Shown here piece by piece: positions 1 to 43,603 of a DNA stretch of 43,603 nucleotides. Each line of letters starts with the position of its first letter. Position 1 is the stretch's first letter. The stretch lies in assembly GCA_022706825.1 (NCBI GenBank), contig JAKJBU010000006.1, positions 1 to 43,603 of the forward strand. The letters are read 5' to 3'. The notes beneath the pieces are model-generated. The model ran no database searches. It had not been told where the DNA came from and saw nothing but the letters and a program-made list of their open reading frames with translations. A program made the position numbers and the translations under genes. The DNA comes from Bacillota bacterium (GTDB lineage: Bacteria > Bacillota > Clostridia > Lutisporales > Lutisporaceae).

Positions 1-477
1 ACGCTCACCGTAAGGTGCGTTTACAATTTGTATGTTCAATTGCCCTGTTGGGTTTATTTTGTTAGGTATGTCCCTAAATACGGTATTATGGGGCATTACA
101 TAAAACGGAGAACTTACGCCTGTTCTTACATATACCCCGTTTGTAAAGTAAACGGATCTGAATTGATATGCCCCCGGTATCATAGGCATGTCAAAAAATA
201 CATTGCCGGTTGTATTATTTCCGGTACTTTGCAGGTCCGACCAATATTCATCAGTCTCACCAATACTGTAAAGCCCAATATAAGAGTTGCTCTTTTCAGG
301 TATATTTTCATAACTGACAATTCATCTGTCCGCCCGGCCAGGGTGATATGGCTCCCCAGGCGCTGCCTCCATTTTATTGATTATGAAGTATTCCCTATTC
401 TCAGCCTGAACTCCTATTGGTGTTAAAAGCTGAAGAAATAACGCCAATACCAGAATCCACGAAAATATTTTTTTCAT
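1..477 (-). pseudogene. Secreted protein gene, cut by the window edge and apparently frameshifted
   Basis: Reading leftward, an AAAGGAGGT ribosome site precedes an ATG at 477-475. It opens a clean signal peptide (MKKIFSWILVLALFLQ, then a run ending near VQAEN). The frame meets TGA at 324-322 after 51 codons. The same frame is then open for 107 codons to the window edge and reads like real protein (SYENIPEKSNSYIGLY, later VYFTNGVYVRTGVSSPF). Between about 359 and 305 a neighbouring frame reads sensibly instead (GSHITLAGRTDELSV), so the best model is two compensating single-base shifts, one near the GGGG at 354-357 and one near 305-320. It could be a real pseudogene or an assembly error. I do not recognise the family; the mature part looks like a beta-rich extracellular domain. 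Confidence 0.6.
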
Positions 478-833
478 ACAAATATACCTCCTTTACATTT
501 CTAATTTCTGCTCTCCCTCTTAGTCCCTGGGGTATGTGGCTGTTTTTCCTGCTGCTGTTATTTCATAACCATTTATTTCTTGATCAGACAATATCACTAT
601 ATATTTTATTAGACGTTAAATGGTAATTATAGGTAAAATATGATCAAAATCAGTACCAAAAATGCTATTTTGATAAATACTCCCAACCTGCAGCAGATTG
701 AAGGGCCGGGAATTCAGCCCCTAATCTGAATAATTGATATCCGCAAATCAAATAATATTGCTTAACAAGGCACATTTCTGCAGAATTTCCTTTTTTAATA
801 ATGTGCTGTATTTACAAGTAAAGCAGGTATAAA
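478..833. other. 356-bp gap between divergent genes
   Basis: This AT-rich spacer separates the left-edge gene (leftward) from the membrane protein gene at 834. It holds the ribosome site of the left gene at 481-489 and a possible stem-loop with arms CAGATT (694-699) and AATCTG (723-728) around GGGC/GCCC. I see no convincing open frame and no clear -35/-10 pair. Confidence 0.4.
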
Positions 834-1685
834 ATGTCAAACGTAATTTGGTATGCTTCTTTGGCAGGTATCAGCATGGGTATTGCAGCCTATGCCATAT
901 ATATGAAAAGAGACAAATATCAATTTTCTACATATATGGTATTTTATTTATTTTCAGCAACCATTACATGGATGGGTGAATTCATTGTACTTGGCCTGTT
1001 TAATTCTTATGCATATAAAACGGGTATAAGTCAAAATCCATGGGCACAGAACCTGCTTGGCCATTTGCTGCTGAATACAAGCATGTTCCCCGCGGCAGCT
1101 ACAGTAATGATAGCGTATTCATTAAAATCCGGCGGTATTGTTTTAACTACAGCTTTATTTCTGCTTTCGGAGTATATATTTGATAAACTGGGGCTATATG
1201 AGCAGCATTGGTGGAACTATTACATGTCCTTCTTCAATGTTATTGCTTTTATGCTGATTTCCCGGAAATGGTTTTCCAAAATGTATAAAGAACGCCGCGG
1301 GTTGACCAGGGCTGTAACATATTTTTTTATTGCCTTTATATGCATACACTTTCCCTCTCCCATACTGCTGCTGGCAGGCAAGCAGCATTACAAGCTAAGC
1401 TTTATCAGAAATATATTTGATGATTATTATCTGTCAAGTGTTATTTTTTCATTTACATACCATCTTGTCTTATGCTTAATATTTGTATACTTTGTATGCA
1501 TACTTAAAAAATGCTACTGGAAAATCGTACCTTTCATTACTTGCATCACTATTCTGACAATATTTAAAAAAATGAACATCCTGATTATTCATGACGGTTG
1601 GAAATTTATTTATACCATATTGTTGCAGCAAATCAGCATAGCAATATTTATTCTGATTGAAAAATTCACCTTAAAACCGGATTAA
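834..1685 (+). CDS. CBO0543-like multi-pass membrane protein
   Basis: A 283-residue hydrophobic protein with about seven or eight predicted membrane segments, no signal peptide and very short loops. The spacing of aromatic and acidic residues (WMGEF near 45, FDKLGLYEQHWW near 117-128) recalls the CBO0543-type integral membrane proteins of Clostridium and Bacillus, whose function is not established. The ribosome site (AAGCAGGT) is weak, but the first ATG gives a sensible first membrane helix. It is a single gene convergent with the ABC permease 8 bp downstream, with no terminator visible between them. Family assignment is by recollection of pattern; a transport or sensing role would be a guess. 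Confidence 0.65.
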   Translation: MSNVIWYASLAGISMGIAAYAIYMKRDKYQFSTYMVFYLFSATITWMGEFIVLGLFNSYAYKTGISQNPWAQNLLGHLLLNTSMFPAAATVMIAYSLKSGGIVLTTALFLLSEYIFDKLGLYEQHWWNYYMSFFNVIAFMLISRKWFSKMYKERRGLTRAVTYFFIAFICIHFPSPILLLAGKQHYKLSFIRNIFDDYYLSSVIFSFTYHLVLCLIFVYFVCILKKCYWKIVPFITCITILTIFKKMNILIIHDGWKFIYTILLQQISIAIFILIEKFTLKPD

Positions 1686-1693
1686 AGCTGAAT

Positions 1694-3301
1694 TTATGCT
1701 TTTATTGAAATATCTCTGTTCCTGAATCCAATCAATCCTATCCCCGTCAATATGGCGGAAAGGCAAATCAGCCCAAGCAGCGGAGGCAGCGGTAAATTCG
1801 TTATATCAATGGTATAGTGGGCATATGAAAAGGGAGAGATACGCATAAGAGGCCAATCAATTAACTGCGCTTCCCATACAAGCTCCAACATGCAAAAAGA
1901 TGCCCAAACCACCCAGCTCAGAGCTGTTATCCGAGGCCATAAACCATACAATAAAGCCGTTATGCCTAACAGTATCCATACAGGCGGGATCTTTGTAACG
2001 TTCATGGCAAAAATCCGCCAAAAACCATTGCATAAATCCCCTGCTGCAAGCCCATAAGACAGCCCGCCGGCAATGCCCGCAGCCGTTAGCAATGCAGCAG
2101 AGCATAAAGCTGCAATAATTAAATGGCTGCTCATCCATCGAATCCGGCCCACCTGCTTATCCACCAACATTTCCGCTCTGCCTTCGTTTTCTTCTTTTTT
2201 CAGGCGCAATACAGCTGTTATGACATAGGCAGCCGCAAAAAGAGATGCCAGATAAATGCCGATACTAATAAAGACATAGCCCAAACCCGCTTCATCGATC
2301 CAATCCGTACCCCCCAAGCCGGACAGCCAGCCGCTTATCCCGCCGGATTTGGATAAGCCGGGAGAGAAGGCCGAAAATACAACTATATACAATACCGTCC
2401 CCGCCAGCCAGCCGATAAAGCTTCTCTTATGCAGCCTCCAGGCTAATGCCAAAGGGCTGGAAAGACTGGGAGCCGCTTCTGAAAGCCCCGGACGGGCCAA
2501 AAGGACACCTGCCCCCAGATCTCTGCGGGCAGAAAGCACATATGCAATAGCGACAGGAATGGCCGCAAAAACAGAAAAATGTATCAGGCTCCAGCCATGA
2601 TTGCCGGCAAAGGGTTTGGTCACCCGCTGCCAGGCCATGGGAGTAACCCATCTTAATAAGGTATAACCGCCCCCTAAGTTATTTAGGACCATCATCACTA
2701 TTCCCAGCCCTATAACTGCCACGCCAAATCCCCGTGCAGTTCCGCTGTTTTCCCGGAGCTGAACGCCTAAAGCGCCTATCCCTGCAAAAAAACACCCGAC
2801 AACCGACATGGTCCCTCCTAACAGAAAGGAACCCGCCGCAGCACCCCCAAGGGCAATGTTACTCAAGGCAATCAGCACTCCTGATGATAGATTTAAAATA
2901 ACGGCAAGAAGCAGCGCAGCAGTCAGATTGGCATAAGGCCCTACTGCATATGCACGAATCAGCTCGCTGCGGCCTGTTTCTTCATCTCTTCGGGTGTGCC
3001 GTATTACGGTAAGCAGGCTGCCGATTCCCAGCACAAGCGCCATTTGTGAAGTGCCCCGCCATACAATAGCTCCTGAAAGGTCAAAGGACATAACCGGGCC
3101 AAGAACTGCAGAAACTAACGGGTCTTTATCAAATTCAGCCAATACGCTCTGCATTCCCTTATCGGCCATAGCGGTGAAAGTAACTGCCACAATTAAAGCC
3201 AGAATCACAGGAAGTAATATCCAGAGGGGCAGCAAGTACCTGTCCCTGCGCAGAATTAACCTGATAAGCGTCCCGGTTCCTGAAAAATCACTGATTCTCA
3301 T
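1694..3301 (-). CDS. ABC-2 type exporter permease (antibiotic-exporter class)
   Basis: A 535-residue permease with about twelve membrane segments in two similar halves (helices near 20-40, 95-270, then 295-530). This resembles the large permeases annotated as exporters of polyketide-type antibiotics. It starts inside the end of the ATPase gene (4-bp overlap), so the two are translationally coupled and almost certainly form one transporter. Such pairs pump out hydrophobic drugs or peptides. The substrate cannot be read from the sequence. The TetR regulator across the shared promoter fits a drug-responsive exporter. Confidence 0.85.
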   Translation of the reverse strand: MRISDFSGTGTLIRLILRRDRYLLPLWILLPVILALIVAVTFTAMADKGMQSVLAEFDKDPLVSAVLGPVMSFDLSGAIVWRGTSQMALVLGIGSLLTVIRHTRRDEETGRSELIRAYAVGPYANLTAALLLAVILNLSSGVLIALSNIALGGAAAGSFLLGGTMSVVGCFFAGIGALGVQLRENSGTARGFGVAVIGLGIVMMVLNNLGGGYTLLRWVTPMAWQRVTKPFAGNHGWSLIHFSVFAAIPVAIAYVLSARRDLGAGVLLARPGLSEAAPSLSSPLALAWRLHKRSFIGWLAGTVLYIVVFSAFSPGLSKSGGISGWLSGLGGTDWIDEAGLGYVFISIGIYLASLFAAAYVITAVLRLKKEENEGRAEMLVDKQVGRIRWMSSHLIIAALCSAALLTAAGIAGGLSYGLAAGDLCNGFWRIFAMNVTKIPPVWILLGITALLYGLWPRITALSWVVWASFCMLELVWEAQLIDWPLMRISPFSYAHYTIDITNLPLPPLLGLICLSAILTGIGLIGFRNRDISIKA

Positions 3302-4206
3302 TTTGCTGTTCCCCCTTTTTCACCAATACCGTCACCGTAATGGCGCATGAAAAGCTCCTCCAAACTGGGCGGTTCAACCGTCAAGGACTTGATTTCCAAA
3401 GGCAGCAGCATCTCCATTACCTTCGTCATAGCATCGGAATCCACTGAAAAACTATATTTAAGGCCCTTCCGGGACATATCATAAACTCCGTATAGCTTTC
3501 CCAGCCCAATAGCAGCGGTGCCGGTCTCCACGTTCACAGTGGAACGGGTAAGATGCCGAAGCTGTGATATGGTTCCCGATTCCACAATCTGCCCTTGCCG
3601 GATAATGCTTACCCTGTCGCACAGAGCCTCCACCTCCGACAGTATATGGCTTGACAGCAGCACGGTCTTACCGGCTTTTTTTATTTCTGCCACGCATTCC
3701 TGAAAGACTGCCTCCATTAAAGGGTCAAGCCCCGAGGTGGGCTCATCCAAAAGATACAATTCCGCCTCACAGGAAAAGGCTGCCACCAAAGCTACCTTCT
3801 GCCGGTTCCCTTTGGAATAGGTTCCGCTCTTTTTGGCCGGATCAAGCTGAAAGCGCTCCAACAGCTGTTTTTTCCTTGAAACGTCAAGCCCTCCGTGCAG
3901 CCGTCCGAGGAGGTCAATGATTTCACCGCCGGACAGGTCGGGCCACAGAGTAACATCACCGGGGACATAAGCAAGCCGGCGATGCAGCCTGACAGCATCC
4001 TTCCATGGATCACCGTCAAGCAGTGTAATCTGACCCGATGTTTTTCGCAAAATCCCCAGCAGGATGCGGATAGTCGTGGACTTCCCGGCTCCGTTGGGGC
4101 CGATAAATCCGTGTACCTCCCCTTGCCGCACTGTGAGATTGATTCCCCTTAATGCCCGGGTAGAGCCAAAAGACTTGGTCAGCTTTTGAATATCAATCAC
4201 ATTCAT
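3298..4206 (-). CDS. ABC transporter ATP-binding protein
   Basis: A 302-residue ATPase of the CcmA/drug-exporter class. Walker A is GPNGAGKS at 36-43, the signature region is YSKGNRQK at 130-137 (an unusual variant of LSGGQ), Walker B is YLLDEP at 151-156, and the H-loop lies in LLSSHILSEVE near 185-195. A C-terminal extension of about 80 residues follows, as in drug-efflux ATPases. It energises the permease encoded immediately downstream. Transcription probably starts at the promoter at 4258-4286, next to a palindrome shared with the divergent tetR gene. Confidence 0.92.
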   Translation of the reverse strand: MNVIDIQKLTKSFGSTRALRGINLTVRQGEVHGFIGPNGAGKSTTIRILLGILRKTSGQITLLDGDPWKDAVRLHRRLAYVPGDVTLWPDLSGGEIIDLLGRLHGGLDVSRKKQLLERFQLDPAKKSGTYSKGNRQKVALVAAFSCEAELYLLDEPTSGLDPLMEAVFQECVAEIKKAGKTVLLSSHILSEVEALCDRVSIIRQGQIVESGTISQLRHLTRSTVNVETGTAAIGLGKLYGVYDMSRKGLKYSFSVDSDAMTKVMEMLLPLEIKSLTVEPPSLEELFMRHYGDGIGEKGGTAK

Positions 4207-4257
4207 ATACTGCCCTCCCGTTTTATATGTTTTATAATATTTTGTTATTATATCTCT

Positions 4258-4286
4258 ATATTATCTAATCTTATTTCTCCTGTCAA
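4258..4286 (-). promoter_or_regulatory. Vegetative promoter of the ABC exporter operon
   Basis: On the minus strand a perfect TTGACA (4286-4281) is followed after 17 bp by TAATAT (4263-4258). It drives the ATPase-permease pair and sits beside the 4288-4325 inverted repeat. Confidence 0.6.
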
Positions 4287-4287
4287 T

Positions 4288-4325
4288 AAGTTTTATATAT
4301 TTTATATTGACCCGTTATAAAACTT
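4288..4325. promoter_or_regulatory. Inverted repeat, probable TetR operator
   Basis: Arms AAGTTTTAT (4288-4296) and ATAAAACTT (4317-4325) are perfectly complementary with a 20-bp spacer. The repeat brackets the -35 of the tetR promoter and abuts the -35 of the divergent exporter promoter, which is where an autorepressing TetR protein would act. Binding is inferred from position only. Confidence 0.5.
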
Positions 4326-4335
4326 CTAGTATAAT
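4307..4335 (+). promoter_or_regulatory. Vegetative promoter of the tetR gene
   Basis: TTGACC (4307-4312), a 17-bp spacer, then a perfect TATAAT (4330-4335), followed by the ribosome site GGGGTG at 4342-4347. Confidence 0.7.
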
Positions 4336-4354
4336 TGAGACGGGGTGAAAAACC

Positions 4355-4957
4355 ATGAACGGATATGAGCGCAGAACAGAATTGAAAAAAGACAAAATAC
4401 GTGCTGCCGCATTAGAGCTTTTTTGCATGTACGGTACGGAAAAGACCAGTATAAATGAAATCGCACAGAAGGCGGGGGTTGCACCGGCCAGTATTTATAA
4501 TTATTTCGGAAGCAAGGAAGGCCTGATGAAGGATACAACCATAAACCTCCTTGAAAATGGCTGGAGAGCAAGAAAAGAGCTGTGGGAAACCGACCTGCCT
4601 TTTCCTGAGCTGGTGAAGCGTGCCATATCAATGAATTATGATTTTATTGACCATATCAATCTGGATACTCTAAGTGCATTGTTTAATACCGATCCTGAGA
4701 TAAAGAAGCTGGCAGATGATTATTATAAGCACAAGTATCCTTATATCGTAAGCCAATTCATTGAAAAAGGCCGAAGGGAAGGCTATATACGCAAAGATAT
4801 TTCAGTAGAAGCAGCTACAATTTATCTTAAAATGTATCAGGACCTGTTCCAGCAGCCTGAAATACTGCGGAACAGAAACAAAGATTTGTTTAAGGAATTA
4901 TGTGATTTAATGCTGTACGGTTTGGCGGGGCAGCCTATTACCTCCAAAACGGAGTAA
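4355..4957 (+). CDS. TetR/AcrR family transcriptional regulator
   Basis: A 200-residue protein with a classic TetR N-terminal DNA-binding domain: residues 12-58 include LELFCMYGTEKTSINEIA, AGVAPASIYNYFGSKEGL and the start of helix 4. A helical ligand-binding domain follows. It is divergent from the ABC exporter genes with 148 bp between start codons. It most likely represses that operon and itself until a ligand, perhaps the exported compound, binds. The gene ends at a clear hairpin terminator (5007-5040), so it is monocistronic. Confidence 0.92.
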   Translation: MNGYERRTELKKDKIRAAALELFCMYGTEKTSINEIAQKAGVAPASIYNYFGSKEGLMKDTTINLLENGWRARKELWETDLPFPELVKRAISMNYDFIDHINLDTLSALFNTDPEIKKLADDYYKHKYPYIVSQFIEKGRREGYIRKDISVEAATIYLKMYQDLFQQPEILRNRNKDLFKELCDLMLYGLAGQPITSKTE

Positions 4958-5006
4958 GGAAAAAAACATAAAAGCCTCTCAATTATTAATCAGGAAATAC
5001 AGCTTC

Positions 5007-5040
5007 AGGACAAGGTATCTTCACCTTGTCCTATTATTTT
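5007..5040 (+). terminator. Intrinsic terminator after tetR
   Basis: A perfect 10-bp stem AGGACAAGGT / ACCTTGTCCT with a 6-base loop (5007-5032) is followed by ATTATTTT. Confidence 0.8.
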
Positions 5041-5056
5041 CCAGTTTTCAGACAAG

Positions 5057-5085
5057 GCATATGAGGCAAGATATTAACATACAAT
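5057..5085 (+). promoter_or_regulatory. Candidate sigma-E (mother-cell sporulation) promoter
   Basis: GCATATG (5057-5063), 14 bp, then CATACAAT (5078-5085). The -10 matches the Bacillus sigma-E form CATACA[ACT]T exactly, and the -35 matches six of seven positions of [GT][AC]ATATT at the usual spacing. Transcription would start near 5092, about 20 bases before the capA-like start codon. Confidence 0.6.
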
Positions 5086-5111
5086 GTTAGTGACATTCCT
5101 GGGTATGGGAG

Positions 5112-6128
5112 ATGATTGAAGCTGTGAAAAAATACTTGATGCTGGGGCTTCTTTCGCTGCTGATTATGGTTTCTGATCAGCCGAAGCAATCGGAAGAAAG
5201 CATAAAAATTGTACTTGGCGGAGATGTACTTCTCGACGGGTCTGTGGGCTGGCTTATTGAAAATCAGGGATGCAGCAGCATATGGGGAGATATGATTAGT
5301 ATCCTCACTTCCGCTGATTTTTCAATGGTGAATCTTGAAAATCCCTTAAGCAGCAGGGGCAGCATGGAAAAAGACAAGCAGTTCACATTCAGGGGAAAGC
5401 CCGCATATGTAAAAGCTTTGGAATCTGCGGGAATTGATATGGTTTCACTGGCTAACAATCATGTCCTGGATTACGGAAAAACCGCCCTCATGGATACAAT
5501 GAAGCATCTGGATGATGCCGGAATTCTCTATGCCGGTGCGGGACAAAATGAGGATGCCGCAAGCATGCCGGTATTTATTGATAAGGGAGCAGTAAGTATG
5601 GCTGTTCTGTGCTCCAGCCATGTTATTCCCTTTGTGCACTGGCATGCAGGCAAAAACAAGCCTGGGGTTGCAAGCGCATATGATCCTGCAAGACTTATAT
5701 CAGAGGTTGCATCGGCTTCTGAAAAGGCAGATATAGTCCTGGTATACCTTCACTGGGGAAAAGAAATGAAATCCCAGCCTGTCCAATACCAGAAAAACAT
5801 TGCCCGGATGCTGATAGATGCCGGCGCGGATCTGGTAATTGGTTCACACCCTCATATTATTCAAGGCCTTGAATTTTATAAGGGAAAACTAATCGCCTAC
5901 AGCCTGGGTAATCTTGTCTTCACCAACAGCTTCAGAGAAACAATGCTTCTCAGTATCAGGCTTTCAAAGCAGGAAATGTTGGAAGCTCATGTGATTCCAT
6001 GCATGATTAAATCCTCGAAAACAATGCTTGTTAAAGATGAACAGAAAAAGCAGGATTTTATTGATAAGCTGAATTCACTGTCCCCTGGTGTACAGGTGCA
6101 TAAGGACGGAAGAATAACCCCGGACTGA
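5112..6128 (+). CDS. CapA family protein (metallophosphatase-like fold)
   Basis: A 338-residue protein with an N-terminal membrane anchor or signal at 8-21 followed by the CapA/PgsA fold. Family motifs appear in order: LGGDVLLDG near 35, NLENPLS near 75, SLANNHVLDYG near 113, GAGQNEDA near 140, YLHWGKEM near 212, GSHPHIIQG near 242 and YSLGNLVFTN near 263. The Asp/Asn/His set resembles calcineurin-like metal ligands. Relatives take part in poly-gamma-glutamate capsule synthesis, but many clostridial copies have no capsule genes nearby, as here. The candidate sigma-E promoter upstream suggests a role in the mother cell during sporulation, which is my inference. The start is supported by the preceding GGGTATGGGAG. 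Confidence 0.82.
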   Translation: MIEAVKKYLMLGLLSLLIMVSDQPKQSEESIKIVLGGDVLLDGSVGWLIENQGCSSIWGDMISILTSADFSMVNLENPLSSRGSMEKDKQFTFRGKPAYVKALESAGIDMVSLANNHVLDYGKTALMDTMKHLDDAGILYAGAGQNEDAASMPVFIDKGAVSMAVLCSSHVIPFVHWHAGKNKPGVASAYDPARLISEVASASEKADIVLVYLHWGKEMKSQPVQYQKNIARMLIDAGADLVIGSHPHIIQGLEFYKGKLIAYSLGNLVFTNSFRETMLLSIRLSKQEMLEAHVIPCMIKSSKTMLVKDEQKKQDFIDKLNSLSPGVQVHKDGRITPD

Positions 6129-6184
6129 TTTAATCTCCTTTAATTATTTTCCGTTTAATAATCTTGTAAAACTATTCTTCTGAA

Positions 6185-6212
6185 TTGAATAACCTTTACA
6201 TTATGATATAAT
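6185..6212 (+). promoter_or_regulatory. Vegetative promoter of the MATE gene
   Basis: TTGAAT (6185-6190), 16 bp, TATAAT (6207-6212), about 50 bp before the start codon. Confidence 0.55.
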
Positions 6213-6265
6213 ATCTATGTATTCAACAAATATCTTGTTTATAATATGCAATGGAGAAAACTAAC

Positions 6266-7642
6266 ATGGAATATGTAAATCCGTTAGGTAAAGAAAAAGT
6301 TTCAAAGCTATTGGCCGAATATTCGGTACCTGCCATTGTAGGCATGATAGTTAATTCCATATATAATATCGTCGATAGAATTTTTATAGGAAACAGCAGT
6401 GATTTAGGAACCTTCGGCTTAGCCGGAATCACTATCGGTTTCCCGATTATGATAATACTCCTCTCAATGGGGCTTCTGTTCGGGGTAGGAGGAGCCACCT
6501 TATTCTCAATAAAATTGGGAGAAGGACAGTCCGAAGAAGCTGACCGTGCCCTGGGCAATGCTTTTTCCTTAATGGTTATTGCCGGAGCATTATTCATGAT
6601 TACAGGTCAGATTTTACTTCGGCCTTTATTAACCTTGTTTGGTGCCAGTGAAGCTGTATTACCTTACTCAATGGAATACATGAGGGTAATTTTCTTTGGG
6701 GCGATTTTTCAGGTAATAGGTATGGGCATGAATAATTTTATACGCGCTGACGGAAGCCCCCGGACAGCGATGTTAACAATGTTCCTTGGCGCGGGTCTTA
6801 ACACTTTGCTGGATCCATTATTCATTTATGTCTTTAGAATGGGTATGACCGGAGCTGCACTTGCCACCATACTGGCTCAATGCATTTCAGCTACTTGGGT
6901 AGTTATGTATTTTATCGGCAAACACAGTAAACATAAGCTTAAACGCAAATACATGAAGCTTAAGCTAAATGTTGTATTAACAATTACTTCTTTAGGCATT
7001 CCCGGATTTGCATTACAACTGGCCAATAGCCTTCTGAATGCAATACTTAACAAAAGCCTGCTCATATACGGAGGAGATATTGCAGTGTCCGGCATGGGAA
7101 TAATAAACAGTCTTCAGACTATATTTTACATGCCCATTATTGGCATAAAACAAGGCGTTCAGCCAATTATCAGCTTCAACTACGGGGCAAGAAAATTTGA
7201 CAGGGTAAAAGAAGCGGTGAAGCTTGCTGTAATTTCCGCAACTGCAATTGTGGTTTTCGGCTATGTTATAACAAGGTTGTTCCCGAGACAAATCATATCC
7301 ATATTCAATCGTGATCCTGATCTGATAGGGTTTGGAAGCTACGGTATAACAGCCTGGTTCTTATGTATGCCTGTCGTCGGATTCCAGATAATTACTTCAC
7401 ATTTCTTTCAGGCTATCGGAAAATCAAAGGCTGCAATGTTCTTAACGCTTACAAGGCAGGTAATCTTTCTGATTCCCGCCCTTATAATATTCCCTAAATT
7501 CTGGGGCATTAGCGGTTTATTGCATGCTGCTCCCTTTGCAGACTTTTTTTCAGCTTTATTGACCGGCATATGGTTTTATTATGGTAATAAAAATTTAGAA
7601 AAATATCCATTAGCAACAATCTCAAATAACTCGATTAAATGA
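6266..7642 (+). CDS. MATE family multidrug/cation antiporter
   Basis: A 458-residue inner-membrane protein with about twelve helices in two MatE halves (roughly 15-230 and 235-445). Conserved family segments include PAIVGMIVNSIYNIVDRIFIG near 25-45, FIRADGSPRTAM near 155, and GVQPIISFNYGARKFDRVKEA near 295-315 in the second half. It exports organic cations or drugs in exchange for sodium or protons; the substrate is unknown. I start it at ATG 6266, because GGAG lies 9 bases before it, rather than at the in-frame ATG at 6251, which has no ribosome site. It is preceded by its own promoter and appears monocistronic. Confidence 0.93.
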   Translation: MEYVNPLGKEKVSKLLAEYSVPAIVGMIVNSIYNIVDRIFIGNSSDLGTFGLAGITIGFPIMIILLSMGLLFGVGGATLFSIKLGEGQSEEADRALGNAFSLMVIAGALFMITGQILLRPLLTLFGASEAVLPYSMEYMRVIFFGAIFQVIGMGMNNFIRADGSPRTAMLTMFLGAGLNTLLDPLFIYVFRMGMTGAALATILAQCISATWVVMYFIGKHSKHKLKRKYMKLKLNVVLTITSLGIPGFALQLANSLLNAILNKSLLIYGGDIAVSGMGIINSLQTIFYMPIIGIKQGVQPIISFNYGARKFDRVKEAVKLAVISATAIVVFGYVITRLFPRQIISIFNRDPDLIGFGSYGITAWFLCMPVVGFQIITSHFFQAIGKSKAAMFLTLTRQVIFLIPALIIFPKFWGISGLLHAAPFADFFSALLTGIWFYYGNKNLEKYPLATISNNSIK

Positions 7643-7690
7643 TCATTCCGAACACATCATCAGAACTTTTCAAAAATACTCGCATCAATA

Positions 7691-7712
7691 CATGGTAAAT
7701 TCATGGTAAATT
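7691..7712 (+). repeat. Perfect 11-bp tandem direct repeat
   Basis: CATGGTAAATT occurs twice in a row (7691-7701, 7702-7712), one helical turn apart, in the spacer before the small coat-protein pair. It could be a regulator site or a chance duplication. Confidence 0.5.
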
Positions 7713-7823
7713 CCATTTTTACTTGCCTTTCTTGCCTATCTTGCGCCCTCTTGTCCCCTGAATAGAACTGACAAATTTCCGGCAGAATAATAAATAAGAT
7801 CAATTTTAAGGATGGTGGCATAT

Positions 7824-8042
7824 ATGAGAAATCTATCAGACGCTGAAGTATTATCTCTGACCGCACTGCTGAAAATGGAGCAGGACAGCCTGACGGTATC
7901 CAGGGCTCTGCATACTTTAATCAGCAATGATGAATTAAAAAAGCAAAGTGAAGCAGGCATGCTGGCGGCAGAAGGAAGGATCAAGGGCATTCGGCAGTTT
8001 ATCGTGGAAAATGGCATAACTAATATACAGGAGGTACAGTGA
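7824..8042 (+). CDS. Small acidic helical protein paired with a coat protein
   Basis: A 72-residue, mostly alpha-helical protein (LSDAEVLSLTALLKMEQDSL at 4-23). The start is ATG 7824 because GGTGG at 7814-7818 is well placed for it; the upstream in-frame ATG at 7812 has no ribosome site. It ends one base before the start of the CotF-like gene, so the two are cotranscribed. Small proteins of this kind often precede CotF-like proteins in clostridia and are presumed spore-coat components, but no function is known. A weak sigma-G-like pair, TGAATA (7759-7764) and CAGAATA (7783-7789), lies upstream. Confidence 0.7.
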   Translation: MRNLSDAEVLSLTALLKMEQDSLTVSRALHTLISNDELKKQSEAGMLAAEGRIKGIRQFIVENGITNIQEVQ

Positions 8043-8043
8043 T

Positions 8044-8337
8044 ATGGCTTCAATGATTGGAAATATTGTAAAGAACAATACGGACATAACTGATGAAGTT
8101 ATTCTGACTAGTATGCTCGGCTCTTTAAAAGCAATTGCCGCTGCATATTTTACTGCAACAATGACAGGTACCACACCGGAGCTGAAGTCAATGCTTTCAA
8201 GCGCTCTGGTACAAGTAATGAATAGCCATTCCGTACTGACAGAGCTGGCTGTAAAACATGGATGGGAAAGGCCCTACGTTTCACCTGCGGAACAGCTGGC
8301 AGACGTATATAAATATTCAATAACAGAAAAGCAATAA
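8044..8337 (+). CDS. CotF-like spore coat protein, short form
   Basis: A 97-residue protein matching the Coat_F helical-pair pattern: ITDEVILTSMLGSLKAIAAA at 14-33, TTPELKSMLSSAL near 42-54, a conserved His in NSHSVLTELAVKHGW near 60-74, and a C-terminal YVSPAEQLADV. The family forms ferritin-like helical hairpins found in the inner spore coat. A strong ribosome site (AGGAGG) lies at the end of the preceding gene. The transcript then runs into the long palindrome at 8344-8447, whose run of T residues makes it a likely terminator. Confidence 0.75.
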   Translation: MASMIGNIVKNNTDITDEVILTSMLGSLKAIAAAYFTATMTGTTPELKSMLSSALVQVMNSHSVLTELAVKHGWERPYVSPAEQLADVYKYSITEKQ

Positions 8338-8343
8338 CCCTTG

Positions 8344-8447
8344 AGGATACGGGGACGTTTCGGGACACGGGGACGTTTCTCCTGTCCCACTTTCAGTGGG
8401 ACAGGAGAAACGTCCCCGTGTCCCGAAACGTCCCCGTGTCCTCTTTT
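8344..8447. repeat. Dispersed palindromic repeat, copy A (also a likely terminator)
   Basis: Arms of about 48 bp form a nearly perfect palindrome around TTTCA (8391-8395). Each arm holds two GGGGACGTTTC units, the inner one continuing TCCTGTCCCAC. It fills the gap between convergent genes and is followed by CTTTTTT, so it can end transcripts from the left. Copies B, C and D are at 21953, 25036 and 29734. The form resembles REP/BIME-type elements mobilised by Y1 (RAYT) transposases; no such transposase is in the window. Confidence 0.85.
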
Positions 8448-8639
8448 TTAAGGGCTCTTCTCCTCCCACGTTCTGAAAATCATAAAAGATTCATTATCAC
8501 ACTCGCAGCACTTCCGCTGAATCCCTTCTCCGTATTTTATTATGCCTCCTACCCACTCCAGCCTGTTCCTGCTGTATTTCTCAAGAATATTATCCGACTT
8601 GCATTGACAGCAGACTACCTTGAATTCACCCAAGTTCAT
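8448..8639 (-). CDS. Small zinc-ribbon protein
   Basis: A 63-residue protein with two CxxC knuckles (C10-C13 and C44-C47) separated by 30 residues, the layout of a zinc ribbon. It begins inside the stop codon of the oxidoreductase gene (ATGA overlap, 8636-8639), so the two are translationally coupled. I do not recognise a named family. It might be a small metal-binding partner of the oxidoreductase or simply cotranscribed with it. The stop codon touches the palindromic repeat. Confidence 0.65.
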   Translation of the reverse strand: MNLGEFKVVCCQCKSDNILEKYSRNRLEWVGGIIKYGEGIQRKCCECDNESFMIFRTWEEKSP

Positions 8640-9736
8640 TTACCTCCTTTAATCTGCGAAGCAATTTTTTTCTCAGAAGCTGCCAGCCTAAGACCGGTCG
8701 AAAGCATTTTTATGACGTCAATATTCGTTCTGTATACTAACGACCTGAGCCCCGGAGCCTTCATAATTGTCATCATCCTGTCAAAATCCTTGTTGTCGGC
8801 GGCGTTTAACATCGGTCTCAGGGCGCTGAGTTCCCGGCTCTTTTTGTGAATATCCTTCAACAGCAGGTTAACGTCAATACCTCTTGCAATACTTCTGGCT
8901 ATCATTACGCCGGATACTACGGCATTGAACTGTCCAAAGCCAAGGAACGGCTCGATTCCGCCCCCTGCAGCACCTGCAAAATAGATCTTCCCCACCCTGT
9001 TGGTTGTAACACTTCCTGCACGGTGAGGCAATTTCCATGTTTCCAGCATATCATATTTTTTTAATATATCCCGGGACTGAAGAAAACGGTGCCAATAGCC
9101 ATTCAATTCCTCCTGTCCGATACTTTGAACTACATGAGCTATAACCCCCTTGTTTTTACTGTAGGGAGCCGAGTATATGTATACCCCTTTTGTCAGCTCA
9201 TTATCCAGCCACATCTGCAGGGTATCCTCTTCAAAATCACCCTCAAATATCCCTCCCATTACCCATGTCCTCATAACCTCCTGCCAAATGCCGTACCGGG
9301 CAGGTACTGACCAATGTCCGTCCGCCACTACGATATAATCAAATTCGTTTTCCAGATCTTCCGGCTGCACAAAACTGTTGAAAATAATCTGTGACTTAAC
9401 TTGTGAACGGAGCTGGTTTTTTACTGAGTTCTCTTCTTTCCCGCGAATCAGAAAATGACCCAAAGGGCCGGTAACGGCTGCCTGATTGTTGGGCGAGTAG
9501 TGAATGACTTTTCTGAATTGGCTCAAAGGCTTCAGTTTGATTCCCAGTACCTTGTCCAAATACTTAACCGGATCTGAGGCCGGACGGGTTATAAGCCCCA
9601 AAAGGGCCGATACATGAGGATGATACTCCCCAACGAACTCATTTCGCTCAAAAATAACAGGATATATTCCGTTCCTCTCCAATTCAATTGCACAGGACAA
9701 TCCCGAGGTTCCTGCCCCTATTATAGCAACTTTCAC
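8636..9736 (-). CDS. FAD/NAD(P)-dependent oxidoreductase (geranylgeranyl-reductase/monooxygenase-like)
   Basis: A 366-residue flavoprotein. The N-terminal Rossmann motif is AIIGAGTSGLSCAIELERNG (G7, G9, G12), with an acidic residue ending strand 2 in VIFERNEF. A second nucleotide-contacting stretch is IVVADGHWSVPARYG near 145-159. KIYFAGAAGGGIEPFLGFG near 250-268 is the GD-like FAD motif region, here with Gly-rich rather than GD residues. I choose GTG 9736 as start: GAGGGTG sits six bases before it and MKVAIIGAG is a typical opening; an in-frame ATG at 9751 would add five residues. The substrate is unknown; relatives reduce isoprenoid chains or hydroxylate aromatics. Confidence 0.78.
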   Translation of the reverse strand: MKVAIIGAGTSGLSCAIELERNGIYPVIFERNEFVGEYHPHVSALLGLITRPASDPVKYLDKVLGIKLKPLSQFRKVIHYSPNNQAAVTGPLGHFLIRGKEENSVKNQLRSQVKSQIIFNSFVQPEDLENEFDYIVVADGHWSVPARYGIWQEVMRTWVMGGIFEGDFEEDTLQMWLDNELTKGVYIYSAPYSKNKGVIAHVVQSIGQEELNGYWHRFLQSRDILKKYDMLETWKLPHRAGSVTTNRVGKIYFAGAAGGGIEPFLGFGQFNAVVSGVMIARSIARGIDVNLLLKDIHKKSRELSALRPMLNAADNKDFDRMMTIMKAPGLRSLVYRTNIDVIKMLSTGLRLAASEKKIASQIKGGK

Positions 9737-9963
9737 ATACAGCACCCTCATGCGCTAATACTTACAGTGTTATTATGCATAAAAGCAGAACTATCATTCA
9801 TCGAAAGAAATTTTGCCTCGTTTTTCTTCATTTTCTTTTAATATCATTGTTTACATAATTAATGCATTCGGGGTTTTTATTACAAGTGTATTACATCCTC
9901 TCAGATGCTATAATTACTATGTCATAAAATTATAAAGTCTTCTTTTGAAGGAGCTGATTAGGA

Positions 9964-11289
9964 ATGAAAAAAATCAGCGGTAAAAAATCAAGACTTTATA
10001 TTCCGGTATCTATAAAATTTTGGCTTAGCCATTTATTCGCCATACTATGGACAAGCCTTTCAATTTATATATCTCTTCCCTGGCTTGAAGACTTCTCGGG
10101 GGTTGTTACCTTCCCTGCGGCATTGATTATCATTTCGGGAATAGCATACTTTCCGGGCTACCTCAATGCCTTCCTGTTCGCAAGCCTGATGCTTGACCGG
10201 CAGCCGCCCTTTAAAAATGAATACCCTGCAAGGGATATTACTGTTCTTATTGCTGCAAGGAATGAAGGCGAGCGAATAGCGGACACAATTTATTATATAG
10301 CAAAGCAGGATTATACCGGAAATATTAAGGTCTTGATAATCGATAACGGTTCGGAGGACGATACCGCTGTTAATGCCCTTAAGGCAGGCGAAGCACATAA
10401 TCTGGATCTATCAGTTATCAGGGAAGAAATTCCCGGAAAATTCAATGCCCTGAATGCCGGGCTTGAGCATACCTCAACCGATTTATTAATTACATTGGAT
10501 GCAGACACGCTTCTGCATAGGTCTGCCATAAGATACCTGGCAGCAAGAATGGAAAGTGCCCCAAAGGAGGTCTGCGCGGTTGCCGGATCAGTACTGGCCA
10601 GGAACAGCAGGAATGCTCTTCTTGCAAAGATCCAGGAATGGGACTATTTTCTTGGTATTGCATCAATCAAAAGACTGCAGGGACTATATCAGGGAACTCT
10701 GGTTGCTCAAGGTGCCTACAGCATTTATAAAGCTGAAAGCATCAGGGAGGTAGGGGGATGGCCTGATGCAATAGGTGAGGATATCGTACTGACATGGAAT
10801 CTGCTAAAAAAAAGCGGGCCCATATACTTTGAACCTCTGGCAGTGGCGTTTACCGATGTGCCGACGACAATTCGCTCCTTTTCAAAGCAGCGCTCCAGAT
10901 GGGCAAGGGGAATGATTGAGGCTCTAAAGCAGGTGAAACCTTGGCAGCAGCCGCTGCTTTACACCAAATATCTGACAGGTATGAATCTTATTATGCCTTT
11001 CCTGGACTTTTGCTACACGTTCTTCTGGCTGCCGGGATTGATACTGGCTTTTTTGGGGTATTACTGGATTGTCGGCCCCATGACATTGCTGGTGATTCCG
11101 CTGACCCTCCTGAATTATTCAATATTATACGCTTATCAGTTATACGTATTCAGACGCTTGAACCTAAGGGTAAGAAAAAACATGCGGGGTTTCATATTAT
11201 TCATAATTGTTTATCAGATGATAATGTCTCCTGTTTCTGTATGGGGATACCTTCAGGAATTCCTGAAGCTGAAGAGAAACTGGAAATAG
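9964..11289 (+). CDS. Membrane-bound family 2 glycosyltransferase (PgaC/IcaA-like)
   Basis: A 441-residue processive glycosyltransferase. Two N-terminal membrane helices (about 18-40 and 45-75) precede a GT2 domain with ITVLIAARNEGERI at 92-105, D127 of IDNGSEDDT, the metal motif DAD at 179-181, the acceptor-site GED at 271-273 and the product-binding QRSRW at 309-313. Two or three C-terminal helices follow. This is the layout of poly-N-acetylglucosamine or hyaluronan-type synthases, which polymerise and extrude a sugar chain. No pgaB/icaB-like deacetylase is adjacent, so the polymer is uncertain. It has a good GGAG site and a strong terminator at 11303-11345, so it is a single-gene unit. Confidence 0.88.
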   Translation: MKKISGKKSRLYIPVSIKFWLSHLFAILWTSLSIYISLPWLEDFSGVVTFPAALIIISGIAYFPGYLNAFLFASLMLDRQPPFKNEYPARDITVLIAARNEGERIADTIYYIAKQDYTGNIKVLIIDNGSEDDTAVNALKAGEAHNLDLSVIREEIPGKFNALNAGLEHTSTDLLITLDADTLLHRSAIRYLAARMESAPKEVCAVAGSVLARNSRNALLAKIQEWDYFLGIASIKRLQGLYQGTLVAQGAYSIYKAESIREVGGWPDAIGEDIVLTWNLLKKSGPIYFEPLAVAFTDVPTTIRSFSKQRSRWARGMIEALKQVKPWQQPLLYTKYLTGMNLIMPFLDFCYTFFWLPGLILAFLGYYWIVGPMTLLVIPLTLLNYSILYAYQLYVFRRLNLRVRKNMRGFILFIIVYQMIMSPVSVWGYLQEFLKLKRNWK

Positions 11290-11302
11290 CAGGATTTCCC
11301 GG

Positions 11303-11345
11303 GCTGCTGCAAAACCACATTTTGCAGCAGCTACATATTTTTTTA
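11303..11345 (+). terminator. Intrinsic terminator after the glycosyltransferase gene
   Basis: Perfect 12-bp stem GCTGCTGCAAAA / TTTTGCAGCAGC (11303-11314, 11320-11331), loop CCACA, followed by TACATATTTTTTT. Confidence 0.9.
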
Positions 11346-11362
11346 CAGGTTTGTACAAAATA
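11332..11362 (+). promoter_or_regulatory. Weak candidate sigma-G-type promoter of the germination operon
   Basis: TACATA (11332-11337), 18 bp, CAAAATA (11356-11362), with five of six and five of seven matches to the forespore pattern as I recall it. It overlaps the T-run of the terminator. Forespore expression would be expected for these genes, which is the main reason to mention it. Confidence 0.3.
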
Positions 11363-11399
11363 ACAGAAATGAAAATTCTTGATGCCGGGGAGTGGTTCC

Positions 11400-12893
11400 A
11401 TGCCTGCAATCAATGAAGAAGACAGCCTCTACAATAAAACTGCCAATGTATCAAGTGATAATATCCGCTCGATTCTCGGAAGCAATGCGGATTATGTATC
11501 CCGTGTCATTCTTGTCAGGGATAAACCTGAAATACCCTCTGTTCTTGTATATATGGACGGGCTGGTAGACGGCAAGCTGATAAATGATAATATACTGAAG
11601 CCCCTTTCCCAGGAGGAGCAGTTTGATTCCTGCAGCGGGGAAGAAGATGCTGTAAGGCTTATAAGCATGGGAAAGATATATTCCTCCTCAATAAAGGTAA
11701 GGACAAATATGAAAGACCTGACTGACGATATACTGACAGGAAGCGCGGCATTGATATTCAATGATGTAAAGACAGCCTTTACCTTTGAAGCCAAAGCTTC
11801 TCTAAGCCGAGCCATCTCCGAGCCTACAGGGGAAAATGTTATTAAGGGTGCTAAGGATTCTTTTATTGAGGACTTAAGGACCAATACCGCTCTGTGCCGT
11901 AAAAAGCTTACCTCTCCATACCTGACAATTGAACAGATTCGTTTGGGAAAACAGACAAAAAGCAATATTGCGATATTATATGTAAAAAATATAGCAAAAA
12001 GCAAATTGATAGATGAAGTGAAACAGAGGCTTGAAGCCATTGATATTGACAGGGTGCTTGACGCAGGTGTTATTGAGGGGGCAATCGTTGATGATAAGTA
12101 TTCTGCATTCCCTCAGATTCAATATACCGAAAGGATTGACAGATTCTGCGCAAGCCTTGTTGAGGGCCGTGCGGGAATACTGATTGAAGGCCTGCCTACG
12201 GCTTATATAGTTCCGGGTACACTGCTTCAATTTCTGCAGGCTCCGGATGACTACTCATTTCAGTTCATTATTGCATCCATTGTCCGATTTATCAGGTTTA
12301 TGAGCATGTTCATAACACTGATACTTCCCGGCTTCTATATATCCATTACCTCCTTTCACCCGGAAATGCTGCCTGCGGAACTGGCCTTCTCAATAGTTGC
12401 ATCCAGGGTGGGAGTGCCCTTCCCGATGTTTGTGGAAGTACTGATACTGCTGCTGGCTTTTGAGCTGTTGATTGAAGCCGGCGTAAGGCTGCCAAAGGTC
12501 ATAGGTCAGACAGTATCTATTGTGGGCGGTCTTGTGGTAGGCCAGGCTGCCGTTGAAGCCAAGCTGGTATCCCCGGCTACCGTGATGATTATTGCAATTA
12601 CTGCCATCGCAGGTTTCCTTATGCCTAATCAGGATTTCAGCAATGCCATAAGGCTCTGGCGCTTGATACTGGCTATATTCGGCAGCATAACAGGTATGTT
12701 TGGGCTCACCTTCGGGTTGATATTCCTTCTCTACCATTGGTGCAGGATTGAGACCTTCGGTGTTCCGTACCTGGACCCCTTTGTCGCCAATGAGGATGAA
12801 CAGCTTCAGGACACCATTTTCCGGCTTCCCCTCTTCACCATGAAGAAGCGGCCAAGCAGCCTTGATTCTAAAAATAAGAAAAGGATGGAGTGA
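11400..12893 (+). CDS. gerKA: Spore germination receptor A subunit (GerA/GerKA family)
   Basis: A 497-residue inner spore-membrane protein. A soluble N-terminal half (about 1-280) includes RVILVRDKPEIPSVLVYMDG and YLTIEQIRLGKQTKSNIAIL. Four or five helices follow (about 285-445), with the family segments VEGRAGILIEGLPTAYIVPG and ITSFHPEMLPAELAFSIVASR, and a charged tail. GerA-family A, B and C subunits form a nutrient-gated channel that starts germination. I start at ATG 11400 with GGGGAG seven bases before it; alternatives at 11382 and 11379 lack a ribosome site. First gene of a four-gene operon. Subtype (GerA, GerB or GerK) is not certain. Confidence 0.92.
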   Translation: MPAINEEDSLYNKTANVSSDNIRSILGSNADYVSRVILVRDKPEIPSVLVYMDGLVDGKLINDNILKPLSQEEQFDSCSGEEDAVRLISMGKIYSSSIKVRTNMKDLTDDILTGSAALIFNDVKTAFTFEAKASLSRAISEPTGENVIKGAKDSFIEDLRTNTALCRKKLTSPYLTIEQIRLGKQTKSNIAILYVKNIAKSKLIDEVKQRLEAIDIDRVLDAGVIEGAIVDDKYSAFPQIQYTERIDRFCASLVEGRAGILIEGLPTAYIVPGTLLQFLQAPDDYSFQFIIASIVRFIRFMSMFITLILPGFYISITSFHPEMLPAELAFSIVASRVGVPFPMFVEVLILLLAFELLIEAGVRLPKVIGQTVSIVGGLVVGQAAVEAKLVSPATVMIIAITAIAGFLMPNQDFSNAIRLWRLILAIFGSITGMFGLTFGLIFLLYHWCRIETFGVPYLDPFVANEDEQLQDTIFRLPLFTMKKRPSSLDSKNKKRME

Positions 12894-12899
12894 GACTTT

Positions 12900-14087
12900 A
12901 TGCGGAGATATGCGATTCTGACAGCCCTGCTGGCTTTAATTGCAGCTTTGTCCGGCTGTGTGCAGATTGCCATGGGAAGAGCAGAAATTGATAAGCTGTT
13001 TATCGTAAGAGTGTTTTCTTTCGATGAAGCAGAGAAGGGCAAGGCCAGGATAACAGTTACTACAAAGGATCTGTCAACGGGAGAAGGCGGAGAAGGTGCA
13101 ACTCAAAAAGGAGAAAGCGTTGTATCCGAAGGAGATACTGTATTTGATGCTGCACGAAACCTGTCAACATACGCAGACAGAAAGCTGAATGCAGGCCATA
13201 CGGAGTTCATACTCTTCGGAGAGTCCATTGCCAGGAAAGGCATACTTCCCTATCTTGATTTCATAAGCAGGCATCCGGAATTCCGTTATAATGCAAAACT
13301 TTATGTAGTTAAAGGAGGTACCGCAAACTCCCTGGTCGAAAAGGCAAGTACCTCGAGATACTTCGTAGGGGACAGGTTAGCCCGTATAGAAGAACATATA
13401 GGCAGAACATCCATATCCGGAATGGTCACGCTTAATGAAGCGCTGCTTATATTTGATGAGAGGAATCTGGATACCTTCATTCCATATATTGAGCCGGTTC
13501 CTACAAGGGTATCGGGAGAAAAACCCGGTACTTATGATATGATACTGAACGGCTATGCAATTTTCCGGGAGGATAAGCTTCTCTACCTCGCTTCACGGGA
13601 AGAATCCCGGGGAATAAACTGGATGCTGAACCGCATTGGTTCAGGGATAATTGTGTTAAAGGATCAAACGGGGCAAGAAATCTCCATGGTGATAATCCAT
13701 GGGAATTCCAGGATAAAGCCCAGGATTGAAGGAGGAGAGCTTCACTGTACAGTTGAAGTATCCTTCGTTACCAACATTGGCGAAATAATGGGAGGCACAA
13801 ACATATTTGACAGAGCTTCATTGGATTACCTTACTAAGCAGCAGGAGAAATCCATAAAACGCGAGGTGGAAAATGCCATAAGAACAGCACAGGAGAAGGA
13901 TTCCGACCATTTCAGCATACTTTCAAAATTCATAATCAAGTACCCTTTACTTCGGGACTATTTTCAGGAAAATTGGCAGGAGCTGTTTCCCAATATCAAA
14001 TTTGAAGTCAGTGTTGATTCCAGGATAGACGGAACCTTCATGATAAATGAACCGATTACCGCAAGCGAGGAGGCTGTGGGTGAATGA
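12900..14087 (+). CDS. gerKC: Spore germination receptor C subunit, lipoprotein (Ger(x)C)
   Basis: A 395-residue lipoprotein: signal MRRYAILTALLALIAALSGC with lipobox LSGC and Cys20 as the lipidated residue. Family motifs follow: DKLFIVRVFSFD, YADRKLNAGHTEFILFGE, the region around GILPYLDFISRHPEFR, and a C-terminal domain with VEVSFVTNIGEIMGG. It is the membrane-tethered C component of the GerA-type complex, needed for receptor assembly. It starts six bases after gerKA and overlaps the next gene by ATGA, so the operon is translationally coupled. Confidence 0.92.
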   Translation: MRRYAILTALLALIAALSGCVQIAMGRAEIDKLFIVRVFSFDEAEKGKARITVTTKDLSTGEGGEGATQKGESVVSEGDTVFDAARNLSTYADRKLNAGHTEFILFGESIARKGILPYLDFISRHPEFRYNAKLYVVKGGTANSLVEKASTSRYFVGDRLARIEEHIGRTSISGMVTLNEALLIFDERNLDTFIPYIEPVPTRVSGEKPGTYDMILNGYAIFREDKLLYLASREESRGINWMLNRIGSGIIVLKDQTGQEISMVIIHGNSRIKPRIEGGELHCTVEVSFVTNIGEIMGGTNIFDRASLDYLTKQQEKSIKREVENAIRTAQEKDSDHFSILSKFIIKYPLLRDYFQENWQELFPNIKFEVSVDSRIDGTFMINEPITASEEAVGE

Positions 14088-14287
14088 AGATATTCGTTTT
14101 GGTGCCTGTTGTGATAATTGTCGTAATAGCAGACATAATACCAATAATAAGAAAGAAACAGCATAAGGAGGCAGCAGTCCTAATAATGCTTGGGGCTGTA
14201 ACCCTGGCCTACGGGTATTACTATATTACCCATGAGCACACTGCCAGCCTGGTAAATCTGATGTTTGACATATTCGGCTCAAGGTAA
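14084..14287 (+). CDS. Small two-helix membrane protein of the germination operon
   Basis: A 67-residue protein with two hydrophobic segments (about 2-22 and 32-49) joined by a basic loop, KKQHKEA. It overlaps the gerKC stop by four bases and is followed 12 bases later by gerKB. Small membrane proteins encoded within or beside ger operons (D subunits) modulate receptor output in other spore formers, and this may be such a subunit. I infer that from position, size and topology, not from similarity. Confidence 0.7.
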   Translation: MKIFVLVPVVIIVVIADIIPIIRKKQHKEAAVLIMLGAVTLAYGYYYITHEHTASLVNLMFDIFGSR

Positions 14288-14299
14288 GGAGATTCTTGT

Positions 14300-15418
14300 A
14301 TGAAAACAGGCAAAGACAAAATATCGGTAAAGCAGCTTTTTTTTGTATTTACGATAATGATATCCTCTCCCACAACAAGACTGCTTCCCAAATATGCGGC
14401 AGCAAAAGCCGAACAGGCAGGCTGGGTGTCCCCGATTGTTAGCACGGTGCCCTTTATTCTGCTGCTGCTGGTTATTGACTCTCTGTTGAAGAAGTACAAA
14501 GGGCAGAGCATGTCTGATATTATCAGCAGTATTATAGGAAAATTCCTGGGAAAGCTGGTACTGGTGGTATATTTGCTGTGGGCTCTCTGGCTCACGGCTA
14601 TGTATAGCCGTTATTATACCGAGCGGCTTACCAGTTCGATTTATGTCAACATCGACATTAATGTATTTATAATATTAGCTCTTATTCCAATAGCATACAT
14701 ACTCCGTTCCGGTTTCACCCCTATTGCACGGATGAGCGAAATACTGCTGCCCTTCATAGGGGCAATGCTTATAATGCTGGCACTCTTTTTATTTCCCAAG
14801 GTCAGGGCAGATAATCTGCTTCCGGTCTATTTCAACGACATAGTGCCTATATTCAAAGGGAGTATCTCTATAACAGGGGTGCTGTCCTATCTGTTCCTTA
14901 TGTTCTTCCTGAGCGACAAGATTGTGAACCTGAAAAGCCTTCGAAAATTCGGCTATATCGCTTCTTGTGTGAATATTTCAAGCATAATGGTGGTAAACTT
15001 CATTGTAATAGGCGTACTGGGCAGTTCCCTTGCCAGGAGGGTTTACATGCCCGTTCTGACTGTTGTCAAACAGATTTCCATAATGGATATTATAGAAAAT
15101 ATTGAGGCTGTAGTAGTTGCCATATGGATTTTCGCCGACTTCACACTTATTGCCACTCTGCTTGTTATTGTGCTCAACCTTATTAAGTCAATATTTAACT
15201 TATCTGATACAAAACCCCTGATTAATATTCTTGCTGTCTTGGTATATTATCTCTCCCTGGGAATAAGTGCCGGAAGGTTTGAGCTGGAGGATTTCACCAA
15301 TAAGCTGCTCATGCCGATAAACCTGACCCTGGGCTACGGATTTCCCTTCGTACTGTTCGCTCTATCAACGCTTAAAAAAAAGAAACAGCCTAAAAAAGCG
15401 GTCAATCCTTCCCGATAA
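14300..15418 (+). CDS. gerKB: Spore germination receptor B subunit (GerAB/GerKB permease family)
   Basis: A 372-residue, ten-helix protein of the amino-acid-permease-like GerAB family. The start KISVKQLFFVFTIMISSPTT and the following LLPKYAAAKAEQAGWVSP are typical of the first helix region, where the B subunit recognises the nutrient germinant. AAGGAG precedes the start. It completes the A-C-small-B operon order. Its last codons and stop lie inside a stem-loop (15404-15431) that terminates the convergent coat gene and could also end this transcript. Confidence 0.9.
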   Translation: MKTGKDKISVKQLFFVFTIMISSPTTRLLPKYAAAKAEQAGWVSPIVSTVPFILLLLVIDSLLKKYKGQSMSDIISSIIGKFLGKLVLVVYLLWALWLTAMYSRYYTERLTSSIYVNIDINVFIILALIPIAYILRSGFTPIARMSEILLPFIGAMLIMLALFLFPKVRADNLLPVYFNDIVPIFKGSISITGVLSYLFLMFFLSDKIVNLKSLRKFGYIASCVNISSIMVVNFIVIGVLGSSLARRVYMPVLTVVKQISIMDIIENIEAVVVAIWIFADFTLIATLLVIVLNLIKSIFNLSDTKPLINILAVLVYYLSLGISAGRFELEDFTNKLLMPINLTLGYGFPFVLFALSTLKKKKQPKKAVNPSR

Positions 15419-15431
15419 TTTGGGAAGGATT
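15392..15431 (-). terminator. Stem-loop terminating the cotF-like gene, overlapping the gerKB end
   Basis: Arms AATCCTTCCC (15404-15413) and GGGAAGGATT (15422-15431), 8-base loop containing the gerKB stop. On the minus strand it is followed by GACCGCTTTTTT. The plus-strand side lacks a T-run. Confidence 0.55.
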
Positions 15432-15438
15432 GGATGGC

Positions 15439-15903
15439 TTACTGCGGATTGTACAAGCCCATACTCTCCATATACTTGAAGACACTCTCTCCATGCTGCT
15501 GCTCTTCTTTCTGTATATGGTTCAGGGTTTGGCGGATGTTTGGATCCCTGAATTCAAATATAGCCGTATCGTATGCTCCTGAAACATACTTCTCAGTCAT
15601 TAGAATATCGTTGCACAGGTCCCCGTCGCTTTTGCTTCCGGTTCCTGCTTTTATGGGCTGCTGGCCCTGTGCCCCCTGCTGGCCTTGCTGCTGATTCTGG
15701 TTCATGCTCGGCATCTGTCCGCTTAAAAGCTGGTTGATGGTATTAAGATGCTGCTGCTCATGTTTTGCATGAGAGCTGAAAAGCTGCTTCAGTTGAGGGT
15801 CTTGGGCCTTGTTTGCATAATCATTGTATTTCTTAATGCATATCTCCTCATGGGTTTTCTGGTCCTGAAGCAACCCCTTTTCCTTTTGAGTCAGATTGTT
15901 CAT
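15439..15903 (-). CDS. cotF: CotF-like spore coat protein, long form
   Basis: A 154-residue protein: an N-terminal helical hairpin (LTQKEKGLLQDQKTHEEICI, later HAKHEQQHLNTINQLL), a Gln-rich linker with repeated QQGQ near 66-82, and a C-terminal Coat_F hairpin (NDILMTEKYVSGAYDTAIFE, then HIQKEEQQHGESVFKYMES). Met/His/Glu positions recall ferritin-like folds. The start is ATG 15903 with GGAGGTGATTTT before it; an upstream in-frame ATG has no such site. It follows the giant surface-protein gene by 45 bases, possibly on one transcript, and ends at a hairpin. Confidence 0.85.
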   Translation of the reverse strand: MNNLTQKEKGLLQDQKTHEEICIKKYNDYANKAQDPQLKQLFSSHAKHEQQHLNTINQLLSGQMPSMNQNQQQGQQGAQGQQPIKAGTGSKSDGDLCNDILMTEKYVSGAYDTAIFEFRDPNIRQTLNHIQKEEQQHGESVFKYMESMGLYNPQ

Positions 15904-15948
15904 AAAATCACCTCCGGCTTTAGTATTTTTCATTGTAAGCAAAATATA

Positions 15949-17370
15949 CTAAAAGTCTTCGGTTTCATCTTCCATAACAGTTACAATTACTTTGTACTCA
16001 ATATAAGAGTCATCATTTGCCGTTATTTTGTAAACAACCTCGCTGCTGAAATCATTAGGTGTTATACCGCTGTGCTGCTGCACTTCCCCAACATATACCG
16101 ACTTTCCCAGATAAGAGAATGAAGCAATCAAGTTTGACACAATTGTATTAGATGGAACAGATACTCTGATTATATGGTTCTGCTGATCGATACGTCCTCT
16201 TGCCTTTGGTTTCAAACCTGCAAATCCAAATCTTAATAATTTTTTTTCATTTTCATCTGCAACTTTGACTGTTACAGTATAGTTCCGGGTTGAGCCGTCC
16301 TGTGCTGCAACAGTATATATTACCGGATTGGTAAAATCATTTACTGTCTCTCCGCTCTTCTGCTCTTTGCTTCCAATCAGGACTTTACTGTTTTCCGAAC
16401 TGACGAATACTGCCGCAAGTCCATTCAGTGAAGTTCCAAAGGGTACAGTAACGTTTATTTGATTCTCTGCTTCATTTATAACTCCTTCCGCTTCGGGAAC
16501 AGAGAATCCGAATTCCTTAATAAGCTTTTCACTGCTGGGAGCTGCATTGACTGTCACAGTATATTCCCTGACAGTACCGTCCTGTGCTGTTACAATGTAC
16601 TTTACAGGGTTTGTAAAATCTTGCACTGTCTCTCCGCTAACCTGCTCCGCTCCTTCCACCTTTACAACAGCTTCCGGCGAAACCTTGAAGGATGCAACAA
16701 GCTTGGTTCTGTCTGTACCGTAGGGTACTGTAAGTTCTATAGTCTTTTGCTCCTTGCCTACTTCTGCCTTTATAACAGGTTCCAATGCTCTGAATGCGAA
16801 AACGGTTATACGGTTTTCTGAGTTTGGTGCTCTTTTCACGATTACGGTATACTCCTTTGTTGTTCCATCCTCAGCTGTTACTATATATACTACCGGTCCA
16901 CTGAAATCAGGCTCTTTACCTGACTTAACAGATATCCAGGTATTGTCCGGTATATCTATAACAGGCACCAGCTTGCTCAGGTCTGTTCTGTAGGGCACTG
17001 TAACAGTAATAATCCTTTTTTCCTCATCTATCTCCCCGATGGCGGACTTAGGCCTTTCAAACCTGAAGGCTTTTATGGATTTGTCAAGCTCCTTTGCAAT
17101 GGTCACCACTACCTTATAATCCTGTGAAGATCCGTCCTGGGCAATAACGGTATAGGTAACCTCCCCGGAAAAGTCATTGACGGTTTCTCCGCTGATCTGC
17201 CTCTTTCCTTTCACCTCTACCACAGCATGCTCCGAACACTTGAAGCTTGCAGCCAGATTCTTCACATCCGTTCCATGGGGCACTGTCAGGCTGATTCTCC
17301 TGTCTTTCTTATCAATGTTTCCGTCTATTCCGCTTGCAAGATTCTTGAAGCTGAAGCTGGTGATTTCCTT
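15949..17370 (-). repeat. Five tandem coding repeats (about 285 bp each) in the giant surface protein
   Basis: Units begin near 17370, 17085, 16810, 16520 and 16240 on the minus strand. Each encodes a beta-sandwich domain starting FxFxxxxxxxxGxI and ending DGSxxxYxVxV. Units 1, 3 and 4 keep SGETV-DF; unit 2 has lost it (KSGKEPDFSGP) and unit 5 is the most divergent. Confidence 0.75.
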
Positions 17371-20300
17371 TAAAGAGGACGCAGCCGGAGGATCCGGCTT
17401 ATTTTCATCATCAGCTATGCCGCGAAAGCTATATGATACCCCGTCAGCTGTTATTCTGTATTTATCATTCTTATACAGCGGTTCTTTTGATGTTACTCTG
17501 AATACGTTATTGCTGATCCTCAAAGTACTGTCAATCAGATTTTCTCCTACGGCATTCCCGTCTCCATCCAGCCTATACAGGCTGCTTACCCTGGATATCC
17601 TGCTGCTCTTGTAAACCCTGAGATTGTATTCATTCAGCATATCCACACCCTGGATGTAATCACTGCTCATGATGCTGGATCCCTCAAAGTCTATCTCCAG
17701 GCCGTCAATATCCAGTTTGTTTCCTGCAATATCCACCGCAGCAGACTTGGGCTCCAGGATATAATAGTATTCGTCACTCATCTCATCCTTTGTATATATA
17801 TTTACCTTTGTATTGTCTTCAGGATCAACTTCTACAAAGTCAATACTTATTGTTCTAAGATCTCCGTCATCATCTTCATAAGTTATCTTATAACTCCCCG
17901 GCTCTCTTATGGCTTCACTGAATTCCACCTGAACCTTTTTGCAGTTAATGGCTTCAACATCTTCAATATACGGCTCATCATCATCCTCCTCATATGATTC
18001 AAGAATGGTGCAGTTTGAATCTCCGTGGTCATCATCTTCATCATATGCGCCTAACCCCGCATAGTCTTCTACCATTTCAGTAAAATTGAATCTGAATTCT
18101 TTGTCAGGGGGTATGTTTCTATTTTTTGCTATATAATCCACAGTGCAATAAGCTTCATCATCATCCTCATCATCGGGATTAAGCACTGCTTTCCATTCTA
18201 TACCTACCCCTCCGGGATTTTGGATTCCTGATATTCCCTCTCCTTTAAGCAGTACCGGCTCCGTGAAAACTACCCGGAATCTTCTTACATCCATCTGATT
18301 CCAGCCGTCCACTTTCGGCGGGTCATTCTCATAATCAATTCCGTAGAACTCCAGGCCGTCTTCTAATTCATATTTATTGCCCCTCATGTCCCATATGCCT
18401 TTAAGCTCGGTTACTTCGTACACTTCATTATCTTTCAGCACTTTATTTCCATCTATGACCATCACAACTGCAGTTCCGTCTTCCAGCACACTTCCCGCCT
18501 GTTTGAATTTAATGCCTGACGCTTTCATCTCAGCGTTTTCTGCATACACTTCCTCCTCAAAATGCATCCAGACCTCTTTCTCATTTACAGCATCTATATA
18601 ATCCACCTCCGGAGGATCATCATCATAATGACTGCCGCTGTATAGTATGTCTACTTCTACATTGCGCATCATGTTGCCCGACAGGTCCTGAATACTGTTC
18701 ATCTGTACTGTATGATTCCTGCCTGAGGACAGGGAGCTGACCGTAAGCCTGACGCTTTTTCCGTCTTGCTGCAGCACTGCCTTTGTAACCAGGGCTAATC
18801 CGTCTATCCTGTAATTGATTATATTCTCCGCCGATTCCTCATCCAAGGTATCGTCGAAGTGCAACTCCAGAGTTCTGCTGTCTATACACTGAACAGAGGT
18901 TATATATGGTGGAGTTCTGTCCTCGCCTATTCCTTTGAATCTGTATGTTTTATCACTGCTTGAAGACTTCATTTCATTTCCGAATTCATCATATATGCCG
19001 CTGATTCTAAGTGAATACCTTTCAGATTTTTCCATCTCTTCCGTAATCAGCAGCACTGTCCTGCCCCCCGTTGAATACAAATCATCGGGATTCTTTATTC
19101 TTGCGTCCAGAATCTCCAAGCCTTCCTCTATCTCATAGCAGTCAATGTCGCAGGCTGATTCCACATCAAGAGCATTGGAATCCGAAAACTCAACTTCTAC
19201 CATTGTGTTTGTGACTGCCCTTGGATCATTGGCAACGGTGGGCCCCGATTTATCCTTTGACTTTCCTCTGAATTCCTTTTTTATTTCTCTGGTTATGCTG
19301 TTTCCCAATACCGAATCGTCCTTCATATCTTTAATTATCAGAGTATATTTCATTCCTGCTTCCTGGCTTTCAGTCACAAGATACACAGAATCCCACAAAC
19401 CGTCTTCATCCATGTCTTTGGCCTCAGCCGATTCCACCTCCAGGTCCCCGTCGCTGCCGGTTATACTATAGTTGTCCTCATCCTGAGCTGTGGATTTATC
19501 CAATCCGTTGCTGTCCGAAAACTCAAGAAGCAGCCTTACATTGTTCAAAACCGTAAGCTTACTCAGCTTTGGAGCGCTTGTATCCCTTCTCCCTGAGAAC
19601 CTTTTCGTGATTGACTTTGTTACCGCTCCGTCGCCATTCTTTATATTGCGTATTTTAAGCTCGTAGGATTCTCCTGATTCAATGCCGCTGGTAGTAAGCC
19701 TCACCTTGGTATTTGTACTGTCCAGCTCCGCCGACCTTATGCTTGCTCCTGAAATCGTATAAGTATCCGTATCCTGGGCTGTTTCATTATCCAATACTCT
19801 GTCAAAGGTAAGCTCCAGCAGGTCTGTATCCCTGCATTCGATCTTAATGAGTTTTGGAGAAGTCTTATCCTTTTTCAGGCCCCTGAAGCTATAGTCCTTA
19901 TCATTGAATTCCAATGTGTAGGAAGTGTTTTCCTTCATTGCCGAGGTATCTATTATTACAGCATATTCATTCTTCATACTTACTTTGTTTATGTCAAGAT
20001 GCTTAATTTCATACAGATCCTCATCTTCCGCATCGGTACCGTCAATGGACTCCTTAAAAACAACCTCCACCTTGCTGTTTGAAATAGCCCTTACGTCTTT
20101 TACCTCTGCCTCCAATTCCTTGGAGTACAAGCCTGCTGATATTGCATCCCACTTATCCACATCCCCTATATCCACCAGGTATTCTATAAGTGTCCTGCGC
20201 TCTCCCTTCATTTTGGTATTGAGAGCCTCAACCGTGGCAATCGCAAGGCTTCTTACCGTAAAGTTCTTGGTACCGGCTACCTTCTCCAGGCCCTTTTTTT

Positions 20301-20781
20301 CTGCAAATTCAAGCACTTCCTCCCAATCAAAATCCCCGTCGCCGTCAATTTTCTGCTTATAGCCCAGACTTTCCAGGAGTACCTTGTAATATGCCCTCGA
20401 ATCTATCAGGCTGTAAGGTATGAAGTTCACTCCGTCGCCAATCCACCCAAGCTCCGGGTGATTTTTCAGGTAACTCAGCACATTTCTGCCTTCTTCCCAG
20501 GCAATTACACCGGCATCCTTGAAGTTCTTTCCTCCGTAATAGTCCAACGCATCCTGTTCCAAACCCTTAAGCCTCAGGAACATTATTGCCGCCTGCAGCC
20601 TGCTGGGGCGCGTTTCAAGGTATGCTTCGTCTACAATTCCGGTATGCCCCTTCAGTATACCCAAATCTCTGCATATACGCCCCTCATAGCCGATATCATC
20701 ATCGGCAATAACCTGCACCGGCAGTATTGCGCTTAGAACCAGCGCAAAAATTGTAAGAACAGTTACAAACTTTCTGACCAT
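15949..20781 (-). CDS. Giant SLH-like/Ig-repeat cell-surface protein
   Basis: A 1610-residue secreted protein. A signal peptide (1-26, ending near VQVIADDD) is followed by a region of degenerate SLH-like segments (about 30-215). Then come about eight SbsA/Big_5-type Ig-like units (about 228-1110), recognisable by recurring xVEVxF or LELxF strands and DExTAxDxxxYxI stretches, with very acidic loops (DDEDDDEA, YDEDDDHGDS). Finally five cadherin-like/DUF5018-like beta-sandwich repeats (about 1138-1605) share VPyGTdlxxL and SGETVnDFtnPVxYtVtAqDGs-type motifs. It probably coats the cell or spore surface and may bind calcium. ATG 20781 is chosen because AAGGAGGT lies seven bases before it; an earlier in-frame start lacks this. 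There is no LPXTG motif, so any wall attachment would be through the SLH part. Confidence 0.88.
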   Translation of the reverse strand: MVRKFVTVLTIFALVLSAILPVQVIADDDIGYEGRICRDLGILKGHTGIVDEAYLETRPSRLQAAIMFLRLKGLEQDALDYYGGKNFKDAGVIAWEEGRNVLSYLKNHPELGWIGDGVNFIPYSLIDSRAYYKVLLESLGYKQKIDGDGDFDWEEVLEFAEKKGLEKVAGTKNFTVRSLAIATVEALNTKMKGERRTLIEYLVDIGDVDKWDAISAGLYSKELEAEVKDVRAISNSKVEVVFKESIDGTDAEDEDLYEIKHLDINKVSMKNEYAVIIDTSAMKENTSYTLEFNDKDYSFRGLKKDKTSPKLIKIECRDTDLLELTFDRVLDNETAQDTDTYTISGASIRSAELDSTNTKVRLTTSGIESGESYELKIRNIKNGDGAVTKSITKRFSGRRDTSAPKLSKLTVLNNVRLLLEFSDSNGLDKSTAQDEDNYSITGSDGDLEVESAEAKDMDEDGLWDSVYLVTESQEAGMKYTLIIKDMKDDSVLGNSITREIKKEFRGKSKDKSGPTVANDPRAVTNTMVEVEFSDSNALDVESACDIDCYEIEEGLEILDARIKNPDDLYSTGGRTVLLITEEMEKSERYSLRISGIYDEFGNEMKSSSSDKTYRFKGIGEDRTPPYITSVQCIDSRTLELHFDDTLDEESAENIINYRIDGLALVTKAVLQQDGKSVRLTVSSLSSGRNHTVQMNSIQDLSGNMMRNVEVDILYSGSHYDDDPPEVDYIDAVNEKEVWMHFEEEVYAENAEMKASGIKFKQAGSVLEDGTAVVMVIDGNKVLKDNEVYEVTELKGIWDMRGNKYELEDGLEFYGIDYENDPPKVDGWNQMDVRRFRVVFTEPVLLKGEGISGIQNPGGVGIEWKAVLNPDDEDDDEAYCTVDYIAKNRNIPPDKEFRFNFTEMVEDYAGLGAYDEDDDHGDSNCTILESYEEDDDEPYIEDVEAINCKKVQVEFSEAIREPGSYKITYEDDDGDLRTISIDFVEVDPEDNTKVNIYTKDEMSDEYYYILEPKSAAVDIAGNKLDIDGLEIDFEGSSIMSSDYIQGVDMLNEYNLRVYKSSRISRVSSLYRLDGDGNAVGENLIDSTLRISNNVFRVTSKEPLYKNDKYRITADGVSYSFRGIADDENKPDPPAASSLKEITSFSFKNLASGIDGNIDKKDRRISLTVPHGTDVKNLAASFKCSEHAVVEVKGKRQISGETVNDFSGEVTYTVIAQDGSSQDYKVVVTIAKELDKSIKAFRFERPKSAIGEIDEEKRIITVTVPYRTDLSKLVPVIDIPDNTWISVKSGKEPDFSGPVVYIVTAEDGTTKEYTVIVKRAPNSENRITVFAFRALEPVIKAEVGKEQKTIELTVPYGTDRTKLVASFKVSPEAVVKVEGAEQVSGETVQDFTNPVKYIVTAQDGTVREYTVTVNAAPSSEKLIKEFGFSVPEAEGVINEAENQINVTVPFGTSLNGLAAVFVSSENSKVLIGSKEQKSGETVNDFTNPVIYTVAAQDGSTRNYTVTVKVADENEKKLLRFGFAGLKPKARGRIDQQNHIIRVSVPSNTIVSNLIASFSYLGKSVYVGEVQQHSGITPNDFSSEVVYKITANDDSYIEYKVIVTVMEDETEDF

Positions 20782-21203
20782 CAAACGTACCTCCTTAAAA
20801 ATATCAGTGCTTACCGACAAAACTGTCAATGGTGCACCCCTTTGATGTTTAAATGGCAGATACTCGCCTAATAATTAGATATGACTCTTTTCATGCAAAC
20901 TGTACTGCTTTGATGATTTGTAATATACTCTTAACAGCTCTGTAATATTTGGCGGCACCATCTATATTCTCCTTATTTTATAGTACAACCCATATTCTTT
21001 CAATAATTACAGTTCGTCCCATTTCTACTATATTTTCGGCCGACAGTCAATTGCCGTATAATGCTGTAACTTTTCGCAGGCTATGAGATTAAATTTGATT
21101 GATCCGGTAATAATATGGAAAGAAAACAATCCGGTGCGGTTGAAATAATACAAGACTGGCCAGGCTGTAGTATATGGCGGGCATACTTGCAATTACCGAT
21201 CAT
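20782..21203. other. 422-bp gap before the folT promoter
   Basis: This gap separates the leftward giant gene from the rightward folT unit. On the minus strand TTGACA (20829-20824) with TGATAT (20806-20801) 17 bp away is a possible promoter for the giant gene, though it would leave a leader of only about 13 bases. A TATAAT at 21057-21062 lacks a good -35. I see no convincing reading frame; a 30-codon frame at 21115 has no ribosome site. Confidence 0.4.
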
Positions 21204-21231
21204 TTGATGTACAATTTCAATACAATATAAA
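21204..21231 (+). promoter_or_regulatory. Promoter of the folT unit
   Basis: TTGATG (21204-21209), 16 bp, TATAAA (21226-21231). It predicts a transcript starting almost exactly at the first base of the riboswitch. Confidence 0.55.
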
Positions 21232-21236
21232 AATAT

Positions 21237-21338
21237 GGTAGAGTAGGCTTACATGCGTAAAGTGCTGGTTGTACGGGAAGTTGACACCAGACGAAAAGCC
21301 CGCCAGGGCTTGCGGTATGTATGCTGCATTCCGCTGCC
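21237..21338 (+). promoter_or_regulatory. Tetrahydrofolate (THF) riboswitch, class I
   Basis: The conserved blocks of the THF aptamer occur in order: AGAGTAG, GCGTAAAGTG, GGGAAGTTG, ACGAA, GCGGT, TGCATTCCGCT. Helices are visible: P1 GGTAG/CTGCC (21237-21241, 21334-21338), an inner helix GCTTACAT/ATGTATGC (21247-21254, 21317-21324; seven of eight pairs), CTGGT/ACCAG, and a terminal hairpin AAGCCC/GGGCTT. It lies directly before folT, the usual location. Reduced folate binding should switch the transporter off. Confidence 0.93.
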
Positions 21339-21392
21339 ACTTAGGAGCCATCCCTCTTTAAGTGGTCTATTTGCCATTTAAAGAGAGGAGGT
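21337..21392 (+). promoter_or_regulatory. Riboswitch expression platform: RBS-occluding hairpin and its competitor
   Basis: CTCTTTAAGTGG (21354-21365) pairs with CCATTTAAAGAG (21374-21385) in a 12-bp stem that reaches the first bases of the ribosome site AGGAGGT (21386-21392). TAAGTGG (21359-21365) can instead pair with CCACTTA (21337-21343), whose first two bases belong to P1. Ligand-stabilised P1 would therefore favour the occluding hairpin. There is no T-run, so control is probably translational. Confidence 0.65.
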
Positions 21393-21398
21393 GATTGT

Positions 21399-21914
21399 AT
21401 GAGTAAAGCTAAGACAATTGCTTTTGTCGGTTTACTCGTATCAATGGAAATCATATTTACCCGTTTTCTATCCATTCAGACTCCAATAATAAGAATTGGC
21501 TTCGGGTTTATACCTATTGCTTTTACTGCCATACTGTTTGGTCCGCTTATAGGTGGAACGGCTGCTGCAATTGCTGATATCACAGGCATGATGATTTTTC
21601 CCAAGTTTCCGTTTTTCCCCGGATTCACATTGAGCGCATTTTTAACCGGCGCAATATATGGCCTGTTTTTATACAGGAAACCGATTACAATAGTCAATAT
21701 AGGAAAGAGCGTTTTGCTGATTACTATTCTTGTTGATCTCGGACTGACTTCACTTTGGGTATATATGACTACGGGAAACGCTGCATCTGTATTCCTGATG
21801 CCGAGGATTCTGAAGAGTGCCATTATGCTTCCCATTCAAATAGTGACAATTAATGTACTGTGGAAATATATCGGAAGCCATATCGACAAAGCGAGCTATG
21901 CAAAAGAACATTAA
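21399..21914 (+). CDS. folT: Folate ECF transporter S component FolT
   Basis: A 171-residue, six-helix substrate-binding subunit of an energy-coupling-factor transporter. The stretch RIGFGFIPIAFTAILFGPL near 31-49, followed by DITGMMIFPK and FFPGFTLSAFLTGAIYGLFL, is typical of FolT. It captures folates and works with shared EcfA/A'/T subunits encoded elsewhere. The THF riboswitch immediately upstream independently supports the substrate. A strong AGGAGGT site controls translation. The stop codon runs into a strong terminator, so folT stands alone. Confidence 0.92.
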   Translation: MSKAKTIAFVGLLVSMEIIFTRFLSIQTPIIRIGFGFIPIAFTAILFGPLIGGTAAAIADITGMMIFPKFPFFPGFTLSAFLTGAIYGLFLYRKPITIVNIGKSVLLITILVDLGLTSLWVYMTTGNAASVFLMPRILKSAIMLPIQIVTINVLWKYIGSHIDKASYAKEH

Positions 21915-21948
21915 AAAGGCTTGGAGCCGGTCGGCTCCGAGCCTTTTT
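21913..21948 (+). terminator. Intrinsic terminator of folT
   Basis: A 16-bp stem (21913-21928 with 21933-21948; one G-T pair) starts within the stop codon and ends in TTTTT. AAAAAGGC on the left also makes it usable from the other side. Confidence 0.9.
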
Positions 21949-21952
21949 CGCA

Positions 21953-22068
21953 GGGGACATGGGGACGCGGGGACACGGGGACGTTTCGCGTGTCCCACTT
22001 CCAGTGGGACACGCGAAACGTCCCCGTGTCCCCCGAAACGTCCCCGTGTCCCCGCGTCCCCGTGTCCT
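21953..22068. repeat. Dispersed palindromic repeat, copy B
   Basis: The longest copy of the family, centred on CTTCCAG near 22001. Its inner arm reads GGGGACGTTTCGCGTGTCCC instead of the CTCCTGTCCC of copies A, C and D, and both arms mutate together, keeping the palindrome. Outer arms add further GGGGAC units. It follows the folT terminator and so is not needed for termination here. Confidence 0.85.
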
Positions 22069-22149
22069 CAACATATTGTAACCTTCAAATGAATATATTA
22101 TATTACCCGGCATTTTTAGGGTATATAATATTTCAAAGAGGTGAGCGTA

Positions 22150-22911
22150 ATGCCTTGTCAGCATTTGGAGCATTGCCCGGCCCCCGCCGAACAAAACTGG
22201 TACATAGTGCAGGAAGGAGATACTCTATATTCAATATCAAGATTCTACAATATTTCCCTGGATGATTTGATAGAAGTCAATCCTAATCTGGAGCCCGACC
22301 GTTTGCTGCCGGAACTGGAAATATGCATACCGCTGGCGGCGCAGCCTGCAGACTCTCCCTTTGGGGCCACAACCTACACCGTGCAAAGAAACGATACCTT
22401 TTATTCCATTGCCAAAAAGTTTAAAATGCGATTGTCGGAATTGCTTAAATCAAATCCCGATCTCAATCCTGATGCGCTGCTAATCGGGCAAATAATATGC
22501 CTGCCTAAGATATCATCAAGCTATTCCAATGAGGCCTATAGGGTCAGGTTCAGCTACCCTTACCTCTGGAGCAGGTTTGACAGCAAGCGGCATGAAGGAA
22601 TAGACGGATTCTTTCAGATATCTGCCATTTCCGATGATGCAGCACCGGAAGAGATATGTAAAAAAGAAGCATACCATAAGCTGAAACCTTACGGTACGCA
22701 TCCGACAATAAGCAGAACTGAGTTACGCGGCCGGCAAGCCTTCTTTATTATACCCTCTTCCGACCAGCCCAAGGAGATGCGGGGCCAGTCTGCTATGATA
22801 GTTGAGTATTCGGAACCGGTCGAGATTGAAGGCAATAACTGCAGGTACTTCATTCTCCGGACAGACAAGGAGCATCTGCACGATATTGCCGATACATTGG
22901 AATTTTTCTAG
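22150..22911 (+). CDS. Two-LysM peptidoglycan-binding protein with a conserved C-terminal domain
   Basis: A 253-residue protein without a signal peptide. LysM 1 (about 17-61: WYIVQEGDTLYSISRFYNIS) and LysM 2 (about 75-120: YTVQRNDTFYSIAKKFKMR) bind peptidoglycan. A C-terminal domain of about 125 residues (RVRFSYPYLWSRFD, DGFFQISAIS, YGTHPTISRTELRGRQAFFI, SSDQPKEMRGQSAMIVEY) recurs in clostridial LysM proteins but has no known function that I recall. Start ATG 22150 has GAGGTGA before it; GTG 22141 overlaps that site. Lack of a signal fits a spore-deposited protein. Its stop shares CTAG with the convergent GH18 gene. Confidence 0.82.
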   Translation: MPCQHLEHCPAPAEQNWYIVQEGDTLYSISRFYNISLDDLIEVNPNLEPDRLLPELEICIPLAAQPADSPFGATTYTVQRNDTFYSIAKKFKMRLSELLKSNPDLNPDALLIGQIICLPKISSSYSNEAYRVRFSYPYLWSRFDSKRHEGIDGFFQISAISDDAAPEEICKKEAYHKLKPYGTHPTISRTELRGRQAFFIIPSSDQPKEMRGQSAMIVEYSEPVEIEGNNCRYFILRTDKEHLHDIADTLEFF

Positions 22912-24947
22912 ATTGTCTTTGCTATTACATCCCATATTACGGGCTTTTCAAGGCCATATTTCCATGAAGCTATACCCGCAAGCCTGTACTTGTTCACTAA
23001 TTCAGCCCTCAGCTTTATGGATTTTTCGTCTTCCAGCCATATCTTATAGGTTACATTGCCCTTCTTGTATTCTGCATAGTATTGACCGCTTGCAGGATCC
23101 CAGATTTTTGCAGCTTTGTTTTCTGCGACGGTTTTTTCAGCTTCCTCCATGGAAATTGCCTTGGAGGTTACAACCGGTTTGCTGCTTCCGCTCACATACT
23201 CTTCCTTCCAGAGCCTTGTATAGAAGGGTACTCCCAGCAGAAGCTTTTCATGCGGTACTTCCGCAAGTACCCTCTTCAGGCTCTGCTCAACCCAGGACAG
23301 CTGTGCGACAGAGCCGCTTACAGGGCTTCCTCCCCAATGCTGGTCATAGGTCATTAGCGCCACATAATCAACATACTCCGACAGCGCAGCCCTGTCAAAG
23401 CTTTCAGACCAGTTGGAGTTTACGGCGATTATAGACACGTCAACGGATAGCACCAAATTATTGGCTTTTGTCTGTTTGGAAAGCTCCTTTATAAACTGTG
23501 TAAAAGCATTCTTATCCTTTATATACATATTTTCAAAATCGATATTTAATCCGTCAAGCTTATATTTCTTTGCACAGCTTATAAGGGAACTTATGAATTT
23601 TGCTCTTGCGCTTGCATTTCCAAGCAGTTTGCTTGTCAAATCGGAGTTAAACTGATTGTCTACCAAAGCCCAGACCTTATACCCGTTTTTATGGGCCCAA
23701 TTGCTGTAGCTCAAGCTTCCCCTGTCTTCCAGATCGCCTTTTTCGTTTGCCAGTGTAAACCATGTTGGTGAGACTACATTAAGGCCTTCAATTTTCTTGA
23801 CACTTGACATATCGGGGGTATCTTTCCAGATATAATGCCAGGTAAGATTTATCTTTGTTCCCGAGGCAAAATCTGCGCCGAATTCCGGAATGCTGTTATA
23901 TACTGCCCACTTGTCTCCTATGTTCTTCAAAAATATGCTTTTCCTGACTGAATACCTGTCCCCGTTCTCAAGGACCAGTTCATAAGCAGCTTCAACTTCA
24001 GCCAGGTACCTGGATTTGCTTAATACCGAAAAGCTCTCATTGGCCATATGCTTGCTGCTTGTAAGCCCTCTGGGGTATTGTATTTTTAGCTGTTCAGACC
24101 TCTTGGCATTAATTCTGGCTTCTTTTCCCGCTGAAAGGGATATGGGAGTATCAAAGCCCAAATCGCCTTCGCTCAGGGATCCTAAAACAGTTCTTTCATA
24201 ATCTGCCGCAAAAGCCTTCAGGTATTCATCTTCAGCCTCTCCCGAAGCCTCCCTGGTTCTCAGTACTCTTCCTATTACCGCCGCGGCTTGTGCTCTTGTT
24301 GCTTTTCCTTTAGGGCCGAAGCTCCCGCCGGGCAGCCCCTTGATTATTCCCAATGCCGTTACCAGGTCTATACTCTCCTTATGCCTGTAATATTGCGGAA
24401 TATCCTTGAAGCTAAGCTTTTCTCCGTTAATGTCAGCATTTTGTACGGCTTTTGCCGTTATTACCGCCATTTCCTCCCTGGTTATTTCCCTGTAGGGATA
24501 AAAATAATAACCGCTGAAAACGGACAGCAAACCATACTCCTTGGCCGCTGCTACATACTTATGGCTCCAGTGCTTGTCCGTAACATCGGTGTAGCTTTGG
24601 TCAAACTCATCATCAGTAGGAATGCCTATTGCTCTTACAAGCATAGCTACATACTCTTCCCTGGATATGCTCTTTTCCGGCAGCATTGTGGTACTGTTGT
24701 AACCCTTTAAAATATCCATATAGCTCAGTTCAAGTATTTCGTCCCTTGCCCAGTGTTTGGCTATATCCTTAAAGTTATAGGAATTGTCTTCAAAAAAAAG
24801 CAATTCGCCTTCAGCAGTCTGCTTGTCCAAAAGAGGCGCATCATCATATGTATCCTCATTTTCGGCAGCAAAAACAGGCAAACAGGCACTCAACACAAAA
24901 GCTGCAATCAATAAAAATAAAAAATAACTTATGGCTCTTTTTTTCAT
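22908..24947 (-). CDS. SLH-domain glycoside hydrolase family 18 protein
   Basis: A 679-residue exported protein: signal sequence 1-28 (an LSAC lipobox at 19-22 and a VFA|AEN cleavage site are both possible), three SLH domains (about 57-110, 118-178, 180-230), a linker domain, and a GH18 barrel (about 365-679). The catalytic motif DGLNIDFE is at 465-472 with acid E472 intact, and the barrel ends WKYGLEKPVIWDVI. It should cleave beta-1,4-linked GlcNAc-containing chains, in peptidoglycan, spore cortex or chitin; relatives include the cortex enzyme SleL and YdhD. SLH domains tie it to secondary wall polymer. GGGGAG precedes the start. Confidence 0.9.
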   Translation of the reverse strand: MKKRAISYFLFLLIAAFVLSACLPVFAAENEDTYDDAPLLDKQTAEGELLFFEDNSYNFKDIAKHWARDEILELSYMDILKGYNSTTMLPEKSISREEYVAMLVRAIGIPTDDEFDQSYTDVTDKHWSHKYVAAAKEYGLLSVFSGYYFYPYREITREEMAVITAKAVQNADINGEKLSFKDIPQYYRHKESIDLVTALGIIKGLPGGSFGPKGKATRAQAAAVIGRVLRTREASGEAEDEYLKAFAADYERTVLGSLSEGDLGFDTPISLSAGKEARINAKRSEQLKIQYPRGLTSSKHMANESFSVLSKSRYLAEVEAAYELVLENGDRYSVRKSIFLKNIGDKWAVYNSIPEFGADFASGTKINLTWHYIWKDTPDMSSVKKIEGLNVVSPTWFTLANEKGDLEDRGSLSYSNWAHKNGYKVWALVDNQFNSDLTSKLLGNASARAKFISSLISCAKKYKLDGLNIDFENMYIKDKNAFTQFIKELSKQTKANNLVLSVDVSIIAVNSNWSESFDRAALSEYVDYVALMTYDQHWGGSPVSGSVAQLSWVEQSLKRVLAEVPHEKLLLGVPFYTRLWKEEYVSGSSKPVVTSKAISMEEAEKTVAENKAAKIWDPASGQYYAEYKKGNVTYKIWLEDEKSIKLRAELVNKYRLAGIASWKYGLEKPVIWDVIAKTI

Positions 24948-25035
24948 AACTTCACACTCCCCATAATATTATATCAATTATGTAAACTTGATTTGTTACA
25001 GGGAGATTTCAAAAAACTTGTATTAAATAGAAAAA

Positions 25036-25119
25036 GAGACACGGGTGAGACATGGGGACGTTTCTCCTGTCCCGCTGAAAGCGGGACAGGAGAAACGTCC
25101 CCGTATCCCGAAACGTCTC
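25036..25119. repeat. Dispersed palindromic repeat, copy C
   Basis: Perfect inner arms of 22 bp (25054-25075, 25081-25102) around TGAAA, plus imperfect outer arms GAGACACGGGTGAGAC and matching bases to 25119. It lies between the GH18 gene start and the 3' end of the ECF gene, and has no T-run. Confidence 0.85.
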
Positions 25120-25142
25120 ATCGGCTGTCTTGCCAGAACCTG

Positions 25143-25679
25143 TTATTTATTGAAATAGCCGCTCCTTTTTATGGCTGCTATTATTACAAAGGCTATTGCC
25201 GCACCGGCACCGGCCTGTATGACATTGCCCAATAGGCTGAATAACGGCTGTGTGATATTCCATGTTATAATTGCTTCCGCAGCATAATATCCGAATATCA
25301 TCCAAATTCCTGCCGCCAGCATTCCCAATCCATTCTTAACCGCACTGCTGCCCTTTGAATCTCCAAGGTTCGCCAGGCTGCCGGCAATCAAACCCATTAC
25401 CGCTTTAATCACAAAAGTATATGGTGCCCATACGGAGAAACCCGAAAATATATCAAACATAGTCATACCTATTGCTCCGGATATTGCAGCATATCTTCTG
25501 CCAAAGACCACCGCCGTAAGGAATATCATACTGTCTCCCAGATGTATGACTCCGCCGTTTCCGTAGGGTATGTGAATAGCCCAGGCAGCTACAAAAGTCA
25601 ATGCGGATAAAAGGCTTATCTGTACTAAATCTCTTATTTTCAAACTGGTGCTGCTGTAATTTGAATTTTTTGTTTCCAT
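25143..25679 (-). CDS. ECF transporter S component (substrate unknown)
   Basis: A 178-residue, six-helix protein of the ECF S-component type: a short polar N-terminus, LVQISLLSALTFVAAWAIHI, then GVIHLGDSMIFLTAVVFGRR, and a conserved AISGAIGMTMFDIF loop. These match the DUF1393/HmpT-like branch, whose members carry hydroxymethylpyrimidine, riboflavin precursors or other vitamins. Unlike folT it has no riboswitch that I can recognise in its leader. Start ATG 25679 has GGGGGAG before it; the longer frame upstream would overlap the promoter. It follows the unknown 215-residue gene but has its own promoter. Confidence 0.8.
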   Translation of the reverse strand: METKNSNYSSTSLKIRDLVQISLLSALTFVAAWAIHIPYGNGGVIHLGDSMIFLTAVVFGRRYAAISGAIGMTMFDIFSGFSVWAPYTFVIKAVMGLIAGSLANLGDSKGSSAVKNGLGMLAAGIWMIFGYYAAEAIITWNITQPLFSLLGNVIQAGAGAAIAFVIIAAIKRSGYFNK

Positions 25680-25730
25680 TTTGCCGACTCCCCCAAAATT
25701 ATGTATTGCTGTTGCTGCTTCTCTGATTTC

Positions 25731-25758
25731 ATTATACAGGAGCCGCCGGAGGGAACAA
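25731..25758 (-). promoter_or_regulatory. Promoter of the ECF S-component gene
   Basis: On the minus strand TTGTTC (25758-25753), 16 bp, perfect TATAAT (25736-25731). It gives a leader of about 45 bases. Confidence 0.55.
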
Positions 25759-25789
25759 TACGGAATCAGCAATTTTATGCACAGTTTAT

Positions 25790-26437
25790 TTAGTTTCTGC
25801 TTGATTGTATCGATACAATCTCTTCTTTCTTTTCCACCTTTACATAATCAATATAATCAAGCCCTGCAAGGCCCAAATGTGTTGCAACCTGCTCTATGGT
25901 ATACAAAGCAACGATTTCTGTTATTTGGAGCTTTAGAATCCTTTCTTCTATTGGTGTAAGCACGGCTGCAAGCTGTTGTTTTATTGCAAGATCAAGGCTG
26001 AAAGGTTTTCCATAGGCTGCGGAAAGCCGAAAAAACAGCAGCGGATCTATCTCCACATCACAGAGCCAATCATTGAAAAATTTATTTAATTCTTCATTAA
26101 TCTCATTGAACAACGCCTTTTTGGACTGATTATCAATAATTACGCTCTTGAAATTCTTCGTATGCTTTTTTAAAGGATTAATGAACAATGCGCAAACAAT
26201 GACAGGATAAAAATCCTTTGCCTCATATAAAAGCCTTTTATACTCTGCAGAGCTTATTATCTTCTTTTCATTAATATATCTCATCAGTGCCTCGATATTC
26301 TCCGAGACATAATAGTTCAAAAAAATTGTCCTCAAGGTACTGATAACGCCCCGCAATACAATGCTGTAAATCTCTGAAGGAGTCTTACTGTCGTCTGCAA
26401 TTTTCAGATTTCCTTTGCCGTCTGCACTTTTTCTCAT
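25790..26437 (-). CDS. Unknown 215-residue protein
   Basis: A soluble, helix-rich, slightly basic protein with no signal peptide or membrane span. Recognisable stretches are TPSEIYSIVLRGVISTLRTI near 17-36, KDFYPVIVCALFINPLKKH near 74-92 and LTPIEERILKLQITEIVALY near 159-178. Its last 30 residues carry paired acidic and basic runs (VKVEKKEEIVS). I cannot assign it to a family. GGAGGTG six bases before ATG 26437 supports that start over the in-frame GTG at 26443, which overlaps the site. The adjacent downstream ECF gene has its own promoter, so a functional link is only possible. Confidence 0.7.
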   Translation of the reverse strand: MRKSADGKGNLKIADDSKTPSEIYSIVLRGVISTLRTIFLNYYVSENIEALMRYINEKKIISSAEYKRLLYEAKDFYPVIVCALFINPLKKHTKNFKSVIIDNQSKKALFNEINEELNKFFNDWLCDVEIDPLLFFRLSAAYGKPFSLDLAIKQQLAAVLTPIEERILKLQITEIVALYTIEQVATHLGLAGLDYIDYVKVEKKEEIVSIQSSRN

Positions 26438-26590
26438 GTTCACACCTCCACAAGACTTTCAAGGAAATTTAATGAACCCCTGAGCCCTTTTTCCTCTATA
26501 TCTAATTATTTACAAATTCTTTTTATCTATTCAGCAATTTGATATACATTAATTGATTAATTTACCGTATATAAGTAAAATATAAATATA

Positions 26591-26645
26591 GGCACGGGGT
26601 TACGGGGTTTCGAGGTTACGGGGCAAGGACGACAGGCGCTCGTCC
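26591..26645. repeat. Repeat-like GC-rich island before rluF
   Basis: GGTTACGGGG occurs twice (26598-26607, 26614-26623), followed by a small hairpin GGACGA/TCGTCC (26627-26632, 26640-26645). GC content is far above the surrounding AT-rich spacer. It resembles a decayed dispersed repeat but not the GGGGACGTTTC family. Confidence 0.4.
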
Positions 26646-26686
26646 CTATTTGGTTATCAGGCAGAAATTTGAAAGGACATTTTGTT

Positions 26687-27433
26687 ATGAAAAGCGTAGA
26701 ACATGATGATAGCATTCGGATAAATAAATACATAAGTGAAAAGGGCTTGTGCTCCCGCAGGGAGGCTGATGAGCTTATCAGGCAGGGAAGGGTCACAATA
26801 AACGGCAAGAAGGCTTCCATTGGCAGCAAGGTATATCCCGGGGATATTGTAAAGCTCGGAGGAAAAAGCCTCTCTCCCAAAGCTCCTCCGGTATATATTG
26901 CCTTCAATAAGCCTCCCGGAATTGTGTGTACTACGGACAGAAGGGAAAAAGACAATATTATCGACTTTATCAACTACCCTAAAAGAATATTCCCCGTAGG
27001 AAGGCTTGATAAAGAATCGGAAGGCCTGATTTTCCTCACAAGTGACGGTGATATAGTAAATAAGATACTCCGGGCAGGCAACAATCATGAGAAAGAATAC
27101 ATAGTGACGGTAGACAAACCTGTTACTGAAGATTTTATCGAATCCATGTCAAAGGGTGTACGGATTCTGGGAACTGTAACAAAAAAGTGCAGGGTATCCC
27201 GGATATCCAGGTATGTGTTCAGGATAATACTTACGGAAGGAATGAACAGGCAGATCAGAAGGATGTGTGAGGTGTTCGGATATGAAGTTGTGAAGCTGAG
27301 GCGGGTACGGATTATGAACGTTAATCTGGGTTCACTTCCGGAAGGAAGATGGAGATATCTTACAAGCCACGAGCTTAATACAATTAACAAGCTTGTTGCA
27401 GAATCAGTGAAGACCGAAGAGGCCTCCAGATAA
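26687..27433 (+). CDS. rluF: 23S rRNA pseudouridine synthase, RluF-like (RsuA family)
   Basis: A 248-residue RNA-modifying enzyme. An N-terminal S4 RNA-binding domain (about 10-65: [20 protein letters not shown]) is followed by the pseudouridine synthase domain with the catalytic motif [14 protein letters not shown] (Asp108) and the family C-terminal [16 protein letters not shown] near 183-200. RluF converts a uridine near position 2604 of 23S rRNA to pseudouridine; RluB or RsuA specificity cannot be excluded. Start ATG 26687 has AAAGGA nine bases before it; the in-frame TTG at 26669 has none. Confidence 0.88.
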
Positions 27434-27529
27434 ATGTTCCTCCGGAATCATCGTTTTGCCGGAACTTTTATTAATTATTGGCAGTCAAAGTTGTATAAAT
27501 TCAAATAAGCTATGAAAGGGAGATAAATT

Positions 27530-29728
27530 ATGAAAAGGATGGTATCCATTATTACACTGGCTGCAGTACTCTTAGGCATCCTGCTTGCAGGGCCGGTAGC
27601 CGCTGCAGAGAATGGTAATCTGGATCTTAAAGAGGCATTGGAAATTGCCAAAACAGCTTTTGACTTTGATACCACAAATCATGACTTCAGCAGCAGCTAT
27701 TCAGAAACAAAATTCGGAAGAAAGCTGTGGTATCTGAACTGGAATTCCAATGATGGAAGAGGCTCAAGCATGAGTGTTACCGTTGATGCGGCAACAGGGG
27801 AAATAATAAACATGTACCAATGGAAGAACATGCCGCAGCCTTTAAACAGAATCCCAAAACACACCAGGGAAGAAGCTTTGGAGGTAGCCGAGGCTCTGGC
27901 CGGAAGGCTTCATCCTGACAAATTCAAAGATACGGAGCTTATGAACGAATACTGGGACAATATCTATCGATCCTATTACAGCAGCGATTCATACAACTTC
28001 AATTTCATAAGAAAGATAAAGGGAATAGACTTTCAGGATAATATGATACAGGTACAGGTAGACAAAAACACCCTCGAGGTAAGAAGCTTCAACCTGGATT
28101 GGGATACGGTAATACCTATTCCCGACTCTGCAAAAGCAATAAGCGCGGATGCGGCGAAGAAGATATTTGAAGAAAAGCTCGGTATTGAGCTGGCATATCA
28201 GATGATATATCCGAACAATTCAAGGGATTCCAAACTGATACTGGTATACAATCAGAAGAATGCAAACCATCGTATTGATGCCATTACCGGCGAGATAATG
28301 ACCCAGCCTTATTACGGATTAATGGAAAAGTCCGCCATGGGCGGCGGCGATGCCGGTGCGGCAGGTGTTGCGATTACTCCCGAGGAGCAGAAGGTGATTG
28401 ACGATTCCAGCAAGTATATAAGCAAGGAAAAAGCCCTGGAATCTTTTACAAAACTTGTACCTGTCGACAGCAGGTATAAAATGGATAACTCAAGCCTCTA
28501 CGGCGGTTATAACAATGAAAACGCAGCCTGGAGCTTCAGCTGGAGCTATAATGACAGTGCGAACAATACTTACAGCTATATATACGGCACGGTAGATGCT
28601 GTTACCGGTGAAGTCAAAAGCTTTAACATCAGCAACAGCGAGAATGAATACAAAGCCGGACGCGCTCAAAAGTATACAAAGGAACAATGCAGGGAAATAG
28701 CGGAAAAATTCCTTAAAGAAATACAGCCTGACAAATTCAGCACCTCTGAATACAGGGAGCTGTACTATGAAATATATGCAGATCCTCAGAATGTACCCAG
28801 CTACAATATGAACTATATCAGGAAGGAGAACGGCATCTCTGTTCCCTTCAACAATTTGAGCGTAGTGGTAAACACATATACCGGAGAAATAACAAACTTC
28901 TCCATGAACTGGCAGGACCTGGACTTCCCTGACACAGCGGGTGTAATAAGCCTGGAAGACGCTTATAAGCTGCTGTATGCAAAACATGACCTTATGCTTA
29001 AGTATATAAGGATATATAATTATAACAGGTTTGAAGACAATACGGAAATAAAGCTTGCTTACATGCCGGATAACTATTACGGCATGATTGATGCCAAGAG
29101 CGGCCAGTTTATAGACTATAGCGGAAGACCTGTCAGAGAATTCAACGAGGTATCCTTCACCGACATTGAAGGACATAAATTTGAAAATGATATCAAGCTT
29201 CTTGTTGAACTGGGAATAATTGATTCCGCCGAAAACAAGTTCAATCCGGATACAAAAATAACCCAGAAAGAATTTGTTAAGCTTCTGATGAAAGCAACCC
29301 AGCCGGATTACTATCCTATCCCCTATGCAGCAAGCGACAGCAGTGAATACGACAGGTACTATGAAAATGCCATAAATCAGAACATACTGTCCAGAAATGA
29401 AAAAAATCCCGAAGCCTGCGTCACAAGAATGGAAGCGTCAAAAATGACAGTAAAGGCACTGGGTGTAGGCTTTGTTGCGGACTTGGGAAGTATATTCAAC
29501 CTCAATCTCAAGGATGCCGCAAGTATTGCCGCAGAAAACAAAGGCTATGCCGCCATTGCAGCAGCTTTAGGAATCGTTGACACTTCTTCAGGCAGCTTCG
29601 TGCCGGGTCTGGAGCTTACAAAAGCTGAAACAGCAGGGATGCTCATAAACTATCTTAAAGTGGATAAGACCCCAAAATCATCGGAACCAACCGTAGGGAC
29701 ACCAGCAATAATGCCGACGGCAGAATAA
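27530..29728 (+). CDS. YcdB/YcdC-domain protein with C-terminal SLH segments
   Basis: A 732-residue secreted protein. A signal peptide (1-26, LAGPVAAAEN) precedes two YcdB/YcdC-type repeats (about 27-250 and 286-520), each with a helix-strand PepSY-like pattern: KTKFGRKLWYLNWN-type strands, VDAATGEIINMYQW and VDAVTGEVKSFNIS. About 190 residues of SLH-like sequence (FTDIEGHKFENDIKLLVELG, TKITQKEFVKLLMKA, FVPGLELTKAETAGMLINYL) anchor it to the wall. PepSY-like domains often inhibit or chaperone secreted peptidases, but no peptidase gene is adjacent. GGGAG precedes the start. Confidence 0.85.
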   Translation: MKRMVSIITLAAVLLGILLAGPVAAAENGNLDLKEALEIAKTAFDFDTTNHDFSSSYSETKFGRKLWYLNWNSNDGRGSSMSVTVDAATGEIINMYQWKNMPQPLNRIPKHTREEALEVAEALAGRLHPDKFKDTELMNEYWDNIYRSYYSSDSYNFNFIRKIKGIDFQDNMIQVQVDKNTLEVRSFNLDWDTVIPIPDSAKAISADAAKKIFEEKLGIELAYQMIYPNNSRDSKLILVYNQKNANHRIDAITGEIMTQPYYGLMEKSAMGGGDAGAAGVAITPEEQKVIDDSSKYISKEKALESFTKLVPVDSRYKMDNSSLYGGYNNENAAWSFSWSYNDSANNTYSYIYGTVDAVTGEVKSFNISNSENEYKAGRAQKYTKEQCREIAEKFLKEIQPDKFSTSEYRELYYEIYADPQNVPSYNMNYIRKENGISVPFNNLSVVVNTYTGEITNFSMNWQDLDFPDTAGVISLEDAYKLLYAKHDLMLKYIRIYNYNRFEDNTEIKLAYMPDNYYGMIDAKSGQFIDYSGRPVREFNEVSFTDIEGHKFENDIKLLVELGIIDSAENKFNPDTKITQKEFVKLLMKATQPDYYPIPYAASDSSEYDRYYENAINQNILSRNEKNPEACVTRMEASKMTVKALGVGFVADLGSIFNLNLKDAASIAAENKGYAAIAAALGIVDTSSGSFVPGLELTKAETAGMLINYLKVDKTPKSSEPTVGTPAIMPTAE

Positions 29729-29733
29729 AGCCG

Positions 29734-29807
29734 AAAAAAAGGACATGGGGACGTTTCTCCTGTCCCGCTGAAAGCGGGACAGGAGAAACGTCCCCATGTC
29801 CTTTTTT
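29734..29807. repeat. Dispersed palindromic repeat, copy D (bidirectional terminator)
   Basis: Perfect arms of about 34 bp around TGAAA (29769-29773), including GGGGACGTTTCTCCTGTCCC. Flanking AAAAAAA on the left and TTTTTT on the right make it a terminator in both directions, exactly between convergent genes. Confidence 0.88.
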
Positions 29808-29814
29808 ATGTAAA

Positions 29815-30555
29815 TTAGATTACAAGCCCTCCGTCTACCGAAAGTACAGTTCCTGTTATAAAGCTTGCTTCATCTGATGCCAGGAACAGATATGCATTTG
29901 CAATATCCTCCGGTTTACCAAGCCTCTGCATGGGGGTTTTTTCCCTGAGTGAATCCAGAACCTTTTCAGGAACAGTCTCAAGCATTGGAGTCATTACAAA
30001 GCCGGGGGCAACGGCATTAACCCTTATACCCTTTCTTCCAAGCTCCTTGGCCCAGGTCTTTGTCATACCTATAACTCCCCACTTGGCAGCTGCATAGTTT
30101 GTCTGGCCTATGTTCCCATATACCCCTACTATGGAGGAAGCATTGAGTATTACGCCGCTTCCCTGCTCCGTCATTGTGTCAAGTACAGCCTGAGCACAGT
30201 TGTATACGCCCTTCAGGTTGATATTGATAACTTTGTCGAACTGCTCTTCCGTCATCTTCCTAAGCATTGCATCCGCTGTTATGCCCGCATTGTTAACAAG
30301 TATGTCTATTCTGCCCCAAACCTTCTTTACTTCCGCAACCATTTCATCAACCTGTGCCCTGTTGCCTACGTCTACCTTGAAGCCAAGAGCCTCTGCTCCC
30401 ATTGACTTAATCTCTTCTGTGACTTCTTTAATTGCGTTTTCGCGTGTACCGCAGATTACCACCTTTGCGCCTTCCCGGGCAAAGACCATTGCGGTCTCCT
30501 TGCCTATCCCTTTTGTAGAACCTGTGACTATGGCTACTTTATCCTTAAGCCTCAT
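29815..30555 (-). CDS. fabG: 3-oxoacyl-[ACP]/acetoacetyl-CoA reductase
   Basis: A 246-residue short-chain dehydrogenase. The nucleotide motif TGSTKGIG is at 11-18, NNAG at 88-91, and the catalytic set Ser141, Tyr154 and Lys158 lies in SSIVGVYGNIGQTNYAAAK. It reduces beta-ketoacyl thioesters with NADPH. It directly follows a thiolase gene (23-base gap), so acetoacetyl-CoA may be the natural substrate, as in PhaB. No phaC or butyryl-pathway gene is adjacent, so a FabG role in lipid synthesis remains possible. Start ATG 30555 has GGAGG before it; the longer upstream frame does not. Confidence 0.9.
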   Translation of the reverse strand: MRLKDKVAIVTGSTKGIGKETAMVFAREGAKVVICGTRENAIKEVTEEIKSMGAEALGFKVDVGNRAQVDEMVAEVKKVWGRIDILVNNAGITADAMLRKMTEEQFDKVININLKGVYNCAQAVLDTMTEQGSGVILNASSIVGVYGNIGQTNYAAAKWGVIGMTKTWAKELGRKGIRVNAVAPGFVMTPMLETVPEKVLDSLREKTPMQRLGKPEDIANAYLFLASDEASFITGTVLSVDGGLVI

Positions 30556-30578
30556 ATACTTTCCTCCTTTTTTGTATA

Positions 30579-31754
30579 CTACATTTCCACTACAAGTGCG
30601 GTACCCATACCTCCGCCTATACATAAGGTTGCAAGTCCTTTTTTCACGTTTCTTTTCTTCATCTCATAAAGAAGTGTTATAAGTATCCTTGCGCCGCTGG
30701 CTCCCACCGGATGTCCAAGTGCAATTGCGCCTCCGTTGACATTCACCTTGTTCATGTCAAAACCCAAATCCCTTGCCACTGCAATAGACTGAGCTGCAAA
30801 AGCCTCATTGGCTTCGATAAGGTCTATATCCTCCAACTTGAGGTTCGCTCTTTCCAAAGCTTTCTTTACTGCCTTAACCGGCCCTATACCCATTATGCTT
30901 GGATCCACTCCGGCAGATGCATAACCTGCTATTCTGGCAAGAGGCTTTATGCCGAGTTCTTCCGCTTTATCCGCAGCCATTACAACCAATGCCGCGGCAC
31001 CGTCATTTATACCTGAAGCATTTCCGGCTGTAACAGTACCATCCTTTTTAAACGCAGGCCTCAGCTTCGCCAAGGCTTCTGCAGTAACTCCCGCTCTTGG
31101 GAATTCGTCGGTATCAACCACAATATCACCCTTTTTTGAAGGAATGACCACCGGAACTATCTCGTCCTTGAATTTGCCTTCCTTAATAGCTGCTTCGGCT
31201 TTGTTCTGGCTGGAAGCAGCAAAAGCATCCTGCTCTTCTCTGGTTATATTGTATTGTTCCGCCAGGTTTTCGGCAGTAATGCCCATATGGTAATTGTTAA
31301 ATACATCAGTGAGGGAGTCGTATATCATTGAATCTATTATTTCTCCGTGACCCATTCTGTAGCCCGTTCTGGCATTTCTGAGCAAATAAGGAGCTGCGCT
31401 CATGTTCTCAGTTCCGCCTGCAACAACAATGTCGCACTCTCCGGATATTATCTGCTGGGCAGCAACCTGTACAGCCCTCAGACCCGAACCGCATATCATG
31501 TTTATTGTATAAGCAGGCTTTTCAACCGGTATCCCTGACTTCACAGCTACCTGACGTGCCACTCCCTGGCCAAGGCCTGCCTGAAGAATACATCCCATGA
31601 TGGTATCATCCACCATTTCAGGAGTAATCCCTGCTCTTTTAATTGCCTCCTTGACTGCAGTCACCCCAAGGTCTACTGCGGAAACTCCCGCCAGGCTGCC
31701 GTTGAAATTGCCTATTGCTGTTCTTGCCCCACTTACGATAACAACTTCTCTCAT
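30579..31754 (-). CDS. thlA: Acetyl-CoA C-acetyltransferase (thiolase)
   Basis: A 391-residue thiolase with all catalytic residues at the positions known from biosynthetic thiolases: Cys88 (NMICGSG), His348 (GHPVG) and Cys378 (CIGGGMG). It condenses two acetyl-CoA into acetoacetyl-CoA. With the reductase gene just downstream it would make 3-hydroxybutyryl-CoA, the entry to butyrate-type fermentation or polyhydroxybutyrate. GAGGAGG precedes the start. A candidate promoter lies at 31791-31820. Confidence 0.93.
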
Positions 31755-31790
31755 CGTGTTTAATACCTCCTCAAAGAATTAATTACTATT

Positions 31791-31820
31791 CGTATAAAAG
31801 CAATGCAACTTTTATGCCAA
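31791..31820 (-). promoter_or_regulatory. Candidate promoter of the thiolase-reductase operon
   Basis: On the minus strand TTGGCA (31820-31815), 18 bp, TATACG (31796-31791). A five-of-six -35 and a weaker -10. Confidence 0.4.
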
Positions 31821-32026
31821 ATTCCCTTCAGCCCTATGTGACATAGAAAACGAGCAACACGGAACATTTATATATTGTGCAGCTACATCAGAAAACTTCG
31901 ATAATCACTTCATTGCCGTTCATTATTCATGATTCAAAAATTATCGCCCTCCGTGCATTCAGTGGTTTTCTGTGTTTTCAGTGTTATCCGTATCTAGTTC
32001 CCTTTTCGCCTAAAATTGGGCATATA

Positions 32027-33409
32027 TTACGCTTTCAAAAGAGTAAACCAAAATGTTGTTCCCACTTCCGGTATACTTTCTACTCCATAGCTGCTATTAT
32101 GTGCTTCCATGATTTCTTTGGCTATTGAAAGCCCCAGTCCTTTTCCTTTGTCATCCTTGGATGCCTTATAGAATCTATCCCAAATATATGGAAGTTCTTC
32201 TGATGGTATGCCATGACCGTTATCTGATACTTCAATTTTTACGTTATCTTCATTCGTCGAAATTGAAATTTTTATCCAGCCTCCGGAAGCTGTATGATTG
32301 AATGCATTATTTACAAAATTGTATATTACCTGCTCAATACGCGGCTCGTCTCCCAACACAACAACGCTGGCCTTATCCCACTGCATATCCAGGGTTATCC
32401 CCTTTTCCTCCGACATATGTGCAAACCTGCTCATAATGCTGTTTACTGTCGCAAAAATATCAAAAGGAACCATGTCCGGCCTAAAATCCTCCGACTGAAT
32501 TTGGGACAGATTCAAAGTATCATCTACCAGACTCTTTAACCTGTCAGTCTCTTCCAATATAATGCTTAACTGACTGTTTCTTTTTTCCTTCATATCTCCC
32601 GTAACATCCCTTATTGTTTCTGCATATCCCTTGATCAGGCTAAGGGGAGTCCTGAATTCGTGGGACACATTTGCTATAAGATCCTTCCTCAGCTGCTCAA
32701 TTTTCTGAAGCTGCGCTGAAAGGTTATTTATTGTATCTGAAAGCATCCCAAGCTCATCTGAGCTTTCTACGTCAACCCTGACGGATAGATTGCCTTTAGC
32801 CATTTTTGCTGCAGCTTCATTGATTTTCAGTATAGGTTTTGTAAAGGCTTTTGATGAATAGTATGTAAGCAGCAGAGATATCAGAATAAGTATGACTGTA
32901 ATTATAAATAGCTGCTCCTTAATAATTTCCTTAGTCTCTTTAATCGCAGCAAGGGGCGCACCGACAATCATCACTCCCTTTATCTCAGGCCCTTCTCCTA
33001 TCGGGATTCCGACCAGCAAAATATTGCTGTTGAGCCTGTTGTGCTTTAGCTGTCTGACTATTGCTTCACCTTTAGCAGCTTCCAAAAATACTTCCTGCTT
33101 ATATACAGCCCTGCCCATCATCATTGGCATGAGAGAAAATCCAAATACCCGCTCTCCATTTATGGAGTATATTTCTACGCCAGCATTAAACTTAAGATTT
33201 AATTCCTCAGCCTTTTCTGTAAGCAGTTCTTCATTCATTCCTTCTTCATAAGCCTTTGCCAGTGCAATTCCCTCCTGCTTGATATTTCTGGTCTGGCTGT
33301 ACAAGTAGTACTGTTCCAGCATAACAACCTGAAGAACCCAAAGTAATCCGAGGGTAATCCCAATAAGCAGCAGCATCTGAACCCATAACCTGTAAGATAT
33401 CTTTTTCAT
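32027..33409 (-). CDS. Membrane sensor histidine kinase
   Basis: A 460-residue kinase. Helix 1 at about 9-30, an extracytoplasmic sensor of about 135 residues, helix 2 at about 167-185, HAMP (about 188-240), HisKA with phosphorylated His250 in VSHEFRTPLSL, and HATPase with N box NNAFNHT, G1 DNGHGIP and G2 GKGLGLS. It senses an envelope signal and phosphorylates the response regulator encoded just upstream, whose gene it overlaps by four bases. The sensor domain has no family I recognise. GGCGGAGG within the upstream gene provides its ribosome site. Confidence 0.93.
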   Translation of the reverse strand: MKKISYRLWVQMLLLIGITLGLLWVLQVVMLEQYYLYSQTRNIKQEGIALAKAYEEGMNEELLTEKAEELNLKFNAGVEIYSINGERVFGFSLMPMMMGRAVYKQEVFLEAAKGEAIVRQLKHNRLNSNILLVGIPIGEGPEIKGVMIVGAPLAAIKETKEIIKEQLFIITVILILISLLLTYYSSKAFTKPILKINEAAAKMAKGNLSVRVDVESSDELGMLSDTINNLSAQLQKIEQLRKDLIANVSHEFRTPLSLIKGYAETIRDVTGDMKEKRNSQLSIILEETDRLKSLVDDTLNLSQIQSEDFRPDMVPFDIFATVNSIMSRFAHMSEEKGITLDMQWDKASVVVLGDEPRIEQVIYNFVNNAFNHTASGGWIKISISTNEDNVKIEVSDNGHGIPSEELPYIWDRFYKASKDDKGKGLGLSIAKEIMEAHNSSYGVESIPEVGTTFWFTLLKA

Positions 33410-34101
33410 TTTGTATCCTCCGCCTCAAACTTATACCCTACTCCCCAGACCGTTACCAAAAGGTTCCTGTACTCTCCCAGGCTCTCTCTCAGCATTTTGA
33501 TATGGGTATCTACCGTCCTGTAATCTCCCCCGAACTCATAGCCCCATACTTTGTTCAAAAGCTGCTCTCTTGTAAAAACCCTATCCCTGTTTTTTATAAA
33601 AAAGCTCATCAGGTCAAATTCTCTTGGTGTCATGTCTATATTCCTTTCATCTATTGTAACCTTTCTGGAACTCATATTCACCAAAAGCCCTTTATATTCG
33701 AACAGCTCAGCGGAATAAGCGTTACTCCCGGAATTACTGCTGCGTCTCAGTACTGCCTTAATTCTGGCAACAAGTTCCTTAGGGCTGAATGGTTTTACAA
33801 TGTAATCATCAACACCAAGTTCAAATCCAAACAGCTTGTCATATTCTTCCCCTCTGGCTGTCAGCATCAATATAGGTATGGAGGAGGCGCGTCTTATTTC
33901 CCTGCATACGCTCCAGCCATCCACCTTGGGAATCATTACATCAAGCACCAGCATATCATATTCTGAATTTCCGAACTTATCCAGGGCTTCTGCCCCGTCT
34001 GCGGCTTCATCAATAACGAACCCCTCATTCTCCAGGTATTCCTTTACCATTTCCCTGATTCTATTCTCATCCTCCACCAGAAGAATCCTTACACCTGACA
34101 T
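33406..34101 (-). CDS. OmpR/PhoB-family response regulator
   Basis: A 231-residue regulator: receiver domain 1-120 with acidic pocket D11-E12, phospho-acceptor D54 (LVLDVMIPK), T81 and K103 (VKPF), then a winged-helix DNA-binding domain (about 130-228, including MTPREFDLMSFF and DYRTVDTHIKMLRES). It is coupled to the kinase gene downstream. The divergent secreted-protein gene at 34315 is a natural target. A 15-bp palindrome at 34167-34181 overlaps this gene's own -35. Confidence 0.95.
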   Translation of the reverse strand: MSGVRILLVEDENRIREMVKEYLENEGFVIDEAADGAEALDKFGNSEYDMLVLDVMIPKVDGWSVCREIRRASSIPILMLTARGEEYDKLFGFELGVDDYIVKPFSPKELVARIKAVLRRSSNSGSNAYSAELFEYKGLLVNMSSRKVTIDERNIDMTPREFDLMSFFIKNRDRVFTREQLLNKVWGYEFGGDYRTVDTHIKMLRESLGEYRNLLVTVWGVGYKFEAEDTK

Positions 34102-34147
34102 AACAGCACCACCTTACTTGGTTTGTATCCCACTCCGGTATTATTTA

Positions 34148-34181
34148 ATGATATTATTACACAAATTGACATTCAATGTCA
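34148..34181 (-). promoter_or_regulatory. Response-regulator promoter overlapped by a palindrome
   Basis: TGACATT-C-AATGTCA is a perfect palindrome (34167-34181). On the minus strand it contains TTGAAT (34176-34171), followed after 17 bp by TATCAT (34153-34148). A regulator bound here would block or tune the two-component operon; OmpR-type proteins more often use direct repeats, so another regulator is possible. Confidence 0.45.
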
Positions 34182-34226
34182 CTACATAATCCTGTGGTTT
34201 TTCAATTTTCATAAATCCAACACAAT

Positions 34227-34254
34227 TTCATCATTATATAGACAAATCTATAAT
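34227..34254 (+). promoter_or_regulatory. Promoter of the DUF2680-like gene
   Basis: TTCATC (34227-34232), 16 bp, perfect TATAAT (34249-34254), about 60 bases before the start codon. The poor -35 fits an activated promoter. Confidence 0.45.
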
Positions 34255-34314
34255 GTAGAATAAAATCAAGGCAATAATATGAAGCCTGAAACTATTAAAG
34301 AAAGGGTGAAAAAA

Positions 34315-34821
34315 ATGAAAAAAGCGCTATTAGCTACTGTATTGGTTCTTACGTTGGTATTAACATCATTTTCAGTTTTTGCAGATGGTGATCAAAGCAT
34401 ACTATCAAAAGTCACAGGATTGAGCGATGATGAAATATCAGAGCTGAGAACTCAGAGAATCGGTTATGGACAGCTTATACCGGCATCTGTGCTTTCAGAA
34501 ATGCTTGGCATGGACATTAAAGATGTAATAGGACTGAGGAAGGCAGGAAAGTCATACTATCAGATAGCTGTTGACAAAGGAGTAACTGCCGGGGATTACA
34601 AAAAAAGCCTGCTTGAAAAGAGAAATGCTTATATTGATGAGCAGGTTAAGTCGGGAAGCATCACAGAAGATCAGGGCAACCTCATAAAGGAAAGAATGAG
34701 CGTAAACATTGACGGCTGTACCGGTCAGACTCCAGGGGCAGGCAGATTCGGCGGTGGATGCGGTATGGGCGGAGGCTTCGGCAGAGGCTTCGACAGAGGA
34801 TTCGGCCGCGGCTCCCTATAA
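34315..34821 (+). CDS. Secreted DUF2680/YckD-like protein with a Gly-rich tail
   Basis: A 168-residue exported protein: signal peptide 1-24 (MKKALLATVLVLTLVLTSFS, then VFADG), a helical middle region (ILSKVTGLSDDEISELRTQR; KKSLLEKRNAYIDEQVKSGS), and a C-terminal tail rich in Gly, Arg and Phe (repeats of GFGRGF, GFDRGF). The piece NAYIDEQVKSGSITEDQG resembles the DUF2680/YckD motif. Function unknown; some relatives respond to envelope or metal stress. Start ATG 34315 has AAAGGGTG before it; the in-frame ATG at 34279 would place 12 charged residues ahead of the signal peptide. It is divergent from the two-component system. Confidence 0.75.
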   Translation: MKKALLATVLVLTLVLTSFSVFADGDQSILSKVTGLSDDEISELRTQRIGYGQLIPASVLSEMLGMDIKDVIGLRKAGKSYYQIAVDKGVTAGDYKKSLLEKRNAYIDEQVKSGSITEDQGNLIKERMSVNIDGCTGQTPGAGRFGGGCGMGGGFGRGFDRGFGRGSL

Positions 34822-34825
34822 CTTC

Positions 34826-34861
34826 AAAAAGGATAAATGGCCCTTGCCATTTATCCTTTTT
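34826..34861. terminator. Bidirectional terminator
   Basis: Perfect 15-bp stem AAAAAGGATAAATGG / CCATTTATCCTTTTT with loop CCCTTG, placed between convergent genes. Confidence 0.92.
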
Positions 34862-34887
34862 GTGGTTCTGAACTTATCTGACACAGC

Positions 34888-35130
34888 TTAGCATTGGGAA
34901 GGACCGTGATTGTCTTCCTCAGCCACTGCATTAACATTGATTATCACAACATTGTTCAAAACAAATATGAACTTAATCTTTTTGGGGCAGCAGATATCAT
35001 CGTCATGACAGCCACCGTTATAGCTTGCTTGTTCCCTTGCAACCATCATTTCTTTTACAGCATCCATATTTCCGGCAAGCACCCTTGCTGCTTCAGCTGA
35101 CAGTAATTCCGGCATCTTTACATATTCCAT
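34888..35130 (-). CDS. Unknown small protein, cluster member 1
   Basis: An 80-residue protein. N-terminal motif MEYVKMPELLSAEAARVLAG, a short linker ending CHDDDICCPKK, then a strongly hydrophobic beta-like segment (IKFIFVLNNVVIINVNAVAEE) and a short tail ending in Cys. It closely matches member 3 (35874) at both ends but lacks that protein's charged middle. It has a good ribosome site (AAAGGAGGTG) and its own upstream element (35167-35221). There is no signal peptide. I do not recognise the family. Cys pairs and a sticky beta segment suggest a self-assembling structural protein, perhaps of the spore, but that is only inference. Confidence 0.75.
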   Translation of the reverse strand: MEYVKMPELLSAEAARVLAGNMDAVKEMMVAREQASYNGGCHDDDICCPKKIKFIFVLNNVVIINVNAVAEEDNHGPSQC

Positions 35131-35166
35131 AAATTCACCTCCTTTCATTTTCTGGGCGGAGAATTT

Positions 35167-35221
35167 GAACCGGTTCGTCTTCTTCCAATAGCATTATATG
35201 ACTTGTACATTTTATTGCTAC
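35167..35221 (-). repeat. Duplicated upstream element, copy 1
   Basis: A 55-bp segment, 53 of 55 bases identical to 36225-36279, lies upstream of cluster member 1. On the minus strand it contains TATAAT inside GTCATATAATG, bracketed by CAATA(A/G) and CTATTG, and a TGTACA palindrome. It is probably the promoter region plus the start of the leader. Confidence 0.8.
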
Positions 35222-35281
35222 TGATTGTACAATAAACTCTATCAACATTTTCTCACAATATCCCATACTCCATAAACCAAG

Positions 35282-35782
35282 TTACAGCTCCATCCTTTTA
35301 GCTGACAATTGCTCCTCTATTTCGAGTATCTCTCTTTTACACCGGGCAACCAGTTTCCTGTTAAATATCTGTCGGGGTATCAGTTTCAGGATTTTTTCAA
35401 TTTCGTTTTTTCTTGCTTCAAGTATTTCCATCTCCATCCATATCTGTTTATGTCTGCCTGAAATGTCTCCCCAGTCGTCATGCCCTTTCTCATGGCCCCT
35501 GTCACCTATCTTTATATGACAGCCTTCAATATGCTCTTCCGCCTTTTCCCTGCAGCGGCCTTTATTGCAATCATCTGATGCATTATCCAGACCAATAGTA
35601 ACGTTGCAAAACACAAGCTTGACATTCGTCGGATTACCTCCGCATTCCATACTACAGTTCTGCCCGACGATAACCTGCTCCCCCGGCTGAGGATCGGTAA
35701 TCGCTTTCAGCACTTCAGGATTTTCAGCTATCACTTCTGCAAACTTCGGTGTTATTAATTCAGGCATAATAACTTGATCCAT
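35282..35782 (-). CDS. Unknown protein, cluster member 2 (Cys/His-rich)
   Basis: A 166-residue protein. Its N-terminus (MDQVIMPELITPKFAEVIAE) matches the motif of its two neighbours. A middle segment PTNVKLVFCNVTIGL parallels their PKKVKFIF...VVIN strand. It then differs: a Cys/His-rich stretch (CNKGRCREKAEEHIEGCH, then GDRGHEKGHDDWGD) that could bind metal, and a helical, probably coiled-coil C-terminus (about 108-166, EMEILEARKNEIEKILKLI). GGGAGGTGATG precedes the start. No family recognised. A strong palindrome (35826-35859) lies upstream instead of the element found before members 1 and 3. Confidence 0.75.
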   Translation of the reverse strand: MDQVIMPELITPKFAEVIAENPEVLKAITDPQPGEQVIVGQNCSMECGGNPTNVKLVFCNVTIGLDNASDDCNKGRCREKAEEHIEGCHIKIGDRGHEKGHDDWGDISGRHKQIWMEMEILEARKNEIEKILKLIPRQIFNRKLVARCKREILEIEEQLSAKRMEL

Positions 35783-35825
35783 GTTTTCATCACCTCCCTT
35801 GCTGGATTCTGCTATGTATAGTAAA

Positions 35826-35859
35826 GCATAGGTACAATAATTGAATTATGTACCTATGC
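35826..35859. promoter_or_regulatory. 34-bp near-perfect palindrome upstream of cluster member 2
   Basis: Arms GCATAGGTACA (35826-35836) and TGTACCTATGC (35849-35859) are perfect, and the 12 bases between are themselves TAATT-G-AATTA plus one A. It could be an operator, or a terminator for member 3 on the minus strand, although only TTTACTAT follows. Confidence 0.6.
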
Positions 35860-35873
35860 ATTTCATATTATCT

Positions 35874-36188
35874 TTAGCCCGGAGTGTTATTTTCTTCAGC
35901 CAATGCGTTGACATTAATCACTACTGCATTATTCAACAGAAATATGAACTTGACTTTTTTAGGACAGCAGATTTCATCATCGTCTATTACCCTTCTTGCT
36001 TTATGCTTTGGCTGTGCACATTCATTGTCTTCATATTTTCTTTCCTTCTTGTCTGCTTTGAAAAAATCTTTCAAGGCTGCCGCCATTTCATCTTTGGGGC
36101 TTGGTTCTTCTTTAACAGTGTGCACATTGCCTGCCAATGCTTTTACCAATTCAGGCGAAAGCATACCCGGCATTTTTACATATCCCAT
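35874..36188 (-). CDS. Unknown small protein, cluster member 3
   Basis: A 104-residue paralogue of member 1: MGYVKMPGMLSPELVKALAG at the start and DDDEICCPKKVKFIFLLNN then AVVINVNALAEEN at the end. Between them is a charged, Lys/Glu-rich spacer of about 35 residues (ALKDFFKADKKERKYEDNEC). Only the ends are conserved, so they are the functional parts. Start ATG 36188 has GGGGAGGTG before it. The duplicated element lies 36 bases upstream. First in the row of three same-strand genes. Function unknown. Confidence 0.75.
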   Translation of the reverse strand: MGYVKMPGMLSPELVKALAGNVHTVKEEPSPKDEMAAALKDFFKADKKERKYEDNECAQPKHKARRVIDDDEICCPKKVKFIFLLNNAVVINVNALAEENNTPG

Positions 36189-36224
36189 GGATTCACCTCC
36201 CCTCATTAAATTGACAGAGATTCA

Positions 36225-36279
36225 GAACCGGTTTGTCTTCTTCCAATAGCATTATATGACTTGTACATTCTATTGCTAC
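36225..36279 (-). repeat. Duplicated upstream element, copy 2
   Basis: Partner of 35167-35221, differing at two positions. It lies at the same distance (36 bases) upstream of its start codon as copy 1, so promoter, leader and start were duplicated as a unit. The bases between element and ribosome site are not conserved. Confidence 0.8.
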
Positions 36280-36286
36280 AATTCAT

Positions 36287-36308
36287 AAAAAAAAACGCCT
36301 CACGGCGT
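36287..36308 (-). terminator. Intrinsic terminator of the aconitase X operon
   Basis: On the minus strand, stem ACGCC/GGCGT with loop GTGA is followed by nine T residues. It lies 26 bases past the stop of the small subunit. Confidence 0.75.
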
Positions 36309-36333
36309 CAAAACTTGTATTGTTTGCCTTGTT

Positions 36334-36747
36334 TCACATTACTTCGATGATTTCGTTATTAATACGGAGGAATAAACCTGTTTTCAGCAGCTGATAATCA
36401 TCTTCAGAAATACTTATGATGGGCAGATTCAATCCATACATTTTCTCTGCTACAATAGAACCAATGGCTAAAATTTTTTCACTATTAATATTAATTATTG
36501 CCCGGGGGGCGATCCCTTTTCTTAAAGCCTCAAGAAGCACACCGGCTGTACTGCTTGATCCCTTTCCACAGGGAAAGGCAAAAATTTTGCCTTTTAATAC
36601 CTCTTGATAAACATCGCTTCTGGTATCTACAATACTGCCTGTCTTAAAACTAAAACCGCCGAAAAAGCTAAAGGGTTCATGGGAAACAATGAGAGTTCCT
36701 TCCGTACTGCCTCCCACAAGGCTTTTTCCTTTAATAATTGTTTTCAT
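36334..36747 (-). CDS. Aconitase X swivel domain, small subunit (DUF126)
   Basis: A 137-residue protein matching the swivelling domain of aconitase X: SLVGGSTEGTLIVSHEPFSF near 9-28, the substrate-site stretch FAFPCGKGSSSTAGVLLEAL near 57-76, and ISEDDYQLLKTG near 114. It combines with the catalytic subunit encoded 27 bases upstream to form one dehydratase holding an iron-sulfur cluster. Known two-subunit aconitase X enzymes act on cis-3-hydroxy-L-proline (bacteria) or phosphomevalonate (archaea). Which one applies here cannot be read from the sequence. Confidence 0.88.
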   Translation of the reverse strand: MKTIIKGKSLVGGSTEGTLIVSHEPFSFFGGFSFKTGSIVDTRSDVYQEVLKGKIFAFPCGKGSSSTAGVLLEALRKGIAPRAIININSEKILAIGSIVAEKMYGLNLPIISISEDDYQLLKTGLFLRINNEIIEVM

Positions 36748-36774
36748 TTCATTTCTCCCGTATAATTATTTTAA

Positions 36775-38019
36775 TCAGATCCGGGGCTGACCCTTGGATT
36801 GAAGAGCCGTATTAATACATTCACCCAAATTTGCAAATACAACCTCCCTACCGGTTAATGCCTTCATATAATGGGCATATTTGGCTGAGTTTGTCATAAC
36901 TGTTTTCATATTCCAACCGCTAAGATCAGTATTTAAAAAGCAGGTATCCCGGATAATTCTCACACCGCTTTTTATCAAATTATCGATAATAAGGGTTGAT
37001 TCCAACAGGGAATATACTTCTCTATTGGTATAAATCCAAAATTCCATCTCTTCAGGAATAAACCTGCCATTAAGTAAATCTGCAATTTCCATTAGCTCCG
37101 CTGCGGAAGCATGAGGGCACCCAATTAAAATGGCATCTGCACTTTCGGGAGTCGCGCTGCTTAAAGATTTCCTGGAATCTAAATACATTTCTTTTGTAAT
37201 CTCTATAGTTTCAATATTGGAAGGATCATCTGATATTGTATTTAAATCCGGTGCTTCCGGCGTGATCCCAATCATATGAAACATAGCTACTGCCCCTGAT
37301 GAAGCAATAGCCGCGGAAAATGCTTTCAGCTGATCTGATGTTACCCATTGTGGAATTCCGGTTATAGCGGGGATTTTATCCTTGGCAAGCTTACCCACAA
37401 GATACCCCAATACAGCAAAGTCATCAGTGCTTGATTTTAAGGGTAACCCCTCACAATTTATAATGATCTGAGCCAGGCGGTTTTTCTTGATATGTAGTCC
37501 AAATTTGGGTGCCCGGCCGGTTAATGCACAACAAAGGTCGGTGTAATCTCCATATCGTTCGGTTCTGGCACCAATGACAGAATTTACATATACTATGGCA
37601 TTCGATTCTGCCCAAGCCACTTGCTCCCCGAATCGAGGTGCACAAACCCCTTGGTAAGGAGCGCAAGTCCAGGTAGGGATAGCGCCCATTCCTAAATAAG
37701 CTTTTTCCATCCTGGCATTTTTCTCCGCAAACTCTGCATTCATTCTATGGTTTACCCAGCAATTAATGTCCCTGGAATTGGCATTAAGGGTTGTAGGTAC
37801 CGCGACACGCCCCCCCATTTGCCGCATTTTTTCAGCAAACTCCAAGCCAGCCTCACCAACGGCGCCATAAAGGCAGCCGTCAATATGCGCCTTAGAAACA
37901 GGAATCAGTTCCGCAGCCCCATACAATTCACCCAACTCAATGATGATTTCAAGAGCAATTTTTGCTGCTTCGCCTCTCTTACCGGATAAAATTTCCTGTT
38001 CATCTTGCGTTAATTTCAA
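36775..38019 (-). CDS. Aconitase X catalytic subunit (DUF521)
   Basis: A 414-residue dehydratase subunit. Family segments include MKLTQDEQEILSGKRGEAAK at the start, the VPTTLNANSRD active-site loop, TCAPYQ near 119, WAESNAIVYVNSVIGARTER near 138-157, IGCPHAS near 300 and RDTCF near 363; the Cys residues in these are the likely cluster ligands. I choose TTG 38019 as start: GAGGTG lies six bases before it and MKLTQDEQ is the typical opening, whereas an in-frame ATG at 38070 would add 17 atypical residues. No proline-pathway genes are adjacent, so the substrate is open. Confidence 0.88.
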   Translation of the reverse strand: MKLTQDEQEILSGKRGEAAKIALEIIIELGELYGAAELIPVSKAHIDGCLYGAVGEAGLEFAEKMRQMGGRVAVPTTLNANSRDINCWVNHRMNAEFAEKNARMEKAYLGMGAIPTWTCAPYQGVCAPRFGEQVAWAESNAIVYVNSVIGARTERYGDYTDLCCALTGRAPKFGLHIKKNRLAQIIINCEGLPLKSSTDDFAVLGYLVGKLAKDKIPAITGIPQWVTSDQLKAFSAAIASSGAVAMFHMIGITPEAPDLNTISDDPSNIETIEITKEMYLDSRKSLSSATPESADAILIGCPHASAAELMEIADLLNGRFIPEEMEFWIYTNREVYSLLESTLIIDNLIKSGVRIIRDTCFLNTDLSGWNMKTVMTNSAKYAHYMKALTGREVVFANLGECINTALQSKGQPRI

Positions 38020-38031
38020 ATTTTTCACCTC

Positions 38032-38156
38032 TGTTAATAATTCTATCATCATTATTATTGGTCTTTTCATTGGTCTTTTCGCTATTCTCTATTTCTTTCC
38101 CTCATTCTAGTAATTATTAACACAACAACTTTCTATTCTTTCATAGTGTTAATAAT
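38032..38156. promoter_or_regulatory. Operator candidate: three TGTTAATAAT sites before the aconitase X operon
   Basis: The 10-mer TGTTAATAAT occurs at 38032-38041 and 38147-38156, and as its complement ATTATTAACA at 38113-38122. The last two form an 11-bp perfect inverted repeat, 33 bp centre to centre. The first lies just ahead of the ribosome site. A 12-bp tandem repeat ATTGGTCTTTTC (38057-38068, 38069-38080) sits between them. The arrangement suggests a repressor that binds cooperatively or loops DNA. Confidence 0.6.
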
Positions 38157-38346
38157 CACCACATTGATTCAGTGCCTCGCATGCTCAAGAAGGGATATAC
38201 GTTACGAGGCACTAGTATGTATGTTCCAACAAAGGTCTTGCCGTTAACTTCGGGAGAACAGTTATTTCCGGTAAAGAAGTGGGCATATGGTGTGGTGCCA
38301 GGCACCTATTACTTATTGAACAGCGCCTTTCATCGCTCCTTATTTT
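38157..38346. other. Gap rich in small palindromes, possible gene or element remnant
   Basis: It contains a perfect 9-bp inverted repeat AGTGCCTCG/CGAGGCACT (38171-38179, 38205-38213) and the 13-bp palindrome GGTGCCAGGCACC (38294-38306). Both strands have an open frame of 40 or more codons across it, neither with a ribosome site. GGCACCTATTA recurs beyond the hom gene at 39438-39448. Probably a decayed repeat element. Confidence 0.4.
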
Positions 38347-39375
38347 TTATATCCTGCCAAGTAATGCAAGCAGGTCGCTGTATACACCATATGCAGTCTG
38401 CCGTATCTCCGGATCATGCTCCACGATACTTATTTCACCCATCAGATCCGTAGTTACCGACAGTACCGATGAGGTTGCATCTATCTTGCTGTATATGCTG
38501 CTTTCATCAATCTCCTTTGGATATACCCGTCCAACTGAGATACCATTCTCAAAAAAGCCTTCACATATAAGCTTTATGCAGCTCCCCTCCTGCTTTACTC
38601 TCAGCACATCTGCTGCTATGACGCCTGATATGCCTTCCCTCTTTATATCAAGAGGCGTCACCTCTGCATCCATCAGCACATTCATGAGAGCAGCAGTTTT
38701 GGCAGCCGCATCCCAGCCATCCACATCAAGGCTGGGGTCTGCTTCCGCAAAGCCTCTCCTCTGCGCTTCCTTCACAGCTTCTTCAAAGCTGTTGCCTTTT
38801 TCCATCTCGCAAAGGATATAGTTCGTTGTGGTATTGAGTATGCCCCTAAAGGATAGCACCCTGCAGCCCTGCAATGTATTCCTGACTAGATTGAATATTG
38901 GAGTACCATCCATGACAACAGTCTCGTACAAAAATACCACATTTTCCTCTTTTGCCCTGGTATCAAGCTTTTTGAAGCGCCATGCTATAGGCCCTTTATT
39001 TGCAGTTATTACATGCATATTTCTATCAAAAGCAGTTTCAATATGCTTTATGGCAGGCTGACCGTCCATTACCGACAAAGTGCTGAGTTCCAGCAGCGCA
39101 TCAGCAGTAGTACTTTTTATTACTTCTTCAGAATTCAAGTTGATATAATCCTCATGTCCTTTAAAGCTGCCTTTTTTCTCTATCCAGTCCAATGCTCCGT
39201 CAGTATCGATACCATTTACATTTCTTAATATTCCTCTGCTTTTTGTTGCAATTTCGGTGATAATGACTCTGCAATTATTATTTTCCAACAGCGCCGCCTT
39301 CTTTTCCTCCAGCAGCCTGCAGAACTCTCCCCCGACATTGCCGAAGCCTATCATGCATAGCTTAAGTGTTTTCAT
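38347..39375 (-). CDS. hom: Homoserine dehydrogenase, short form without ACT domain
   Basis: A 342-residue oxidoreductase. The nucleotide-binding start MKTLKLCMIGFGNVGGEF is followed by the family motif HVITANKGPIA near 131-141, the catalytic region FRGILNTTTNYILCEMEKG near 185-203, and the homoserine-dehydrogenase signature AEADPSLDVDGWDAAAK near 219-235. It reduces aspartate semialdehyde to homoserine for threonine and methionine synthesis. The usual C-terminal ACT domain is absent, so threonine feedback is probably lost or different. Start ATG 39375 has GGAGGAGAG before it. It appears monocistronic; no T-box or SAM leader is visible. Confidence 0.9.
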   Translation of the reverse strand: MKTLKLCMIGFGNVGGEFCRLLEEKKAALLENNNCRVIITEIATKSRGILRNVNGIDTDGALDWIEKKGSFKGHEDYINLNSEEVIKSTTADALLELSTLSVMDGQPAIKHIETAFDRNMHVITANKGPIAWRFKKLDTRAKEENVVFLYETVVMDGTPIFNLVRNTLQGCRVLSFRGILNTTTNYILCEMEKGNSFEEAVKEAQRRGFAEADPSLDVDGWDAAAKTAALMNVLMDAEVTPLDIKREGISGVIAADVLRVKQEGSCIKLICEGFFENGISVGRVYPKEIDESSIYSKIDATSSVLSVTTDLMGEISIVEHDPEIRQTAYGVYSDLLALLGRI

Positions 39376-39557
39376 ATACAGCGCTCTCCTCCTTACTCTA
39401 TTATATTTCATACAGCAGCTATTCACAATCTTCACCCTGGCACCTATTATTTTAAGAGCCTTCATCCTGTGTTGATTATCTGTTTTTTCACATTATGGAA
39501 CACTTCTGGAGAAGCTACTTTACAAATTGGAATTTGTAAGCACGTGAAGTCAAATCA

Positions 39558-39791
39558 TCACCGTTTATAGCATCTTTTACCAGACAAGATCATCATGTTT
39601 TCCTTCTTAGGATCAATCTCAGTCTTGACAATCTTCTCCTCCCAATCCGCCGGTGTGATATCTTCAATTGAAATGGTGATTGCTTCCTGCGGGCAGCCCC
39701 AGACCTCCAAAAAAATCTCGTTGATTTTCTCGGCAACCGCTTCCTTCGTCGCCTGATCCTTGGGGAATGACTTAATCGCAATATAAGGCAT
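39558..39791 (-). CDS. 4-oxalocrotonate tautomerase family protein (PptA-like)
   Basis: A 77-residue tautomerase. The start MPYIAIKSFPKDQATKEAVA leaves Pro as the N-terminal catalytic base after Met removal, the hallmark of the family. The C-terminal half has ITISIEDITPADWEEKI, as in the PptA/YdcE type. It interconverts enol and keto acids, but the physiological substrate is unknown. Start ATG 39791 has AAAGGAGA before it and uniquely exposes the Pro; an upstream in-frame ATG would bury it. Confidence 0.88.
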   Translation of the reverse strand: MPYIAIKSFPKDQATKEAVAEKINEIFLEVWGCPQEAITISIEDITPADWEEKIVKTEIDPKKENMMILSGKRCYKR

Positions 39792-39836
39792 ACTAAAATC
39801 TCCTTTCAAATTTAATGAAGCAGCGGGGAAGCAGCG

Positions 39837-39921
39837 GGGACGGTTCTTTCTGCTTTTCTTTCTGCTTTTTCAAATATCATATTACCTTGTTTGAATAAAG
39901 AAAAGTAAAAGGAACCGTCCC
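39837..39921. repeat. Second dispersed-repeat type: imperfect inverted repeat with GGGACGGTTC ends
   Basis: GGGACGGTTC (39837-39846) and GAACCGTCCC (39912-39921) are perfect, extending to imperfect 22-bp arms, with an AT-rich centre. GGGACGGTTC-type ends are familiar from REP-like elements in many genomes. GCAGCGGGGA is also duplicated just ahead of it. It fills most of the 306-bp gap between the tautomerase gene and ppdK; the rest holds the ppdK terminator. Confidence 0.6.
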
Positions 39922-40033
39922 TTTTGCTTTCCCATGGGCATTACTACAGTATTCTTGCCCTGGTTTGCTTGAGTCTTAGCATGAAATATGCTGAAACACC
40001 GACATCATTATACCGCATTTAATCAAGCTTTTC

Positions 40034-40070
40034 AAAAAAAAACAAGGGAAGCCATGTCAGCCTCCCTTGT
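40034..40070 (-). terminator. Intrinsic terminator of the ppdK operon
   Basis: On the minus strand, stem ACAAGGGA/TCCCTTGT (40063-40070 with 40042-40049) is followed by nine T residues. Confidence 0.85.
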
Positions 40071-40097
40071 CATATACACTGGCTTTATGAATTTCTC

Positions 40098-42740
40098 TTA
40101 CTTCTGGCTGTATTCACCCATTTTATCCTTAATGGTTGCCTGTGCTGCTGCTAACCTTGCTATCGGCACTCTGAAAGGTGAACAGGATACATAATTAAGC
40201 CCAACCCTATGGCAGAATTCAACGGATGCAGGGTCCCCGCCGTGCTCACCGCAGATACCCAGCTTAATATCCGGCCTGGTCTTCCTGCCAAGGTCTACCG
40301 CCATCTTTACCAGCTTTCCAACTCCATTCTGATCGAGAGTCTGGAATGGATCCTGGTCGAATATGCCTTTTTTTAGATACTCCTCTATGAACTTGCCTGC
40401 ATCGTCCCTTGAGAAGCCATAGGCCATCTGTGTAAGGTCATTTGTACCGAAGGAGAAGAATTCGGCTGTCTTTGCTATTTCATCAGCAGTCACAGCTCCT
40501 CTGGGTACCTCAATCATTGTTCCGTACAGATACTCAAGCTTGATTCCAGATTCGGCTATAACCTTATCGGCAGTCTGCCTTACAACCTTCTCAATATACT
40601 CAAGCTCTTTCAGTTCACCTACCAAAGGTATCATTATTTCAGGATGGACATCTATGCCCTTATTCTTTTTAACCTCAACTGCAGCTTCAATTATTGCCCT
40701 TGCCTGCATTTCAGCCAGTTCGGGATATGTTACCGCCAATCGGCAGCCCCTGTGCCCCAGCATCGGGTTGACTTCATGAAGGCTTTCAACCCTTGCTTTA
40801 AGCTTTCCAAATTCGATATCCATTGTCTTTGCCAGTTCTTTGATATCTTCGTCTTCCTGGGGAAGGAACTCATGGAGCGGCGGATCCAAAAGCCTTATGG
40901 TAACAGGCCTTTCTTCCATTGCTTCAAATATTCCGATGAAATCCTCTCTCTGCATTGGAAGAAGCTTTGCCAATGCGACTTTTCTTTGCTCCACTGTCTC
41001 GGATATAATCATTTCTCTTACCGCTGCTATTCTGTCTTCACTGAAGAACATATGCTCAGTACGGCAAAGGCCGATTCCTTCTGCTCCGAATTTCACAGCC
41101 TGCTCCGCATCCTTCGGTGTATCTGCATTAGTCCTCACCTTAAGCCTTCTTACTTCATCAGCCCAGGACATAAGAGTTGCGAAATGTCCTGACATTTCCG
41201 GCTCTTTTGTCGGGATAACCCCCTCATAGACATAACCGGTGCTGCCGTTTAAGGATATGTAGTCTCCTTCTTTGTATACCTTGCCGTTAGCCACAAACTG
41301 CTTCAATTCTTCACTTACCTTTAAACCTTCGCAGCCCGCTACGCAGCACTTGCCCATTCCTCTTGCCACAACAGCTGCATGAGAGGTCATTCCTCCTCTT
41401 GCAGTCAGTATTCCCTTAGCCATTGCCATTCCTTCAATATCTTCAGGAGATGTTTCAAGCCTTACAAGTATTACTTTTTCGCCGTTTTTTGATGCTTCAA
41501 CTGCATCGGCCGCTGTGAAGTATGCTTTCCCCGAAGCAGCTCCCGGTGAAGCCGGAAGTCCTTTTGCTATTGATAATGCCTTTTTGAGTGCAGCTGAGTC
41601 AAAGTTTGGATGCAACAGTTGGTCAAGCTGTGCCGGCTCTACTCTCAATACCGCTTCTTCCTTGGTTATTTTGCCTTCCTCAACAAGCTCAACGGCGACT
41701 CTGAGAGCTGCAGCAGTTGTCCTCTTCCCGTTTCGTGTCTGAAGCATGAAAAGCTTGCCCTTTTCTATAGTGAATTCTATATCCTGCATATCTCTGTAAT
41801 GATTCTCCAGGAGATTTGCCACACTTATGAACTGGTCATAAACCTCCTGATTTATTTCGCTGAGCTTTTCAATGGTCTGAGGTGTCCTTATCCCTGCGAC
41901 AACGTCTTCACCCTGTGCATTCATCAAAAATTCTCCGAATATCTTCTTTTCTCCCGTTGCAGGATTTCTTGTGAAAGCAACACCTGTTCCGCAGTCATTC
42001 CCCATATTTCCAAATACCATTGACTGTACATTAACAGCCGTACCCAGGTTCCCGGGTATGTTGTTCATGGCCCTGTATATTATTGCTCTTTCATTATTCC
42101 AGGACCTAAAAACTGCTGTTACAGCCAGCAGCAGCTGATCCTTCGGATTCTGAGGAAATCCCTCGCCCTTCTCCGCCTTGTAGATACTCTTGAACTTCTC
42201 TACTACTTCCTTCAAGTCGGAAGCTGTAAGGTCGGTATCGTATTTTGCACCCTTTTCTTCCTTTATTTCATCAAGTACTCTTTCGAATTTTGACTTGGGA
42301 ATCTCCATTACAACATCGCTGAACATCTGTATGAACCTTCTGTAGCTATCCATTGCAAATCTTTCATTGTCAGTGATGTCTTTTACAGTCTTGACAACCT
42401 CATCATTCAAACCAAGATTGAGAATTGTATCCATCATGCCGGGCATTGAAAACTTCGCACCGGATCTTACCGATACAAGCAGAGGATTGCTTCCTCCGCC
42501 GAAAGTCTTTCCCGTTGTGGCTTCAAGATCTGTAAGCTTTTCCATTATCTCATCAATAAGTTCGCTCCAAAGCTGCTCCCCTTTGTTGTAATACTCATTG
42601 CAAGCCTCTGTAGTTATAGTAAACCCCGGAGGTACCGGCAGCCCTATATTGCTCATTTCCGCCAAATTGGCACCCTTGCCTCCCAAGAGGTCTTTCATTG
42701 AAGCTTTTCCTTCTTTAAAATTATAAACATACTTCTTCAT
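40098..42740 (-). CDS. ppdK: Pyruvate, phosphate dikinase
   Basis: An 880-residue enzyme of full family length. The N-terminal ATP-grasp domain (about 1-340, with GGKGANLAEM and the R92 region SVRSGAK) is followed by the swivelling phosphohistidine domain with T452-S453-H454 in GGMTSHAAVVARG, and the C-terminal pyruvate barrel (about 510-880) with GLCRTEHMF and GICGEHGGDP. It converts pyruvate, ATP and phosphate to phosphoenolpyruvate, AMP and pyrophosphate reversibly; many anaerobes use it in glycolysis. T452 is the expected target of the regulatory kinase encoded just upstream, whose gene it overlaps by four bases. Confidence 0.97.
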   Translation of the reverse strand: MKKYVYNFKEGKASMKDLLGGKGANLAEMSNIGLPVPPGFTITTEACNEYYNKGEQLWSELIDEIMEKLTDLEATTGKTFGGGSNPLLVSVRSGAKFSMPGMMDTILNLGLNDEVVKTVKDITDNERFAMDSYRRFIQMFSDVVMEIPKSKFERVLDEIKEEKGAKYDTDLTASDLKEVVEKFKSIYKAEKGEGFPQNPKDQLLLAVTAVFRSWNNERAIIYRAMNNIPGNLGTAVNVQSMVFGNMGNDCGTGVAFTRNPATGEKKIFGEFLMNAQGEDVVAGIRTPQTIEKLSEINQEVYDQFISVANLLENHYRDMQDIEFTIEKGKLFMLQTRNGKRTTAAALRVAVELVEEGKITKEEAVLRVEPAQLDQLLHPNFDSAALKKALSIAKGLPASPGAASGKAYFTAADAVEASKNGEKVILVRLETSPEDIEGMAMAKGILTARGGMTSHAAVVARGMGKCCVAGCEGLKVSEELKQFVANGKVYKEGDYISLNGSTGYVYEGVIPTKEPEMSGHFATLMSWADEVRRLKVRTNADTPKDAEQAVKFGAEGIGLCRTEHMFFSEDRIAAVREMIISETVEQRKVALAKLLPMQREDFIGIFEAMEERPVTIRLLDPPLHEFLPQEDEDIKELAKTMDIEFGKLKARVESLHEVNPMLGHRGCRLAVTYPELAEMQARAIIEAAVEVKKNKGIDVHPEIMIPLVGELKELEYIEKVVRQTADKVIAESGIKLEYLYGTMIEVPRGAVTADEIAKTAEFFSFGTNDLTQMAYGFSRDDAGKFIEEYLKKGIFDQDPFQTLDQNGVGKLVKMAVDLGRKTRPDIKLGICGEHGGDPASVEFCHRVGLNYVSCSPFRVPIARLAAAQATIKDKMGEYSQK

Positions 42741-43555
42741 TCCTGTTCTGCCTCCTTTAATATTTGAAGTATTGTATTTGCTGTCTCCTCAATTGCCTTA
42801 TCGGTTACGTCAACTATTCTGCAACCAATTTTGTTCATGATTTCCTCAGCATATTTATGCTCATAGGCTATTCTTTCCTTGCTGGCATAATTCGCCTGGT
42901 CGCTTAGCCCATGAGATTTCAACCTTTCCAGTCGTATAGGATTAAGTTGGTCTGTACTTATTACCAAACCAATTATTTTCTTCGGCGATATTTCAAAAAG
43001 CTCCTTGGGCGGCTTTACTTCCGGCATCAGCGGTATATTTGCCACTTTTAAATTCTTGGTTGCCAAAAACATACCCAGAGGGGTTTTGGAAGTCCTGGAA
43101 ATACCCAGCAGCACCAGGTCTGCCTTCTTGATGCCTCTCGGATCCTTGCAGTCATCATATTTTACCGCAAATTCCACGGCTTCTATCTTGCTGAAGTATT
43201 CATCATCAAGCTTTCTTGCCGCGCCCGGGATATCAGTCGGATGCTGTCCTGTAACTTTGGCGATTGCCTCTACAGCCGGCCCCATTATGTCAACACAGAT
43301 AATATTATGCATAGCCGCCTGTTCAGTAAGATACTTCCTGAGCTCAGGCACAACAAGAGTGAACATTATTATACTGTCCAGGTCTTTGGCCTCACTGATA
43401 ACTTCCTGTATGCTCTCTATCTCGGTAACATACGGTATCCATCTGATCCTGATTTCACATTCGGGATACTGGGCGGATGCGGCTTTTGCCACTTGTTCCG
43501 CAGTCTCACCTATTGAATCTGATATCACAAATATTACTGCCCTGTTTTTATTCAT
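42737..43555 (-). CDS. PPDK regulatory protein (kinase/pyrophosphorylase, DUF299)
   Basis: A 272-residue bifunctional regulator. The start VIFVISDSIGETAEQVAKAA and the P-loop GISRTSKTP at 151-159 are the family signatures. It inactivates pyruvate phosphate dikinase by ADP-dependent phosphorylation of its active-site Thr and reactivates it by phosphate-dependent removal. Overlap with ppdK keeps the two in proportion and makes the target clear. AGGGGGATATT precedes the start. Related proteins (YqfL in Bacillus, PpsR in E. coli) control PEP synthase instead where ppdK is absent. Confidence 0.95.
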   Translation of the reverse strand: MNKNRAVIFVISDSIGETAEQVAKAASAQYPECEIRIRWIPYVTEIESIQEVISEAKDLDSIIMFTLVVPELRKYLTEQAAMHNIICVDIMGPAVEAIAKVTGQHPTDIPGAARKLDDEYFSKIEAVEFAVKYDDCKDPRGIKKADLVLLGISRTSKTPLGMFLATKNLKVANIPLMPEVKPPKELFEISPKKIIGLVISTDQLNPIRLERLKSHGLSDQANYASKERIAYEHKYAEEIMNKIGCRIVDVTDKAIEETANTILQILKEAEQE

Positions 43556-43603
43556 AATATCCCCCTAACCTATTGCTTATATAAATCATATAGCAGTTTA
43601 GTC

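Follow-up and report, generated by a model that had tools for sequence, protein, structure and literature searches.

The window, the whole 43,603-nt stretch of DNA analysed here, carries between positions 34888 and 36279 a trio of minus-strand frames, here named M1, M2, and M3, all of which are present as an earlier note on this DNA had described them. Each has an ATG behind the ribosome-binding site GGAGGTGA, and the starts were set by this site together with ortholog conservation. The longer frames of the earlier note had translated the ribosome-binding site itself (as MKGGEF or MRGGES), and their starts were moved downstream to the ATG. Transcription runs in the order M3, M2, M1, with gaps of 91 bp (M3/M2) and 151 bp (M2/M1), and position 36279, where the earlier note had ended the cluster, is the start of the conserved promoter block of M3. 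The genes and their associated elements are as follows.

34888..35130, minus strand: M1, 80 aa; N-terminal motif MEYVKMPELLS, short linker, C-terminal module CCPKKIKFIFVLNNVVIINVNA; found in 6/6 genus genomes, under purifying selection
35166..35221, minus strand: M1 promoter/leader block, the same block as before M3
35282..35782, minus strand: M2, 166 aa; N-terminal MDQVIMPELIT, Cys43/Cys47/Cys59 region, variable His/Cys stretch, C-terminal helical hairpin
35826..35859, minus strand: inverted repeat between M3 and M2, GCATAGGTAC...GTACCTATGC; 10 bp, conserved, RNA hairpin z = -3.1, no T-run, no covariation
35874..36188, minus strand: M3, 104 aa; N-terminal MGYVKMPGMLS, 44-aa charged linker, C-terminal module CCPKKVKFIFLLNNAVVINVNA
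36224..36279, minus strand: M3 promoter/leader block, GTAGCAATAGAATGTACAAGTCATATAATGCTATTGGAAGAAGACAAACCGGTTC, containing CATATAAT; conserved

M1, M2, and M3 are real genes under purifying selection. The dN/dS ratio is about 0.07 to 0.36 across species (for pairs with unsaturated synonymous sites), and substitutions fall mostly at third codon positions. The tandem arrangement held up in comparison, with order and strand kept in five species of the genus (G000, G002, G003, G004, and G005); the sixth member, G001, has M1, which lies 77 bp from a contig end, and a short M2-like gene. The earlier note would have given up its reading if the frames were not conserved in related genomes; they were found in the five species, with M1 also in the sixth. 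The signature RBS-ATG-x-x-hydrophobic-x-Met-Pro-[EG]-x-x occurs only in the cassette among 245 genomes of the class, with three copies per genome in three genomes and two copies in a fourth.

The block preceding M1 and M3, GTAGCAATA-AATGTACAAGTCATATAATGCTATTGGAAGAAGACAAACCGGTT, is present in ten copies (two genes in each of five species) that are near-invariant while their flanks diverge, and the distance from GTACAAG to the ribosome-binding site is 65–66 nt in all 10. No further copies with two or fewer mismatches were found in any of 22 genomes. At position -69/-70, the M1 and M3 blocks carry CATATAAT, which reads CATACTAT in one copy. The same CATATAAT is the -10 box, with AC at -35, of a sigma-K-dependent promoter of the Clostridioides difficile sigK gene (PMC3789822). 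Using the sigma-K consensus AC, 16–17 nt, CATAnnnT, we found that M1 and M3 lack AC at the canonical -35 position and that three distant copies described below (G504, G734b, and G771b) have AC 16–17 nt upstream of CATAnnnT. Of 12 family genes, 8 have the CATAnnnT element upstream, against 9 among 78 control genes (Fisher p = 1e-4, an optimistic value because the 12 genes counted are related to one another).

An RNA structure was also considered for the promoter block, and its candidate CAATAG/CTATTG stem was seen by eye to fail in orthologs. The inverted repeat between M3 and M2 could plausibly form an RNA hairpin, with a possible role in processing or attenuation. A search of Rfam returned nothing credible.

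Constant and variable parts of the proteins

When 11 M1/M3 orthologs were aligned, M1 and M3 proved to have two parts in common, an N-terminal stretch of 26 residues with the MPELLS motif and a C-terminal, hairpin-like module, CC(P)KKxKxIFxLNNxVxINxN. Identity between the two proteins is 0.50 over the N-terminal 26 residues, 0.08 over the middle, and 0.70 over the C-terminal 30 residues, in agreement with the earlier claim that their ends are the same. An M1 query finds M3 in its own genome with E = 2.5e-13 and 71% identity across the module. The middles, which had been called interchangeable, do differ and are better termed linkers of variable length and charge; they span 15–17 residues in M1 orthologs and 39–47 in M3 orthologs. 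The module had been given as D-D-x-I-C-C-P-K-K, of which the C-C-(P)-K-K portion is kept in relatives and D-D-x-I is not (others have DCCC or ECCC). The Cys-Cys pair is invariant across the distant homologues. After the module, M1 and M3 of the window species have Ala (VAEE, LAEE) where most relatives have Cys (VCEE).

AlphaFold models are poor (mean pLDDT of 51 and 47). That of M1 is of low confidence throughout and suggests two helices and a two-strand hairpin. A comparison of folds was abandoned, the AF2 models being too poor and no PDB match falling below E = 0.4.

M2 is related to the other two proteins through its N-terminal end, as had been proposed; a profile–profile comparison over 27 residues gave E = 8e-7, and the A1 (M1/M3) profile matches M2 in 5 genomes with E of about 1e-3. 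The strand module also attributed to M2 is only marginally similar. The proposed coiled coil is retained in the form of a predicted helical hairpin (residues 110–134 and 142–165, block pLDDT of about 63–88), with the rest of M2 modeled at low confidence. As for the Cys/His-rich region, a stretch at residues 68–105 is indeed present and is the least conserved part of M2. Only C43, C47, C59, H89, and C148 are invariant Cys or His positions in the five M2 orthologs, the others being lost in some. Because this region is poorly conserved, metal binding by M2 is unsupported, and the metal-binding partner of the earlier note was rejected.

In two species, a short M2-like gene containing only the hairpin part (with the shared IPRQ...NRKL sequence) lies between M1 and cotS (L035:8967-9254 in G002 and L069:417-710 in G001), and the hairpin can therefore exist alone.

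Genomic setting and distribution

In genus members with both flanks on the contig, the cassette occupies the interval between the genes for pyruvate phosphate dikinase (PPDK) and thiolase. Its convergent neighbor lies outside the cassette and, together with spore-related genes elsewhere in the window, is listed here.

11379..15418, plus strand: gerA/gerC/gerB-type germinant receptor genes (PF03323, 1e-164; PF05504; PF03845)
15439..15942, minus strand: CotF-type spore coat protein gene (PF07875, Coat_F, 7.6e-26)
34279..34821, plus strand: DUF2680-like gene, at the same locus in relatives and in genera without the cassette

The N-terminal half of the CotF-type protein resembles encapsulin-associated ferritin-like proteins, and its C-terminal half is Coat_F. 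Positions 15949–20829 encode a repetitive protein of 1626 aa that looks surface-protein-like by eye.

Six genomes from other genera of the family were examined at the PPDK–thiolase site, and none has a diverged copy of the cassette there; the site is either vacant or occupied by unrelated genes. Without the cassette, PPDK is followed directly by the DUF2680 gene in G012 and directly by thiolase in G020.

The cassette adjoins spore-related genes in three of the six genus species. In G001 and G002, it is followed by a pair of CotS-family genes (matching TIGR02906 at up to 4.5e-100) and also by an amphi-Trp-like gene and genes for a GT4 glycosyltransferase, a UDP-sugar dehydrogenase, and an epimerase. 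In G003, a gene upstream of the cassette resembles that for spore photoproduct lyase (TIGR04070, 5e-71, which is under the curated cut-off). CotS-family neighbors occur in only 2/6 genus members, apparently because other genes were inserted at this locus, and elsewhere the neighbors are metabolic. Of the two CotS-family genes, the second is broken into two frames in G002 (L035:9395-10424) and intact in G001 (L069:770-1801), reflecting recent decay or an assembly error. The surroundings in G001 and G002 resemble the Bacillus subtilis cotS/cotSA/ytc-type locus in their CotS-family pair and in the genes for the GT4 glycosyltransferase, the UDP-sugar dehydrogenase, and the epimerase. This likeness concerns the neighbors only; there is no sequence relation to M1–M3, and such genes are absent beside the cassette in other species.

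Searching 391 genomes of the class with the M1/M3 and M2 profiles gave matches in this genus only. Among 398 sampled genomes of the phylum, four distant ones gave credible matches, namely G504 (E = 3.5e-16), G734 (two), G771 (three), and G517 (module only). The profile, which was built from a single genus, tells distant homologues apart from shuffled copies; only the most divergent homologues (G734a, G734b, and G771a) are not resolved in this way. G771 and G734 have four-gene tandem arrays, and the distant arrays are located between tadA and pcm. Copies c and d of G771 repeat the design seen in the window, with constant ends and a variable middle in tandem; copy c has the sequence MAEMPNALTPENIAAV...ECCCPRRVKFFIFGNTWINNYNAQC, and copy d differs from it by a longer, basic middle (KRRHKKDRNE) between the same ends. 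Copy b of this array is the module alone. In G517, the module CCPKFIKFKIIASTVIIINDNAECEDD (L087:3480-3710) is out of frame with the preceding peptide because of a frameshift or sequencing error. A further match, in G690 (E = 0.005), falls within a frame that resembles pseudouridine synthase and was taken as false. Since homologues occur in distant spore-forming Bacillota, we take the family to be patchy and either old or horizontally spread. All hosts that were checked have sporulation genes, as known from gene content; among the distant hosts, sigK is present in G517 and bofA in G734.

Searches of Pfam, NCBIfam, PHROG, and PDB gave no significant match for M1, M2, or M3, and Pfam and NCBIfam gave none for the distant homologues. 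The family could not be named in the earlier note either, and no match to a characterized family of another role emerged. PHROG, viral, phage, and plasmid searches gave no match to the cassette. The Ena domain of Pfam was absent from 11 M1/M3 members, 5 M2 members, and 5 distant homologues. The exosporium leader TIGR03720 was without an NCBIfam match, and the sequences contain no Gly-X-Y (collagen-like) repeats. For homology to CsxA/CsxB/CdeC-like exosporium proteins, the comparison covered PDB chains, none of which matched the A1 or A2 profile. Most coat proteins have narrow and complex distributions (PMC3533761). Because lineage specificity is a known property of coat proteins, the M1/M3/M2 family, which is new and unannotated, belongs to a known kind.

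Proposed role and competing explanations

M1, M2, and M3 probably serve as structural components of the spore's outer envelope, either the coat or the exosporium, with sigma-K-type promoters driving their late synthesis in the mother cell. We favor this reading because of the spore-gene neighbors in three of six species, the sigma-K-type -10 boxes, the presence of sporulation genes in the hosts, the Cys-Cys module, the tandem paralogy, and the patchy distribution. The idea of a spore or envelope structure had been raised in the earlier note; the cotS-family, glycosyltransferase, and spl-like neighbors, the CATATAAT boxes, the hosts with their sporulation genes, and the Cys-Cys pair now lend it indirect support, and the metal-binding partner drops out. 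Expression of M1–M3 during sporulation, their location, cross-linking, and assembly are what we infer from sequence. In the proposed mechanism, the common N-terminal helix-forming motif (M-x-x-V-K-M-P-E-L-L-[ST]-x-E) would dock each protein to a shared partner or to one another, the C-terminal module with its Cys-Cys pair and beta-hairpin-like part would pack into a sheet locked by disulfides, and the charged linker of variable length would set the spacing. M2 would act as an adaptor in which a helical hairpin replaces the full module.

Known spore-surface systems offer partial parallels. The exosporium of Clostridium sporogenes contains the Cys-rich proteins CsxA–C and a CotS-family protein (PMC4942563), and CotS-family genes adjoin the M1–M3 cassette in two species. 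Like M1–M3, the Csx proteins and C. difficile CdeC are Cys-rich, lineage-restricted, and without an enzymatic domain, and are proposed to be cross-linked spore-surface material, although the Csx proteins exceed M1–M3 in both size and Cys content (CsxA has 25 Cys in 299 aa, CsxC 14 Cys in 273 aa) (PMC4942563). BclA-type proteins likewise join different bodies to a common short N-terminal motif, which in BclA docks to the spore surface, but the BclA leader is Pro-rich and is accompanied by collagen-like repeats (TIGR03720), whereas M1–M3 have a helix-forming MPELLS motif and no such repeats (PMC11952670). Ena subunits (S-ENA and F-ENA/DUF4183) are also small and encoded in multi-gene loci, and the double-Cys motif of S-ENA adjoins a beta domain, comparable to the Cys-Cys pair of the hairpin-like M1/M3 module; the Cys-Cys pair lies in a C-terminal module of about 30 residues in M1/M3 and in an N-terminal connector in Ena subunits (PMC11952670). 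A bolder version, which we rate as quite improbable, is that M1/M3-type proteins are self-assembling subunits of an undescribed fiber or crystalline spore-surface layer in several Bacillota lineages, in which tandem paralogues with different spacers would form different parts.

Sporulation-linked proteins need not be structural, and M1–M3, instead of making up the bulk of the coat, could serve CotS-type kinases as adaptors, chaperones, or substrates. The cotS-family neighbors in two species, the stand-alone hairpin protein adjoining cotS, the M2 hairpin, and the acidic M1 tails would suit such a role, which we nevertheless consider unlikely, given that conservation of the cotS neighbors extends neither to the whole genus nor to the distant arrays and that tandem duplication together with conserved Cys pairs would be more expected of structural proteins. 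Small vegetative proteins of the cell surface or cytoplasm, with no link to sporulation, are a similarly unlikely explanation. They would accord with the mostly metabolic neighbors (PPDK, thiolase, aconitase X, and a two-component system) and with the sigma-A hexamer TATAAT contained within CATATAAT; against them stand the enrichment of CATAnnnT, the one copy reading CATACTAT, which is a poor sigma-A box, the adjoining spore genes in half of the species, and N-termini in which inspection revealed no signal-peptide-like hydrophobic segment.

Both remaining alternatives are far less credible. Precursor peptides (RiPP or bacteriocin-like), with an N-terminal leader and a Gly-Gly ahead of a Cys-rich core, are suggested by the leader-like N-terminal helix, the "GG-C" of most M1 orthologs, and the tandem copies. 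We regard this as very improbable: no modification enzyme or exporter was recognized next to any copy, conservation is highest in the C-terminal "core", in contrast to diversifying RiPP cores, and a 166-aa partner with a helical hairpin would be atypical. That the frames arose by chance or decay, or belong to a phage or plasmid cassette, is extremely improbable; the restriction to one genus within the class would fit, but purifying selection, the fixed chromosomal PPDK–thiolase locus, and the lack of PHROG, viral, phage, or plasmid matches speak against it.

If M1–M3 are indeed spore envelope proteins, they would be an example of how spore surfaces are built mostly from small, lineage-specific, Cys-rich proteins overlooked by annotation. 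For an unannotated family across distant Bacillota, the analysis supplies a signature (MPExL[ST]PE ... variable ... CCCPxxxKFxxFxNxWIxNxN), a 14-row alignment, and a distribution, together with a testable division into docking motif, spacer, and cross-linking module. The proteins are thereby candidate spore-surface markers for uncultured Clostridia.
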